Program-made: the position numbers and the translations under genes
Notes under the pieces: generated by a model
Database searches by the model: none
The model's input: only the letters and a program-made list of their open reading frames with translations
Told to the model about the DNA's origin: nothing
Part shown: piece by piece, positions 1 to 64,000 of the stretch
Numbering within the stretch: position 1 is the first letter of the stretch
Layout of the letters: each line of letters begins with the position of its first letter
NCBI GenBank assembly: GCA_902550225.1
Contig: CACCYL010000008.1
Coordinates: 1-64,000, forward strand
Direction of reading: 5' to 3'
Length of the DNA stretch: 64,000 bases
DNA from: an uncultured Alphaproteobacteria bacterium
Lineage (GTDB): Bacteria > Pseudomonadota > Alphaproteobacteria > Methylaequorales > Methylaequoraceae

Positions 1-243
1 ACTACAGCCATTCAATCAGCACTTGGGGAGATGTCCGCAGGTTTGCAAGCACTAAAAGGACACCAAAATGCTAACTATTCACTGGCTGCAAACTTTGAAG
101 CTGCTGCTGCGCGTATTTCTGATACAGATTTTGCTAGATCATCTGCAAATCTTGCAAAATTTTCAATTTTGAATCAGTCTGCGATGGCAATGGTTTCACA
201 AGCTAACCAAGCACAATCTGCTGTTCTCGCTGTATTACAGTAA
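1..243 (+). CDS. Flagellin, C-terminal part (5' end outside window)
   Basis: Frame open from base 1; C-terminal DTDFARSSANLAKFSILNQSAMAMVSQANQAQSAVLAVLQ is a typical flagellin D0 helix. Confidence 0.93.
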   Translation, partial: TTAIQSALGEMSAGLQALKGHQNANYSLAANFEAAAARISDTDFARSSANLAKFSILNQSAMAMVSQANQAQSAVLAVLQ

Positions 244-264
244 GAGATACAGATATAAAAGAAT

Positions 265-300
265 AAAAGGGGGAGCTACATTAGCTCTCCCTTTTTTTTT
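265..300 (+). terminator. Rho-independent terminator after first flagellin
   Basis: GGGGGAGCTA-CAT-TAGCTCTCCC hairpin followed by a T run. Confidence 0.9.
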
Positions 301-440
301 ACCTTATAATTTCAAGTTATTCACAAAATTTCCATAGGACATTAAAAAATAGTCAAAAAAATAACACTAAATATTGTAAAAATTTGCATTCCAATCCCTA
401 TATTTTGTTAATTTCATGAATATTAGTAAATCTGTTTTAT

Positions 441-456
441 TGGCATTGTAATTGCA
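441..456 (+). promoter_or_regulatory. Sigma-54 (-24/-12) promoter of flagellin gene
   Basis: TGGCATTGTAATTGCA: GG-N10-GC spacing as in TGGCAC-N5-TTGCW; predicted +1 near 467, ATG at 492, SD AGGAG between. Confidence 0.8.
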
Positions 457-491
457 AAGATACAACGTGAAAAAATTTAGGAGAAATATAA

Positions 492-2051
492 ATGGTTAGC
501 GTAAGCACAGTAAATAGCCAAGCATCGCTAAAGCATATTATGAAAACAGAAAGAGAAATGCTCCAGGCAATGGAACGTATTTCTTCTGGAAGTAGAATTA
601 ATAATGCAGGTGATGATGCAGCTGGAGCAGCAATCAGTGATAGAATGTTAGCTACAGTTAGAGCTCTTGATATGTCAATAAGAAATGCATCAGATGTATT
701 ATCTATGGCTCAAGTAGCTGAAAGTGCAATTAATGAGCACTCTCAAGCATTACAAAGAATTAGAGAATTATCAATTCAAGCTGCAACAGACATATTGAAT
801 GCAGAACAAAGAATTTATTTACAAACAGAAGCAGATCAGTTGCTTCAAGAAATGGACAGAGTTGCAAGAGATACCACTTTTAATGAAATTGCTGTGCTAG
901 ACGGTACTTTTGCTGACAGACGTTTTCAAATAGGAACGCATGAACGAGAAAAAGCCGTAATCTCCGTGGCTAACATGAGAATAGATAAAATTGGTGCCTT
1001 TCAAAGCTCAACCAGTATGGATGAAGCAGGGACTGCTGGCAACCTAGCATCTGAAGGTGTTGTTGGTGCTAATAAAGCAGGAGCAGCTAGTAGGGTAACT
1101 ACAAATGATGACTTGACGATTACAGGTTTGGTTGGTCAAGCAACCGTAGGTCTTTCAGGCGGGGAATCAGCTAAAAGAATAGTCGAGTTAGTTAATAATA
1201 AATTTGATAATACAGGTGTAAGTGCTACTGCCACCACAACAATTAAAATTGAGGTCAATAGTAGTGATGCAGCCGGAGATCACGTCGTCGGATTTAATTT
1301 ATATGGTAAGAATACTGACGCTCAAGCTATTTCAGCTACAATTTCAGTTGGCTCAACCACAGCTGCCTCAGATCTAAGTAATCTGAGAGATGCAATAAAT
1401 GCTTATAGTGCCAATACCGGTATTAGAGCTACTTTAAGTGCAGATAAAACTAACATTATAATAGTTCAAGATGAAGGTGAAGATGTAGTTATTGAAGATG
1501 TAGATTTTGCAACTGTGACAAATGGAAATACAAAGTTTACATTTACCGCTATGTCTCAAGACCAAACTGATGAAGCAGCAACCCAGATTACAACAGTAAC
1601 TGATACACAACATGGAGCAAGTACGGATAGTGTTCGTTTTACTGGTCAAATTACATTTCATTCATCACAGACATTTACTATATCTGCTACTGCAGGACAA
1701 GGACTTTTCGAAGCCGCACCAGGCACGGCTACGTTAAATAAGGTTTCTACTATTGATATCAGAACTGTTTCTGGTGCTGTTGATGCATTAAAAGTAATAG
1801 ATAGGGCACTAGATAGAGTCCATATGGAACGTGCAAAGTTCGGAGCTATAATGAGTAGAATGAATGTTGTGATTGATAACCTCACCAATGTTTCTACAAA
1901 TCAAAAAACTTCTAGATCTCGAATAGTAGATGCTAATTTTGCAGCAGAATCAGCTAGATTGGCAAAATCACAAATTCTTCAACAGTCTGGAATGAATATG
2001 ATTTCTCAAGCATCACGAACAATGCAAAATGTACTAATTTTATTCCAGTAA
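492..2051 (+). CDS. Flagellin
   Basis: N-terminal ERISSGSRINNAGDDAAGAAISDRM and C-terminal DANFAAESARLAKSQILQQSGMNMISQAS flagellin signatures. Confidence 0.96.
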   Translation: MVSVSTVNSQASLKHIMKTEREMLQAMERISSGSRINNAGDDAAGAAISDRMLATVRALDMSIRNASDVLSMAQVAESAINEHSQALQRIRELSIQAATDILNAEQRIYLQTEADQLLQEMDRVARDTTFNEIAVLDGTFADRRFQIGTHEREKAVISVANMRIDKIGAFQSSTSMDEAGTAGNLASEGVVGANKAGAASRVTTNDDLTITGLVGQATVGLSGGESAKRIVELVNNKFDNTGVSATATTTIKIEVNSSDAAGDHVVGFNLYGKNTDAQAISATISVGSTTAASDLSNLRDAINAYSANTGIRATLSADKTNIIIVQDEGEDVVIEDVDFATVTNGNTKFTFTAMSQDQTDEAATQITTVTDTQHGASTDSVRFTGQITFHSSQTFTISATAGQGLFEAAPGTATLNKVSTIDIRTVSGAVDALKVIDRALDRVHMERAKFGAIMSRMNVVIDNLTNVSTNQKTSRSRIVDANFAAESARLAKSQILQQSGMNMISQASRTMQNVLILFQ

Positions 2052-2081
2052 AAAAAAACTAAATTGGGACGTTAGTATGAT

Positions 2082-3749
2082 ATGACCTCAGTTAATAACA
2101 GACCTGAAATTCTTTCTAAACTCGGTGTTGGTTCAGGATTAGATACGAGCGCTTTAATTGAAACTTTGGTTGAAGCTGAGATCGCTGGTCCAAAGGAGCA
2201 ACTTGAAAAAAGAGAATCAGATTTTTCTGCGCGAATTTCAGCCTTTTCACAAATTAAAAATAATTTAAAAGTTTTTAATGATAATTTAGCAATTATACAA
2301 AGCAATAACTCACTTGGGTATCAAGGCACAACCTCTGATTCTACAATTGCAACATTTTCAGCTAACGGAAACTCAGCTGCTTCGGCAATAAATTCTCAGC
2401 TAACAGTAAGCTCCTTAGCTACAGCTCATACACTTACTGGTCCAACGCTTTCTTCACCTAATAATACTGTTGGAGCTAGAACATTATCGATTACGTTTGG
2501 AACCTGGTCTGCAGATCCCACACAGGGAGGAGGACAGACCCACACCTCAAATGGTATGACAGCAATTTCAGTAACTGCCTCATCTACAACAACATTGAAT
2601 CAATTTCGAGACATGATCAACAATGCTGCAACAGATTCGAACAATGACGGAGAACAGGACGTTATTGCGTCGGTATTATATGATGGATCAAATTATATGC
2701 TGTCAATAAAAAGTCAGTTTGGTGCGGCTAATGAAATGAAGATTACCGATAATCATGCATCATCTCCAGTATATGCATACGATACAACAGATGGAGCTCA
2801 ACTCACGCAGAGGGTTGCAGGAACAGATTCTAGTTTTACAGTTGACGGAGTCAGTATGACAAGGGATTCAAATAGAATCGACGATTTATTTTCCGGCATG
2901 ACATTAGATTTATTGAAAACGTCCGGATCAGCAATCACAATTAAAAGTGAAGTAGATTTGGATGCAGCTCAAACGTCAATTCAGGATTTTGTGACAACTT
3001 ACAATGATGTAATGGCATCATTAGAAAATTTGAGAGTTGCAAACGATGAGGATGAAAATTCTGGAATATTGGCAGGTGACTCATTATTAAGAAGTATTCA
3101 AAATGATATGAGGTCAGCAAATGGAACTGCAATCAATGGATACGAAGGTGGCCCTTATTATTTGTCGAATCTTGGTGTTAGAACTAATAGGGACGGAACA
3201 TTGACTTTTGCAGATGCTGATGCACTTGAAAGAACATTTAAAAGTAACCCCAATTCACTATTGGCTTTTTTTAAAGATCAAATTGTTAGTGATAATCCTG
3301 ATATTAATCCATTGAGATATAGTATTTCTGATACTACTCCTGGATCATATGCTGTAAATGTAAGTTCTGGTTCTGGTACTATTGGCGGTGTTTCTGCTTC
3401 AGTTTCAGGAACAACATACTCAGTTTCGTCAGGAGATCCGAACGGATTAGCTCTTACTATTACAGCAAGTGATACATCAGGAACAATTCACTATGGTAGA
3501 AGTTTTATTTCAGAATTGCAGGACAAATTAGATGTTTATATCAAATTTGATGGATTGATACAAACCAGTTTAGACGGTTCAAAAAGTCGTCTTAGAGAGA
3601 TTGAAGATAAAAAATTAGCTCTTGATGAACGAATTGAAGCATTGTATGCAAGGTATCAAACACAATATTCTGCAATGGACAGCGTTATTGCAGGACTTAA
3701 TGAAACATCAGACCTATTAAAGAATGCATTCAAATCTGGTAAGGATTAA
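2082..3749 (+). CDS. fliD: Flagellar filament capping protein FliD
   Basis: LGVGSGLDTSALIETLVEAEIAGPKEQLEKRESDFSARISAFSQIKNNL N-terminus; C-terminal RLREIEDKKLALDERIEALYARYQTQYSAMDSVIAGLN. Confidence 0.93.
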   Translation: MTSVNNRPEILSKLGVGSGLDTSALIETLVEAEIAGPKEQLEKRESDFSARISAFSQIKNNLKVFNDNLAIIQSNNSLGYQGTTSDSTIATFSANGNSAASAINSQLTVSSLATAHTLTGPTLSSPNNTVGARTLSITFGTWSADPTQGGGQTHTSNGMTAISVTASSTTTLNQFRDMINNAATDSNNDGEQDVIASVLYDGSNYMLSIKSQFGAANEMKITDNHASSPVYAYDTTDGAQLTQRVAGTDSSFTVDGVSMTRDSNRIDDLFSGMTLDLLKTSGSAITIKSEVDLDAAQTSIQDFVTTYNDVMASLENLRVANDEDENSGILAGDSLLRSIQNDMRSANGTAINGYEGGPYYLSNLGVRTNRDGTLTFADADALERTFKSNPNSLLAFFKDQIVSDNPDINPLRYSISDTTPGSYAVNVSSGSGTIGGVSASVSGTTYSVSSGDPNGLALTITASDTSGTIHYGRSFISELQDKLDVYIKFDGLIQTSLDGSKSRLREIEDKKLALDERIEALYARYQTQYSAMDSVIAGLNETSDLLKNAFKSGKD

Positions 3750-3809
3750 AAACTAAATATTTTTACAATTCTGTCGTTTAAATTACTGAATAATTTATTT
3801 GGAGCAGTA

Positions 3810-4208
3810 ATGAAAAACGATTTAAAAGATATAAAGGGCTTATTTGTACTCGACAATCGAGAGGCGACACTCGAAGGTATCGAAAAAATTAAAAAAGCAA
3901 TTATTTACACTTCTAAGCAGATCAAGCAACTACATGATGGTGTTGTTGAAGAAAAAAATATTCCAACAATGTGCACAGCAATCATTAATAATTTCTTCTG
4001 GCTTGTCGATACCCTCGATAAGAGTAAAGAATCTCAACTAACTAAAGATTTAGATTATCTCTACAAACATTGTTTATTTTCAATAATAAGAGTTAGAGAT
4101 TTTAATGATTATGATTTTGTACCTGGATGCGTCAAAGTCTTAGAGGATATCTCAGAGAGTTGGGACAGAGTCTCACTTGCAGCAGACAAAGCTGAAGCTT
4201 TTGGTTAA
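3810..4208 (+). CDS. FliS-like flagellar chaperone
   Basis: 132 aa, helical, FliS-like size and pattern, directly after fliD. Confidence 0.55.
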   Translation: MKNDLKDIKGLFVLDNREATLEGIEKIKKAIIYTSKQIKQLHDGVVEEKNIPTMCTAIINNFFWLVDTLDKSKESQLTKDLDYLYKHCLFSIIRVRDFNDYDFVPGCVKVLEDISESWDRVSLAADKAEAFG

Positions 4209-4214
4209 TTATGA

Positions 4215-4979
4215 ATGTCCCTAGCACTCTATCCAGCAATTAAATTAGGAGAAACATCAGCCAAAATAAGAAGGTCGATTTCACGACTTACCACTGGGCT
4301 GAATATTCTCGCTGGTTCGTCAGCAGGTGACATGTCTCAGGGTGTGGGACTCAAGGCCAAAGGAAAATCAAATCAACAAGTAGTTTCCTCTGCACAAGTA
4401 GCATTAGATTTGCTTTCAAGTGCTGAATCTGCACTCATTGAATTGGCGGCATTAGCCACAAGATTAAGGGAAATAGGAATTGCAGATACAAATTCAACAA
4501 ATGATGCATCAGATACTGCGGCATTAAATGCAGAAGCAATTTCAGTCAGCGACTCCATAGATGCAATAGTATCTTCTGCAAAATTTCATAACATTGCAAT
4601 TCTTGGCACAAGCGCAAAAACTTTCGATGTAACCAGGGATGCAGACGGCAACACAACAACTATAAAAACTACAGATGGTATTACTGCTACGAATGTATCT
4701 GATGCCACTGGTTCAAACTCAACAGCTGATACAGCAATAGGAGAAATACAAACCTCACTGGGTCATGTTTCTGGTCATTTAACTTCAGTGGGTGGATTTC
4801 AGAATACCGCAAGTGCATTAGCTTCAATTGAATTAGAGTCGGCAGCGAGATTAATGGATACAAACTTTGCAGTTGAAACAGCAAAGTTGATGAAAAATAC
4901 TTTAATACAAAAATATGCAACAAGTATGGTCACTAAAGCTAATGAAGTTGAAGAAAATAAAAAGTTATTAATTCTCTAA
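4215..4979 (+). CDS. Divergent short flagellin
   Basis: RSISRLTTGLNILAGSSAGDMSQGVGLKAK and MDTNFAVETAKLMKNTLIQKYATSMVTKANE resemble flagellin termini. Confidence 0.8.
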   Translation: MSLALYPAIKLGETSAKIRRSISRLTTGLNILAGSSAGDMSQGVGLKAKGKSNQQVVSSAQVALDLLSSAESALIELAALATRLREIGIADTNSTNDASDTAALNAEAISVSDSIDAIVSSAKFHNIAILGTSAKTFDVTRDADGNTTTIKTTDGITATNVSDATGSNSTADTAIGEIQTSLGHVSGHLTSVGGFQNTASALASIELESAARLMDTNFAVETAKLMKNTLIQKYATSMVTKANEVEENKKLLIL

Positions 4980-5021
4980 ACAATTAGAATCTTAGTCGTT
5001 TAATATTTTAGAAAAGGAGTA

Positions 5022-5408
5022 ATGGAAATGGAAAAACAAAATATTACAAAAAAAGTTGAGGAAAAAAATGAACTTAGTTCAAAAGAAAGACATAATATAA
5101 TTCTAAAATTATATAAAGGATTAAGTGACAATCTTGAAGAATTAAACAAATCAAAAGATAAAAAGGGATCTAATGCCACACAGATTGCATACAAAGTGGA
5201 TAGAATTGCATCTGGCCTTCAGGTTACATTAGACTTTAGCAATGAAGAATCAAAGAGTATAAGTGAAAACTTTAGAGAACTATACAGGCACATAAGATTT
5301 GCAATGAAAATGATTTACGAAAAACAAGAATATGTTCTCTTAGACTCTTCAAGAGAAATTGCAAAAACGCTTTATCAATCTTGGGCTAAAATCAAACCCT
5401 CTATTTAG
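5022..5408 (+). CDS. FliS-like flagellar chaperone
   Basis: IILKLYKGLSDNLEEL...VDRIASGLQVTLDF...ISENFRELYRHIRFAM matches FliS layout. Confidence 0.65.
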   Translation: MEMEKQNITKKVEEKNELSSKERHNIILKLYKGLSDNLEELNKSKDKKGSNATQIAYKVDRIASGLQVTLDFSNEESKSISENFRELYRHIRFAMKMIYEKQEYVLLDSSREIAKTLYQSWAKIKPSI

Positions 5409-5447
5409 TGTTTGTTATTTTTTTTCAATACCATAGAATGTTAATTC

Positions 5448-7154
5448 ATGGTTGGAAAAATAATTTCGGTAATTCTGACTGGACTAGTTGTTGGATCATC
5501 TGTTGCAGTACTAGTCCAGATTTTTCTTTACTCAATTAATTCTTTATCTAATATATTTAGGACAGACTTTACTGATTTAGTCAATCAACAACACTTTAGT
5601 ATAAACGAATTAGTCATAAAGATTATTTTTTTCTTTTTGATTGTACCTTTTTTGGTAGGACTTTTAGTTGGAATAATAAGAAACTTTACAAAAGGAAAAA
5701 GATGGCATGGTCCCCCAGATGTTATTTTATCGGTCCATAAAGATGACGAGGAATTAAATGTTAAATCAGGTTTTTTAACATCAATAGCATCAATTTTATC
5801 AATATCATGCGGAAGTTCTGTTGGACAGTATGGACCACTGGTTCATTTTGGTGGGACCATTGGCGCAGAAATAAAAAAACTATTTTCCTATGCACCTGAT
5901 TATAAAATTTTAGTCAGTTCTGGAGTAGCTTCTGCAATTTCTGCTGGTTTTGGAGCACCTTTAGCTGGTTTAATTTATGCACGTGAAGTGGTACTTCGCC
6001 ATCAATCTTTAGCGAGTTTTTCACCCATTTTATTGTCGTCAATTATTTCTTATTTTTTTACAGTAGAAATTTTTGAATATGAACCATCATTAAATATTCC
6101 AACTGTCACAGGAAATAATGCAATAAATGTAATTGTAATAATTCTAGCGGGAATATTTGCAGGTCTCTTAGCAAGTTTATATTCATATTTGTTAACTAAT
6201 AAAAATTTTAATTTTCTCAATAATGTAGGTTCGAAATCATATTTAACCCCTGCATATGCTGGAGTAATTTGTGGTATAGTTGCCATTAAGTTTCCCGAGG
6301 TGACCGGTATCGGATCTCAAACAATTAATGATTTATTAAATAATAAAATAACATTAAATCTTGCTTTAATATTTTTAGTTTTGAAATTGTTTTTAACTAC
6401 TTTGTGTATAAGGATGGGTCTTGTGGGGGGTATATTTGCTCCAGCGTTATTTTTAGGTGCAAGTTTAGGAGTGGTTTCTGCTGGTTTGGGAACACTTCTT
6501 TCAGAGAATGTTAATCCCTTTTTAATAATTTTATCTTCAATGGCTGCATTAGGAAGTTGTATAATTGGAGGGCCAATTGCAAATGTACTGATAGTTTTTG
6601 AGTTAACGTCTAATTATCAGGCTGCACTATCTGCAGGAGTGTGTATCGTTGTTGCGACAATAGTTTCATCGCAATTGATTGGCCAATCAACATTTGACCA
6701 ACTTTTAAACAACCGTAACATAGACATTACAGTAGGAAGAGACATTTTATTTCTGCAAAGAAAAAAAATTAAAGAAATTGTTGATAAAGATTTTCTTAAA
6801 ATTGATGGAAATATTACGGTCAAAGAAGCCATCGAAATGTTTAAAACTTTTGAGTGCAGTGAAGCATACTATGTTGGTTTGAATGATAAACTTTTAGGTA
6901 AACTCTCTTTGCCAAAATTACTATCGTACAATAACGATTTAAAAATTAAGGACATAAAAAAAACTAAGTTTTTAAAAATCAATGATGATGAAGATTTATC
7001 AAAAACGATTCAAAAATGTAAAGATTTCGTAGGTGAATCGATACCTGTTGTCGACAATAAAGGAAAAATAATAGGCATTTTTAGTGAAAACGATCTTTTT
7101 GTGAGTTATCTTGAGGCAGAGGAATTTAGAGCTGACGTGGAGACTAAATCCTAA
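5448..7154 (+). CDS. ClC-family chloride channel/antiporter with C-terminal CBS domains
   Basis: CGSSVGQYGPLVHFGG, GFGAPLAGLIYAREV, GGIFAPALFLGASLG ClC motifs; CBS-like tail. Confidence 0.93.
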   Translation: MVGKIISVILTGLVVGSSVAVLVQIFLYSINSLSNIFRTDFTDLVNQQHFSINELVIKIIFFFLIVPFLVGLLVGIIRNFTKGKRWHGPPDVILSVHKDDEELNVKSGFLTSIASILSISCGSSVGQYGPLVHFGGTIGAEIKKLFSYAPDYKILVSSGVASAISAGFGAPLAGLIYAREVVLRHQSLASFSPILLSSIISYFFTVEIFEYEPSLNIPTVTGNNAINVIVIILAGIFAGLLASLYSYLLTNKNFNFLNNVGSKSYLTPAYAGVICGIVAIKFPEVTGIGSQTINDLLNNKITLNLALIFLVLKLFLTTLCIRMGLVGGIFAPALFLGASLGVVSAGLGTLLSENVNPFLIILSSMAALGSCIIGGPIANVLIVFELTSNYQAALSAGVCIVVATIVSSQLIGQSTFDQLLNNRNIDITVGRDILFLQRKKIKEIVDKDFLKIDGNITVKEAIEMFKTFECSEAYYVGLNDKLLGKLSLPKLLSYNNDLKIKDIKKTKFLKINDDEDLSKTIQKCKDFVGESIPVVDNKGKIIGIFSENDLFVSYLEAEEFRADVETKS

Positions 7155-7491
7155 AATCAATACTATTTTTTTGTTGTTTTGAAGTAGTTTTTAGTGAGGA
7201 TATCATGAGATACTTTGTTATGCTCTCGTTATGAAAGTATATTGGACTAAAAAGTTCCCTTGATTTTAGAAACGCTTCAGTACTGATCCCGTTACTTGGT
7301 GCTAATTTTGGGCTATAAATCTTTTTTTTTAGTAATTCTGAGTTTTCTCTATTATAAGAGCTTAAATTATGATTATCTCCGACTTCTCTAATAATATTTC
7401 TATTATTAACTGGATGTGGCATACCTTTTGCTACATTATCAACAAATTGATTAGCAATTGGATCAACATAGTTATAATTTGGATTGATCAT
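7144..7491 (-). CDS. Hypothetical protein between ClC gene and flagellar chaperone gene
   Basis: 115-aa ORF, no recognised family; overlaps the ClC stop by 11 nt. Confidence 0.45.
   Translation of the reverse strand: MINPNYNYVDPIANQFVDNVAKGMPHPVNNRNIIREVGDNHNLSSYNRENSELLKKKIYSPKLAPSNGISTEAFLKSRELFSPIYFHNESITKYLMISSLKTTSKQQKNSIDFRI
7417..7432 (+). promoter_or_regulatory. Sigma-54 promoter candidate for the fliS/fliT-like pair
   Basis: TGGCATACCTTTTGCT, exact GG-N10-GC spacing, 76 nt upstream of the 7508 ATG. Confidence 0.65.
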
Positions 7492-7507
7492 TTAGGAATA
7501 ATAACCT

Positions 7508-7909
7508 ATGAAACTAAGTCAAGCAAAGAAATATTACAAAAAAAGTCAAAATGACGGTTTGGAAAACGTTAATCCATTCGAAATTTTTAAAAAAATTAAT
7601 TATGAGCTTCTTAGATCGTTAAAGATTGTTTCTCAAAAAATTAATGAAAAGACGATTGATGATGTAAGACAAAAAAACTTCACAAAAGCTCTTACAATAA
7701 TCTATACACTTCAGACAAGTCTTGATTTTGATAAAGAATTAAAATTATCCTCTGATTTATTCAGATTTTATGAATATTGCAGAAAAAAACTTATTGAGGG
7801 AATCACAAGTCTTAAAAGTAAAGAAATTATGAAATCAGCCGTTAATTTAGATAAGATGTTTGATTTTAATTATATTCAATCAGATGAGGAAATAAATGCT
7901 ATCAGATAA
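7508..7909 (+). CDS. fliS: Flagellar chaperone FliS-like
   Basis: NPFEIFKKINYELLRSLKIV...ALTIIYTLQTSLDF...SSDLFRFYEYCRKKLIEG resembles FliS. Confidence 0.75.
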   Translation: MKLSQAKKYYKKSQNDGLENVNPFEIFKKINYELLRSLKIVSQKINEKTIDDVRQKNFTKALTIIYTLQTSLDFDKELKLSSDLFRFYEYCRKKLIEGITSLKSKEIMKSAVNLDKMFDFNYIQSDEEINAIR

Positions 7910-8228
7910 ATTTGTACAAGAGGATTTGTCAAGTAATGAAAATTTGTCGAAACAAATTATAAGACTCGAAGAATTAAGTATATCGATGACAAGCTTAATT
8001 GAAAGCGGTAATTCTCATAAAATTGCTCATTTAGAAAAAATTAGACAGAAAATTCTCAAGGATATTATTAAAAATAAAAAACCAATTTCAACTAATGACA
8101 AACCAAGGATTTCTAATATTTTTTTCCTTAATGATAAAATGATTGATTTAGTGAGACAACAGAAAACAGAGACACTAGGTAGAATTAAAAAAAAAATTAA
8201 GTTCTACAAATCTTATAAAGACATGTAA
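7896..8228 (+). CDS. FliT-like flagellar chaperone
   Basis: IIRLEELSISMTSLIESGNSHKIAHLEKIRQKILKDI resembles FliT; overlaps the fliS-like gene. Confidence 0.5.
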   Translation: MLSDKFVQEDLSSNENLSKQIIRLEELSISMTSLIESGNSHKIAHLEKIRQKILKDIIKNKKPISTNDKPRISNIFFLNDKMIDLVRQQKTETLGRIKKKIKFYKSYKDM

Positions 8229-8344
8229 TTTACAATTTATTTCATGAATTTATAAACGATTATTAATCCTTACTTTTTTTTAAATTAAGTAATACGGAGT
8301 GTTAAATTAAATATCACTTACTGTAATTTGATTTAAAAAATTTG

Positions 8345-9181
8345 CTAAATGGAAAAATTCATGTATTGCATTTGTGATCTTTTGTTAGCCAAAGGTTCAT
8401 AAATTACTTCTGATTTCGAGTTAAAAACTGGAAATCGATTCCACATGTTTAGAAGAAAATTAACATTCTTATTTTTATGATTTTTTGGAGGTTTAAACAT
8501 TAAGCCAATTTTAGGATTTTCACTATTTTTATGTTCAACATGAGTTTTTATTACCTCACAATTGTGTGTGATTAAAGTTACAAGTTTAACTTTTATTCCT
8601 GGTTTTAAGAAAATAGGGGATCGTTCTTGATGCTTTTGACTCCATCTGTAACCTGTTTCTGTTCTTTCATCTAAAGAGAAATTTTTTGCTTTTTTTACAA
8701 TGAATGAATTCTCTACGCCTGCAATAGACATCATCTTTCCTTTTTTACAATCAAAACCAGCATATATTAATATCTGCAAAAAGACCGGTAAAATTGTTGT
8801 TGAAATATGTCCTTCAACAAATGCTTCTGCTTCATGAGTTGGGCCAGAAATAACTAAATCACCTTCATCTTTTAAAATGTCGTAAATTTTGTCAAGAAAT
8901 GCACCCTGATTTCTTTGATGTTCAATTACATGAGAACAAAATATCATATCATATTTTTTCTTGAAATTAAAAGTATTGAAGTCTCCTCTAAATTCTGCTT
9001 TTTCTTCATATTTATCAATTAAATCAACAGATAATCCAAATGATCGCATTACTTCGCTGTGGTTTCCAAAGGCTCCACCAATGTCAAGGACCTCAAATTT
9101 TTTGGGAAATTTTTTTTTGGAAAGTAGATATTCTAATAAAGCAAACCCTCCCCAATCAAGTTTTGGAAAATTTTTTTTCAT
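8345..9181 (-). CDS. Class I SAM-dependent methyltransferase
   Basis: FEVLDIGGAFGNHSEVMRSFG motif I and YDMIFCSHVIEH; ATG at 9181 preferred over the TTG at 9208. Confidence 0.8.
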   Translation of the reverse strand: MKKNFPKLDWGGFALLEYLLSKKKFPKKFEVLDIGGAFGNHSEVMRSFGLSVDLIDKYEEKAEFRGDFNTFNFKKKYDMIFCSHVIEHQRNQGAFLDKIYDILKDEGDLVISGPTHEAEAFVEGHISTTILPVFLQILIYAGFDCKKGKMMSIAGVENSFIVKKAKNFSLDERTETGYRWSQKHQERSPIFLKPGIKVKLVTLITHNCEVIKTHVEHKNSENPKIGLMFKPPKNHKNKNVNFLLNMWNRFPVFNSKSEVIYEPLANKRSQMQYMNFSI

Positions 9182-9192
9182 AAATTTGTTGA

Positions 9193-9208
9193 GCAATATT
9201 AATGCCAA
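9193..9208 (-). promoter_or_regulatory. Sigma-54 promoter candidate for methyltransferase
   Basis: Minus-strand TTGGCATTAATATTGC, GG-N10-GC spacing; predicted +1 falls on the A of the ATG at 9181. Confidence 0.5.
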
Positions 9209-9288
9209 TTCTTTAAAAGATTCTTACTCTTTTCATTTTGTAATAATTTTGATATTTAGGGAGTAATGATTAATTAAAAGGAGAACAT

Positions 9289-9726
9289 ATGAAAGATCTT
9301 GACAAAGGAAAAACTATTTCTGCGCTTAATGAAATTTTAAAATACGAGTTAGCTGGTGTTGTTAAATATACTCATTTCGCTTTAATGGTCACTGGGCCTA
9401 ATAGACTAAGTTTAGATAAATTCTTCAAAGAACAAGCTGAAGAATCTTTAGAACATGCGCAACAAGCAGGAGAATTGTTAACTGGACTTGGAGGACATCC
9501 ATCACAAGCTATTCCAAATATTGAAGAAACAAATCAACATTCTATAGAAAATTTATTAAAAGAAAGTCTAGGGCATGAAGAAATGGCGATTAATCTTTAT
9601 AAAAATTTATTAGACTGTGCGGAAAATAAAAGCCTTTACGTTGAGGAGTATGCTAGAGAGATGATTAAACAAGAAGAGATGCATAGTATTGAAATTAAAA
9701 AAATGTTAAGAGACTACGAGGTTTAA
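9289..9726 (+). CDS. bfr: Bacterioferritin
   Basis: LNEILKYELAGVVKYTHFALMV, EQAEESLEHAQQAGELL ferritin-like motifs; SD AGGAG. Confidence 0.88.
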   Translation: MKDLDKGKTISALNEILKYELAGVVKYTHFALMVTGPNRLSLDKFFKEQAEESLEHAQQAGELLTGLGGHPSQAIPNIEETNQHSIENLLKESLGHEEMAINLYKNLLDCAENKSLYVEEYAREMIKQEEMHSIEIKKMLRDYEV

Positions 9727-9743
9727 TTTTTTTATGTATATTT

Positions 9744-10637
9744 GTGTATAAATTTAGCTTAATTTTATTAATTTTTATATTTTTAATATTAAGTTTTACT
9801 TTTCCTAATCTATTCACAGAACTTAAATCTTCAATCCCTTACCTTTTAGGATTAGTGATGTTTGGTATGGGGGCGTCGCTTCAGCTGCAGGAAATTAAAA
9901 ATATTCTAACTGAACCCAAGTGGCTGTTAACTACAATTATTTTGCAGTTCTCGATAATGCCTTTCCTGGCATTTTTTTTAGTTGTCATTTTTGATTTCCC
10001 AAAAGAGATTGCCCTAGGTTTTATTATTTTGGGTTCATGTCCTGGCGGAACAGCTTCCAATGTAATTGCTTATATTTGTAAAGCAAATTTGTCCTTGTCA
10101 ATCCTCTGTACGTTTGTGTCTACGGGTTTAGCTGTTTTTTTTACTCCTGCTTTAATTTTTTTATTTGCTGATGAAAATATTGATATTGAAATTTTAGGTT
10201 TAATCAAATCAACATTCTTTATTGTTTTTCTTCCTGTTGTGTGTGGAATACTAATGAAAATTTTTATTAGAAACAAAGAAAAAACTTTGTTGAAGTTTTT
10301 TCCATTATTTTCAGAAATTTCTATTGCGTTGATCATTGGAATTATTTTTTCAATTAATATTGATAGTTTTAGTGATCTTTCTTGGAATATTCTAGTTGCT
10401 GTTGTTTTGCACAATTTGATTGGTTTTTTTTTAGGATTTTTAATTGCAAGCTTTTTTAAATTCCCGATGGATGTAAAAAAAACTGTTGCAATTGAAGTTG
10501 CAATGCAAAATTCTGGCTTAGGCATGACGCTGGCCTTAATGCATTTTACAAAGCTGGTTGCCTTGCCGTCAGCTCTATTTAGTCTTTGGCATAATATTTC
10601 TGCCTCAGGTCTTGTTTATTTTTGGAAAAAAAAATAA
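9744..10637 (+). CDS. Bile acid:sodium symporter family transporter
   Basis: GFIILGSCPGGTASNVIAYI and EVAMQNSGLGMTLALMHF motifs. Confidence 0.9.
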   Translation: MYKFSLILLIFIFLILSFTFPNLFTELKSSIPYLLGLVMFGMGASLQLQEIKNILTEPKWLLTTIILQFSIMPFLAFFLVVIFDFPKEIALGFIILGSCPGGTASNVIAYICKANLSLSILCTFVSTGLAVFFTPALIFLFADENIDIEILGLIKSTFFIVFLPVVCGILMKIFIRNKEKTLLKFFPLFSEISIALIIGIIFSINIDSFSDLSWNILVAVVLHNLIGFFLGFLIASFFKFPMDVKKTVAIEVAMQNSGLGMTLALMHFTKLVALPSALFSLWHNISASGLVYFWKKK

Positions 10638-10656
10638 ATTAATAATTTAACATTTT

Positions 10657-10902
10657 ATGAAAGGTTTTTCCCAAATGAGAATAAGTGCAAAAAATCAAAT
10701 AAAAGGCAAAGTTACCTCTGTTATCCATGGATCAAGTTACTCTCAGGTGTCTGTCGAACAAACGGACGCAGATGGAAATTTAACTGGAAGCTTTGTTCAT
10801 GCCGCTGTTCCAGTTGATATATGTAAAGACATGGAACTTAGTAAAGGGAATGTTGTAACTTGTATTTTTCCTGCTGCAGCAGTCATAATTGGGAAACATT
10901 AG
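10657..10902 (+). CDS. Molbindin/Mop (TOBE) domain protein
   Basis: MRISAKNQIKGKVTSVIHGSSYSQVSVEQ, typical Mop N-terminus. Confidence 0.82.
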   Translation: MKGFSQMRISAKNQIKGKVTSVIHGSSYSQVSVEQTDADGNLTGSFVHAAVPVDICKDMELSKGNVVTCIFPAAAVIIGKH

Positions 10903-10913
10903 TTTTCATTTAA

Positions 10914-11609
10914 GTGAATGTTCTTTTAGAATCATTAAATTTAGTTTTCTCATTTGATCCTGATTTATATGAAATCATTTGGCTTTCATTAAAAGTATCA
11001 CTTTTTGCTCTTACTTTTTCATGTTTTTTAGGTTTGCCCATAGCTGGAGTTTTGTCATCTGCAAATTTTACTGGAAAAAAAACTATAATCATTTTTTTTA
11101 ATTCAATGATGGCGTTACCTCCAGTATTTGTAGGTCTCTTACTTTATATTTTATTTTCCCAAACAGGTCCTTTAGGATTTTTTGAAATATTATATACTCC
11201 GTCAATAATGATTATTGCGCAGATAATAATAATTTTACCAATAATTATTTCAGTTAGTACGGAACTACTTCAACAAATGTTTGATGAGTATAAGGAAATG
11301 TTTGATACATTTGAAGTTGATTTAATAAGTAAAATTAGAACAACAGTTTTTGATGCTAGAATTGCACTTGTGACGTGTATCTTAACTGGTTTAGGTAGGG
11401 CTTTGTCTGAGGTAGGAGCTATAATAATTGTTGGCGGAAATATTGTACACTACACACGAGTTATGACGACAACAATTGCTTTAGAAACTTCGAAGGGCAA
11501 TTTATCAATGGCAATGTCTTTAGGAATAGTTTTGATTATAATTGCTATTACTTTAAACGCGATTGTAATGGTAATGAAAACAATTTCCAGGAAAAATTCT
11601 TATGATTAA
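10914..11609 (+). CDS. ABC transporter permease, tungstate/molybdate type (TupB-like)
   Basis: ALSEVGAIIIVGGNIVHYTRVMTTTIALETSKG permease EAA-like region. Confidence 0.8.
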   Translation: MNVLLESLNLVFSFDPDLYEIIWLSLKVSLFALTFSCFLGLPIAGVLSSANFTGKKTIIIFFNSMMALPPVFVGLLLYILFSQTGPLGFFEILYTPSIMIIAQIIIILPIIISVSTELLQQMFDEYKEMFDTFEVDLISKIRTTVFDARIALVTCILTGLGRALSEVGAIIIVGGNIVHYTRVMTTTIALETSKGNLSMAMSLGIVLIIIAITLNAIVMVMKTISRKNSYD

Positions 11610-12306
11610 TTCAGAAAATCATATAACACTTAAAAATATAAATTATAGCGTGAACAACAAATCTTTTTTTAATAATCTTTCAACAGACATTTCAACTAAT
11701 GGTATTACAGTTATCCTTGGTCCAAATGGTTCAGGAAAAACTTTATTAACGAAAATTATCAAAGGATTAATAAAACCAGAAAGCGGAGAGCTTTCAATAA
11801 AGTTAAATGGAACAACTCCCAACACGGGATATCTCTCACAAAATATAATTTTTTTAAGACGCAATGTTTTCAATAACCTTGCATATCCTCTGGAAATAAA
11901 AGGTTTTAAAAAAAAAATGATAAATAAAAGAATTGAATTTTTATTAAAATATTTTGGATTTTCAAGCAAAAAGAAAATATCGGCAAGAAATCTCTCAGAA
12001 GGAAATAAACAATATCTTTCCTTTATTAGAACTCTGGTTTCTAAACCCAATCTTTTGATTTTGGATGAACCAAGTTCTAATCTTGATATGCAATTTACAA
12101 AAAAGGTAGAAAACTTTTTAATTAAAGAAAGAAATAAAATAAAAATTATTATGGTTACTCATGACTTATTCCAAGCAAAAAGGTTAGCTGATGAGATTTT
12201 ATTTATTAATGATGGAGAAATAATTGAAGTTTCTTCAAAAAATAAATTTCTTAAATCAAAAAATAAGCTGATTCAAAAGTTTTTAAAAGAGGGAGTTATC
12301 TATTAA
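11602..12306 (+). CDS. ABC transporter ATPase (TupC-like)
   Basis: GPNGSGKTLL Walker A, LSEGNKQ signature, LLILDEPSSNLD Walker B. Confidence 0.87.
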   Translation: MINSENHITLKNINYSVNNKSFFNNLSTDISTNGITVILGPNGSGKTLLTKIIKGLIKPESGELSIKLNGTTPNTGYLSQNIIFLRRNVFNNLAYPLEIKGFKKKMINKRIEFLLKYFGFSSKKKISARNLSEGNKQYLSFIRTLVSKPNLLILDEPSSNLDMQFTKKVENFLIKERNKIKIIMVTHDLFQAKRLADEILFINDGEIIEVSSKNKFLKSKNKLIQKFLKEGVIY

Positions 12307-12310
12307 ACTT

Positions 12311-12661
12311 TCAATAGCTTTCTATTATTTGGAGAGTTAACCTCGTGTAAAAATAAGTACAGTTTAGTCCTATTATAAACATTATAAATAATCTAAAAGA
12401 TTTATCTAAATTTTCACCTATCCATAAAATAAATCTTTCTGATTGAGAAATTTTTAAACAAATTTCAAAAATAATAATAAAAGAAAATAAAAAGTTTAAG
12501 ATTTGTATTTTTTTTATGTCATAAAAATTTAATATTAGTGTTGAGGATAAAATATAAATAATCGAGAAGATCAATATAAAAAGTAGACAATTTTTTTTTT
12601 TTCTTAAAACTTCTGAAATAAAACGTCCTTTAAGATCAAAAATTTCAGATACCATGTACAT
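12311..12661 (-). CDS. Hypothetical small membrane protein
   Basis: Multiple hydrophobic segments; no family recognised. Confidence 0.5.
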   Translation of the reverse strand: MYMVSEIFDLKGRFISEVLRKKKNCLLFILIFSIIYILSSTLILNFYDIKKIQILNFLFSFIIIFEICLKISQSERFILWIGENLDKSFRLFIMFIIGLNCTYFYTRLTLQIIESY

Positions 12662-12716
12662 TAAAAAGATAAGAATATTGTGAGAAAAAAGTAAGACTAA
12701 AAGTACAATAAATAAA

Positions 12717-12944
12717 TTATTTATTTTTCTTACCTTTTTTTGAAAAGTCTTTTGTAGATAGTTGGAATAATGCAGCTACAAATATAATAGCAACTACATA
12801 GAAAATAATAAAACCAACCGAGTTGTCCTGCATTGATTTGTGCAAATCATCTTGTGAACAAAGGACATCTTCTTTAAAAGATTTAAATTCCTTGTCACAA
12901 AAGTCAAAAGTACTATCTTTTTTTATGTTGTTTTGTTCGCCCAA
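12717..12944 (-). CDS. Hypothetical single-TM protein
   Basis: One TM segment SVGFIIFYVVAIIFVAALF with a charged tail. Confidence 0.5.
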   Translation of the reverse strand: MGEQNNIKKDSTFDFCDKEFKSFKEDVLCSQDDLHKSMQDNSVGFIIFYVVAIIFVAALFQLSTKDFSKKGKKNK

Positions 12945-12946
12945 TT

Positions 12947-13150
12947 TTAAGTTTCTATTTCACCATCAATAGATTCATTAAGCTCAAGTGTATCTGAGGT
13001 TATTGTTGCTTTAACTTTTATCTTATTAATATCTTTGATTTCACCAGATTTAAATTTATCTCTAATCTTTTCTTCAATTTTTCTTTGAGAAGTAATACCA
13101 ACGTTTTTTAAAAACTTTCTTACAGATATATTAATTTTTTCATCATCCAT
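12947..13150 (-). CDS. Small conserved protein resembling DUF6494
   Basis: MDDEKINISVRKFLKNVGITSQRKIEEKI pattern. Confidence 0.6.
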   Translation of the reverse strand: MDDEKINISVRKFLKNVGITSQRKIEEKIRDKFKSGEIKDINKIKVKATITSDTLELNESIDGEIET

Positions 13151-13194
13151 TAAAATACAATAATTTTTTAAAAAAAAATGTAAAGAGTTTGTAA

Positions 13195-14271
13195 TTATTT
13201 TTTTTCAAAACAAACTAAATGATCTATATTAATGGGAGTTTTAATTCCAAACTCCTCATTATTTTCATGTAAATGCTGATGATGAGAATCAACAAGTACA
13301 GGTATAAGTTCTTTTTCAGGAGTTCTTAATGTATAGATAAAATTAGTTCCACGAAACTTTCTATCAACAATTTTTAATTTCAATTGACTTTTATCGTCAT
13401 GTAGTAAATCTTCTGGTTGGATTAATAACTTAACAGTTTTACCCTCATTGAATTGGTTTAAATTTGAACAACCATATTTACCATTTATTATTCCAAGGCT
13501 CTTATGTTTTAGTATTTGTCTATTGATTATTTTGACATTTAGAAGGGTTCCTCTTTTTAAAAAATTTACAACCTCAAGTGAGTTCGGAAAGTGATAAATA
13601 TTATAGGGTGTGTCAAACTGCTTAAGTACGTTGTTGATAATGATACCACACTTATCACCTAAATAAAATGCCTCATTAGGATCATGTGTTACAACAATTG
13701 CTGATATTTTTGTTAATTTTAAAATATCTTTTACAGTTTTTTGTAAATCCTCTTTTAATATTTGATCAATATTTGCAAAGGGTTCATCGAGTAATAAAAG
13801 ATCAGGAGAAGAAATTAGTGATCTGGCTAGAGAAACTCTTTGAGCCTCGCCAGAACTAATTTCATGGGGGTACTTTTGTTGAACTTGTTTGAGTTTAAAG
13901 AAGTCTAAAAGTTCCAATGGAGAATATAAAAATTTTTTTCTATTTTTTCTTTCTAATCCAAGTAAAATATTTTGATAGACGTTTTTGTGAGGAAACAAAC
14001 AATTGTCCTGAAACGAAAGTGCAATGTTTCTCTTATCTGGACTTATCGATAGGGTATTTGAAGATATAATTTTTCCATTAAGACTTATGGTTCCATATTT
14101 TAATTTTTCAAGACCAGCAATTGTCCTAAGGATAGTTGTTTTACCTGCACCTGACGGTCCTAGTAAGCATACAATGTTTCCCTTCCTTGAAATTGAAAAA
14201 TTTATATTCTTTATTTCATGATCATTTCCAGACGAGAATGTTGCATCAAGAACTTCAAAAAAATTTCCCAT
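13195..14271 (-). CDS. fbpC: Fe3+ ABC transporter ATP-binding protein
   Basis: GPSGAGKTTILRTIAGLE, SSGEAQRVSLARSL, LLLLDEPFANID; next to permease and binding protein. Confidence 0.9.
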   Translation of the reverse strand: MGNFFEVLDATFSSGNDHEIKNINFSISRKGNIVCLLGPSGAGKTTILRTIAGLEKLKYGTISLNGKIISSNTLSISPDKRNIALSFQDNCLFPHKNVYQNILLGLERKNRKKFLYSPLELLDFFKLKQVQQKYPHEISSGEAQRVSLARSLISSPDLLLLDEPFANIDQILKEDLQKTVKDILKLTKISAIVVTHDPNEAFYLGDKCGIIINNVLKQFDTPYNIYHFPNSLEVVNFLKRGTLLNVKIINRQILKHKSLGIINGKYGCSNLNQFNEGKTVKLLIQPEDLLHDDKSQLKLKIVDRKFRGTNFIYTLRTPEKELIPVLVDSHHQHLHENNEEFGIKTPINIDHLVCFEKK

Positions 14272-14284
14272 TATTTCTTATAAT

Positions 14285-15901
14285 TCATTTATTATCTTGA
14301 AAAAAGTATTTAAATGAAATTAGAATAAAGATGCTTGCCCAGAAAATTAAAAATATAGACGGTATTGCAGCGGCCTCAATCAAATCTTGAGTTGCAAAAT
14401 TATAAGCACGGGTTGAGAAAGTTTCAAAATTGAAAGGTCTTAAAATCAAAGTGATTGGGAGTTCTTTAATTATTTCAATAGCAATCAGAATAAAAATAAA
14501 AAAAATATTTTTCTTCAGTATAGGCCAATGAACTATAGAGAATGTTTTAAATTTATCAAATCCCATTAAATAAGAAGATTCATCTAATGAAAAATTTATT
14601 TTAAGGAAATTAGATTTTATACCATTATAAGCAATTGAGTAAAATCTAAAAAAATAACCCAAAATTAATCCATAAAATGATCCAATGAATATTGTTTTCA
14701 AATCAAAATTTATTAAAGAGCTTATTAATGAAAAAAAACTTATAATAGATACTGAAATAATGATACCAGGAATAGCATAACCAGAAATTGAAAGACTGCT
14801 GAAAAAACTTAAAAATCGATTTTTTAAGACTCTATTTCCAAAATTTGTAAAAATTGCGACTGATATTAAAAAAAAAGATGTGAAAAAGATAAGTAAAAAA
14901 GTATTTAAATTAAGTTTTAAAATTTCAAAGTTTTCTAAATATTCGGGAAATTTTATCGACCAGTACAACATTTGAGAAAAAGGAAAAACAAAGCTAAAGA
15001 AAAATAAACATAAGCAGAAAGCTGTTGCCAAAAAATTTTTTGTGCCTTTTAAGGCTTGTTTTTTTCTTTTACCTTCATTTTTAAGTGAGTGAAACCTTGA
15101 ATCTTTTCTTAAATAACTCTCAACTATAAAAAAAAAGAGCACAAAAACTAAAAGTAAAAGAGATAAAAAGTTAGACGTATTCAAATCATCAAAAATAAAC
15201 CACGAGTTATATATTTCTGTTGTAAAGGTTGAAACACCAAAGTATGAAACTGTTCCAAAATCTGATAATGTTTCCATAGCCACTAAACTTAGACCTATGA
15301 AAATTCCAGGTCTTGCGCAAGGTAAAATAATTTTAAAAAATCTCTGATATGAACTAAAACCTAAACTTTTTCCAAGATCTAAAAGATTTACAGATTGACC
15401 CACAAATGAAGTTGTTGAAAGTAGATAAACATATCCATAAAGTGTAAAAGATAAGGATAATACTGAATTAACTATTGGAGAAAAGTTTGGTAAATATGAG
15501 TTAGCATTATTTGTATCCCAAATAAGGTTAATGAGCGTGTAACCGCTCCCAAAATTCTCAAAAAATGCACTTAATGAATATCCAAAAATATACGGAGGAA
15601 TTGCAAATGAGAGAATTAATGAGTATTTAAAAAACTTTACTCCAAAAAAATTGTAGAAAGTAACTAAGTAGGCAGGAATTACTCCGAAGACAAATGTAAG
15701 AAATAAAACAAAGAAAAGAATTACTAATGAGTTCTTCGTATATTCTAAAAATTGTGAATTTTTAAATAATGTGAAGTCAAAGTCAATGATCGAAGAGTTA
15801 ATAATTATAGTAAAAAGTGGTATGATTGAAATAATTGATACGCAAAATATGATGTAGAAAGTAAAATTTGTTGAGTAAAATGGTTGATTAATTTTTTTCA
15901 A
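14285..15901 (-). CDS. fbpB: Fe3+ ABC transporter permease
   Basis: Two-unit permease with LDLGKSLGFSSYQRFFKIILPCARPGI EAA loop. Confidence 0.9.
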   Translation of the reverse strand: MKKINQPFYSTNFTFYIIFCVSIISIIPLFTIIINSSIIDFDFTLFKNSQFLEYTKNSLVILFFVLFLTFVFGVIPAYLVTFYNFFGVKFFKYSLILSFAIPPYIFGYSLSAFFENFGSGYTLINLIWDTNNANSYLPNFSPIVNSVLSLSFTLYGYVYLLSTTSFVGQSVNLLDLGKSLGFSSYQRFFKIILPCARPGIFIGLSLVAMETLSDFGTVSYFGVSTFTTEIYNSWFIFDDLNTSNFLSLLLLVFVLFFFIVESYLRKDSRFHSLKNEGKRKKQALKGTKNFLATAFCLCLFFFSFVFPFSQMLYWSIKFPEYLENFEILKLNLNTFLLIFFTSFFLISVAIFTNFGNRVLKNRFLSFFSSLSISGYAIPGIIISVSIISFFSLISSLINFDLKTIFIGSFYGLILGYFFRFYSIAYNGIKSNFLKINFSLDESSYLMGFDKFKTFSIVHWPILKKNIFFIFILIAIEIIKELPITLILRPFNFETFSTRAYNFATQDLIEAAAIPSIFLIFWASIFILISFKYFFQDNK

Positions 15902-15908
15902 AACTTTA

Positions 15909-16922
15909 TTAATTCCAACCAGCTTCTTGCATTATTTTAAAGGCATCTGTTTGCCATTTCCCATAAGAAGAAACATTTGTAACATTATCTTGTTTAAAGC
16001 TACCTCCCATTTTGGTTATCAAAGACGGAGGATCTACAGATTCTATGATTGGATACTCAAAAGTATTGTTTACCATGTGTTCTTGAGCTTTGTGGGTAAG
16101 TAAGAATTCAATAAATTTTATTGCATTACCAGTATTAGGTGAATGTTTTAATACTCCAATTCCCGAAATATTCATATGTGTCCCTCTGTTTTGTTGATTT
16201 GGGAAAAATGGACGAACTTTTTTTGCTGCTTCTTTTTGCTCTTTACCTTTTTTTCCAGATAACATTAATGCATAATAATAGGTATTAGCTATAGCAAGTT
16301 TGGACTCACCTGAGGCAACTGATAAGATCTGAGCTCTATCGTTACCTTTGGGTTTTCTAGAAAAATTTTTAACAAATTTCTTTGTCCAATTACTAGTGAA
16401 TTCTAACCCATGATTTTCTATCATAGATGCGATTAGAGACTGATTATAAACATTATTTGACTGTCTAATTGCAATAGATTTATTAAACCTATTGTCTGAG
16501 AGATCCTCGTAACTTAAATTAACCAAATCTTTCAAGGATATTTTTTTTGGGTTGTAGAAAATAATTCTAGCTCTTTTTGTTATTCCAAACCAATAATCAG
16601 ACCTAAAATGAACTGGTATTTTTTTTTCCAAAACTTTTGAAATAACTTTTTTAAAAATACCATTTTTTTGAGAGGAATAAAGTCTTCCGGCGTCAGCCAA
16701 AAAAAACAAATCTCCTTTGCAAGATTTTCCTTCCTCTAATATTCTCTTTTCAAGTGGTTTTGCTTTTCCAGAAATTATGTTGACATTAATACCAGTTTTT
16801 TTAGTAAACTCCTTGTAAAGTTTGATATCTGAATCATAGTGTCTTGTGGTATATAAATTGATTTCATCTGCATTTATATGGAGTGAAAAAAAAAAAACTA
16901 TAAAATATACGAAGAAATTCAT
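15909..16922 (-). CDS. fbpA: Fe3+ ABC transporter substrate-binding protein
   Basis: Signal peptide; INLYTTRHYDSDIKLYKEFTKKTGINV, FutA/FbpA-like. Confidence 0.92.
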   Translation of the reverse strand: MNFFVYFIVFFFSLHINADEINLYTTRHYDSDIKLYKEFTKKTGINVNIISGKAKPLEKRILEEGKSCKGDLFFLADAGRLYSSQKNGIFKKVISKVLEKKIPVHFRSDYWFGITKRARIIFYNPKKISLKDLVNLSYEDLSDNRFNKSIAIRQSNNVYNQSLIASMIENHGLEFTSNWTKKFVKNFSRKPKGNDRAQILSVASGESKLAIANTYYYALMLSGKKGKEQKEAAKKVRPFFPNQQNRGTHMNISGIGVLKHSPNTGNAIKFIEFLLTHKAQEHMVNNTFEYPIIESVDPPSLITKMGGSFKQDNVTNVSSYGKWQTDAFKIMQEAGWN

Positions 16923-16930
16923 ATTAATTT

Positions 16931-16949
16931 GATAATGATTATTATTATC
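16931..16949 (-). promoter_or_regulatory. Fur-box-like operator upstream of fbpA
   Basis: GATAATGATTATTATTATC matches GATAATGATAATCATTATC at 17 of 19 positions. Confidence 0.72.
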
Positions 16950-16990
16950 TAATTAATATTAAAAGTTTAATATGTCAATAATTTTAGTGC

Positions 16991-17009
16991 AGGGGGAATT
17001 TTTCCCCCT
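16991..17009 (-). terminator. Hairpin after hsp20 (probable terminator)
   Basis: AGGGGGAA-TTT-TTCCCCCT stem next to the hsp20 stop; weak U-tract. Confidence 0.5.
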
Positions 17010-17014
17010 ACAAA

Positions 17015-17446
17015 CTATTTGATGGTAATCAATTTTGGTTTTTTGTGCTCTGGTATGACTTTTTCTAATTTTATCTTCAACATACCGTCATTTAAGTCTG
17101 CACTTTTAACTCTTATTTCATCAGATAACGTAAATTTTCTTACAAAGTTTCTTTGAGAAATTCCTTGATGAATAATATTTTGAGCTTCATTAGATTTAGG
17201 ATCTTTAATTTTTGATCTGACTGTTAACACTCCATCAGAAAGTTCAACTTCAATTTGATCTTTATTAAAGCCTGCTAAAGCAATTTCGATGTGGTAGTTA
17301 TAATCGTTTGACTTTATTATGTTATATGGAGGATATCCTGAAGAAGTATTAACTTCCATATCGAAAAGTCTATCAAATAGATCATCAAAGCCCACCGTAA
17401 ATGGTGTAAACCTTTGTTTATCAATATTTGTAATTGTATTTTGCAT
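17015..17446 (-). CDS. Small heat shock protein Hsp20
   Basis: Alpha-crystallin domain: YHIEIALAGFNKDQIEVELSDGVLTVRSK, LNDGMLKIKLEKVIPE. Confidence 0.95.
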   Translation of the reverse strand: MQNTITNIDKQRFTPFTVGFDDLFDRLFDMEVNTSSGYPPYNIIKSNDYNYHIEIALAGFNKDQIEVELSDGVLTVRSKIKDPKSNEAQNIIHQGISQRNFVRKFTLSDEIRVKSADLNDGMLKIKLEKVIPEHKKPKLITIK

Positions 17447-17510
17447 ATTATCTCCTTTATTTAAGCAAGATTGTTATTAGTTTGTATCCCTAATAAGGCG
17501 ATACTAATTA

Positions 17511-17546
17511 AATATAGTGTCATATTGACATAATGTCAAGATGACA
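17511..17546 (-). promoter_or_regulatory. hsp20 promoter with nested palindromic operator
   Basis: Minus strand TTGACA-N17-TATATT; TGTCAT-a-TTGACAT-a-ATGTCAA-g-ATGACA palindrome covers the -35 and spacer. Confidence 0.7.
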
Positions 17547-17557
17547 TATAAAAAATT

Positions 17558-19498
17558 TTAATTATATAGACTTAAATTATATTTTTTTTGATAAATTCTT
17601 AAATTTGAAAGAACCTTTTGAACATAAAATCTTGTTTCTGTGATCGGAATAGATTCAATCCAGTTTACATAACTTATTTCTTTTTTTCTTGGGTCTCCAT
17701 ACCTTTTAATCCAAATTTTCACCCTATTTGGACCTGCATTATAAGCAGCAAGTGCTAATGGTAAGGCATTTTTAAATTTAATTAGCATTTCATTTATGTA
17801 AGTTGTACCCAGTAAAATATTATATTCAGGATTTGTTGTTAATCTATTTTTGTAGTACTTAATCTTTAAATCTCGTGCTACTTTTTTTGCAGTGAATGGC
17901 ATTAATTGCATTAAACCTCTTGCACCAGCCGAGCTGTAGGCATTTATTGAAAAGTTACTCTCTTGATGAATTATTGCATGAATTAGAGCTATAGTTGGTT
18001 TTGAATTTTCAAATTTATTAGGAATAAATTCTGTAATTTCTGGATATGAATATTTTACAGATGGAACTTTGAGCTGTTTTGACAATTTACCAACGATATT
18101 TTTATTTGAAAGTTTATAAGCTTTTTCAAGAACATAAGACTTTTCTTCATCAGTAGAACATAATTCAAAAACTTTTTTAAAAAATGGATAAGACTTTAAA
18201 TTACTTTGTTTTGATTGAATAATAATATTTATTACTTCAATAAGATCCTCATATTTCTCTGGTTTTCTCAACACCTTTTTTTCTTTTTTTAAATTATAAG
18301 TTTTGAGCTTTAATGCAGCATTTTGTCCATAAAATGAAAACTTATTTTCAGAAGATTCTTTGAGCCACTTAGATATTGTCTTTTTGTCAGAATTTTTTTC
18401 TATGTTTGTTAACGCTAACCAGTATGCTGCTTTAGATCTAAAATTATTATCTGAGTTATTGAAAACTTTTTCAAAGTGTCCGATGGCTTTATCGTATAAT
18501 TTTAAATGAGAAAAAGAAACCCATCCAGCTAGCCATTCTGCTTCTAGTCCAGACTGATAAGAAAGTGGAAGGTTGTGATTTTTTAATATTTGATATGCCT
18601 TTTTATACTGTTTCTTGTTTAATAATCTTCTTACTATTATTCTTGAATTAATCCACCAGTTTCTTACATTTTCAATTTTATTTGGTGGGTTAATTAATAA
18701 ATCTCCAGCCGTTTCAAGTTTTGCTTTTCTTCTCCATCTCATTCTTTCATAAATAAGTCCAGGATCGTTTTTTAATTTTTCTGGAACATCTTTAATTAAT
18801 GAAGATACATTTCCTACTCGTCTACTTAGGCCTAATCGAGCTTCGCCAAGCTTTCTGTAATCTCCTCGGATTCGATTCAAGGTTCTTCTTGCTGAAACAT
18901 TCTTACCTTCATACATCAGTCTATTAAATCTTTGCCAATTATCATTATTATTCCAAAAATTTTTATATTTTTTTATAAAATATTTTTGCTGAGAATAGGT
19001 TAAATTAGAATTTATCCATATATCCTTAATTCTTTTTCTTTTTTCTGTTATCTTTCCGACTTTTATCAAATTCTCGAGGTAATCAATTTTTCCTTTCGAT
19101 GTTTGGGGTGGATTGTTTTGATACCATTCTATAATTTTTTCGGGTTCAGTTTTACTTTCAATTGATGATTCAATTTTTCTAATTAAAATTTCATTTTTTG
19201 GCCAATGTTTGTGATTTTTATAAAAATTAGTTAAGTATTGAAATTTATGATTACTTCCAGGACGAGTTATATCAAGCCATCTGATATACGAAGATAAATT
19301 TTCATTTTTATAATCATCTGCCAAAACTATTGCCATTGCCCAGTTTTGTTTTTTTATTTGATCAAAAACGTCTTGGTAAGCATAAACTTTTATTTCAGGT
19401 CTGGCTTTTACACTTGGTGGATCAAGAGCATAAGAATTCCAATGGAAAATTAAACTTAAAAAAAAAAAGAGATTAATTCTTAATTTATTTATAATCAT
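17558..19498 (-). CDS. slt: Soluble lytic murein transglycosylase
   Basis: C-terminal ALIHAIIHQESNFSINAYSSAGARGLMQLMPFTAK and ALAAYNAGPNRV. Confidence 0.93.
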   Translation of the reverse strand: MIINKLRINLFFFLSLIFHWNSYALDPPSVKARPEIKVYAYQDVFDQIKKQNWAMAIVLADDYKNENLSSYIRWLDITRPGSNHKFQYLTNFYKNHKHWPKNEILIRKIESSIESKTEPEKIIEWYQNNPPQTSKGKIDYLENLIKVGKITEKRKRIKDIWINSNLTYSQQKYFIKKYKNFWNNNDNWQRFNRLMYEGKNVSARRTLNRIRGDYRKLGEARLGLSRRVGNVSSLIKDVPEKLKNDPGLIYERMRWRRKAKLETAGDLLINPPNKIENVRNWWINSRIIVRRLLNKKQYKKAYQILKNHNLPLSYQSGLEAEWLAGWVSFSHLKLYDKAIGHFEKVFNNSDNNFRSKAAYWLALTNIEKNSDKKTISKWLKESSENKFSFYGQNAALKLKTYNLKKEKKVLRKPEKYEDLIEVINIIIQSKQSNLKSYPFFKKVFELCSTDEEKSYVLEKAYKLSNKNIVGKLSKQLKVPSVKYSYPEITEFIPNKFENSKPTIALIHAIIHQESNFSINAYSSAGARGLMQLMPFTAKKVARDLKIKYYKNRLTTNPEYNILLGTTYINEMLIKFKNALPLALAAYNAGPNRVKIWIKRYGDPRKKEISYVNWIESIPITETRFYVQKVLSNLRIYQKKYNLSLYN

Positions 19499-19576
19499 AA
19501 AAACATATTATTATTTCCTAGAAAATAATTAACAATAAGAATATTATAATATTTTTATTGTCTAACAGAGATCAAA

Positions 19577-20464
19577 ATGATATTCAAAGGTTCAATTCCA
19601 GCAGTTATAACTCCTTTCACTAAAAATTTAGAAGTTGATTTCGATTCTCTTGCCAAACATATTGAATTTTTAATTTCTGAAGGTTCACACGGCTTAGTTT
19701 CTTGTGGAACAACTGGTGAATCCCCAACCCTAAGTCATGAAGAGCATAAAGAAGTAACAAATTTTATAATCAAAAGATCTAAAAATAGAGTCCCGATTAT
19801 GGCTGGTTGTGGCTCAAATTCGACCGCAGAAACAATTGATTTAGTTGAACATGCCAAAAAGTCCAAAGCAAATGCAACATTGTTGGTAACTCCTTACTAT
19901 AATAAACCAAGTGATGATGGACTATACAAACATTTTAGTGCAGTTGCAAAAAAATGTAACGACTTTCCTATATATTTGTATGATATTCCAGGTAGATCTG
20001 TAAAAAAAATTTCATCAGATCTTCTTATTAAATTATCTAAGATACCAAATATAATTGGAGTTAAGGATGCAACCTCAGATTTAGCTGCACCAATGAATGT
20101 AATTCAAAATTGTGGAAAAAAATTCATTCAATTATCAGGAGAAGATGCAACTTTTCTAGCTTTTTTAATAAATGGGGGTGTTGGTTGCATATCTGTAACT
20201 GCAAACGTAGCTCCAAGTTTGTGTGCTCAGATTTATAATTCATGGATAAATAGACAAATTGAAGAATCAATGAGGTTGAATCAACTTTTGTTCATTTTAA
20301 ATAAAGCATTGTTTTTAGAGACAAGTCCATGCCCAGTTAAATATGCTCTCAGCAAACTTAAAAGATGCAAAAATATATTAAGGCTTCCTCTTACGACTGT
20401 AACAAAATCGACAATGTTTGAGATCGATAAAGCTTTGCGTAAACTTAATCTTCTTAAAAAGTAG
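19577..20464 (+). CDS. dapA: 4-hydroxy-tetrahydrodipicolinate synthase
   Basis: GTTGESPTLSHEEH, VTPYYNKPSDDGLYKHF, YDIPGRS motifs. Confidence 0.97.
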   Translation: MIFKGSIPAVITPFTKNLEVDFDSLAKHIEFLISEGSHGLVSCGTTGESPTLSHEEHKEVTNFIIKRSKNRVPIMAGCGSNSTAETIDLVEHAKKSKANATLLVTPYYNKPSDDGLYKHFSAVAKKCNDFPIYLYDIPGRSVKKISSDLLIKLSKIPNIIGVKDATSDLAAPMNVIQNCGKKFIQLSGEDATFLAFLINGGVGCISVTANVAPSLCAQIYNSWINRQIEESMRLNQLLFILNKALFLETSPCPVKYALSKLKRCKNILRLPLTTVTKSTMFEIDKALRKLNLLKK

Positions 20465-20923
20465 GTGAAAAAATCAAAATCGATAATAGCTCTTAACAGA
20501 AAAGCTAAGTTTAATTATCAAATAATAGATCAGATTGAAGTGGGAATCGTTCTAACTGGAGCAGAAGTTAAATCAATAAGAAAAGGTCGAGTTTCACTAG
20601 ATAATTCTTATGCAGTCGATAAAAAGGGTGAATTTTGGATTAATAATCTTTATGTAGATCTTAAGAACTATGAAAATAGTCCTGAAACAGCGAACAATAT
20701 AAGATCTAGAAAGCTCTTGTTGAATAAAACCGAAATTTACAAAATAAATATGAAGGTTAAACAAAATGGCTTAACTATGATTCCTCTAGATCTTCATTTT
20801 AATAACAAGGGTTTTATTAAAATTCTTTTAGGAATTTCTAAAGGAAGAAAAAAAGGCGATTTAAGGGAATATAAAAAACAGCAAGATTGGAAAAGAGAAA
20901 AAGCCAGATTGGAGAAAAAATGA
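20465..20923 (+). CDS. smpB: SsrA-binding protein
   Basis: ALNRKAKFNYQIIDQIEVGIVLTGAEVKSIRKGRVSL. Confidence 0.97.
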   Translation: MKKSKSIIALNRKAKFNYQIIDQIEVGIVLTGAEVKSIRKGRVSLDNSYAVDKKGEFWINNLYVDLKNYENSPETANNIRSRKLLLNKTEIYKINMKVKQNGLTMIPLDLHFNNKGFIKILLGISKGRKKGDLREYKKQQDWKREKARLEKK

Positions 20924-21405
20924 TATTGATAGCATTAGGGTCAAATTTAAAATCCGAAACTTATGGTGATCCGATTAAAAACTGTCATAAAGCTTTGGAA
21001 TTTTTGGAAAAAAGGTTTGAACTTGAAAAAGTTTCAAATTTTTACGAGACTGAACCAATTCCTAAATCAAATCAGGCAATGTATGTTAATGGGGTGGTCA
21101 GTGTGAAAACAAATTTCTTGCCAAACAAAATTTTATCGGAATTAATGAACATTGAGAAAATTTTTAAAAGGGTGAGACATTTTAAAAATGAATCAAGAGT
21201 TATTGATCTTGACCTGTTGTGTTTCAATGATCTAATTTCTAAAGATAAACACTTGCAATTACCCCATCCGAGAATGCATTTGAGAAGATTTGTTATGCAA
21301 CCATTATGTGATATTGACAAAGAATGGGTGCATCCTTTATTAAAAGAAAAAGCAAAAAACATTTTAAAAAAACTTGCAAATCAAAAAATTTACAATATAA
21401 ATTAA
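20920..21405 (+). CDS. folK: HPPK
   Basis: [45 protein letters not shown] overlap with smpB. Confidence 0.94.
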
Positions 21406-21410
21406 CAAGA

Positions 21411-21866
21411 ATGGCCAGAGTAACAACAGAAGACTGCACCACATCTATACCTAACAGATTTCAGCTAGTTATATATGCTTGTAATAGAGCAAGAGACCTA
21501 TCATCTGGATCTCAAGCTGAAGTGTCTATCGATAATGATAAAAATACCGTCATTGCTTTGCGAGAGATAGCTGAAAAGAAAATTGATTTGGTTAAAACCT
21601 GGGATTCCATTGTAGTTTCATCCCAAAGATATCAACCAGTAGAAGATACTGATATAGATGACAATGAAACAGTTCCAATGAATGAAAATGCATCTCAAGT
21701 TTCCTTTGATAATTTTGAAAAAGAAAATGCATCTGAAAAGAAACGTAAAAAAATATATATGACTCAAAATGAAATTCAGAAACTTATCAGTCAGAAGAAA
21801 AATAACGACCAAGAAGATGATCAAACTGATAATCCAGAAGTTGGCTTAGAAAAGCAAGAAGACTAA
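21411..21866 (+). CDS. rpoZ: RNA polymerase omega subunit
   Basis: [33 protein letters not shown]; internal start of the listed ORF. Confidence 0.93.
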
Positions 21867-21916
21867 AAAAATAATTTAATATTTAAAAATTTTAATTTTT
21901 GTCATAAAATTTTGTT

Positions 21917-24055
21917 GTGTTACGACAAGTTGAATTATTAGAAAAAGTAAAATCATATGATCCAAATGTTGAGGAAAAACTTCTTAATAAAGCATATGTT
22001 TTTTCGATGAGAGCTCATGGAAGTCAAACTAGAGCGTCTGGAGATCCTTTTTTCTCACATCCACTGGAAGTAGCCGGTATACTTGCAGATCATAAATTCG
22101 ATTCTAGAACAATTATTACTGCTCTTCTTCATGATGTTGTTGAAGATACAACATATAGCCTTGAGGATATTAAAAAAAGTTTTGGTTCCGAAATTTCCTC
22201 TTTAGTAGATGGTGTAACGAAGTTATCCAAATTTGAGGGTAGATCTGACAAGTTTAATCAAGCAGAAAACTTCAGGAAATTATTACTTGCTACATCAAGA
22301 GATATAAGGGTTTTATTTGTTAAGCTTGCAGATAGACTTCATAATATGAGAACACTAAAATTTATAAAAGATGAGAAGAAAAAAAAAAGAATATCTTATG
22401 AAACACTTGAAATCTATTCACCTCTTGCCGAAAGACTTGGGATGGAAGAAATCAGAAAAGAACTTGATGATTTAAGTTTTAATGTAACTGAGCCAGAGCT
22501 CAGAGATTCAATAATTCAAAGACTGTTGATGTTGAGACAACAGGACGAAGATATTCTAGATAAAATTATTAAGAATATTGAAGAGTTTCTTCTTGAGAGA
22601 AAAATAAAATTCAAAGTTTTTGGAAGAGAAAAAACTCCATATTCCATTTGGAAAAAAATGAAAGTTAAATCTGTAAACTTTTCTCAACTTTCAGATATAA
22701 TGGCTTTTACAATTTTAGTAAAGGATACCAAAACTTGTTACGAAGTTTTGGGTCTTCTTCATCAAGGTTATTCGTATGTTCCAGGAAGGTTCAAAGATTA
22801 TATTTCAACTCCAAAACCTAATGGTTACCAATCAATACATACCACACTTATTGGCCCTCTAAATCAGAGAATAGAAATTCAAATAAGAACTTTCGAGATG
22901 AACGAAAAAGCAGAGTTTGGTGTTGCTGCACATTGGATATACAAAGATAAGATTAATCCAAAAGACGGGAAACAATATAGGTGGATGAGACAAATCTTAG
23001 ATATTCTTGATCAATCAAATGAGCCAGAAGAGTTTCTTGAACACACCAAAATGCAAATGCATGCAGATCAGGTTTTTGTTTTTACACCTAAAGGGGATAT
23101 TGTAGCTTTGCCAAAAGGGGCAATGCCTCTGGATTTCGCATTTTCTGTTCATTCCGATGTTGGTTATTTTTGTTCAGGAGTAAAGGTTAATAATTCTATT
23201 AAACCGCTTTCAACTAAGCTTAAAAATGGAGATCAGGTAGAAATCCTTCGCGGTAAAGATAACTCAGTTCTTCCAGACTGGCTGGAATTTTCTATCACAG
23301 GAAAAGCAAGAGTTTGTATCAAAAGATACCTCCACACTAAAGAAGATGAAGATTTTAAAAAACTTGGGAAGGAAATCTTAATTAATCATTTCAAGAATCA
23401 AGGTATGAGATACTCAGAAACAAATGTTAAAAGCATTTTAGATAAGTTTAAGCTTAAAGACCTAGAAAATCTTTATAAATTTATAGGATGTGGTAAGATT
23501 TTCCCTAATAAAATAGTATCATCAATGTTTCCTGAAAAAAAACTTCTTAAAAAAAATGATAAGATTGTAATCCTGAATAAGCTAAAAGAGAAAAATAGAT
23601 CAGACGATTTTCCTCTTATCGTCCAAGGCCTTACTCCAGGGATGAGTATTCACTTTGCTAAATGTTGTAATCCAATTCCAGGAGATGAAGCTATTTCTTT
23701 TGTAATGAAAAATAAGGGATTAATTATTCACTTAAAATTATGTAAGGAATTAAAAAAAGCAAAGTCCGAAAACAATAAATTCATTAAAGTATCGTGGGAA
23801 AACTTAAAATACAAAAAAAACAATTTTGTAGCTAAAATAAATGTTTTAATTCGAAATAAGATAGGTGCATTAGGTGTCTTATCCTCCATTATTGGAAAAT
23901 CTTTAAGTAATATTCGAAACTTAGAAATAACTGAAAGAAATACTGACTTTTTCAAAATTAATATTGACATTGATGTAAAAAATAAATCTCATCTCAGTAA
24001 AGTAATTGCCTCTTTGAGAACTTCTGATTTTATAGAGAGTGTTTCAAGGGTTTAG
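21917..24055 (+). CDS. RelA/SpoT (p)ppGpp synthetase/hydrolase
   Basis: HDVVEDT hydrolase motif, synthetase domain, TGS and ACT regions. Confidence 0.96.
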   Translation: MLRQVELLEKVKSYDPNVEEKLLNKAYVFSMRAHGSQTRASGDPFFSHPLEVAGILADHKFDSRTIITALLHDVVEDTTYSLEDIKKSFGSEISSLVDGVTKLSKFEGRSDKFNQAENFRKLLLATSRDIRVLFVKLADRLHNMRTLKFIKDEKKKKRISYETLEIYSPLAERLGMEEIRKELDDLSFNVTEPELRDSIIQRLLMLRQQDEDILDKIIKNIEEFLLERKIKFKVFGREKTPYSIWKKMKVKSVNFSQLSDIMAFTILVKDTKTCYEVLGLLHQGYSYVPGRFKDYISTPKPNGYQSIHTTLIGPLNQRIEIQIRTFEMNEKAEFGVAAHWIYKDKINPKDGKQYRWMRQILDILDQSNEPEEFLEHTKMQMHADQVFVFTPKGDIVALPKGAMPLDFAFSVHSDVGYFCSGVKVNNSIKPLSTKLKNGDQVEILRGKDNSVLPDWLEFSITGKARVCIKRYLHTKEDEDFKKLGKEILINHFKNQGMRYSETNVKSILDKFKLKDLENLYKFIGCGKIFPNKIVSSMFPEKKLLKKNDKIVILNKLKEKNRSDDFPLIVQGLTPGMSIHFAKCCNPIPGDEAISFVMKNKGLIIHLKLCKELKKAKSENNKFIKVSWENLKYKKNNFVAKINVLIRNKIGALGVLSSIIGKSLSNIRNLEITERNTDFFKINIDIDVKNKSHLSKVIASLRTSDFIESVSRV

Positions 24056-24064
24056 GAAGATTTA

Positions 24065-24514
24065 ATGCAATTTTCTAAATTTTTCAGAAGCTTGAAAATG
24101 AAGATTTATAGAATCAGAGATTTCCCTGAATCTGTTGCGATTGGTATAGCATGGGGTGTCGCAATATCGTTTACACCCTTGTTGGGGTTTCATTTGATAA
24201 TCTGCTACCTGGGTACACTTGCAATGCGGGGAAATTTGATAGCTGCTACTGTTGGTTCGGTAATTGGAAATCCATGGACTTTTCCTTTCTTTTTCTATGC
24301 TGCCTATAAATTGGGTGTAAACTTTATTTACTCTCCACTTGAATATTATGAATTTAAAATAGGTTTCTTAATAGAAAATTTTAGTAAATTATTTTTCCCT
24401 ACTTTGTTTGGTAGTTTACCTATTGCAATTACATCCTGGTTTATTACTTATAGAGTTAGTAAATTTTATTTGGAAAAAAAATTTTATGAAAAAAAAAATA
24501 AGATTGGGAGTTAA
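24065..24514 (+). CDS. DUF2062 membrane protein
   Basis: SVAIGIAWGVAISFTPLLGFHLI...GNPWTFPFFFYAAYKLG. Confidence 0.85.
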   Translation: MQFSKFFRSLKMKIYRIRDFPESVAIGIAWGVAISFTPLLGFHLIICYLGTLAMRGNLIAATVGSVIGNPWTFPFFFYAAYKLGVNFIYSPLEYYEFKIGFLIENFSKLFFPTLFGSLPIAITSWFITYRVSKFYLEKKFYEKKNKIGS

Positions 24515-25220
24515 TATAGACCATGTAGCGACTCTAAGAAATGCAAGAAACGAAAATTTTCCTGACTTATTAAGAGTAGCCGAAATTTTAAGAGACTGTA
24601 ATGTTGACTTGATAACAGTCCACTTAAGAGAAGACAGAAGACACATAAACGACAAAGATGTTGAAGAACTTAAAAACAGAAATTATCTTCCTCTAAATTT
24701 AGAGATGGCTGCTACTGACGAAATGAAAAATATTTGTTTTAAAACAAATCCTTCGTCTTGCTGTATTGTTCCTGAAAGACGCGAAGAACTCACAACTGAA
24801 GGAGGATTGGATGTTAAAAATCAGTTAGATTATCTTGGTGAATTTGTTTCTGAATTTAAAGATAAAGATATAAAGTTGTCTTTTTTTGTAGATCCTGATA
24901 TTGATCAGATTGATGCAGTTGCAAAGCTTGGAGTAAAAATAATTGAAATTCATACAGGAAAATTTGCTATTAATTTCCATAAAAAAAATCATCATTTAGA
25001 ATTGAATAGAATTAAGCAAGCAGCAGAGCATTGTCTAGAAATTGGAATAGATTGTCATGCTGGACATGGATTAAACTTTGATAACGTTAAGGAAATATCA
25101 AAAATACCGAATATTATCGAACTTAACGTAGGACATTTTTTAATTTCAAATGCAATAATGGATGGTTTGGATATGACAATAAGGAAATTCATGAAAATTA
25201 TAAATCATCCTAGCATTTGA
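24486..25220 (+). CDS. pdxJ: Pyridoxine 5'-phosphate synthase
   Basis: RLGVNIDHVATLRNAR, TVHLREDRRHI, CHAGHGLNFDNV. Confidence 0.97.
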   Translation: MKKKIRLGVNIDHVATLRNARNENFPDLLRVAEILRDCNVDLITVHLREDRRHINDKDVEELKNRNYLPLNLEMAATDEMKNICFKTNPSSCCIVPERREELTTEGGLDVKNQLDYLGEFVSEFKDKDIKLSFFVDPDIDQIDAVAKLGVKIIEIHTGKFAINFHKKNHHLELNRIKQAAEHCLEIGIDCHAGHGLNFDNVKEISKIPNIIELNVGHFLISNAIMDGLDMTIRKFMKIINHPSI

Positions 25221-25244
25221 ATTTTTTTGTAATAAAATTCAAAT

Positions 25245-26006
25245 ATGAAAAATACGTTTTTTAAAGAAAAAAAAAAAGATAGTAGCTTTAAGAAAAACTT
25301 GGTTTCACTTTTGTATGCAATCATTGCCGCTCTATTGATTAGAAGTTTTCTTTATGAACCTTTTAGCATTCCCTCTGGATCTATGTATCCAAATCTAAAA
25401 GTTGGAGATTATTTATTTGTATCTAAATTTTCATATGGTTTTTCGAAACATTCCCTCCCATTTAGTATACCTATTATTCCAGGTAGATTGTTTTCCAAGG
25501 AGCCAGAAAGAGGTGAAATTGTTGTTTTTAAAACACCCGAGGATAATAGAACTGACTACATAAAACGCGTGGTTGGTCTGCCGGGCGACATGTTAGAAAT
25601 GAAGGATAATAGATTAATAATAAATAACAAAGAAATTAGCGTAACAAAAAAAAATGTTGAAAAATACAAATCTTTTAATGTTTCAAAAATTATTGAGACA
25701 TTACCTAACAAGTTAACATACGAAGTCTATGAATTTGAAAAAACGTTTGAGGGTTTAAATACTAACAACTTTAGTAAAATAAAAATTCCTATAGATCATT
25801 TTTTTGTCCTTGGAGATAATCGAGACAATTCACAAGATAGCAGATTTATTGGATTAATTCCAAGAGAGAACTTGGTGGGTAGAGCCGAAGTTGTGGCTAT
25901 TTCGTTTGATACTGAAACAGGAAGTTTTTTAAAGTTCTGGACTTGGTATCCTGCCTTAAGGAAAGATAGATTTTTCGTAAGTTTGATTCCTCAAGAAAAA
26001 GAATGA
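25245..26006 (+). CDS. lepB: Signal peptidase I
   Basis: PSGSMYPNLKVGDYLFVSK, DYIKRVVGLPGD, GDNRDNSQDSR. Confidence 0.96.
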   Translation: MKNTFFKEKKKDSSFKKNLVSLLYAIIAALLIRSFLYEPFSIPSGSMYPNLKVGDYLFVSKFSYGFSKHSLPFSIPIIPGRLFSKEPERGEIVVFKTPEDNRTDYIKRVVGLPGDMLEMKDNRLIINNKEISVTKKNVEKYKSFNVSKIIETLPNKLTYEVYEFEKTFEGLNTNNFSKIKIPIDHFFVLGDNRDNSQDSRFIGLIPRENLVGRAEVVAISFDTETGSFLKFWTWYPALRKDRFFVSLIPQEKE

Positions 26007-26671
26007 ACAAGTATTCCAAGCTTTTTAATGATATAAGATATAGTTTTAAAGATTTTGAACTTTTAGAAACATCTTTAACACATTCAAGTTTTGATAAAAA
26101 AAAAAACAACTATGAAAAGTTAGAGTTTTTAGGTGATAGAATTTTAGGATTAATTATATCTATTAATCTTTATAAAAATTTTAAGAAAGATTCTGAAGGT
26201 GAACTTGCAAAAAAACATTCTTTCTTGGTGTGTAAAAAAACACTTATAAATATAGCAAGTCTGATTCAACTTCACCGTTATATAAAAGTTTCAAATGATA
26301 TAAAAATGAAATCAATTGAATCAATAAAAGCAAATTCACTAGAGGCCCTAATTGCTGCAGTTTTTTTGGACTCAGATTTTGAAACGGTTAAATCCGTCGT
26401 TGAGAATCTTTGGAAAGAGGAAATAAAAAATATTGATTTGTCTAAATATGACCCAAAATCTCGATTACAAGAATTGTGCTTAAAAAAAAATAATAAACTT
26501 CCTGAATATAATTTTGTAAGTAAAACTGGTCCTGAACATGAACCAATTTTTAAAATAAGTGTAAATCATAGTGATGATTTAATTGTTATTGGAGAAGGGA
26601 AAAATAAACAAGATGCAGAAATTAATGCCGCTAAACTACTTTTAAAAAAAATTGAAAATAAAAAAATATAA
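26003..26671 (+). CDS. rnc: Ribonuclease III
   Basis: NYEKLEFLGDRIL, LEALIAAVFLD, C-terminal dsRBD. Confidence 0.96.
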   Translation: MNKYSKLFNDIRYSFKDFELLETSLTHSSFDKKKNNYEKLEFLGDRILGLIISINLYKNFKKDSEGELAKKHSFLVCKKTLINIASLIQLHRYIKVSNDIKMKSIESIKANSLEALIAAVFLDSDFETVKSVVENLWKEEIKNIDLSKYDPKSRLQELCLKKNNKLPEYNFVSKTGPEHEPIFKISVNHSDDLIVIGEGKNKQDAEINAAKLLLKKIENKKI

Positions 26672-27497
26672 GTGTGGAGTTATCTTATTAACTGGATTTC
26701 CAAATGCAGGGAAATCAACACTTTTGAATAATATTTTAAATAATAAAATATCAATTGTTAGTCACAAAGTTCAGACCACAAAAGAAAAAATTTCTGGAGT
26801 AATAAATTTAAATCATAGTCAGCTGATATTTACAGATACACCTGGTATAATTCAAAATAGAAAATATACAACAAAAAATCTTTCACGTTCAATTCAGGAT
26901 GAGGAAGAAAAAGTAGATGTAAATCTATTTATTTACGATCTTTCAAAAACAATTGATAAAAAATTGTTAAGTGAAATAAATACTATCATTCAAAATTTCA
27001 AAAAGAATTGCTTGATATTAAATAAAATAGATCTTGTTTCAAAAGGAAGAATGCTAAAATATTCTGAAATTCTTAATTCGCAAATAAATTTCTCCAAAAC
27101 TTTTATGATTTCTGCAAAAAAAAGAAAAGGCCTGAAGTTTTTATTGAACAATTTAATTGATGAAATTCCTGAAAGACATTGGAAGTATGATGAAAAAATA
27201 AAAGTCACTAAAAGCATAAATTATAGAATTTCTGAAATTACAAGAGAAAAGATATTTAATCTTGTAAATAAGGAAATACCATATTTAGTTAAAATTAAAA
27301 CCAGAATTAAAAATCAAGAAAAAATCATTAAAATTTATCAAGAGATTTTTGTAAATAAAGATTCTCAAAAATCAATAATTATAGGAAAAAATGGAGAAAA
27401 AATTAAGATGATTGGAACAAGGTCAAGAATTGATATTGAAAAAATTTTAAATAAAAAAGTATTTTTGGATTTAACAGTCAAGAAGATTAGAATTTAA
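26652..27497 (+). CDS. era: GTPase Era
   Basis: GFPNAGKSTLLN, DTPGI, LNKIDLV, KH-like C-terminus. Confidence 0.95.
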   Translation: MKIKKYKCGVILLTGFPNAGKSTLLNNILNNKISIVSHKVQTTKEKISGVINLNHSQLIFTDTPGIIQNRKYTTKNLSRSIQDEEEKVDVNLFIYDLSKTIDKKLLSEINTIIQNFKKNCLILNKIDLVSKGRMLKYSEILNSQINFSKTFMISAKKRKGLKFLLNNLIDEIPERHWKYDEKIKVTKSINYRISEITREKIFNLVNKEIPYLVKIKTRIKNQEKIIKIYQEIFVNKDSQKSIIIGKNGEKIKMIGTRSRIDIEKILNKKVFLDLTVKKIRI

Positions 27498-27499
27498 TA

Positions 27500-28204
27500 A
27501 TGAAAATACAGGACGAAGGTTTTTTCTTATATTCAAAGAATTTTGGTGAGAAAGCGAAAATTTTATACGTTCTATCAAAAGATTATGGTTTGATAAAGGG
27601 ACTTTCAAAGACATTCAAAAATAAAAATATTAATTTAATTAATCTTGATAAAATTCAATTTACATGGAGTTCAAGAAATTTAAATTCACTTGGATATTTA
27701 AATTATGAACAAGAAAATTATAATTTATCTTCTGATTATTTTTACACAATTATTAAAGCATCGGCATCGGAGCTATGTATAAAATTTTTACCTTTTTGGG
27801 AACAAAATACTTCTATTTATAAAGAAATCAAAAATTTGACACTTTTAAAGTATGATAGTAATTCTTATTTAATTGGCAAATATATAAAGTGGGAAATGAA
27901 TTTTTTAAAGCATCTTGGTTATGGGCTTAATATCAATAAATGCTGCGTTACCGGAGAATTTAATAATACCTATTTTATTTCTCCAAAAACCGGTAATGCA
28001 GTTAATTTCGAAATAGGTAAAAAATATGCTAAAAATCTTTTTAAAATTCCAAAATGTATGAAAGAAAACTTTAAAAAAAATAAATATAATGATTATAAAG
28101 AAGCACTAAAAATAACAGGATATTTTTTCTTTAAAATTTTAGAGAATAACAAAGTCAAATTTATTTTTAGGAATCAAATAATTGATAAACTGGAGGGTTT
28201 ATAG
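27500..28204 (+). CDS. recO: DNA repair protein RecO
   Basis: GFFLYSKNFGEKAKILYVLSKDYGLIKGL and position after era. Confidence 0.85.
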   Translation: MKIQDEGFFLYSKNFGEKAKILYVLSKDYGLIKGLSKTFKNKNINLINLDKIQFTWSSRNLNSLGYLNYEQENYNLSSDYFYTIIKASASELCIKFLPFWEQNTSIYKEIKNLTLLKYDSNSYLIGKYIKWEMNFLKHLGYGLNINKCCVTGEFNNTYFISPKTGNAVNFEIGKKYAKNLFKIPKCMKENFKKNKYNDYKEALKITGYFFFKILENNKVKFIFRNQIIDKLEGL

Positions 28205-28915
28205 TTTTTCTGTCCATTCACCATTTACAAAATATTCAACATTATTAAATGAAGATTTATAGTTCATATTTTTTGATTCTCTCACCCAATATCCAAGGTA
28301 AAGGTGTCTTTTTTTTTTTTCTTTAAGTTTTTGAATTGTTTTCAAGATTAAGTTTTTACCCAAACCTCTTTTGTTTGAATATGGATCAAAGAAACTATAA
28401 ACAGCAGAATATCCATCATCTAAAACGTCTAGCAAAATTGATCCATAAAGCTCTTTATTTAAATTAATTAAGTCAAATATTTTAACTTTATTTTTAGATT
28501 TATGAAAAAAATTAATAAAATCAGATTGTGTCATATATTTCATTTGACCATTTGAGTGTCTAACTCTGCAATATTGTTTGAATAATTTAAATCTTTTTTC
28601 TGAATAAAATTTATTTTCAACTAATGATAAATCAGAGTTGGTTTTTAGATTTCTTTTATTACTTTTGGAATAGATAAATTTGGAAATATTTAATCTTAAT
28701 GAAATACAAGATATGCAATTCTTACAAGATGGAATATACATGTGATCATAATTTCTTCGAAATCCCTTTTGTGTAAGTTTTGATATTACTTCGTTTCCAG
28801 ATTTATTTTTTGGAATATTTACAAAAATCCTTTTTTCTAATCTTCCTTTGATGTAAGAACAAGGAAACTCTGTTGAGCTTTTTAGTATTAATTCATTTTT
28901 TTTTAATGTACCCAT
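28199..28915 (-). CDS. bpt: Arginyl/leucyl-tRNA--protein transferase (Ate/Bpt)
   Basis: GFRRNYDHMYIPSCKNCISCISLRLNISKF; HLYLGYWVRESKNMNYKSSF. Confidence 0.92.
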   Translation of the reverse strand: MGTLKKNELILKSSTEFPCSYIKGRLEKRIFVNIPKNKSGNEVISKLTQKGFRRNYDHMYIPSCKNCISCISLRLNISKFIYSKSNKRNLKTNSDLSLVENKFYSEKRFKLFKQYCRVRHSNGQMKYMTQSDFINFFHKSKNKVKIFDLINLNKELYGSILLDVLDDGYSAVYSFFDPYSNKRGLGKNLILKTIQKLKEKKKRHLYLGYWVRESKNMNYKSSFNNVEYFVNGEWTEKL

Positions 28916-30265
28916 TTAATTTATCATTAGTAACTGAATGTCAGCTACGTTTGTGTTTGTTCCGTTAATTATTACAAGCGAATTTATTTTTTTCAATACC
29001 TGATATGAGTTATTATTTTCTAGCTCCTTATTTAGATTTATGTTTTTATTTTCAATTAAATCGAAACTTTTGTCATTCACTATTGCTCCAGCAGCATTTG
29101 TTGGTCCGTCTCTTCCGTCTGTTCCAGCTGATAATAGTGTGAATTTTAGATTAGAGAGAGACTTTCTTATATTTTTAATAAAATGTAAAGCGAACTCTTG
29201 ATTTCTTCCACCTTTTCCCTTTCCTTTAATTTTAACTGTGCTTTCTCCACCAGAAATTAATATTATTGGCTTTTTATAATTCTTTTTTTTAAGATCTCTA
29301 ACAAAATTTTTCGCGATAACTTGAACATCTCCTTCAATGTTAGTTTTCCAAATTTTTGAATTGATATATTTTTTCTTACATAAAGAATCAATACTTTTTA
29401 AGCATAAATTATTACTCCCTATTAATGTGTTTTCAACATTTAAAAAAACTTTATTTGTTTTGTCAGGAGTTTCTAAACTTTTATCTAATATTCCTAATTC
29501 AATGTGCTCTTTTACTGATTTGTGAATATCATTCCATAGATTGTATTTTATAAGAATTTTTTTTACATCATTAAAAGACGTTTCGTCAGGAACTGTTGGT
29601 CCACTAGATATAGAACTTAAATCATCTCCTATTACATCAGATAATATAAAACTATGGACTTTTGCTGGAAATGACATTTTCAATAAATTACCTCCTTTAA
29701 TTTTTGAAAGATGTTTCCGCACTGTATTAATTTCTTTGATATCTGCACCTGAACTTAATAATTTACGATTTAAACTTACTTTCTGCTCAATTTTTATATT
29801 TGCAGATGGGTAGGGTAACAAAGCAGAACCACCTCCAGATAAAAAAAACAAAACTAGATCTTTTTCCGAAAGCGAATGAAGTTTTTTTTCTATGTGTAAA
29901 GATGCAAGTAAACCATTTTTATCAGGAACAGGGTGCCCAGAAGAAAAACACTTGAACCCCTTTACTTTTTTAAAGTTTTCTCTATTTACAACTATCACAC
30001 CCTCAGATATTTTGTTCTCAAAATTCTTAAGAAGAGATAATGCAGTATTAGCCATATCAACTGAAGCTTTACCTACACAAATTGGAAGAATATTCTTAAA
30101 GTTATTATAAGTCTTTGAATAGCTATTGCTTCTCACAATAATTTTAGTTTTGTAAACTTCAATGAATTTTTTTAAAATATTTCTGGGTTGAACGTTTGAT
30201 ATACCATGATTAAATAAACCCATTAACAAATTTTCAGAGCTACTTTCAACTCTATGCAAACTCAT
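28916..30265 (-). CDS. Glycerate 2-kinase (MOFRL family)
   Basis: FFLSGGGSALLPYP, ILISGGESTVKIKGKGKGGRNQEFAL, LSAGTDGRDGPTNAAGA. Confidence 0.94.
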   Translation of the reverse strand: MSLHRVESSSENLLMGLFNHGISNVQPRNILKKFIEVYKTKIIVRSNSYSKTYNNFKNILPICVGKASVDMANTALSLLKNFENKISEGVIVVNRENFKKVKGFKCFSSGHPVPDKNGLLASLHIEKKLHSLSEKDLVLFFLSGGGSALLPYPSANIKIEQKVSLNRKLLSSGADIKEINTVRKHLSKIKGGNLLKMSFPAKVHSFILSDVIGDDLSSISSGPTVPDETSFNDVKKILIKYNLWNDIHKSVKEHIELGILDKSLETPDKTNKVFLNVENTLIGSNNLCLKSIDSLCKKKYINSKIWKTNIEGDVQVIAKNFVRDLKKKNYKKPIILISGGESTVKIKGKGKGGRNQEFALHFIKNIRKSLSNLKFTLLSAGTDGRDGPTNAAGAIVNDKSFDLIENKNINLNKELENNNSYQVLKKINSLVIINGTNTNVADIQLLMIN

Positions 30266-30271
30266 TATGGA

Positions 30272-31246
30272 TTACACCACTCTGTCCGTGGGTTCCTTGC
30301 CATCAAAAAAATCACGTATATTTGAAAATACTCTCATACCCATAGCTTCTCTAGTTTCTTCAGTAGCGCTTCCAAGATGTGGTAGTAAAAAAACGTTTTT
30401 AAAATTTAAAAGTTTTGGGTTTACATTTGGTTCACCTTCAAAAACATCCAGCCCTGCTCCTTTAATGAGACCGCTTTCTAATGCTTGAACTAAATCATTT
30501 TCAACAACAACATCACCTCTTGCTGTATTAATAAGATAACTAGAATTTTTCATCTTTGCTAAAGTTTTAATATTCATTAGTCCTTTAGTTTCACTGGTAG
30601 ATGGGCAATGTAAAGAAACAAAATCTGAACCTCTCAGTAGATCGTCAATTGTATTGCAAGGCAAGGCGCTAAATTTTTCAATAATGTCATTGTTATTAAA
30701 ATATGGGTCAAAAAAAAGTATTTTCATATTAAAACCAAAATGTGCTTTATGCGCAACTGCTTGAGCTATTCTACCCATTCCAACTAGACCAAGAGTTTTA
30801 CCCGTTACTTTTGTTCCCATCATATGAGTAGGTCGCCAGCCCGACCATTCTTTTTTTCTAACATGAAATTCTCCCTCTGAGGCTCTTCTAGAAACTCCAA
30901 GAAGAAGAAGCATTGCAATATCTGCTGTGCAATCGGTGAGTACTTCTGGAGTATTTGTAACAACCACCCCGTTACTTTTAGCAGACTCAATATCAATATT
31001 ATTGAAACCAACACCAAAATTTCCAATTATTTTAGCTTTTCTCTTATCTGATGAAATAACTTTACTTGAAATACTGTCAGTCACAGTTGGAAGAACAGCA
31101 TCATAGCTATTCATAGCTTCAAGTAGTTGTTCTTCAGTCATTGGAATGTCACTCTCGTTTAGGGTGACATCAAAACTCTCATCTAGCTTTTTTTCTACAG
31201 TACTAGGCCACTTCCTTGTTACTAATACTTTGAACTTTTGCGTCAT
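30272..31246 (-). CDS. D-glycerate dehydrogenase / glyoxylate-hydroxypyruvate reductase
   Basis: GKTLGLVGMGRIAQAVA, LINTARGDVVVENDL, LPHLGSATEETREAM. Confidence 0.92.
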   Translation of the reverse strand: MTQKFKVLVTRKWPSTVEKKLDESFDVTLNESDIPMTEEQLLEAMNSYDAVLPTVTDSISSKVISSDKRKAKIIGNFGVGFNNIDIESAKSNGVVVTNTPEVLTDCTADIAMLLLLGVSRRASEGEFHVRKKEWSGWRPTHMMGTKVTGKTLGLVGMGRIAQAVAHKAHFGFNMKILFFDPYFNNNDIIEKFSALPCNTIDDLLRGSDFVSLHCPSTSETKGLMNIKTLAKMKNSSYLINTARGDVVVENDLVQALESGLIKGAGLDVFEGEPNVNPKLLNFKNVFLLPHLGSATEETREAMGMRVFSNIRDFFDGKEPTDRVV

Positions 31247-32429
31247 TTTCTAAAGCCTTTCTCCAATATTCAGAAGCAGCAGCAATACCACTTCCAGGTT
31301 TTACATTAATACCTGAATCAATCATTGCCATTTCAGCACCATTAATAAAGGCTGAAGCTTGAAGTTCGTTTAAATCACCAAGATGACCTATTCTGAAGAC
31401 CTTACCAGCTACCTCAGTAAGTCCAGCACCAAGTGATAAATGATACTTATTAAAAGCTGTTGAGAGCACTTGTTTTGCATCTTTATCTTCTGGAACTACT
31501 ATTGCTGACACAGTATCGGAATACCAATATGGATCTTTAGCACAGAGTTTTAATTGCCAACCTTCAAGAATAGCTTTTCTCACACCTTCAGCAATTCTGT
31601 GATGTCTCTTGAATACGTTTTCAAGACCCTCTTCAAAAATCATGTTACATGACTCCTGTAAAGCCCTCAACATTGGTATTTGAGGAGTGTAAGGGAAATA
31701 CCCGTCTTTATTAGTTGCGATCTGATCTTCCCAAGAGTAGTAACATCTTTTTAGCTCGGCTTTTTTATGAGCCTCAAGAGCTTTAGGACTTACACACATT
31801 ATTGCCATTCCAGAAGGTAACATAAAACCCTTTTGCGAGCCTGAGATTGCACAATCTACTTTCCACTCATCCATTCTAAAGTCAATAGATGCAATTGAAC
31901 TTACACCATCAACAAACAAAAGTGCAGGGTGATTTGCTGCATCCATAGCCTTTCTTACATCTTCAACATTTGAAGTCACTCCAGTAGCAGTTTCGTTTTG
32001 TGTTACACAAACAACCTTGATTTTGTGATCAGTATCATTTTTAAGGGTCTTTTCCACCTCTTCAGGAGGTGTTCCTGTACCCCATTCTCTTTCAACAACC
32101 TCTGCATCTAACCCAAGTCTTTTAAACATATCTGCCCACAAGTGACTGAATTGTCCATACCTATAAATTAGAACTTTTTCATTTGGTGACATGGTATTAA
32201 TGATTGCGGATTCCCATGCTCCCGTTCCAGATCCAGGGAATAGAAAGACTGAACCTTTCTCTGATTTGAAAACCTTTTTTACATCCTTATATAAGGGAAT
32301 TGTTAAGTTTGGAATTTCAGGGTTTCTTTGGTCCTCTGATGAAATATGCATAGCATTTAAAATTCTCTCAGGTATATTTGTGGGGCCTGGAATTGCTATG
32401 TGAAATCTTCCTGGATGTGTTCTTGACAT
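31203..32429 (-). CDS. sgaA: Serine--glyoxylate aminotransferase
   Basis: HIAIPGPTNIPERIL, VDGVSSIASIDFRMDEWKVDCAISGSQKGFMLP. Confidence 0.94.
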   Translation of the reverse strand: MSRTHPGRFHIAIPGPTNIPERILNAMHISSEDQRNPEIPNLTIPLYKDVKKVFKSEKGSVFLFPGSGTGAWESAIINTMSPNEKVLIYRYGQFSHLWADMFKRLGLDAEVVEREWGTGTPPEEVEKTLKNDTDHKIKVVCVTQNETATGVTSNVEDVRKAMDAANHPALLFVDGVSSIASIDFRMDEWKVDCAISGSQKGFMLPSGMAIMCVSPKALEAHKKAELKRCYYSWEDQIATNKDGYFPYTPQIPMLRALQESCNMIFEEGLENVFKRHHRIAEGVRKAILEGWQLKLCAKDPYWYSDTVSAIVVPEDKDAKQVLSTAFNKYHLSLGAGLTEVAGKVFRIGHLGDLNELQASAFINGAEMAMIDSGINVKPGSGIAAASEYWRKALENDAKVQSISNKEVA

Positions 32430-32501
32430 TATTACCTCCTAATTTATGTTATCTTTTTTTTAATCTTATAATTTTTAAAAATCAAGTTCATTATGATTTT
32501 A

Positions 32502-33503
32502 TTATTTTAACCACTCCGCAACTTCTTTTGAAAAATATGAAAAAATTACGTCTGCTCCAGCTCTTTTAATACATGAAAGACTTTCCAATACGGAAGGTCT
32601 GTAGTCAATAAATTTATCATCAGAAGCATTCTTAATCATAACATATTCTCCACTTACTTGGTAGGCAGCAACAGGAATCAAACAGTTTCTTTTAATTTCA
32701 TTAATAATATCTAAATAGTAGCCTGCTGGTTTGACCATTATAATATCTGCACCTTCCTCAATATCTTCGAGTGATTCTTTTACTGCTTCTCTAGAATTTC
32801 TATAATCAATCTGGTAAGTATCTTTTTTTGAATCACCAAGGTTTTTTTTACTTCCTAATGCGTCTCTAAAAGGGGAATAAAAGTTAGAGCAAAACTTTGA
32901 GCTATATGAGAGAATGTTGACATTGGAAAATTTATTTGTTTCTAAGCTTTCTCTTATAATTTTTATTCTTCCATCCATCATATCACTTGGAGCAATGATT
33001 TTACAGCCGGATGATGCAAGATTTAAAGACATCTTAACTAAAATTTGAACTGTATTATCGTTATCTATTTCTCCATTAGCATTTAAAATGCCGTCGTGAC
33101 CACTAACTGTGTATGGATCTAAAGCTACGTCACAGATGACCATTAGATCTGGAAACTCTTTTAAAACTTTTTTTAAAGCTCTAGATATCAGGTTATTTTC
33201 ATTAAAGCATTCGTTTGCATCATCTGTTTTTTTTTCAACTTCAATCTTTGGAAACAATGCTACTGATTTTATTCCTAATTTTACGACTTCACCTAACTCC
33301 TTAAGTAACTCATTTATCGAAAATCTTTTAAATCCAAATTTATTTTTTGAATCTATATTATCAAAATCCTCTCGAATAAAGTAAGGCATGACTAAATCGT
33401 CGGTTTTAAGGAATGTTTCTGCTACAAGATCTCTTAAATTGCGTGAGCTTCTGAGTCTTCTTCCCCTATGAAAAGGAAAACCTCTAATATTGAATTTTTT
33501 CAT
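32502..33503 (-). CDS. hemB: Delta-aminolevulinic acid dehydratase
   Basis: RRLRSSRNLRDLV, SDMMDGRI, YRNSREA, MVKPAGYYLDII. Confidence 0.96.
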   Translation of the reverse strand: MKKFNIRGFPFHRGRRLRSSRNLRDLVAETFLKTDDLVMPYFIREDFDNIDSKNKFGFKRFSINELLKELGEVVKLGIKSVALFPKIEVEKKTDDANECFNENNLISRALKKVLKEFPDLMVICDVALDPYTVSGHDGILNANGEIDNDNTVQILVKMSLNLASSGCKIIAPSDMMDGRIKIIRESLETNKFSNVNILSYSSKFCSNFYSPFRDALGSKKNLGDSKKDTYQIDYRNSREAVKESLEDIEEGADIIMVKPAGYYLDIINEIKRNCLIPVAAYQVSGEYVMIKNASDDKFIDYRPSVLESLSCIKRAGADVIFSYFSKEVAEWLK

Positions 33504-34781
33504 TCAGACTTTTTTTAATGCCTGATCTAAATCCTCAATAATATCATCAATGTGCTCAATTCCGATTGATAATCTTACATAACCTGGTGTAACACCAGAT
33601 GACAATTTTTCATCATCTGATAATTGAGAGTGTGTAGTTGATGCAGGGTGGATAGCTAGTGATCTTGCGTCTCCAATATTTGCAACATGATACAGAAGTT
33701 TCAAATTATCTATGAATTTCTTTCCAGCATCTTCTCCATCTTTTAATTCGAAGCCCAGCAAAGATCCAAAGCCGCCCGACATATAGCTTTCTGCTCTATC
33801 TCTATGAATCCCAGACATGAGTTTGGGGTAAATTACTTTTTCAACCTTGCTGTGACCATCCAGATATTCTGCAACTTTTTCAGCGTTCTCACAATGCCTT
33901 TGCATTCTTAAGGGTAATGTTTCCAACCCTTGAATAAAAGTAAAAGCATTAAATGGACTCATTGCCGAACCATAGTCTCTTAGAAGAATAACCCTAGCTC
34001 TTAAAATATAAGCTATTGGACCTAGAGGTTTTGCAGCCTCAGACCAAACAGCTCCATGATAACTAGGATCAGGTTTATTTAGCATTGGAAATCTGTCAGC
34101 GGCAGCTTCCCAATCAAAGTTTCCGCCATCAACTATAAGCCCTCCTATAGATAGGCCGTGTCCACCTATATATTTGGTTGTAGAGTAGACGACAATATTT
34201 GCTCCATGACTTAAAGGTTTGCATATGTATGGTGCAGCAGTATTGTCCATTATCAAAGGAACGTTGTGTTTTTTTCCAATTTGTGAAACTTCATTAATAG
34301 GAAAAACATTAAGTTTTGGGTTGGGCAAGGTCTCTGCATAAATACATCTAGTTTTTTCGTCAATAGCATTTTCAAATTGTTCGGGTTTTGCAGGATCAAC
34401 GAATCTGCATTCAATTCCCATTTCTTTTAGAGTATTAGAAAATAGATTCCATGTTCCTCCATAAAGATCTGTGGAGCTAACGAAATTATCTCCCGAATGA
34501 CAGATATTTTGAATTGAAAATGCTGAAGCAGCTTGACCTGAGCTAACTGCCATGGCAGCAACCCCACCGTCAATTTTTGACATTCTTTCTTCTAAGACAG
34601 CACATGTAGGGTTCATTATCCTGGTGTAAATATTTCCAAGTTCCTGAAGTGAAAATAATTTAGCAGCGTGTTCTGTATTATTAAATTGATAAGATGTAGT
34701 TTGGTAAATAGGAACGGCAACAGAAGTGGTTGATTCGTCTCTACGATGACCTGCGTGTAAAACTATTGTTTCTTCTTTCAT
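33504..34781 (-). CDS. metY: O-acetylhomoserine sulfhydrylase family
   Basis: PIYQTTSYQFNNTEHAAKLF, YSTTKYIGGHGLSIGG, IHPASTTHSQLSDDE. Confidence 0.94.
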   Translation of the reverse strand: MKEETIVLHAGHRRDESTTSVAVPIYQTTSYQFNNTEHAAKLFSLQELGNIYTRIMNPTCAVLEERMSKIDGGVAAMAVSSGQAASAFSIQNICHSGDNFVSSTDLYGGTWNLFSNTLKEMGIECRFVDPAKPEQFENAIDEKTRCIYAETLPNPKLNVFPINEVSQIGKKHNVPLIMDNTAAPYICKPLSHGANIVVYSTTKYIGGHGLSIGGLIVDGGNFDWEAAADRFPMLNKPDPSYHGAVWSEAAKPLGPIAYILRARVILLRDYGSAMSPFNAFTFIQGLETLPLRMQRHCENAEKVAEYLDGHSKVEKVIYPKLMSGIHRDRAESYMSGGFGSLLGFELKDGEDAGKKFIDNLKLLYHVANIGDARSLAIHPASTTHSQLSDDEKLSSGVTPGYVRLSIGIEHIDDIIEDLDQALKKV

Positions 34782-34820
34782 TTATTTATTTCGTTTTATT
34801 AATATATTATATAATAGGCT

Positions 34821-35990
34821 GTGAATAAAATAACATTAAATAAAAAAAATCCAACCAGAAAACTAGAAATTTTTGATTATTCATCAAAACTTTCAAAAAG
34901 AAATAACGATTTGGTAAAATATAATGGTAAAACATTAATAAATTTCGCTAGCAACGATTATCTTGGATTTTCTAAAAATAAAGAAATTTCCAATGAATCG
35001 ATTTCTTGGATAAAAAAATATGGATCTAGTTTGTCTTCATCTCGATTGGTTACGGGTAATTTAGATAAGATAGAAATGATTGAGAAACTAATTAGTAAAA
35101 ATATTAAACACGAAAACTCAATAATAATAGGGAATGGATTTTTATTAAATTCAACACTCATTCCCTGCTTAACCGGAAATTCTTTAGGTACAAGAAATAA
35201 ATGCATTATTTTTTCTGATAAACTAAATCATGCAAGTATTTATTATGGGTGTGTGATATCCAGACAAAAGTGTTTTAGATATAATCATCTTGATTTAAAT
35301 CACCTTGAAAGTCAGTTAAAAAAAACTCCAAATAAAATGAGAAAAATAATTATCTCTGAAACGCTTTTCAGCATGGATGGGGATCTTGCTGATTTAAATG
35401 GATTAAGATATCTTTCAAAAAAATATGCTTGCATACTTTATCTTGATGAAGCTCATTCGTTTGGTTTATACGGCAAAAATGGGTATGGTTTTGCCTCAGA
35501 TATAAATAAAAATACAAATGAAATTATTGTAGGCACCTTTAGTAAAGCTATAGGCAGTTATGGATCGTTTGTTTCATGCTCAAAAAACTTTTATAAAAAA
35601 ATTATTAATTCTTGCGGAGGACTAATCTACTCGACTGCATTACCACCTTCAATTTTAGGAGCAATATCAGCTTCTTTGAAAAAAATAACAAAAGCATCAA
35701 AATTAAGGAAAAAAATTAAAAGTAATTCTGAGTTTCTTTTAGAAAACTTAAAAAAATTAAACTTTGATACAGCAAAATCTAATTCACATATAATTCCTCT
35801 AATTTTAAAAAATCGTTCGAAGTGTGAAAGTCTAAAAAAATATCTATTTAATCACGGATATTTTGTTAAAGAAATAAGCCCCCCAACAGTACCTTCTGGT
35901 TATGATAGAATAAGATTATCTTTAACTGCTAATATGAGTAGGGTTGTTATAAAAAATTTTATAAAACATATTTCAAACTTTAAACACTAA
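34821..35990 (+). CDS. bioF: 8-amino-7-oxononanoate synthase
   Basis: FASNDYLGFSKN, YLDEAHSFGLYGKNGYG, GTFSKAIGSYG. Confidence 0.94.
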   Translation: MNKITLNKKNPTRKLEIFDYSSKLSKRNNDLVKYNGKTLINFASNDYLGFSKNKEISNESISWIKKYGSSLSSSRLVTGNLDKIEMIEKLISKNIKHENSIIIGNGFLLNSTLIPCLTGNSLGTRNKCIIFSDKLNHASIYYGCVISRQKCFRYNHLDLNHLESQLKKTPNKMRKIIISETLFSMDGDLADLNGLRYLSKKYACILYLDEAHSFGLYGKNGYGFASDINKNTNEIIVGTFSKAIGSYGSFVSCSKNFYKKIINSCGGLIYSTALPPSILGAISASLKKITKASKLRKKIKSNSEFLLENLKKLNFDTAKSNSHIIPLILKNRSKCESLKKYLFNHGYFVKEISPPTVPSGYDRIRLSLTANMSRVVIKNFIKHISNFKH

Positions 35991-36649
35991 TGAAATTTAA
36001 TTTTTATTTTATTCATGGTTGGGGTTTTGACAAAACTTTTTGGAACTCAGTAAAAAAAAAGGTCGAGTCTCTCGATATTTGTAAAAAATCAGAATCATTA
36101 GATCTAAAATTCTTCTCAAAATCAAAACAAACAAAACTTTTGTTTAAAAGTGATAATAATATTTTCATAGTTCACTCTTATGGTCTAAATTGGTTTTTAA
36201 AAAATGATATTTCATGTAGATTATTATTCAACTTTTTTGGAGCGCCGGATTTTGTCAATTATCAAAAAAAGCCTAATCTAATACATAGAAAAATTGCTTA
36301 CATGCATAAACAATTGTTAGAAAATCCGGTCAAAGTTCTTAAAAACTTCTACAAAACATGTAATGTTAAGTATTCTTTTCACAAAGTTATTAATATTGAA
36401 ACTCTCAGAAATGCATTGATAGAACTACAATGCGAAAATTTTTCCTCTAAATTTAATAGGTTAAATTTTCCTATTTACACATTTTATTCGACAAATGACA
36501 AAGTTTTAAACATTAATCAAGAAAGTATAGATTTTTTAGATAATGATAAACACGATATAAGTTTTTTAAACGAATATGATCATGGATTTCCAAAGACCGA
36601 TCCTGAAATATGTTTTGAATTAATTTATAAAGTTCTAGAAAAAATATAG
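35990..36649 (+). CDS. BioH/BioG-like alpha/beta hydrolase
   Basis: IHGWGFDKTFW, VHSYGLNW, YDHGFPKTDP; inside the bio cluster. Confidence 0.75.
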   Translation: MKFNFYFIHGWGFDKTFWNSVKKKVESLDICKKSESLDLKFFSKSKQTKLLFKSDNNIFIVHSYGLNWFLKNDISCRLLFNFFGAPDFVNYQKKPNLIHRKIAYMHKQLLENPVKVLKNFYKTCNVKYSFHKVINIETLRNALIELQCENFSSKFNRLNFPIYTFYSTNDKVLNINQESIDFLDNDKHDISFLNEYDHGFPKTDPEICFELIYKVLEKI

Positions 36650-37395
36650 TGGATACATTCAAAAAAAAAGTAAAAGATTCATTTGATCAGGGAGCCGATT
36701 GTTATGACAAATATTCCAGCATACAAAAAGAAATATCAAAAAATCTATTAGATTTATTTTTTAATGAAATTAAAAAAAATAAAGAGGGATTTTCTTTATT
36801 GGAACTTGGTTGTGGTACAGGATTTTGTAGTAAAAAAATTTCTGAAAATGTAAGTTTAACCAGAATTCACTTATTAGATATTTCTAATAAAATGATTAAA
36901 AAATCAAAAATAAGATTTAAGAATCAAAAAGTTATTTTTTTTAAAAATGACTTTGATTTTTTTGATAATTTTGAAAATTATAATTTAATTGTGTCAAATA
37001 TGTCACTACATTGGTCAAAAGATTTTTTAAAGCTTATTAAAAAAATACTTAATTCAATTAAAAAAAATTCTATTTTGCTTCTTTCTTTTCCCAACTCAAG
37101 TAGTTTTAATAATTTAAAAACTAAACATTATAAATTAGTTAATGATTTTCCAAATGAGAAAAAAATGGAAGAACTTCTAAATAATAAAAAATTTTATTTC
37201 ACAATGAAAAGGATGATTCATGAGCTAGAATATAGAAATATAATGTTGTTTTTTCAAAGTCTAAAAAAAATAGGAGCGAATGTGAGTAACAATGTATTTA
37301 ATATTTCAGATCTTTATAGTTTGAGAAGAGATAGAGATAAAGTCAGAGTAAACTTTGATATTAGTTATTTTTTTATAAGGAAAATCAAAAACTAA
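36649..37395 (+). CDS. bioC: Malonyl-ACP O-methyltransferase
   Basis: LLELGCGTGFCSKKIS, NMSLHWSKDF; bio cluster position. Confidence 0.87.
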   Translation: MDTFKKKVKDSFDQGADCYDKYSSIQKEISKNLLDLFFNEIKKNKEGFSLLELGCGTGFCSKKISENVSLTRIHLLDISNKMIKKSKIRFKNQKVIFFKNDFDFFDNFENYNLIVSNMSLHWSKDFLKLIKKILNSIKKNSILLLSFPNSSSFNNLKTKHYKLVNDFPNEKKMEELLNNKKFYFTMKRMIHELEYRNIMLFFQSLKKIGANVSNNVFNISDLYSLRRDRDKVRVNFDISYFFIRKIKN

Positions 37396-38036
37396 TGTCG
37401 AAAGGATATTTTATTTCTGGAACTGATACAGGGGTTGGTAAAACTTTAGTAGCTTCAATTTTAGTAAATAAATTTGATGCAATATATTACAAGCCTATTC
37501 AATGTGGCGTTGATAAATTTGGTTATAAAGATTCAGATATAATAACAAAAAATTGTACTAGAAAAACAATACTTTCAGAAACTTATTTTTTTGAAAAAGG
37601 ATTAAGTCCCAATATTGCTGCTGACTTTGAGAAAAAAAAAATTAGAATGGTTAAATTTAAAAATGTTTTAAATGAAAAGTTAAAAAAAAAAATTTTTATC
37701 GAGGGTGCTGGAGGATTAAACGTGCCATTGAATGATAAATTGCTAATGATCGATTTAATAAAATTTTTTAATTTCCCAGTTATCTTAGTCAGCAGGTCGC
37801 AATTAGGAACAATAAACCACACACTCTTGTCAATAAATCTTTTAAAACAAAAAAAAATAAAATTATGCGGAATTGTTTTTGTTGGAGATGATGAACCTGA
37901 AACTTTTAAGACTATTTCAAAGTTTGGAAAGAAAATTTATGGAAAAAAAATTAATATAATAGCCAAGATACCATTTAAATCAGTTATTAATAAAAAATCA
38001 GTTGAAGATATGAAAACTTTGTTTGGAGTTATATGA
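37395..38036 (+). CDS. bioD: Dethiobiotin synthetase
   Basis: FISGTDTGVGKTLVAS, EGAGGLNVPL. Confidence 0.94.
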   Translation: MSKGYFISGTDTGVGKTLVASILVNKFDAIYYKPIQCGVDKFGYKDSDIITKNCTRKTILSETYFFEKGLSPNIAADFEKKKIRMVKFKNVLNEKLKKKIFIEGAGGLNVPLNDKLLMIDLIKFFNFPVILVSRSQLGTINHTLLSINLLKQKKIKLCGIVFVGDDEPETFKTISKFGKKIYGKKINIIAKIPFKSVINKKSVEDMKTLFGVI

Positions 38037-39337
38037 AATCAAAAAAACAAATTTTAGCTAAGGATAAAAAATTTCTCTGGCATCCTTTCACACAATCTTC
38101 ATTTTCTGAAGATCCAATAATTATTAGTTCAGCAAAAGATGAAAAACTTTTTGATATTGAAGGTAAAGAGTATATTGATTTAATATCCTCGTGGTGGATA
38201 AATACACATGGTCATTGTAGAAACGAAATGGTAAATTCTGTTTTTAATCAGTCCAAAAAATTTGAGCAAGTTCTTTTTGCTGGTTTTACTCACCATCCAG
38301 CTGTAGATTTGGCTGCTCGAATTGTAGATATTTTACCAAAAAACTTGTCTCGAGTCTTCTATTCAGATAATGGTTCAACCTCTGTTGAAATAGCGATGAA
38401 GGTTGCAATTCAGTATTGGCATAATTTAGGAAAAAAAAAAACAAAATTTATTGCATTTTCAGGTGGATATCATGGCGATACTTTCGGTGCAATGTCTGTG
38501 GGTAAAACAACTGGCTTTTACAAACCATTCGAGGATATTTTACACAAAAATTTTTTTATTCCTTTTCCAGAGGATTGGTGGGGTAATAATCAACTTGAAG
38601 AAAGTGAAAGATTAGCTATAAATGCTGCCTACAAAATTGTTGAAAAAGAGAAAGGTAAAATTGCTGCTGTAATTTTAGAGCCACTTGTCCAGGGTGCAGG
38701 AGGTATGAAAATTTGTAGAAAAGAGTTTTTGGATAAGTTGGTCAAAATATTTAAAGATTCAGGAATACTTGTAATATTCGATGAGGTGATGACTGGTTTT
38801 GGAAGAACCGGAAAAATGTTTGCAACAGACCATTTAACTATGAAACCAGATATAATTTGTTTGGCAAAATCACTTACAGGAGGGTTTATTCCTCTTGCAG
38901 CTACAGTTTTTAGCGAGGAAATACATAAAGTTTTTGTAGACACTAATTTTAGTAAAACATTTCTTCATGGGCATTCATTTTCCGCTAATCCCGTTGCATG
39001 TGCGGCAGCTCTTAGTTCTCTTAATTTATTTAATGAAGATAAAACTTTTATAAAAATTGAAGAAATCTCTAAAATTCACAATGACTGTTTAAAAAAAATA
39101 TCAAAACTTCAAAATATTTCAAAAATTCGTAAATTAGGAACAATTGCAGCATTTGATTTTAAAAATATTTCCGATAGTTACGGTTCTTTAGAAAGTCATG
39201 AAATAAGAAAGAAATTTCTTGAAAATGGATTGTTGTTGCGTCCACTTGGTAATACAGTTTACTTTATGCCACCGTATTGTATAAGAAAAGAAAATCTAAT
39301 TAATTCTTATGAAAAATTAATTGAAATTTTGCAGTAA
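38033..39337 (+). CDS. bioA: Adenosylmethionine-8-amino-7-oxononanoate aminotransferase
   Basis: LWHPFTQ, SSWWINTHGHC, VIFDEVMTGFGRTGKMFA. Confidence 0.95.
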   Translation: MKSKKQILAKDKKFLWHPFTQSSFSEDPIIISSAKDEKLFDIEGKEYIDLISSWWINTHGHCRNEMVNSVFNQSKKFEQVLFAGFTHHPAVDLAARIVDILPKNLSRVFYSDNGSTSVEIAMKVAIQYWHNLGKKKTKFIAFSGGYHGDTFGAMSVGKTTGFYKPFEDILHKNFFIPFPEDWWGNNQLEESERLAINAAYKIVEKEKGKIAAVILEPLVQGAGGMKICRKEFLDKLVKIFKDSGILVIFDEVMTGFGRTGKMFATDHLTMKPDIICLAKSLTGGFIPLAATVFSEEIHKVFVDTNFSKTFLHGHSFSANPVACAAALSSLNLFNEDKTFIKIEEISKIHNDCLKKISKLQNISKIRKLGTIAAFDFKNISDSYGSLESHEIRKKFLENGLLLRPLGNTVYFMPPYCIRKENLINSYEKLIEILQ

Positions 39338-39362
39338 TTTTTTTTTCGTTTAAAATTAAAAA

Positions 39363-40784
39363 ATGATTGAAAATTTAGATAAAAATATTGAGACATTTCT
39401 TAAACCAATTTCTGATTCAATCACTGGCTTTGTTTTTGGAAGTTTCTCTTTTTTTGGAAATCAGATTCCTTTCATCGTTTTATGGCTTGTTTTTGCGAGC
39501 CTTTATTTTTCTTTTTATTTTAGATTTGTAAATATTTTTTATTTTAAAAGAGCACTTAATGTAGCATTTGGTAAATACGATGATCCAAGTCATCCAGGAG
39601 AGATTACTCATTTTCAATCTTTTACTGCTGCAATGTCTGGAACAATTGGTCTTGGGAATATTGCTGGTGTTGCAGTTGCCATTTCAATTGGTGGACCTGG
39701 TGCAATGTTATGGATGATTATAACAGCTTTTTTTGGTATGACTTTGAAGTTCGTGGAAGTCAGTTTAGGCCACAAATATAGAATAATTCACAAAGATGGC
39801 ACAGTTTCAGGGGGAGCAATTAGATACCTATCAGATGGGATGGGTCAACTTGGTTATGTTAAATTAGGAAAATTTTTAGCAATATTCTTTGCAATTTGTT
39901 GCATAGGTGGTTCTTTTGGCGGTGGAAATATGTTCCAGGCAAATCAAGCTTTTCAACAAATTGTAGAGGCAACTGGATCTGAAAATAGCCCTTTATTTAA
40001 TAAAGGTTGGTTAGGTGGTATAGTTTTCGCCTTTATTGTCGGTTTCATAATTATTGGTGGCATAAAATCAATAGGAAAAGTTACTGAAAGACTTGTTCCA
40101 CTGATGGCATTTATTTATGTTTTTTCTTGTTTGTATATTATAATCTCCAATTTTGGTTTGATTCCTGAAACAATTTATAAAATATTCTCTAGTGCATTTA
40201 ACCTTGATGCCTCGGTAGGAGGATTTTTAGGTTCCCTCATTGCTGGAGTGAAAAGAGCAGTTTTTTCTAATGAATCAGGGATTGGGTCTGCCCCAATTGC
40301 ATATGCTCCTGCAAAAAGTAATAATCACTTGAATACCGGTTTCATGTCTTTGCTGTCTCCAGTTGTAGATACAGTAATTGTGTGTTCAATGACGGCATTA
40401 GTAATTATTATGACAGGTGTTTATGAGAATAAATCTGGTATACAAGGAGTTGAATTGACCTCGAGAGCATTTGAATCAGTTTTCACATGGTTCCCTACAA
40501 TATTGGCTTTAGCAATTACCCTTTTTGCTATATCTACCTTGATAACATGGTCATACTATGGCTTGAGATGTTGGACGTATTTATTTGGAATGAGTTCTTT
40601 GAGTAAATATTCTTTCAAAATAATTTTCTTAAGTTTTACAGTAATTGGTACTTCAATGAACCTTGAAAGTGTTATAAATTTTTCAGATTCTATGATTTTT
40701 GCTATGTCCATACCAAATATTATTGGATTATACTTTCTATCATCACAATTAAAATTAGATATATTAAAATTAAAGGATAATTAA
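39363..40784 (+). CDS. Sodium:alanine symporter (AGCS family)
   Basis: AMSGTIGLGNIAGVAVAISIGGPGAMLWM, FSNESGIGSAPIAYA. Confidence 0.95.
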   Translation: MIENLDKNIETFLKPISDSITGFVFGSFSFFGNQIPFIVLWLVFASLYFSFYFRFVNIFYFKRALNVAFGKYDDPSHPGEITHFQSFTAAMSGTIGLGNIAGVAVAISIGGPGAMLWMIITAFFGMTLKFVEVSLGHKYRIIHKDGTVSGGAIRYLSDGMGQLGYVKLGKFLAIFFAICCIGGSFGGGNMFQANQAFQQIVEATGSENSPLFNKGWLGGIVFAFIVGFIIIGGIKSIGKVTERLVPLMAFIYVFSCLYIIISNFGLIPETIYKIFSSAFNLDASVGGFLGSLIAGVKRAVFSNESGIGSAPIAYAPAKSNNHLNTGFMSLLSPVVDTVIVCSMTALVIIMTGVYENKSGIQGVELTSRAFESVFTWFPTILALAITLFAISTLITWSYYGLRCWTYLFGMSSLSKYSFKIIFLSFTVIGTSMNLESVINFSDSMIFAMSIPNIIGLYFLSSQLKLDILKLKDN

Positions 40785-40785
40785 T

Positions 40786-41220
40786 GTGAGTAAGATTTTA
40801 ATTGCTAGTGATCATGCTGGATACAAGTTAAAAAAAATGTTAATTGAAGAATTACAAGGAGAAATAAAATTTGAGGACCTAGGTACTTTTTCTGAAAACT
40901 CTGTTGATTATCCGGATTATGCTAAAAAGCTGTCCAAAAAAATTGATTTAAAAAACGATCTATTTGGGGTTTTGATTTGTGGTTCAGGAATAGGAATGTC
41001 AATGGTCGCTAATAGGTTTAAAAATGTACGTGCAGCACTTTGTATGAATAATAAAATGTCAATTTTGGCTAGACAACATAACAATGCGAATATTTTAGTT
41101 TTAGGTTCAAGGTTGATTTCTGAGCAAGAAGCTATTAAATGTTTATTAGTATTTTTGAAAACAAACTATGAAGGTGGACGCCATCAAGCTAGACTTGATA
41201 AATTTAATCTTGTAGAATAA
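40786..41220 (+). CDS. rpiB: Ribose 5-phosphate isomerase B
   Basis: IASDHAGYKLKKML, DYPDYAKKL, CGSGIGMSMVANR. Confidence 0.95.
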   Translation: MSKILIASDHAGYKLKKMLIEELQGEIKFEDLGTFSENSVDYPDYAKKLSKKIDLKNDLFGVLICGSGIGMSMVANRFKNVRAALCMNNKMSILARQHNNANILVLGSRLISEQEAIKCLLVFLKTNYEGGRHQARLDKFNLVE

Positions 41221-41237
41221 AATAATATGGAGACAAA

Positions 41238-42521
41238 ATGACAGCACAACTATTTTTTGAAAGCAGTTTAACACAAACTGATCCAGCAGTCTTAGAGGCT
41301 ATAAAAAACGAATATCACAGGCAGAACGATCAAATTGAATTGATTGCTTCCGAAAATATTGTTTCAAAGGCAGTCTTAGAGGCTCAAGGTACAATATTAA
41401 CAAATAAATATGCTGAAGGATATTCTGGTAAAAGATATTACGGCGGATGTGAACATGTTGATGTAGTTGAAGACATTTGCATCGATAGAATCAAAAAGTT
41501 ATTTAACGCTGGTTTTGCTAACGTACAAGTTCACTCTGGATCTCAGGCAAATCAAGCAGTTTTTTTAGCATTGTTAAAACCTGGTGATACAATAATGGGA
41601 ATGTCTCTAGCTGCCGGAGGTCATCTAACTCATGGTGCTCCACCAAATGAATCTGGAAAATGGTTTAATGCAATTCAGTATGGAGTCAGAAAAGATACAG
41701 CCTTAATCGATTATGATGAAGTTGAAAATTTAGCTTTAGAGAATAAACCTAAGTTAATAATTGCAGGAGGATCATCTTATCCCAGAATCATTGATTTCAA
41801 AAAATTTAAAGAAATCGCTGATAAAGTTGGAGCTCTTTTCCTTGTAGATATGGCTCACTTTGCCGGCCTAGTCGCGACAGGACTTTATCCAAATCCACTT
41901 GAATTTGCAGATGTTGTAACGTCAACAACACATAAAACACTTAGAGGACCTAGAGGTGGAATAATTCTTACTAATAACGAAGCCCATGCAAAAAAAATTA
42001 ATTCTGCTGTTTTCCCAGGCCTTCAAGGTGGTCCACTTATGCACGTAATATGTGCTAAAGCGGTAGCTTTTGGCGAAGCACTTCAACCAGATTTTAAAAA
42101 ATATATAGAATCTGTCGTTTCGAATTCCAAAATTTTATCCGAAGTGATGCTAGAAAGAGGGTTAGAAGTAGTTTCAGGTGGAACAGACACCCATCTTGTT
42201 CTTGTAGATTTGAGACCAAAAAAAATAACAGGTAAAGCTGCGGAGAAATCACTTGAGAACGCTGGTATAACTTGTAACAAGAACGGTGTTCCATTTGATC
42301 CAGAAAGTCCTTTTGTAACTTCAGGAATAAGACTAGGAACGCCTGCTGGCACTAGTAGAGGTTTCGGAAAAGAAGAATTTCGTATTGTTGGCAATCTCAT
42401 CGGAGACGTTTTAGACGGTTTATCCTTAAACCCTGAAGATAATTCAAAGGTTGAAAAGGAAGTGAAATCAAAAGTGAAAGCTTTATGTGAAAAATTTCCA
42501 ATTTACAGCACTGCCATTTAA
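41238..42521 (+). CDS. glyA: Serine hydroxymethyltransferase
   Basis: [35 protein letters not shown]. Confidence 0.98.
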
Positions 42522-42578
42522 AATCATTTGCTGTAAAAGAAATTATTTGCTTTTTACTAGAGATAGGTAAGCTATTTT

Positions 42579-43040
42579 ATGAGATGTCCATTTTGTGGCC
42601 ACGAAGAAACCCAAGTCAAGGATTCTAGACCAACAGAAGATAATAGCTCTATCAGAAGAAGGAGGCAGTGTCCAGCTTGCGGAGCCAGATTCACTACATT
42701 TGAAAGAGTTCAATTAAGGGAATTAATGGTGATAAAAAAAGATGACAACAGGACAGTGTTTGATAGAGAAAAACTGGTAAGGTCTATAAATATCTCTTGT
42801 AGAAAACGACCGGTTAACCCTGACAAGATAGAATTAATAACCAATAGTATACAAAGAAGACTAGAAAGTTCAGGTGAAACCGAAATTCCGACAAAAGTAA
42901 TTGGTGAACTTGTAATGGATGCTTTAAAAGAGTTAGATAGAGTAGCTTATTTAAGATTTGCTTCGGTGTATAAGGATTTTCAAGAAACTGATGATTTTAG
43001 AAAGTTCATTGATAAAAATTTAAATCTCAAAAACGAATAG
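42579..43040 (+). CDS. nrdR: Transcriptional repressor NrdR
   Basis: [45 protein letters not shown]. Confidence 0.98.
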
Positions 43041-43043
43041 GAA

Positions 43044-44147
43044 GTGGATTTAGATATAAAATACATTAAAATTGCGATTTTTCTTTTAAAAAAAATAATT
43101 GGAACGACTTTTCCCAATCCCCCTGTTGTCTCTTTGATAGTGGAGTCGAATTCAAAAAAAAATTTCAATAAGATTGTTTCCTTTGGTTACACTTTTGAAG
43201 GGGGAAGGCCTCATGCCGAGGCAGTTGCCTTAAGAAAAGTAACTTTTAAAAAAAAACATCATTATACGCTTTATTCGACTTTAGAACCTTGTTGTCACTC
43301 TGGAAGAGATGAGTCTTGTGTGTCTAGGATTTTAAAATCAAAAATTAATAGAGTTGTTTTTTCACTCAGGGATCCTGACAAAAGAGTCAATGGATCAGGA
43401 GAAAAACTATTAAGAATTAGTGGATTAGAGGTATTAGGAGATATTTTGAATGAAGAAACTAAACAAATTTATGATGGATATATTTTAAATAGAAAGTTCA
43501 GTCGCCCAAAGGTCACCTTAAAGATTGGATCTTCAATTGATACAAAAATTACCTCTAAACTAAATAAATCTGAAAGAATTACAAACAATCAGGTTAAAAA
43601 AATTGTTCATCTTATAAGATCCGAGGCGGATGCTATTTTAGTTGGTAAAAATACTGTTAATATTGATAACCCAAAACTAAACTGCAGAATAGAGGGTTTA
43701 AAAAGATTTTCTCCAATAAGAATTATTCTGTCCAAAAAATTGGATTTAAACCCAAATTCACATATTTTTAAAAATTGTAAAATAAATCGAACTTTTATTT
43801 TTACTATTAAGGATGAAAATCAATTAATAAAAAAAATCCAAAAAAAAAAAGTAAAAGTATTTATGTTAGATAAGAAAATGTTTAAATTATCTAATATTAT
43901 TGAAGAGCTTGCTAAACTGGGAGTTTGCAACTTATTAGTTGAGGGAGGTAGTGAGGTTTTTACATCATTTCTTGATGAAGAGTTAGTTGATCGCTTGATT
44001 ATTTTTAGATCCAATTACTTTATTGGTGGCACAGGAGTTAATGCGATTAACCTTTTAAATAAAAAGAAAAAAATAACTTTTAAACCTACGCAATTATCGA
44101 TTGTAAAAAATAATACGATGGAAATATTAGAGAAACAAAACTATTGA
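43044..44147 (+). CDS. ribD: Riboflavin deaminase/reductase
   Basis: HAEAVALRK, LEPCCHSGRDESC; C-terminal reductase. Confidence 0.94.
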   Translation: MDLDIKYIKIAIFLLKKIIGTTFPNPPVVSLIVESNSKKNFNKIVSFGYTFEGGRPHAEAVALRKVTFKKKHHYTLYSTLEPCCHSGRDESCVSRILKSKINRVVFSLRDPDKRVNGSGEKLLRISGLEVLGDILNEETKQIYDGYILNRKFSRPKVTLKIGSSIDTKITSKLNKSERITNNQVKKIVHLIRSEADAILVGKNTVNIDNPKLNCRIEGLKRFSPIRIILSKKLDLNPNSHIFKNCKINRTFIFTIKDENQLIKKIQKKKVKVFMLDKKMFKLSNIIEELAKLGVCNLLVEGGSEVFTSFLDEELVDRLIIFRSNYFIGGTGVNAINLLNKKKKITFKPTQLSIVKNNTMEILEKQNY

Positions 44148-44150
44148 AAC

Positions 44151-44726
44151 ATGTTTACTGGAATAATTAAAAAAGTTGGTGTCATTCATTCTTGGAATGC
44201 AAAATCAAGAATTCTTGGAATAAAATCAGAATTTGATAGTCTGATTCTAGGCGAATCAATATCATGCTCAGGTGTATGTTTAACAGTTAGCAGTTTTGAG
44301 AAGGATATATTTTTTTGTAATTTATCATCTGAAACAGTTTCTAAAACAAATTTTAAATTAAAGAAAGAAGGTGATAAATTAAACCTTGAAAAATCACTAA
44401 AAATTGGAGAGGATTTGAGTGGTCATCTTGTTTTCGGTCATGTCGATGGTATTTCAACTCTCAATGATATAAAAAATGATAAAGATTCTTGGATTTTAAA
44501 TTTTTCGATATCTTCCGACTTATCTAAATATTTAACAAATAAGTGTTCTATTTGTATTGATGGAATTTCTTTAACAGTAAATAAAGTTGACGGAGTAAAT
44601 TTTGATGTAAGCATTGTGCCTTTTACATGGGAAAATACAAACTTAAGGTTTTCAGATGTTGGTGACAAATTTAATATAGAAATTGACATGTTAGCAAGAT
44701 ATGTATTCAAGGCTCTTAACAAATGA
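44151..44726 (+). CDS. ribE: Riboflavin synthase
   Basis: MFTGIIKKVGVI, SCSGVCLTV, HLVFGHVDGI, CIDGISLTVN. Confidence 0.95.
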   Translation: MFTGIIKKVGVIHSWNAKSRILGIKSEFDSLILGESISCSGVCLTVSSFEKDIFFCNLSSETVSKTNFKLKKEGDKLNLEKSLKIGEDLSGHLVFGHVDGISTLNDIKNDKDSWILNFSISSDLSKYLTNKCSICIDGISLTVNKVDGVNFDVSIVPFTWENTNLRFSDVGDKFNIEIDMLARYVFKALNK

Positions 44727-45802
44727 AAACGAGTTTTTCTTCAATTTCACAAATTATTAAAGATTTATCTAAAGGAAAGATGGTTGTAATAGTTGATGAC
44801 GAAAAAAGAGAAAATGAAGGAGATCTTGTCTTTTCTGCAACTCATGTTTCTCCTCAAAAAATTAATTTTATGGCAAAATATGCTCGTGGATTGATTTGTT
44901 TGGCACTAGATAAAAAAAGATTTCAAAAACTAAATTTAAAGCTTATGACTGACGATAATCACAGTAGACATAGAACTGCATTTACTGTCTCAATTGAGGC
45001 TAAAAAAGGAGTTACCACTGGTATTAGTGCTAAGGACAGGTCGCAAACCATAAAAGTTGCAGTCTCTCCAAAATCCAAAGCAAACGATTTGGTTAGTCCA
45101 GGTCATATTTTTCCTTTGTTAGCAAAAGACGGAGGAGTCCTAGAGAGAGCTGGTCATACCGAAGCTGCTGTTGATTTATCAAGACTTGCTAATGGAGATT
45201 CAAGTCCTTTTGGTGTTATTTGTGAAATAATGAATGACGATGGTTCAATGGCACGTTTTAACGATCTTCAACAATTCTGCAAACAACATAAACTCAAAAT
45301 GTCGTCAATAAAGGATTTGATTGAATATAAATTAAAAAAAGATAAATTTGTCAAATGCGTAAAAAGAGACGAAATAAGTCTTCCTAAGTTTGGTACATTT
45401 AAGTTGTTTGTCTATAAAAACCTAATAGACGAAACTGAGCACCTAGTTTTAGTCAAAGGAAAGATAACAAAAAATAAAAGTGTTTTAGTCAGAATGCATA
45501 GTTTAAACATCATTTCTGATTTACTAGACTTAAAAAATAAAGATCTTGAAAAGTCAATTGAAATTATAAGTAAAAATGATCACGGAGTTATTGTAATAGT
45601 AAGAAATCCAGATAAAGAAATGAAAAAAAAAAATTCAACTTTATCTAAAAGCAAGAATAAAATTCTAAAGGAATATGGAGTAGGTGCCCAAATACTTCTC
45701 GATTTGGGTGTAAAAAAAATAATTTTGTTAACTAAATCATCAAAAAATATAGTGGGAATAGATGGTTTTGGATTAGAGATTAATGGTACAAAAAAAATCT
45801 AA
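44723..45802 (+). CDS. ribB: DHBP synthase fused to degenerate GTP cyclohydrolase II-like domain
   Basis: [45 protein letters not shown]-terminus lacks RCDC-type cysteines. Confidence 0.93.
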
Positions 45803-46211
45803 GAAAGTCTTAATTATTTTTTCTGATTTTTATCCGGAAATTTCAGCAAACTTAATTAATGGTGCCGAATCATATTTGACATCTAACAATATTTTTTTTG
45901 ACAAGATAAGAGTAGATGGATCATTAGAAATTCCTTTTGTACTTCATAAATTTCAAAATGATTATTTAGGATTTATTGTGCTTGGGTGTGTAATAAAGGG
46001 TGAAACAGATCACTATGATATAGTAAAAAATATTTCTATGAATGAAATCTATTCATTAGTTTACAAGAAGATTATACCACTCGGTTCAGCTATTTTAACT
46101 GTTAATAATTTTAAACAAGCCATAGAAAGATCTGATATAAATAAAAAAAATCTTGGTGGGAAAGCTGCTACGGTTTGTTGCAATCTTATCAAAACCCTAA
46201 AATTAGAGTAA
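45783..46211 (+). CDS. ribH: Lumazine synthase
   Basis: VDGSLEIPFVLHK, GCVIKGETDHYDIVKN, NLGGKAATVC. Confidence 0.94.
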   Translation: MVQKKSKKVLIIFSDFYPEISANLINGAESYLTSNNIFFDKIRVDGSLEIPFVLHKFQNDYLGFIVLGCVIKGETDHYDIVKNISMNEIYSLVYKKIIPLGSAILTVNNFKQAIERSDINKKNLGGKAATVCCNLIKTLKLE

Positions 46212-46305
46212 TATAATTTTAGTGGACATCTTTTATGAACAATAGTCAAATTGACTAAGTGTAATATGATTATTTTATATTTTTTTTAATTTTAAGGCTT
46301 AAAAA

Positions 46306-46770
46306 ATGAAGAAAGTTAAAATACATTCAAAATCTTTATCTAGATATTTAGCTGTGCAAGCAATATTTAATCACAGTTTTGGTTTTGATCAAAAGCAAAT
46401 TGAGAAAGAATTTGTTAATCACAATGATTTTGAATTTCACATTGATTCAAATTTTGATTTTGATAAAAAATCGTTTGATAAAGTTTTTTTTAAAAAAATT
46501 TTTAATAATGTTTTTGAAAAGGAAGATTTTATTTGTGATTTGATATCTAATCATCTCCAAAAAAATTGGACTTTAAAAAGGTTGCCAAAAGTATTACAAG
46601 CTCTTTTGAGAGTTGCTATTTCTGAAATGATCAGTTATCCACAAACTTCGATGGGCATAATTATTTCTGAATATTTAATGTTAGCTGAATCCTTTAGTAT
46701 TGAGAAAGAAAATAACTTTATTAATGCAATTCTTGATAAAATTCATCAGAAACTAGAAATTCATGAATAA
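46306..46770 (+). CDS. nusB: Antitermination factor NusB
   Basis: SRYLAVQAIFNHSF; NWTLKRLPKVLQALLRVAISEM. Confidence 0.9.
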   Translation: MKKVKIHSKSLSRYLAVQAIFNHSFGFDQKQIEKEFVNHNDFEFHIDSNFDFDKKSFDKVFFKKIFNNVFEKEDFICDLISNHLQKNWTLKRLPKVLQALLRVAISEMISYPQTSMGIIISEYLMLAESFSIEKENNFINAILDKIHQKLEIHE

Positions 46771-47716
46771 TGAAAAAAACTTAATTGAAAAATACTTGTT
46801 GCCTCTTGCTCAAAATAAGGAGTCTTTATTTTTAAAAAATGATGCAGCTTATTTTAAAAAACAAAATCTTGTCATATCAACAGACATGATGATAGAAGAC
46901 AAACATTTTAAAAAAAGTATCGATCCAAATTTATTAGCCAAAAAGCTTATTAGAATAAATTTGTCTGATATTGCTGCGATGGGTGCGGTTCCAGACGGTA
47001 TTTTTTTAAATATTGCACTACCTAAATCTAATGTCCAAGATTGGTTGAAAGCTTTTACCTCAGGATTGAAATCGGATATGAAAAAGTTCAATCTTAAACT
47101 CTATGGCGGAGATATGAGTAGTTCTGACAAAATTTTCTTATCCTTAACTGTTTTGGGTAGAACAGGCAATTATTGCCATAAAAAAAACTATACAAAATCA
47201 AATTCTGACATTTTTGTTACAGGTTGTATTGGAGACGCAGGATTAGGTTATGAACTTATGACTAATGACTCTATTTTTAATTGCTCAAAAAAAAGTAAAA
47301 AAAGACTAATTCAAAAATTACTTCTTCCTGAACCAAGACTTTCTGTTGGCAAACAACTTTTAAATAATGTGGAGTTATGTACAGATATCTCTGATGGTTT
47401 GTTAGGAGAACTCTCATTCATAGCTAGTCAATCGAACAAACAGGCTAATATTTTCTTAGATAAAATACCTTTGTCATTTGCATCTAAAGAATTATTTATG
47501 AAAAATAAAAAAAAAAAAAATGATATCTGGGAAATAATTTTATCTGGTGGAGAAGATTATGAATTACTCTTTTGTTTGTCAAAAAAACAAAAAATAAAAA
47601 AAAATTTAAATGAAATTTCTAAAATAGGTTATTTTTCGAGCGGAAAAGGAGTAAAAGTTTTTGATTGTCATGGTAAAGAATTTAAACCTAACAAATATGG
47701 TTTTAGTCATTTTTAA
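46763..47716 (+). CDS. thiL: Thiamine-monophosphate kinase
   Basis: STDMMIEDKHF, LSDIAAMGAVP, YGGDMSSSDKIFLSLTVLG. Confidence 0.94.
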   Translation: MNNEKNLIEKYLLPLAQNKESLFLKNDAAYFKKQNLVISTDMMIEDKHFKKSIDPNLLAKKLIRINLSDIAAMGAVPDGIFLNIALPKSNVQDWLKAFTSGLKSDMKKFNLKLYGGDMSSSDKIFLSLTVLGRTGNYCHKKNYTKSNSDIFVTGCIGDAGLGYELMTNDSIFNCSKKSKKRLIQKLLLPEPRLSVGKQLLNNVELCTDISDGLLGELSFIASQSNKQANIFLDKIPLSFASKELFMKNKKKKNDIWEIILSGGEDYELLFCLSKKQKIKKNLNEISKIGYFSSGKGVKVFDCHGKEFKPNKYGFSHF

Positions 47717-47783
47717 TTAATTAATCGTTGATCATCGAATCTAATGTGTTATAAGGTTGGTTTTATAAGGTTCTTTTATTAAT

Positions 47784-49883
47784 ATGCTTCTAGAATTTTC
47801 AATCGTCTTAATCTGCTCTTTTCTCTCAATCGGTTTTGGTGCTTTCACAACAAAGAGAATTTTGAGTGAACCTCAAGGCAACGATAGAATGATAGAGATA
47901 GCTTCTGCAATTCAGGAAGGTGCACAAGCATATCTTAATAGGCAATATATTACTATTTCAGTAGTAGGTATTTTAATTACGCTCTTACTTTATTTTCTTA
48001 TACACAACCCTTATGTGGCAATTGGGTTTGTAATTGGTGCTTTTTTATCGGGACTCGCCGGCTACGTTGGAATGTTTGTATCCGTAAGGGCAAATGTAAG
48101 AACAACACAAGCAGCTACCCAAAGTATTGACAAAGCTCTTGATATTTCATTTAAGTCTGGAGCAATAACAGGATTCTTAGTTGTTGGATTCGGCCTTTTG
48201 GGACTTGTTGGGTATTATTGGTTTTTATATCTGAAACTTGGAGAATCTCAAGGTAGAGAAATTATAGAAGCGATGATTGCATTGAGCTTTGGTGCTTCTT
48301 TAATTTCAATTTTTGCAAGACTTGGTGGAGGAATATTCACTAAAGGAGCGGATGTTGGAGCAGATTTAGTCGGAAAAATAGAGGCTGGTATTCCAGAGGA
48401 CGACCCAAGAAACCCAGCTGTTATTGCTGATAATGTAGGTGATAATGTAGGAGATTGTGCCGGAATGGCTGCCGATCTTTTTGAAACATACGCAGTTACA
48501 ATTGTTGGTACAATGGTCTTAGGACTTATATTGTTTGACGTCGGCGATCAACAAAAATTTATGATGTTCCCTTTATTAATTGCTGGTGTTTGTATCATTT
48601 CTTCATTAATCGGAGCATATTACGTAAAGTTAAGTGATGGCTCCCAAAATATAATGGGGGCTCTCTACAAGGGTTTGATAATTACAGCATTTGTTTCGAT
48701 TATTTTAATATACATTGTTACTGATATCTTTGTAGGTGCAGACAAATTAATTATTAATAGCGATCTTTTCATTGAATCATTTTTAGGAATAGATTTATTT
48801 TATTGTGCCATAATCGGACTATCTGTTACAGGTTTGATAGTTTGGATAACCGAGTATTATACCAGCACAGAATTTGGACCTGTTAAATCGGTTGCTCGTT
48901 CTTCACAATCTGGTCATGCTACAAATATCATTCAAGGTTTAGCTGTTTCAATGCAATCTACGGCTCTCCCCACATTTGTGATTATTTTAGGAATTGTTCT
49001 ATCTTATAAGTTTGCTGGTCTTTACGGAATTTCTATAGCAGCTACAACAATGCTTGCTTTAGCCGGTATGATTGTAGCACTTGATGCATATGGTCCTGTC
49101 ACCGATAACGCAGGGGGGATCGCTGAAATGTCTAACCTATCAGAAGATGTCAGGAAAACAACAGATGCTCTAGACGCTGTTGGAAACACAACAAAAGCTG
49201 TGACGAAGGGTTATGCAATTGGCTCAGCTGGGCTCGCATCATTAGTCTTGTTCGGTGCTTATACACAAGATTTAAAATATTATTTTCCAAACTTAGATAT
49301 AAAGTTTGCATTAGATGACCCTTATGTTGTAGTTGGTCTTTTAATAGGTGGGATGTTACCTTATCTTTTTGGTTCAATGGGCATGACTGCCGTAGGTAGA
49401 ACAGCTGAAAAGATAGTGAACGAAGTCAGAAGACAGTTTTCGGAAAATAAAGGTATTATGACAGGAAAATCTAAACCAGAATACGGAAAGGCAGTAGACA
49501 TTTTAACAAAAGAAGCAATCTATGCAATGATACTTCCTTCAATGCTTCCTGTTTTAGCCCCATTCTTGACCTACTATTTAATCTATACTATTTCAGGTGA
49601 ATCTGGCCCTGCATTTACAACGGTCGGTGCTATGCTTCTCGGTACCATCGTAACAGGCTTATTCGTAGCCATTTCAATGACTTCAGGAGGTGGAGCTTGG
49701 GACAATGCTAAGAAGTACATAGAAGATGGAAATTTTGGCGGAAAAAATTCCGACGCTCACAAAGCTGCAGTTACCGGTGACACAGTAGGAGATCCTTATA
49801 AAGATACTGCAGGCCCCGCTATCAATCCAATGATAAAAATTATCAACATTGTTTCTATCCTTCTACTTTCAATGTTGTCATAA
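47784..49883 (+). CDS. hppA: Membrane H+-translocating pyrophosphatase
   Basis: [64 protein letters not shown]. Confidence 0.98.
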
Positions 49884-49887
49884 ATCT

Positions 49888-50349
49888 CTAATCTTCAGCT
49901 TTACCACTACCCAAAATTGGACCTCCTCTTTTCATACCTGGTACTCCAAAGTTACCTAAAATCTGTTGGAAAAAAGATTGTTTAGTGCCATCTGTCTTTG
50001 TCTCTAGTGAAGACATCGCAACGTCTGTAGATAATGATTTATCATAAAAATAAATATTTTTTAGTTTATTATTTTTACTAAATTTTAGTTCTAATATATA
50101 TTGTTCTTTGACGTTAGATTTTAGGAATGCAATTTTTGATTTTAAACTTCCAACATAATAGTATGCATTATCCCCTAAGCTGCCTTTGAATGAGGGTTCT
50201 CCTAAAATTTGCTTAACAGAATTTTTATCATCTTGTCCAACTTTAAGGAGTGAAATAGTGTCAGCATCTGGTAAATTACCATTTATAATTTTTTTTGAAA
50301 TGCATGATGATAATATTATACAAAAGAAAAAATAAATTAAATATTTCAT
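49888..50349 (-). CDS. bamE: BamE (SmpA/OmlA) lipoprotein
   Basis: Lipobox LSSC; LKVGQDDKNSVKQILGEPSFKG. Confidence 0.85.
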   Translation of the reverse strand: MKYLIYFFFCIILSSCISKKIINGNLPDADTISLLKVGQDDKNSVKQILGEPSFKGSLGDNAYYYVGSLKSKIAFLKSNVKEQYILELKFSKNNKLKNIYFYDKSLSTDVAMSSLETKTDGTKQSFFQQILGNFGVPGMKRGGPILGSGKAED

Positions 50350-50350
50350 A

Positions 50351-50854
50351 ATGTTAATTTTTAATAAAAAAAAAAAAAATTTAAATAATATCTACAACAA
50401 AATAGTTGAGGAATCAAAAGTTTCTTATTATTTATTAAATTTTGAACGAATAAATACTGATCATTTCCGAGAAGTTTTTCAGATAAATTTAATTTTAATT
50501 TTATGGTATATGAAAACAAAAAACTTAAGTCAGAGGTATTTGGAATATTTAATAAATATTTTTATAAAGGATCTTGAAGGAATGGTCATAGAGCTCGGAG
50601 GTTCAGAAACAAGTTTGAGAAAAAAAATTAGAAAATTTATAGAAAATTTCTATGGTAGATTATACGCTTTCAGCGAAATATTTGATAATTTTGAGAATGG
50701 AGGAAAAAAAAAATTGAAAGACGTTATAAATAAAAATTTAAAAAGCCCTCAACTTACAAAATTGATGGTTAATTATTTAAGCCTGAATTACAATCATCTG
50801 AAAAAACTTGATGAAAAAAGCTTCTGGAGAGCAAATCTTTTTGCAGGTAAATAA
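50351..50854 (+). CDS. Ubiquinol-cytochrome c chaperone (CBP3-like)
   Basis: [52 protein letters not shown]. Confidence 0.75.
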
Positions 50855-50931
50855 AGTATTTAAAAAAAATATTGTTATTTTTTGAAATTTTATGTACAAG
50901 TCAAGATTACTATTTTAAGGAAAGATATAAA

Positions 50932-51144
50932 GTGGCAGTTCCAAAAAGAAAAACAACACCATCCAGAAGAGGTAAGAGAAGATCTCATCATTCACCGTTT
51001 GCAGTTAACTCAGTTGAATGTCCAAACTGTGGTGAATTCAAGCTTGCTCATCATGTATGTAATGCCTGCGGCTATTACAACAAAAAAGAAATCGTTGATA
51101 AAACCGAATCTAGTGAAGATTCTGATTTAGATACTGAAAAATAG
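50932..51144 (+). CDS. rpmF: 50S ribosomal protein L32
   Basis: GTG start: [41 protein letters not shown]. Confidence 0.97.
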
Positions 51145-51158
51145 AACAAGGGTTTGTT

Positions 51159-52163
51159 TTGAAAGAAATAGTATTGGCCATTGACGTTATGGGAGGAGAT
51201 TTCGGCCCAAAGACGACAGTAGAGGGCGTTAAGATGGCATCCAAAATTTATCCGAACGTGAAGTTCAAGCTATTTGGGGATCAAAATATATCTGAACCAG
51301 AATTAAAAAAATCTGGCCTCATTAATACCGAATTCTTTCATACAGAAGAAAGTATAAAATCAGATGACGAACCAGTAACAGCATTGAGAAAACTAAAAAA
51401 GTCAAGCATGAGACTTGGTATCAACAATTTATCGAATAGTGAATCACACGGTTTTGTTTCAGCAGGAAACACAGGAGCTCTTATGGCTATATCAAAGTTT
51501 GTATTGAAGACATTAAATGGAATAAACCGCCCTGCAATAGCTGGTTTGATGCCTACTATGAAAGGTCAAACAGTGATATTAGACTTAGGAGCAAATGTTG
51601 ATTGTTCAAATGATAATTTAGTACAGTTTGCACTAATGGGAGACATATTTTCACAATCAGTACTTGGAATACAGAAACCTAAAATAGGATTATTAAATGT
51701 AGGTTCTGAACTTATAAAAGGAAATGAGATGGTCAAACAAACGCACTCAGATCTTAAAAAAATTGAAAAAAAAATAAATTTCCATGGTTTTGTTGAAGGT
51801 AACGATATTAACAAAGGTATTGTAGATGTTGTAGTTACAGATGGATTTTCTGGAAATATAGCTCTTAAAACCGCTGAAGGTGTAGCAGAACTAATTTTCA
51901 CATTCTTAAAAAATTCATACAAAAGCTCATTGATTTCAAAGATTGGATACATTCTTTCAAAACCAGCATTAAACAGATTCAAGACTAGAATTGATCCGCG
52001 CAAATATAACGGTGCTGTTTTATTGGGTTTGAACGGAATAGTAGTAAAGAGTCATGGTGGCACAGATGCTTTCGGTTTTTGTAACGCTATAGGAGTTGCG
52101 GTTTCACTAATTGAAAATTCGTATATTCATCAAATTGAAAAAAAGTTAGAATTATACAAATAA
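51159..52163 (+). CDS. plsX: Phosphate acyltransferase
   Basis: LAIDVMGGDFGPKTTVEGV, VSAGNTGALMA. Confidence 0.97.
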   Translation: MKEIVLAIDVMGGDFGPKTTVEGVKMASKIYPNVKFKLFGDQNISEPELKKSGLINTEFFHTEESIKSDDEPVTALRKLKKSSMRLGINNLSNSESHGFVSAGNTGALMAISKFVLKTLNGINRPAIAGLMPTMKGQTVILDLGANVDCSNDNLVQFALMGDIFSQSVLGIQKPKIGLLNVGSELIKGNEMVKQTHSDLKKIEKKINFHGFVEGNDINKGIVDVVVTDGFSGNIALKTAEGVAELIFTFLKNSYKSSLISKIGYILSKPALNRFKTRIDPRKYNGAVLLGLNGIVVKSHGGTDAFGFCNAIGVAVSLIENSYIHQIEKKLELYK

Positions 52164-52164
52164 A

Positions 52165-53124
52165 ATGCTATCTCGTTCTAAAATTCTAGGTCATGGTTAT
52201 TTTTTACCTTCAAAAATTTTGAAAAATGAAGATCTCCTTGCATTTGTTGATACTTCGGATGAATGGATTTTCACTAGGACTGGAATAAAACAAAGGCATA
52301 TAGTTTTAAAAGATGAATTAACTTCAGATCTTGCTGTAATGGCGTCAAAAAATGCTTTAAAATCTGCCAATTTAAAAAGTGAAGACATTGATTGTATTAT
52401 CCTTGCAACTACTACACCAGACGAAACATTCCCATCAACTGCTACAAAAGTTCAAACACAATTAGGTATGAAAAACATTCCTGCATTTGATATTCAGGCA
52501 GTTTGTTCAGGCTTTATCTATTCTCTTCAAATCGCAGATTCTCTAATAAAGTGTAATAAAGCAAAAAAAATTCTTATTATTGGAGCCGAAACCTTATCAA
52601 AAATTGTTGATTGGAGTGATAGAAGAACTTGCGTGTTATTTGGGGATGGAGCTGGTGCAATTATATTAGGACAATCTGATGGTAAATCTGGAGTACTTTC
52701 TACAAAACTTTTCTCAGATGGTTCATGGCACGATAGTCTGTTTAGTGATGGAGGACCTTCTAAGAATCAAACGGTCGGAAAAATTCGAATGAATGGACAA
52801 GATATCTTCAAACAAGCAGTTAACAAATTATCTGAGGCAACTCTTGAAGCTTTGAGTGAATGCAACTTGAATATTGATGACATTAATTGGTTTATACCTC
52901 ATCAAGCAAATCAAAGAATAATTTCAAGTACAGCCAAGAAACTGGGTATTAACGACCAAAAAACCATAAGCACTGTTAGACTTCACGCTAATACATCTGC
53001 AGCCTCAATACCCTTAGCATTGTCTACTTCAATCGAAAATAATACAATTAAGAACAATGATGTTCTAGCTTTATGTGCAATTGGTGGAGGATTGACATGG
53101 GGTAGTTGTATTTTGAAATTATGA
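52165..53124 (+). CDS. fabH: 3-oxoacyl-ACP synthase III
   Basis: TSDEWIFTRTGIKQRHI, FDIQAVCSGFIYSLQ, FIPHQANQRII. Confidence 0.97.
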   Translation: MLSRSKILGHGYFLPSKILKNEDLLAFVDTSDEWIFTRTGIKQRHIVLKDELTSDLAVMASKNALKSANLKSEDIDCIILATTTPDETFPSTATKVQTQLGMKNIPAFDIQAVCSGFIYSLQIADSLIKCNKAKKILIIGAETLSKIVDWSDRRTCVLFGDGAGAIILGQSDGKSGVLSTKLFSDGSWHDSLFSDGGPSKNQTVGKIRMNGQDIFKQAVNKLSEATLEALSECNLNIDDINWFIPHQANQRIISSTAKKLGINDQKTISTVRLHANTSAASIPLALSTSIENNTIKNNDVLALCAIGGGLTWGSCILKL

Positions 53125-53140
53125 TATATATAATTTGTTA

Positions 53141-53455
53141 ATGTCCAAGAACGTTTTGACAAAAGCAAAGGTTGTGAGTCATTTAAATGAAAATATTGGA
53201 TTGTCAAAGAGAGAGTGTAAGTTTTTTTTTGAGTCATTCGTTGATATTATCTCTTCACAATTAATTAAACAAAAAGACGTAAAAATAGTAAATTTTGGAA
53301 TTTTCAAAATTAAAAATAAAAAATCAAGAATTGGAAGAAACCCGAAAACAAAAGAAGAAGTTATGATTTCTGAGAGAAATGTCATAAAATTTAAACCTTC
53401 CAATTTTCTTATAAATTTAATAAACGTAAATACAGGAAAAAGTGTCACAAAATAA
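53141..53455 (+). CDS. ihfA: Integration host factor alpha subunit
   Basis: NVLTKAKVVSHLNENIGLSKRECKFFFESF; GRNPKTKEEVMISERNVIKFKPS. Confidence 0.88.
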   Translation: MSKNVLTKAKVVSHLNENIGLSKRECKFFFESFVDIISSQLIKQKDVKIVNFGIFKIKNKKSRIGRNPKTKEEVMISERNVIKFKPSNFLINLINVNTGKSVTK

Positions 53456-53771
53456 AGCTCTAAAAAAAATTGGACTTATAGCTAAAGAATTGAAATTACC
53501 AATATATGTTATAAGACTCTGGGAAAAGAAAATTAATATTTTAAGGCCAATAAGGAAACCCAGAGGTACTAGATACTATTCTAGTAGTCATGTAGAAATA
53601 TTAAAAGAAGTTAAATATCTTTTACAAAAAAAAAAATATTCAATTGAAGGAGTAAATATTCATTTTAAAGAAAAGAAGCGATTTAATTATCCATCTGAAA
53701 AAAGAATAATGATTAAAGAAATAGAGGATTTGATCTTTGAAATTAGGAATACCATATCAAACGGGGCGTAG
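53442..53771 (+). CDS. MerR-family transcriptional regulator
   Basis: IGLIAKELKLPIYVIRLWEKKI...RYYSSSHVEILKEVKYLL; stop lies inside tRNA-Pro. Confidence 0.86.
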   Translation: MSQNKALKKIGLIAKELKLPIYVIRLWEKKINILRPIRKPRGTRYYSSSHVEILKEVKYLLQKKKYSIEGVNIHFKEKKRFNYPSEKRIMIKEIEDLIFEIRNTISNGA

Positions 53772-53840
53772 CGCAGTCTGGTTTAGCGCGTCCGTCTGGG
53801 GGACGGGAGGTCGCTGGTTCAAATCCAGTCGCCCCGACCA
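53762..53840 (+). tRNA. tRNA-Pro (GGG)
   Basis: CGGGGCG acceptor pairs with CGCCCCG, GGTTCAAATCC T-arm, loop CTGGGGG, encoded CCA. Confidence 0.93.
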
Positions 53841-53846
53841 TAAAAT

Positions 53847-54161
53847 ATGAATTTAAGTATAAACATTTTTTACACAACCTGTGGATCAGCCACGCAATCT
53901 AAAAAGCTTGCTAAAGCAATGCTAAGAGACAAATTGATAATATGCGTGAATATTGTTAAAAATGTTGAAAGTTATTACAGGGATAGTGGGTTTTTAAAAA
54001 AATCAAATGAATCAATACTTCTAATAAAAACATTTCATAAAAAAAAAAAAATCGAAAATTTAATAAAAAAAAATCATCCATATGACATTCCCTTTCTAGT
54101 TCAATTGGAGACAAAAAAAGTAAATAGTGAATATATTTTATGGGCTCGTAAAAACACATAA
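53847..54161 (+). CDS. cutA: Divalent-cation tolerance protein CutA
   Basis: FYTTCGSATQSKKLAKAMLRDKLIICVNIVKNVESYYRD...KNHPYDIPFLVQL. Confidence 0.9.
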   Translation: MNLSINIFYTTCGSATQSKKLAKAMLRDKLIICVNIVKNVESYYRDSGFLKKSNESILLIKTFHKKKKIENLIKKNHPYDIPFLVQLETKKVNSEYILWARKNT

Positions 54162-54213
54162 ATATTAGTTTTGCTGTTGACACCAGACAATTTTAAGCTA
54201 TTTTGCATATGAT

Positions 54214-54678
54214 ATGTTGACCTATAGTTTAAAAAAAAAAGATATTAAAAAAAAATGGTATCTTATAGACGCAGATGGTTTGGTTCTTGGAAGATTAGCT
54301 GCAAAAATTGCTTCAATTTTAAGAGGAAAACATAAAACAATTTTTACACCCCACTTGGATTGTGGAGATAACGTCATTGTTATAAATGCAAAGAAAGTCA
54401 CGATGACTGGTAATAAAGTGAAAGAAAAAAAATATTACAAACACACTGGTTATCCAGGAGGTCTAAAAGAGTTATATTTTAAAGACATAATTAAAGGTGC
54501 AAAACCTGAATCAATAATAAAAAAAGCTGTTGAAAGGATGATGACCGCCAATGCACTTTCAAAGAAACAACTTTCCAATTTAAGAATTTTCAAAGATGAG
54601 CAGCATAATTTAGAGGCTCAAAAACCAGAAATCTTTGATTTTGGTGCATTGAATAGAAAAAATAGAGTGAATTCGTGA
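54214..54678 (+). CDS. rplM: 50S ribosomal protein L13
   Basis: [47 protein letters not shown]. Confidence 0.98.
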
Positions 54679-55139
54679 ACGAAAAAGTTTTAAAAGAAAA
54701 TTCTATCGAAACAGATGACATTTCCGAGTCAACCCTTCCAAAACTTGATAAGCTAGGTAGAGCATATGCGACTGGCAGAAGAAAAACATCAGTATCAAGG
54801 GTGTGGATTAAACATGGAAGCAACAAAATTTCAGTAAATGGAAAGCCAAGTAAAGACTATTTTAAGAGAAAAATCTATAGCACAATTCTTGAAGAGCCAC
54901 TATTTAAAACTGACAACCTTGATAAACTAGAGATCTTTGCGACAGTTTCAGGTGGTGGGCTCTCTGGACAAGCAGGAGCTTTAAGACATGGAATCAGCAG
55001 AGCTCTTGTAAACTTTGATCCCTCTTTAAGAAAAAAATTAAAAAAAGCAGGATTTTTAACCCGTGATGCCAGAAAAGTCGAAAGAAAAAAATTTGGTAAA
55101 CATAAAGCCAGAAGAAGTCCACAATTTTCAAAAAGATAA
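54675..55139 (+). CDS. rpsI: 30S ribosomal protein S9
   Basis: [48 protein letters not shown]. Confidence 0.98.
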
Positions 55140-55142
55140 GAT

Positions 55143-56156
55143 ATGTCTTTAAATGTATGTATCTTTGGTGTATCCGGATATACGGGTTCAAAACTTCTTT
55201 ATTATTTAGATAAACATAAGCAAATAAAAATTCATGGAGTTTTTGGGAGTTCAACAGCCGGTAAAAAGTTAGGAGATTTATTTAAAAATTTAAATAAATA
55301 TAATAAAATCAAAATTTCTAACTATGAAGATTTTGATTTTAGTAAAACAGATTTAATTTTTAGCTGTTTGCCCCATGGTAAACTTCAAAAAGAAATAATA
55401 AAAAATATCGACCCTAAAATCCCCATCATAGATCTCTCTGGTGATTTTAGGCTCAAATCTAAATTAGAATACCAAAAATTTTATAATATGTCTCATAGAT
55501 CTTATTCATTGAATGAAAAATTTTGCTACGGATTGTCAGAAGTCTATAGAAGAAAAATAAATGAAAGCAAATTTATTTCGAATCCAGGATGTTATCCAAC
55601 ATCTATTTTGATTCCCTTAATCCCTTTAATAAAAGAAAAAAAATTTAGTATTCAAGATATTATAATTGATTCAAAATCAGGTATAAGTGGGGCAGGTAAG
55701 CAAGCGAAAATCGAGAACCTTTTCTCCGAAATAAGCGGTAATTTTTTTTCTTATGGTATCGAAAGTCATAAACATTATCCAGAAATTGACCAAGAAATCA
55801 GACTTATTAATAAAAAAGTATCCTTTACCTTTGTGCCTCATGTTTTGCCAATAATCTCTGGAATACAGTCTACAATTTATCTAGAAAAAAAGTTTGATGA
55901 AAAAGAGTATTACAAAACTATAAAAAATTTCTATGTTGATGAACCTTTTATTAAAATCTATTCAGGTAATAAAATTCCTCAGGTAAAAGAAGTCCAAAAT
56001 ACAAATAATATTGCAATAAATTTGTTTTCTGATTTTTCAAAAAGAAAAATAGTAATTGTAAGCTGTATTGATAATCTAGTTAAAGGGGCTGCAGGACAAG
56101 CAATACAAAACATGAATATTATGTTTGATTTTGAGGAAACGGAGTCTTTAATTTAA
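55143..56156 (+). CDS. argC: N-acetyl-gamma-glutamyl-phosphate reductase
   Basis: FGVSGYTGSKLLYYL, FISNPGCYPTSILIPL, FTFVPHVLPIISGI. Confidence 0.95.
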   Translation: MSLNVCIFGVSGYTGSKLLYYLDKHKQIKIHGVFGSSTAGKKLGDLFKNLNKYNKIKISNYEDFDFSKTDLIFSCLPHGKLQKEIIKNIDPKIPIIDLSGDFRLKSKLEYQKFYNMSHRSYSLNEKFCYGLSEVYRRKINESKFISNPGCYPTSILIPLIPLIKEKKFSIQDIIIDSKSGISGAGKQAKIENLFSEISGNFFSYGIESHKHYPEIDQEIRLINKKVSFTFVPHVLPIISGIQSTIYLEKKFDEKEYYKTIKNFYVDEPFIKIYSGNKIPQVKEVQNTNNIAINLFSDFSKRKIVIVSCIDNLVKGAAGQAIQNMNIMFDFEETESLI

Positions 56157-56695
56157 TGAAAAAAATTTTAAAATATAAAGATAAATTTCCAAAAATTAAA
56201 GATTCAGTATTTCTAGCAGATGGTGTAATGATAATTGGGGACGTCAATATCGAAGATCAATCGAATATTTGGTATAACACAGTAATAAGAGCGGACGTTA
56301 ATTATATTAGAATTGGAAAAAAATGTAATATTCAAGACGGTACGGTTATTCATGTCTCATCCTATGGTTTTTCAGCAAAAGGAAAAAAAGGAAGCCCAAC
56401 TATTATTTCTGATTATGTTACAATAGGACACAATGCCACTATACACGCTTGTGAAATAGGTAAAAATGCCCTTATCGGTATGGGTTCAGTAATATTAGAT
56501 CAATCAAAAATAGAAGATTTTGCATTTATTGCAGCAGGAGCAATCGTTCCTCCAGGATCAAAAGTAGGGACTAGAGAGTTATGGGCTGGAAATCCTGCTC
56601 GATTTGTAAGAAAAATTTCAGACACAGAAGAGAGATTATTGATAAATACTCCTGAGGTATATTACAATCTTAGTCAAGAATTTTTAAAAAAGTAG
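56156..56695 (+). CDS. Gamma-carbonic anhydrase family protein
   Basis: Left-handed beta-helix repeats; IWYNTVIRADVNYIRIG, VTIGHNATIHACEIG. Confidence 0.92.
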   Translation: MKKILKYKDKFPKIKDSVFLADGVMIIGDVNIEDQSNIWYNTVIRADVNYIRIGKKCNIQDGTVIHVSSYGFSAKGKKGSPTIISDYVTIGHNATIHACEIGKNALIGMGSVILDQSKIEDFAFIAAGAIVPPGSKVGTRELWAGNPARFVRKISDTEERLLINTPEVYYNLSQEFLKK

Positions 56696-56743
56696 TTTCA
56701 GATTTCTTTTTTTTAATTATACTTCTTAGAGTAGGAAGTTAAT

Positions 56744-57505
56744 TTGACAAATATACAACAAAAACTAATAATCTTATCATTCCTTTTTCTTCTGAGCGGG
56801 TGTATCTCTGTTTCAGATATCATGGAAAAAGACGAAACTAGTGTTGAACCAATAGATGAAGTTGGTCAACTTCTCTCTGACATACAAGAAGAAGAAAATT
56901 TAACCCTTCCTGAAATAAATGAGGAACCGACCCTTGAGTTGTCTGAAGAAAAACTAGATGCAACTCCTACACAGGAATATGATAGTGTTTTAATTGATGA
57001 AAGCCTTGAGGAGGAATCTTCAAAAGAGGTCGTTGAACCGCTTGCTAATGAAATTGATGAAATTGATGAAAATGAGAAAGTTGAAGAAGTTGCTGCTTTA
57101 CAAAATTTTGAAAGTCCACTACCTAAACTTAGTATTAACGACAAAATACAGTTCAGAGTCGCGACGATAAACTTCTACAGTGGCTCAAGTCAAGTTGATG
57201 GTTCTGGTTTAAGCAAAATTAAAAAAGTCGCAAAAATAGCAAAAGAAAGAGAAGCAAAAATTAAAATAGTTGGTCATGCAAGTAGAAGAACAAAGGACAT
57301 GCCTTTAGCCAAACATAAGCTTGTAAACTTTAATATTTCCGATAAAAGAGCGCAATCAGTGGCTGAAGTTTTCATCAAGAAATACAACTTTCCAAGCAAC
57401 AATATTTTTACAGAGGCAGTCTCGGATACAAAACCACTTTTTAAAGAGAATATGCCTGCTGGCACAAAAGCCAATCAGAGAACCGAAATCTTTTTAATCT
57501 ATTAA
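56744..57505 (+). CDS. OmpA-domain lipoprotein with acidic linker
   Basis: Lipobox LLSGC; C-terminal INFYSGSSQVDGSG...IKIVGHASRR...NQRTEIFLIY. Confidence 0.82.
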   Translation: MTNIQQKLIILSFLFLLSGCISVSDIMEKDETSVEPIDEVGQLLSDIQEEENLTLPEINEEPTLELSEEKLDATPTQEYDSVLIDESLEEESSKEVVEPLANEIDEIDENEKVEEVAALQNFESPLPKLSINDKIQFRVATINFYSGSSQVDGSGLSKIKKVAKIAKEREAKIKIVGHASRRTKDMPLAKHKLVNFNISDKRAQSVAEVFIKKYNFPSNNIFTEAVSDTKPLFKENMPAGTKANQRTEIFLIY

Positions 57506-57508
57506 TTA

Positions 57509-58789
57509 GTGTTTAATCCAAAAATAAAGATAGCAATAGCAGGCGTTGGCACTGTTGGGAAAGGTCTTATAGATTTATTGTTGAAATATAAGAATAAACA
57601 AATAAAGATAGAAATTACTGCAATTGCTAGTCGAAGAAAACAAGAATTTAAAGGGGAAATTTTCAAAAACACTATTTTTTTTAGTGACGCGAAGAAATTA
57701 TTAAAATTTCAAAATTATGATATACTGGTTGAATTAATTGGCGGAGAAAAAGGAGTTTCTAAGGATATAGTTTTTAATGCATTACGTGAGAAGAAAAATG
57801 TTGTAACAGCAAATAAAGCATTAGTATCAAAATTTTGGAATAAATTACACTTACTCATGGAAAAAAATAATTGTTCCCTTAAATATGAAGCGGCAGTCGC
57901 TGGTGGAATACCTATTATAAAAGTTATTGATGAGTTCTTACTGTCAAATAAAATTACAAAAATTTATGGTATACTAAATGGGACTTCTAATTATATCTTA
58001 AGTAATATGCTGTTATACAATAAAGATTTCAAAAATATACTTAGTGAAGCTCAAAAATTAGGTTACGCTGAATCAAATCCTAAATTTGATATAGACGGAA
58101 CTGATACTGCTCATAAACTTTCTATTCTTTCTTCATTAGCTTTTGAATGTTATAATAATGTTTCGAAGATTGATAACGAAGGCATTGAAAATGTTGATCT
58201 ACAAGATCTTGAAATTGCAGATTCACTGGGTTACAAAATTAAATTGCTTGGCATAACAGAATTAAAAAATAAAAACATTAAAAACTTCGTTTATCCATGC
58301 CTCTTATCAAAAGACTCCTTTATTGCTAAAATAGACGGTGTTTATAATGGCATAGTTGTGGAATCTAATTTTTGTAAAAAAAGTTGTTTCGTTGGGGAAG
58401 GGGCCGGCGCGCACCCCACTGCAACGTCGGTTTTGAGTGATATAATAAGTTTATCAAAAAAAAGAAAAAACGGCTTTAAAAAAAGTTCTAAGTATCAATA
58501 TCAAGAGACCAGTCTACAATCAAGGTTTGGTAGTTATTATCTTAGATTCACGACATATGACAAACCTGGTGTCATTTCGGGTATAGCTAATCAATTCAAA
58601 ATATTTAATATTTCAATGAAATCAATGCTTCAAAAGGAAATTGAGATCAGCAATTCAAAAGATGCAACAATTGTAATTACAACTCATAATTGTTTTGAAA
58701 ATAATATGATGAAAGCGTTAAAAAAGATAAATAGACTTAATTTTATCAGAAAAAAAACAGTTTATTTTAGGATTGAAAATTTCAAATAA
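57509..58789 (+). CDS. hom: Homoserine dehydrogenase
   Basis: AIAGVGTVGKGLIDLL, VTANKALVSKF, GILNGTSNYILSNML, C-terminal ACT. Confidence 0.96.
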   Translation: MFNPKIKIAIAGVGTVGKGLIDLLLKYKNKQIKIEITAIASRRKQEFKGEIFKNTIFFSDAKKLLKFQNYDILVELIGGEKGVSKDIVFNALREKKNVVTANKALVSKFWNKLHLLMEKNNCSLKYEAAVAGGIPIIKVIDEFLLSNKITKIYGILNGTSNYILSNMLLYNKDFKNILSEAQKLGYAESNPKFDIDGTDTAHKLSILSSLAFECYNNVSKIDNEGIENVDLQDLEIADSLGYKIKLLGITELKNKNIKNFVYPCLLSKDSFIAKIDGVYNGIVVESNFCKKSCFVGEGAGAHPTATSVLSDIISLSKKRKNGFKKSSKYQYQETSLQSRFGSYYLRFTTYDKPGVISGIANQFKIFNISMKSMLQKEIEISNSKDATIVITTHNCFENNMMKALKKINRLNFIRKKTVYFRIENFK

Positions 58790-59975
58790 TTGACGCTGTT
58801 TGTGGAAATTTTTTACCAATTAAAGGCTTACAATAGTTCAAGAAATTATTTGTGACATCAAATTTTTTAAAATTATAAAATTTTGCGGGCATTATTTTGG
58901 TTTTACCTGCAATATCAGTTAATCTATTTATAATAAATTTTGATTTATATTTTTTGGAAAAAATTTTTCTTTCTTCTATTCCTATTGAAAAAGAATCTCT
59001 ATGCATGTTTGAAAAAGAAACAGCTTCTAGGCCTATCTCAAACGCCTCTTTTTGGTCGATTTCTGATGCTGAGCCAAGAAAGCACCTTTGAGAATATCCC
59101 AATGTATCAGCTCTTACTCTAGATATTTTCAATTTTTTTTTCACTTCATTGGCCAAAAAGTCTCCCAACATACCTGAACCAGATAACTGAATATTTCCAT
59201 GATCGTCATATTCGTTAGAGGATTGGATTTTTTTTGTATATAGAATATTATTTTTGTCTTTTATGCCTTCTGAAACGGCAACAATACAACGTCCATATTT
59301 GTTAAAAATTGAACTAATATTGTTGATAAATTCTTTTATATTAAATGAAAATTCTGGGATGAATATCAGATGAGGACCATCGCTACCTTTACTTCTTAAA
59401 AGTGAGGAAGATGCTGTTAGAAATCCAGCATGCCTTCCCATTACAACACCTATATATACACCTGGAAGAGATCTTACATCAAAATTTATTCCAGAAAATA
59501 GTTGTGCAACATATTTTGCAGCTGATCCAAACCCAGGAGTATGATCATTGAACACTAAATCATTGTCAATTGTTTTTGGAACATGAATACATTGAAGTTT
59601 GTAGCCTTTTTGTCTGGAGTATTGGGAAATGATTCGAAGGCTATCTGATGAGTCATTGCCACCAATGTAATAAAATTTATTAATTTTTTTTTTTTTTAAA
59701 ACATTATAAATCTCCTCGCAATATTTTTGATCAGGTTTATCTCTTGTTGAACCAAGAGCTGCACCTGGTGTATTTCTGAGCTTTGTCATTTCTTTTGTTA
59801 ATATGTTATTTAGTGTTATAAAGTTGTTATTTATAATTCCGTTGACACCATTAATAGCACCAAAAATTTTAGATTTTTTTTTTTTTTAATTGATAATTAT
59901 ACCTGCTAATGACTGATTAATTACGCTTGTAGGGCCTCCTCCTTGTGCGATTAATATATTATTATTACTAGGCAT
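58782..59975 (-). pseudogene. PPi-type 6-phosphofructokinase interrupted by in-frame TAA (called ORF 58782-59789 lacks N-terminus)
   Basis: GGNDSSDSLRI and PKTIDNDL motifs; in-frame upstream segment 59975-59889 encodes MPSNNNILIAQGGGPTSVINQSLAGIIIN then TAA (59888-59886). Confidence 0.7.
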
Positions 59976-59997
59976 AAAACTGTGATAAGTTTTTTAT

Positions 59998-61767
59998 ATG
60001 AAAACTAATGCTAATCTAATTGAAGGAAAAAAAAAAAACAATACAGAAAAAAATAATTACTCAGTAAACGGTTTTTTGTGGAATGAAAGACAATTAGATA
60101 ATAACGAAGTTGTCATTTTAAAAAATGAATTAGGGTTAGAGACTTGTATCGCAAAACTAGCAGTTTCACGGGGCATAAACAAAAATAATTTCAAAAATTT
60201 TATGGATACAAAGATTAAAACCACGCTCCCTGATCCATTTGTTTTGAATGACATGGAAAAAGCTACAAAAAAGATAGTTGATTGCATTTTAAAAAAACAA
60301 AAAATTGGTGTTCTTGGAGATTATGACGTTGACGGATCAAGCGCAACCTCTCTGATTTGTAATTACTTTTCCGAAATTGGAGTTGAGTATGAGTTTTATA
60401 TTCCTGATAGAATTAGAGAAGGGTATGGACCAAATATTGAGGCATTCGAAACACTAAAAGAACAAGGCTGCGCTCTTATTTTAACTCTTGATTGCGGTAC
60501 CACTTCATTTAAATCAATTGAACATATTAGGAAAAAAAAAGTTGATGTGATTGTTGTTGATCACCATCAACAATCAAAATTATTGCCAAATGCATTTGCC
60601 ATTATTAACCCAAAAAAAAATAAAGATATTTCAAACTTAGATAATCTTTGTGCAACTGGTGTTACTTTCTTTTTGGTGATTTCTTTAAGTAGAGAATTAA
60701 AAAAAAATAACTTCTTTAAACTTAAATTACCAAATTTAATCCAATATTTGGACCTTGTTGCACTAGCAACCATTTGTGATCTTGTAAAATTAGATCAAGT
60801 AAATAGAGCCTTCGTAAAACAGGGTATCAAAGTAATGAACCAGACAAAAAATATCGGACTTAATGCTTTGATACAAGAATCTTCGATAAATCAATATTTA
60901 CACGAATATCATTTAGGTTTTGTCATAGGACCGAGAATAAACGCAGGTGGCAGAGTAGGTGATTCAAGGATAGGGGTAAAACTTTTAACTTCTCGTGAGG
61001 TAAATATATCAAGTATTCTGTCAAAAAAACTATGTGATTTTAATAATCTCAGAAAAAGTATAGAGCATAAAGTTGAAAGAGAGGCAATAAGTCAAGTTAT
61101 TTCAGAAGATCAAAATATAATTTGTGTGCACAATAAAAATTGGCACCCAGGAGTACTCGGAATAGTTGCATCAAAGTTAACCAACAAGTTTATGAGACCA
61201 TCAATAGTAATTTCAGAGGATAATGAAGTATGTTCTGCTTCATGTAGATCAGTTAGGAGTTTTGATATTGGTAAGTTCATTCTTGATTCAGTAAATGATG
61301 GCATACTAACATCTGGAGGAGGACATAAAATGGCTGGAGGTTTTAAAATAGAGAACTCAAAAATAAAAGATTTTAAAAATTTTTTAAAGAATAAGTTTGT
61401 TGCAAATGTTGAGAATTTAAAAAAAAACTATGATTCTGAACTAAAAATCTCAGCTATTGATAATCAGTTGTTTCATAAAATTAATAATTTCTCTCCTTTC
61501 GGTATAGGTAATCCTAAGCCTAAATTCATTATAAACGATGTTGTAATTAGATATCCAAAAGTTGTAGGGGAAAAACATCTTTCTTTTTATTTTGAAGATT
61601 CTTATTCTACTCGTATTAAGGCAATCTCCTTTGGTTCGTTAGGAACTAAATTAGGTTATGTTATTAAAAGCTCAGCTCCTATTAAAAGTGCTTTGGTTTC
61701 GTTAACTCTAAACAGTTGGGATGGACAAGAAAATGTCGAACTAAATGTTGAAGATTTAATTATCTAA
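59998..61767 (+). CDS. recJ: Single-stranded-DNA exonuclease RecJ
   Basis: IGVLGDYDVDGSSATSL, VVDHHQ, GPRINAGGRVGDSRIGVKLL, SGGGHKMAGGF. Confidence 0.97.
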   Translation: MKTNANLIEGKKKNNTEKNNYSVNGFLWNERQLDNNEVVILKNELGLETCIAKLAVSRGINKNNFKNFMDTKIKTTLPDPFVLNDMEKATKKIVDCILKKQKIGVLGDYDVDGSSATSLICNYFSEIGVEYEFYIPDRIREGYGPNIEAFETLKEQGCALILTLDCGTTSFKSIEHIRKKKVDVIVVDHHQQSKLLPNAFAIINPKKNKDISNLDNLCATGVTFFLVISLSRELKKNNFFKLKLPNLIQYLDLVALATICDLVKLDQVNRAFVKQGIKVMNQTKNIGLNALIQESSINQYLHEYHLGFVIGPRINAGGRVGDSRIGVKLLTSREVNISSILSKKLCDFNNLRKSIEHKVEREAISQVISEDQNIICVHNKNWHPGVLGIVASKLTNKFMRPSIVISEDNEVCSASCRSVRSFDIGKFILDSVNDGILTSGGGHKMAGGFKIENSKIKDFKNFLKNKFVANVENLKKNYDSELKISAIDNQLFHKINNFSPFGIGNPKPKFIINDVVIRYPKVVGEKHLSFYFEDSYSTRIKAISFGSLGTKLGYVIKSSAPIKSALVSLTLNSWDGQENVELNVEDLII

Positions 61768-62111
61768 TCTACAATTCTCATTTGACTGTAATAGATTCTG
61801 CAGTCTGAGTCATCAGTTGATATTAGACAATTTAAATATTCCGACAATCTAGCATTTGAACATCCCGCTTCTTTGTAAAGTGGAATGCCATAAAAATTTT
61901 GCTCGAAATGCTTCTTGAACCGTTCTAATTCAAGTTCTTTAATATTTGGAGCATTTTGAAATTTATTTTTGATTTCATTAATTGCTTTTTCATAGGGAAA
62001 AATTATCTCGTAACCTCTAATATTACATAACTGATTAGGTGCTTCTTTACCTACTAAAGGTGAGAGGGGAAGGAACAAGATAGTTAAAATTAAAAAAGCT
62101 AAATTTCTCAT
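61764..62111 (-). CDS. Hypothetical secreted protein
   Basis: N-terminal signal peptide MRNLAFLILTILFLPLSPLVGKEA; four cysteines in the mature part; no family recognised. Confidence 0.5.
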   Translation of the reverse strand: MRNLAFLILTILFLPLSPLVGKEAPNQLCNIRGYEIIFPYEKAINEIKNKFQNAPNIKELELERFKKHFEQNFYGIPLYKEAGCSNARLSEYLNCLISTDDSDCRIYYSQMRIVD

Positions 62112-62182
62112 AACAAATCAATTTACTTATAAATTAAAAAGATTATATATATATTCATATATTTTATTTGCAAGTATTATTT

Positions 62183-62258
62183 GTCCCCTTCGTCTAGTGG
62201 TTCAGGACACCGCCCTTTCACGGCGGCAACACGGGTTCGAATCCCGTAGGGGACGCCA
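62183..62258 (+). tRNA. tRNA-Glu (TTC)
   Basis: GTCCCCT/AGGGGAC acceptor, CCGCC-CTTTCAC-GGCGG anticodon arm, GGTTCGAATCC, CCA. Confidence 0.97.
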
Positions 62259-62281
62259 ACATATTGGTTTAAGTAATATAG

Positions 62282-63013
62282 CTAATTAGTTAGAACAAAT
62301 TTAACTGGAATGTTCACAATATCATCAACGAATTTATTTCCCAATTTAGCAGGTTTGAATCTCCATGTTTTTAATGTTTCTATACTAATATCATCCAGGA
62401 CTTTAAAGCCACTAGATTCCAAAATTCTTACGAATTTAACATTTCCCTTTTTATCTACATCGGTTTGAAGTACTACTTTACCTTCCCATCCTTTTTTTCT
62501 AGCAATTAAAGGGTAAATTGGATGTGGATTTTTTTCAGAGCCAATTTTATAGGTTGCACTAGATTTTAGCGGTGTAATTATGTTGCTTAATTTCTGAGGT
62601 GAAGAAAACTTTGGATTCTTAATTTTTTTTTTTAATTTTTCATTTAAATTTTTTTTTCCAAAGTTTCTATTATAAAAGTTTTCTTCATTTAATTTTGAAA
62701 AATTTTTAATGTAGGGATCGATTTGTGACTTATCTATTTCACTCTTTAATTTTTTATTTATTTTATTTGAAATTGAAGGTGTTTGCCTTTTTGTAGCCAT
62801 ATTTTTATCAATTGATTTAGGAGTGTTAAAGTTATCAATTTTAGGCACTTCTTCCTTGTTTTTATAAGAGCTTTTTAATTCAACTTCAATCATTGAAGTC
62901 TTTGGGAAAAGCTTCTTTTTGTTTCCTTCAATCAACAGCACGAGGATAATGGCATGAATTGCAAATGAAAAAAAAAAACTAAGTTTTTTGTAAGCTTTTA
63001 GGTCTTTTTTCAT
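62282..63013 (-). CDS. tonB: TonB family protein
   Basis: N-terminal TM; C-terminal PIYPLIARKKGWEGKVVLQTDVDKKGNVKFVRILESSGFKVLDDISIETLKTWRFKPA. Confidence 0.92.
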   Translation of the reverse strand: MKKDLKAYKKLSFFFSFAIHAIILVLLIEGNKKKLFPKTSMIEVELKSSYKNKEEVPKIDNFNTPKSIDKNMATKRQTPSISNKINKKLKSEIDKSQIDPYIKNFSKLNEENFYNRNFGKKNLNEKLKKKIKNPKFSSPQKLSNIITPLKSSATYKIGSEKNPHPIYPLIARKKGWEGKVVLQTDVDKKGNVKFVRILESSGFKVLDDISIETLKTWRFKPAKLGNKFVDDIVNIPVKFVLTN

Positions 63014-64000
63014 TAGAAATCTTGAGACAATTTAAAGAAAATATTAAACTCAGGTAAAGGATATACATTATAAGCATTATGACTATTCCCACTTGCAACT
63101 GCATAATTATAATAACTTTTATTTAAAATATTATTGGCTAATAAGGATACCTTAGTGTTCTTAATTTTTCCTTTCAAGCCTATATTAACTAGGTAATATT
63201 CTGGAATCTTTGGTTGAAAATTTTTGGTATCATTTATCATTCTAGCAGTACTTCTATAAAATAGTTCCGTACTAAGTGTAAAATTGTCAATAATGTTCAG
63301 GTTCAGTTCTAGTGTATTGGTTAAACTAGGAACACCAGGAATTTCATTTCCTTTGTAGTTACCACTTCTCATTTTTGCTTTTGTAAAAGCAAATGAATTA
63401 TTAAAATTGACATATTTGTTTAATGTATAGTTTACGGAAGATTCAAACCCATACCTTTTGCTTGGCTCTAAATTTTTATTAAGAAAATCAACAGCATCAT
63501 AATAAATTTCCGCTCTGAGCATCATATAATAAAATGAATTCGTAATGTTTAAATCGTTATTTTGAAATTTATGACCAATTTCGAAGTCATTTGAAGTCTG
63601 CGTTCTTAATTTAAAGTCGTGACTTACATTAAAGGCGCTTTGTCCTACTCTTTGATCAACATTGGGGTAAGTGAAGCTTCTTCCTAAACGGGCAAAGATA
63701 TTTCCATAATCTTCAAGGCTCCTTTCATAGCCTATATGATATGAATATTGTGGATCATAAGTTAACGAATCGCTGTTAGTTCTATTAGCTCCAGTTGCAG
63801 GACCAACAAAGTCGGTGGCTTTTAACCAGTTACCCTGAAACCTTGCGCCCAAACCTATTTTGTTTAATGAATTTAATTTAGTTTCAAAATTGTAATATAG
63901 GCCTAAGTTAGTATCTGAAAATTTATACACATTGGTTGTGGCTGCTCCACGTCCAGCGGCGAAGCCAATGTTATTTGACATTCTATCCGACCTGTAATAT
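63013..64000 (-). CDS. TonB-dependent receptor, C-terminal part (continues past window end)
   Basis: Beta-barrel strand pattern, terminal Phe (FKLSQDF); frame open to base 64000. Confidence 0.9.
   Translation of the reverse strand, partial: YYRSDRMSNNIGFAAGRGAATTNVYKFSDTNLGLYYNFETKLNSLNKIGLGARFQGNWLKATDFVGPATGANRTNSDSLTYDPQYSYHIGYERSLEDYGNIFARLGRSFTYPNVDQRVGQSAFNVSHDFKLRTQTSNDFEIGHKFQNNDLNITNSFYYMMLRAEIYYDAVDFLNKNLEPSKRYGFESSVNYTLNKYVNFNNSFAFTKAKMRSGNYKGNEIPGVPSLTNTLELNLNIIDNFTLSTELFYRSTARMINDTKNFQPKIPEYYLVNIGLKGKIKNTKVSLLANNILNKSYYNYAVASGNSHNAYNVYPLPEFNIFFKLSQDF

Follow-up and report, generated by a model that had tools for sequence, protein, structure and literature searches.

The window analyzed here, a stretch of 64,000 nucleotides, carries a group of flagellar genes between positions 492 and 7909, including a flagellin, FliD, three FliS-like proteins, and one small flagellin-like protein. 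Three exact matches to the motif TGGCAT-N5-TTGCW lie within or beside this group, upstream of the flagellin, of fliS, and of a methyltransferase gene (Table 1). A sequence-only reading of this DNA had described the three as near-identical sigma-54 promoters with exact GG-N10-GC spacing. That spacing is present at all three, and the first two sites lie where the reading had placed them, while the third ends at 9192 rather than 9193. Its statement that the window holds no other correctly spaced match also stands, as a scan for exact TGGCAY-N5-TTGCW found none besides those at 441, 7417, and 9207. Pfam searches agree with its labels for flagellin, FliS, and methyltransferase and gave no significant family match for the fliT-like open reading frame (ORF).

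Table 1. Coordinates of the promoter elements and genes in the window
Feature	Position	Strand	Evidence or remark
Candidate activator site GTCAAAAAAATAAC	352..365	.	GTCA-N6-TGAC palindrome (FleQ type) with one mismatch; at about -115 relative to the flagellin promoter
Sigma-54 -24/-12 element TGGCATTGTAATTGCA of flagellin	441..456	+	Exact motif; predicted +1 at about 467
Flagellin	492..2051	+	Pfam Flagellin_N, E 4e-32; Flagellin_C, E 3e-19
Conserved 115-aa protein, divergent from fliS	7144..7491	-	No Pfam match
Sigma-54 -24/-12 element TGGCATACCTTTTGCT of fliS	7417..7432	+	Exact motif; predicted +1 at about 7443
FliS-type flagellar chaperone	7508..7909	+	Pfam FliS, E 6e-11
Small ORF overlapping the fliS end; fliT-like by position only	7896..8228	+	No significant family match
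Class I SAM methyltransferase, predicted leaderless mRNA	8345..9181	-	Pfam Methyltransf_23, E 7e-14
Sigma-54 -24/-12 element TGGCATTAATATTGCT of methyltransferase	9192..9207	-	Exact motif; C(-12) at 9193

Promoter sites in the window

Only 0.08 exact matches to TGGCAT-N5-TTGCW are expected in the window, and none of 100 shuffled versions reached three. When up to two mismatches are allowed, the excess is slight (60 matches versus 47 ± 7 by chance), and the weight therefore rests on the exact sites only. All sequence tests available to us support the three sites well as sigma-54 (-24/-12) promoters. The flagellin promoter, which lies 36 nt (GC to ATG) ahead of its gene, forms an invariant island between diverged flanks in five congeners, and orthologous sites occur in nine relatives, every one with a long leader. 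A one-mismatch GTCA-N6-TGAC box is found at -115 or -116 of this promoter in 5/5 congeners. Because boxes with one mismatch, taken alone, are no more frequent in the window than chance predicts (13 versus 13.4 expected), the copy upstream of the flagellin is a tentative candidate for its activator site.

The other two sites had been noted as lying at unexpected places, but the structures behind them had been missed: the fliS promoter is embedded in a conserved divergent gene, and at the methyltransferase the predicted +1 coincides with the start codon. The fliS element falls in codons 21 to 25 of the divergent ORF, which has orthologues of 106 to 116 aa in nine relatives, and the sigma-54 site is found at the orthologous place in all nine despite change of the overlapping peptide. 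The Ala and Pro codons at the site are GCA and CCA in 9/9 relatives while neighboring codons vary, which favors a double function as promoter and coding sequence. It is improbable that the site is no promoter at all and that its letters are kept only as coding for the small protein. In favor of this, the peptide A-x-x-(M/V)-P is itself conserved in the nine relatives, but nearby synonymous positions differ around the fixed codons, the site survives in one relative (L111) where the surrounding residues differ, and sigma-54 control of fliS agrees with the regulon described below.

At the methyltransferase, the predicted +1 is position 9181, the A of the ATG. A message predicted to lack a leader would explain why promoter and gene directly adjoin here. 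The sigma-54 site lies 11 to 14 nt ahead of an in-frame start codon at 20 of the 24 homologous loci, and M1 is invariant in an alignment of seven homologues. This spacing is kept down to about 50% identity and across different gene neighborhoods, and the promoter thus appears to travel with the gene. Co-regulation is what points to flagellin or a surface glycan as a possible substrate. The close homologues belong to uncultured Alphaproteobacteria from single-cell genomes and metagenome-assembled genomes, some labeled Rickettsiales, with a marine single-cell or bin origin as read from isolate names.

Regulon content, RpoN, and activators

The host draft genome (1.2 Mb in 27 contigs, 63% complete) contains nine strict sigma-54 sites and none of the reversed pattern. 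They precede genes for flagellin, fliS, the methyltransferase, glnB-glnA, flgG, flgF, flhA, and a family-2 glycosyltransferase, as well as one non-coding RNA stretch, and each of the nine has a counterpart at the orthologous location in congeners or relatives. Additional targets in the relatives include flgB, fliK, the flagellin lysine-N-methylase FliB (NCBIfam E 9e-63), and a lytic transglycosylase, among others. Spacers of N4, N6, or N7 gave only 2 to 3 sites at the same loci versus 137 to 142 for N5, a comparison made on loci that had been selected around N5 sites. The sequence-only reading was right to propose sigma-54, and five of the nine draft sites lie at core flagellar genes; its flagellar regulon was drawn too narrowly, however. 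Since a PII gene followed by a glutamine synthetase gene (glnB-glnA) stands behind one site, and other sites serve a small RNA and genes for glycan or methyl transfer, the regulon is flagellar, nitrogen related, and surface modifying, not purely flagellar. The suggestion that TGGCAT is a lineage-specific variant must be abandoned: several congeners have TGGCAC at the orthologous flagellin site, and T and C replace one another between orthologous sites (T:C, 57:13 for the genus and 45:21 for the family).

A genome lacking rpoN had been named in advance as evidence against sigma-54 control. We did not find rpoN in the 63% complete host draft, but it is present in 9/12 congeners, with one match per congener, and in 44/60 relatives, and the absence is therefore best read as incompleteness. 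The congener RpoN has 487 aa and all three sigma-54 Pfam domains, and in the congeners examined its gene sits between a small lytic-transglycosylase gene with a sigma-54 site of its own and MotA/MotB-like genes.

A true enhancer-binding activator was likewise not found in the draft, at the same completeness, while congeners encode several. Two of these are divergently encoded, adjoin fliF/fliG-like genes, and both carry GAFTGA. In one congener (G011), the first has 394 aa and an AAA+ domain and is without a detectable helix-turn-helix (HTH) or other DNA-binding domain; the second has 354 aa, with AAA+ and HTH (HTH_8) domains and without an N-terminal domain. One partner with and one without a DNA-binding domain is the arrangement of a FleQ/FleT pair, and we call this pair FleQ/FleT-like by domain arrangement, not by sequence orthology. 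The FlbD- or FleQ-type activator that the earlier reading had proposed looking for has a candidate counterpart in the congeners, but not in the draft and not as FlbD, as both proteins score below the NCBIfam FlbD cut-off (293 and 276 versus 750 bits). Sorted by size and pairing, two further congener activators are probably NtrC and NtrX.

A perfect GTCA-N6-TGAC box lies downstream of the flhA start, at +47 to +79, in 8/8 genomes and matches the published FleQ consensus GTCaNTAAAtTGAC (PMC6120874). Both PMC6120874 and PMC5026340 cite Jyot 2002 for FleQ binding at flhA, close to the promoter or downstream of it. We rejected a FleQ-type box at every site, as positions are consistent at flhA and flagellin only, and most promoters searched have no recognizable activator site. 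At the small RNA, which matched no Rfam family, a one-mismatch box overlaps the conserved hairpin region of the RNA itself. A role of this RNA as a flagellin regulator was not supported (duplex energy rank, 15/87).

Two classes of start-codon spacing

Sigma-54 promoters nearly fix the distance to the transcription start, and the spacing from the -12 GC to the ATG can thus be read from DNA. We compared 114 non-redundant sites of the family that are followed within 120 nt by an ORF starting with ATG. Their distances are sharply bimodal: 45/114 fall at 10 to 14 nt, none at 5 to 9 or 15 to 19 nt, and the remainder mostly at 25 to 47 or 75 to 90 nt. Transcription starts were placed by the general -24/-12 rule, which puts the ATG of the 10- to 14-nt class at +1 to +4; about 40% of the family's sigma-54 promoters therefore seem to start the message at the first codon, too close for the usual ribosome-binding site to fit. 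Sigma-54 transcription starts can shift by a few nucleotides. The empty bins on either side would be expected if a message had either to start with its first codon or to keep space ahead of it for ribosome binding. Starts mapped in Campylobacter jejuni, 8 to 13 nt past TTGCTt (PMC3847290), are compatible with such a leaderless class.

Five large gene groups have the start codon at or near the predicted +1, with the ATG 11 to 14 nt past the GC, and all five are without a Shine-Dalgarno-like tetramer ahead of the ATG. The predicted messages for GlnB, FlgF, FliB, the lytic transglycosylase, and the methyltransferase are accordingly leaderless. GlnB is the firmest case, as its first residue pairs with the first residue of PII proteins of known structure in the alignment; the glnB orthologue in one relative (L142) is an exception, with 35 nt instead of 11 to 14. 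The base after the GC (position -11), which matters for RpoN specificity in Cereibacter, is mostly T in the five large leaderless groups and A in five of seven large leadered groups. As a class marker it is only suggestive, since a test of all groups was not significant (p 0.43).

Across 289 genomes of the class, the leaderless spacing was found in 157 and a control spacing in 159, and we reject a class-wide leaderless sigma-54 design. Four family members among these genomes had 4, 4, 4, and 5 matches (17 in total) at the leaderless spacing and none at the control spacing. Without a class-wide excess, these counts make the design look specific to the host's family among the genomes sampled. 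For sigma-70 promoters, a search for leaderless genes gave no signal with longest-ORF starts; with all candidate ATGs, a -10-like box peaked 6 nt before the ATG (16 versus 2.5 in controls). The lineage may thus also use leaderless mRNAs from ordinary promoters. A literature search of main texts, mostly from openly accessible journals, found no description of a leaderless class of sigma-54 promoters.

Comparison with known systems and implications

The closest parallels lie in three flagellar systems and in the leaderless mRNAs of Alphaproteobacteria. The fla1 system of Rhodobacter (Cereibacter) sphaeroides combines FleQ and FleT with RpoN2, and FleT is an activator without a DNA-binding domain that is paired with FleQ (PMC11999139). 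The present lineage shares sigma-54 with two activators, one of them lacking the DNA-binding domain, that adjoin fli basal-body genes, and also a hierarchy in which a sigma-28-like gene follows flhA. In contrast, each congener here has one rpoN match rather than four, the flagellin is under a sigma-54 and not a sigma-28 promoter, and many targets are predicted to be leaderless. With Pseudomonas FleQ-RpoN the lineage shares the order flhA, flhF-like, flhG-like, and fliA-like genes behind a sigma-54 promoter and the GTCA-N6-TGAC box downstream of the flhA start; it differs in a short ORF that precedes flhA in the congeners, its ATG 12 nt past the GC, and in an HTH activator that has no FleQ N-terminal domain. 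In Caulobacter, hook, rod, and flagellin genes are under sigma-54, and flbD lies by fliF/fliG. This alphaproteobacterial sigma-54 control of late flagellar genes is likewise shared, although both activators here fall under the FlbD cut-off. Leaderless mRNAs are widespread in Alphaproteobacteria, with 171 in Sinorhizobium meliloti and 192 to 320 in Bradyrhizobium japonicum, and those maps present leaderless mRNAs apart from sigma-54 promoters (PMC3616915, PMC4842269). Such messages have the start codon at the 5′ end, as predicted here, but the motif preceding the B. japonicum leaderless genes is an extended -10 box.

Taken together, the sequences make it probable that a single RpoN regulon serves the flagellum, accessory genes, and nitrogen assimilation with two designs of 5′ end, one of them leaderless. 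In structural genes (flagellin, flgG, flgB, fliK, and fliS), the start codon stands 25 to 90 nt past the -12 GC, which would leave room for a leader, often with a Shine-Dalgarno site. In the methyltransferase, flgF, FliB, the lytic transglycosylase beside rpoN, and glnB, it stands 11 to 14 nt past the GC, at +1 to +4, and transcription by RNA polymerase would yield a message without a leader. We infer both leaderless translation and the assignment of activators to targets, in which the FleQ-like/FleT-like pair would most likely act on the flagellar genes and NtrC on glnB and the small RNA.

It would also be conceivable, though not likely, that the short-spaced genes are translated from leaders made by a main promoter further upstream, the sigma-54 start being minor or regulatory. 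Dual promoters are common, and 305 starts in B. japonicum have both sigma-70 and sigma-54 motifs (PMC4842269). Such an arrangement would nevertheless leave unexplained why the ATG is held at 11 to 14 nt in unrelated genes across genera, why the neighboring distance bins are empty, and why no short-spaced gene has a Shine-Dalgarno-like tetramer before its ATG; leaderless messages from the sigma-54 start remain the preferred reading. Chance occurrence in AT-rich DNA has practically no probability left as an account of the window matches, for although the two-mismatch motif barely exceeds chance and a few sites of relatives lack orthologous support, exact matches in the window exceed expectation about 40-fold, all nine genome sites have orthologous counterparts in relatives, and conservation of the window sites at orthologous genes already refutes it there.

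What is new here is that a sigma-54 regulon contains a conserved class of promoters predicted to yield leaderless messages, a class recognized from DNA only. Leaderless starts are unusual for this promoter type, and by this spacing the regulon falls into a leaderless and a leadered group, with hardly anything between them. A highly speculative extension, to which we give little credence, would have the family's sigma-54 serve two translational classes by design, with leadered messages for the bulk of structural protein and leaderless ones for regulatory proteins and modifying enzymes, such that the small RNA, with its exposed CCUCCC anti-Shine-Dalgarno loop, could dampen the former and spare the latter. 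Systematic use of leaderless translation by an enhancer-dependent regulon is a testable proposition, and the result provides a map of motility control for an uncultured marine lineage.

A candidate two-stem RNA behind a non-coding sigma-54 site

A two-stem RNA comes after a non-coding sigma-54 site and has an invariant loop that includes the anti-Shine-Dalgarno sequence UUUCCUCCC. Orthologues of this site and its RNA are found in both the genus and the family, and no Rfam family matched the RNA, which we regard as a candidate small RNA under sigma-54 control.

Positions of the features discussed (L numbers, stretches around sigma-54 site matches in the own genome and its relatives)
Feature	Position	Other loci	Remark
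Non-coding sigma-54 site and two-stem RNA	L005:1501-1620 (own genome, contig C10, near 10034)	L058, L118, L139, L160, L176, L177	Conserved
FliS-like chaperones, three different	Window 3810-4208, 5022-5408, 7508-7909		
568-aa ORF	Window 5448-7154		Between flagellar genes
Two overlapping sites at flgB	L063:14477	L080, L095, L105, L129, L136, L158, L167	Orthologues
Short ORF upstream of flhA		L009, L063, L094, L128, L135, L168	

Genes around fliS in the window

The three FliS-like chaperone genes are packed into about 4 kb. Nearby lie a complete flagellin gene, the final part of a second one, and a short flagellin-like gene. Judged by eye, the 568-aa ORF looks like a chloride channel of the ClC type that carries CBS domains, and its orthologue also adjoins fliS in two further stretches (L183 and L194).

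Promoter arrangements at flgB and flhA

At flgB, a reverse-strand TGGTTT(G/A)GAATTTGC is overlapped by the forward site TGGCATTTAATTTGCA, and TTTGCAAA is common to both sites in 8 relatives; the two are possibly a divergent sigma-54 promoter pair. Most relatives carry an upstream ORF of 23 to 30 codons at flhA that starts 12 to 14 nt past the promoter GC, and the end of this ORF overlaps the flhA start (TGATG) in some of them. The ORF may encode a leaderless leader peptide coupled to flhA.
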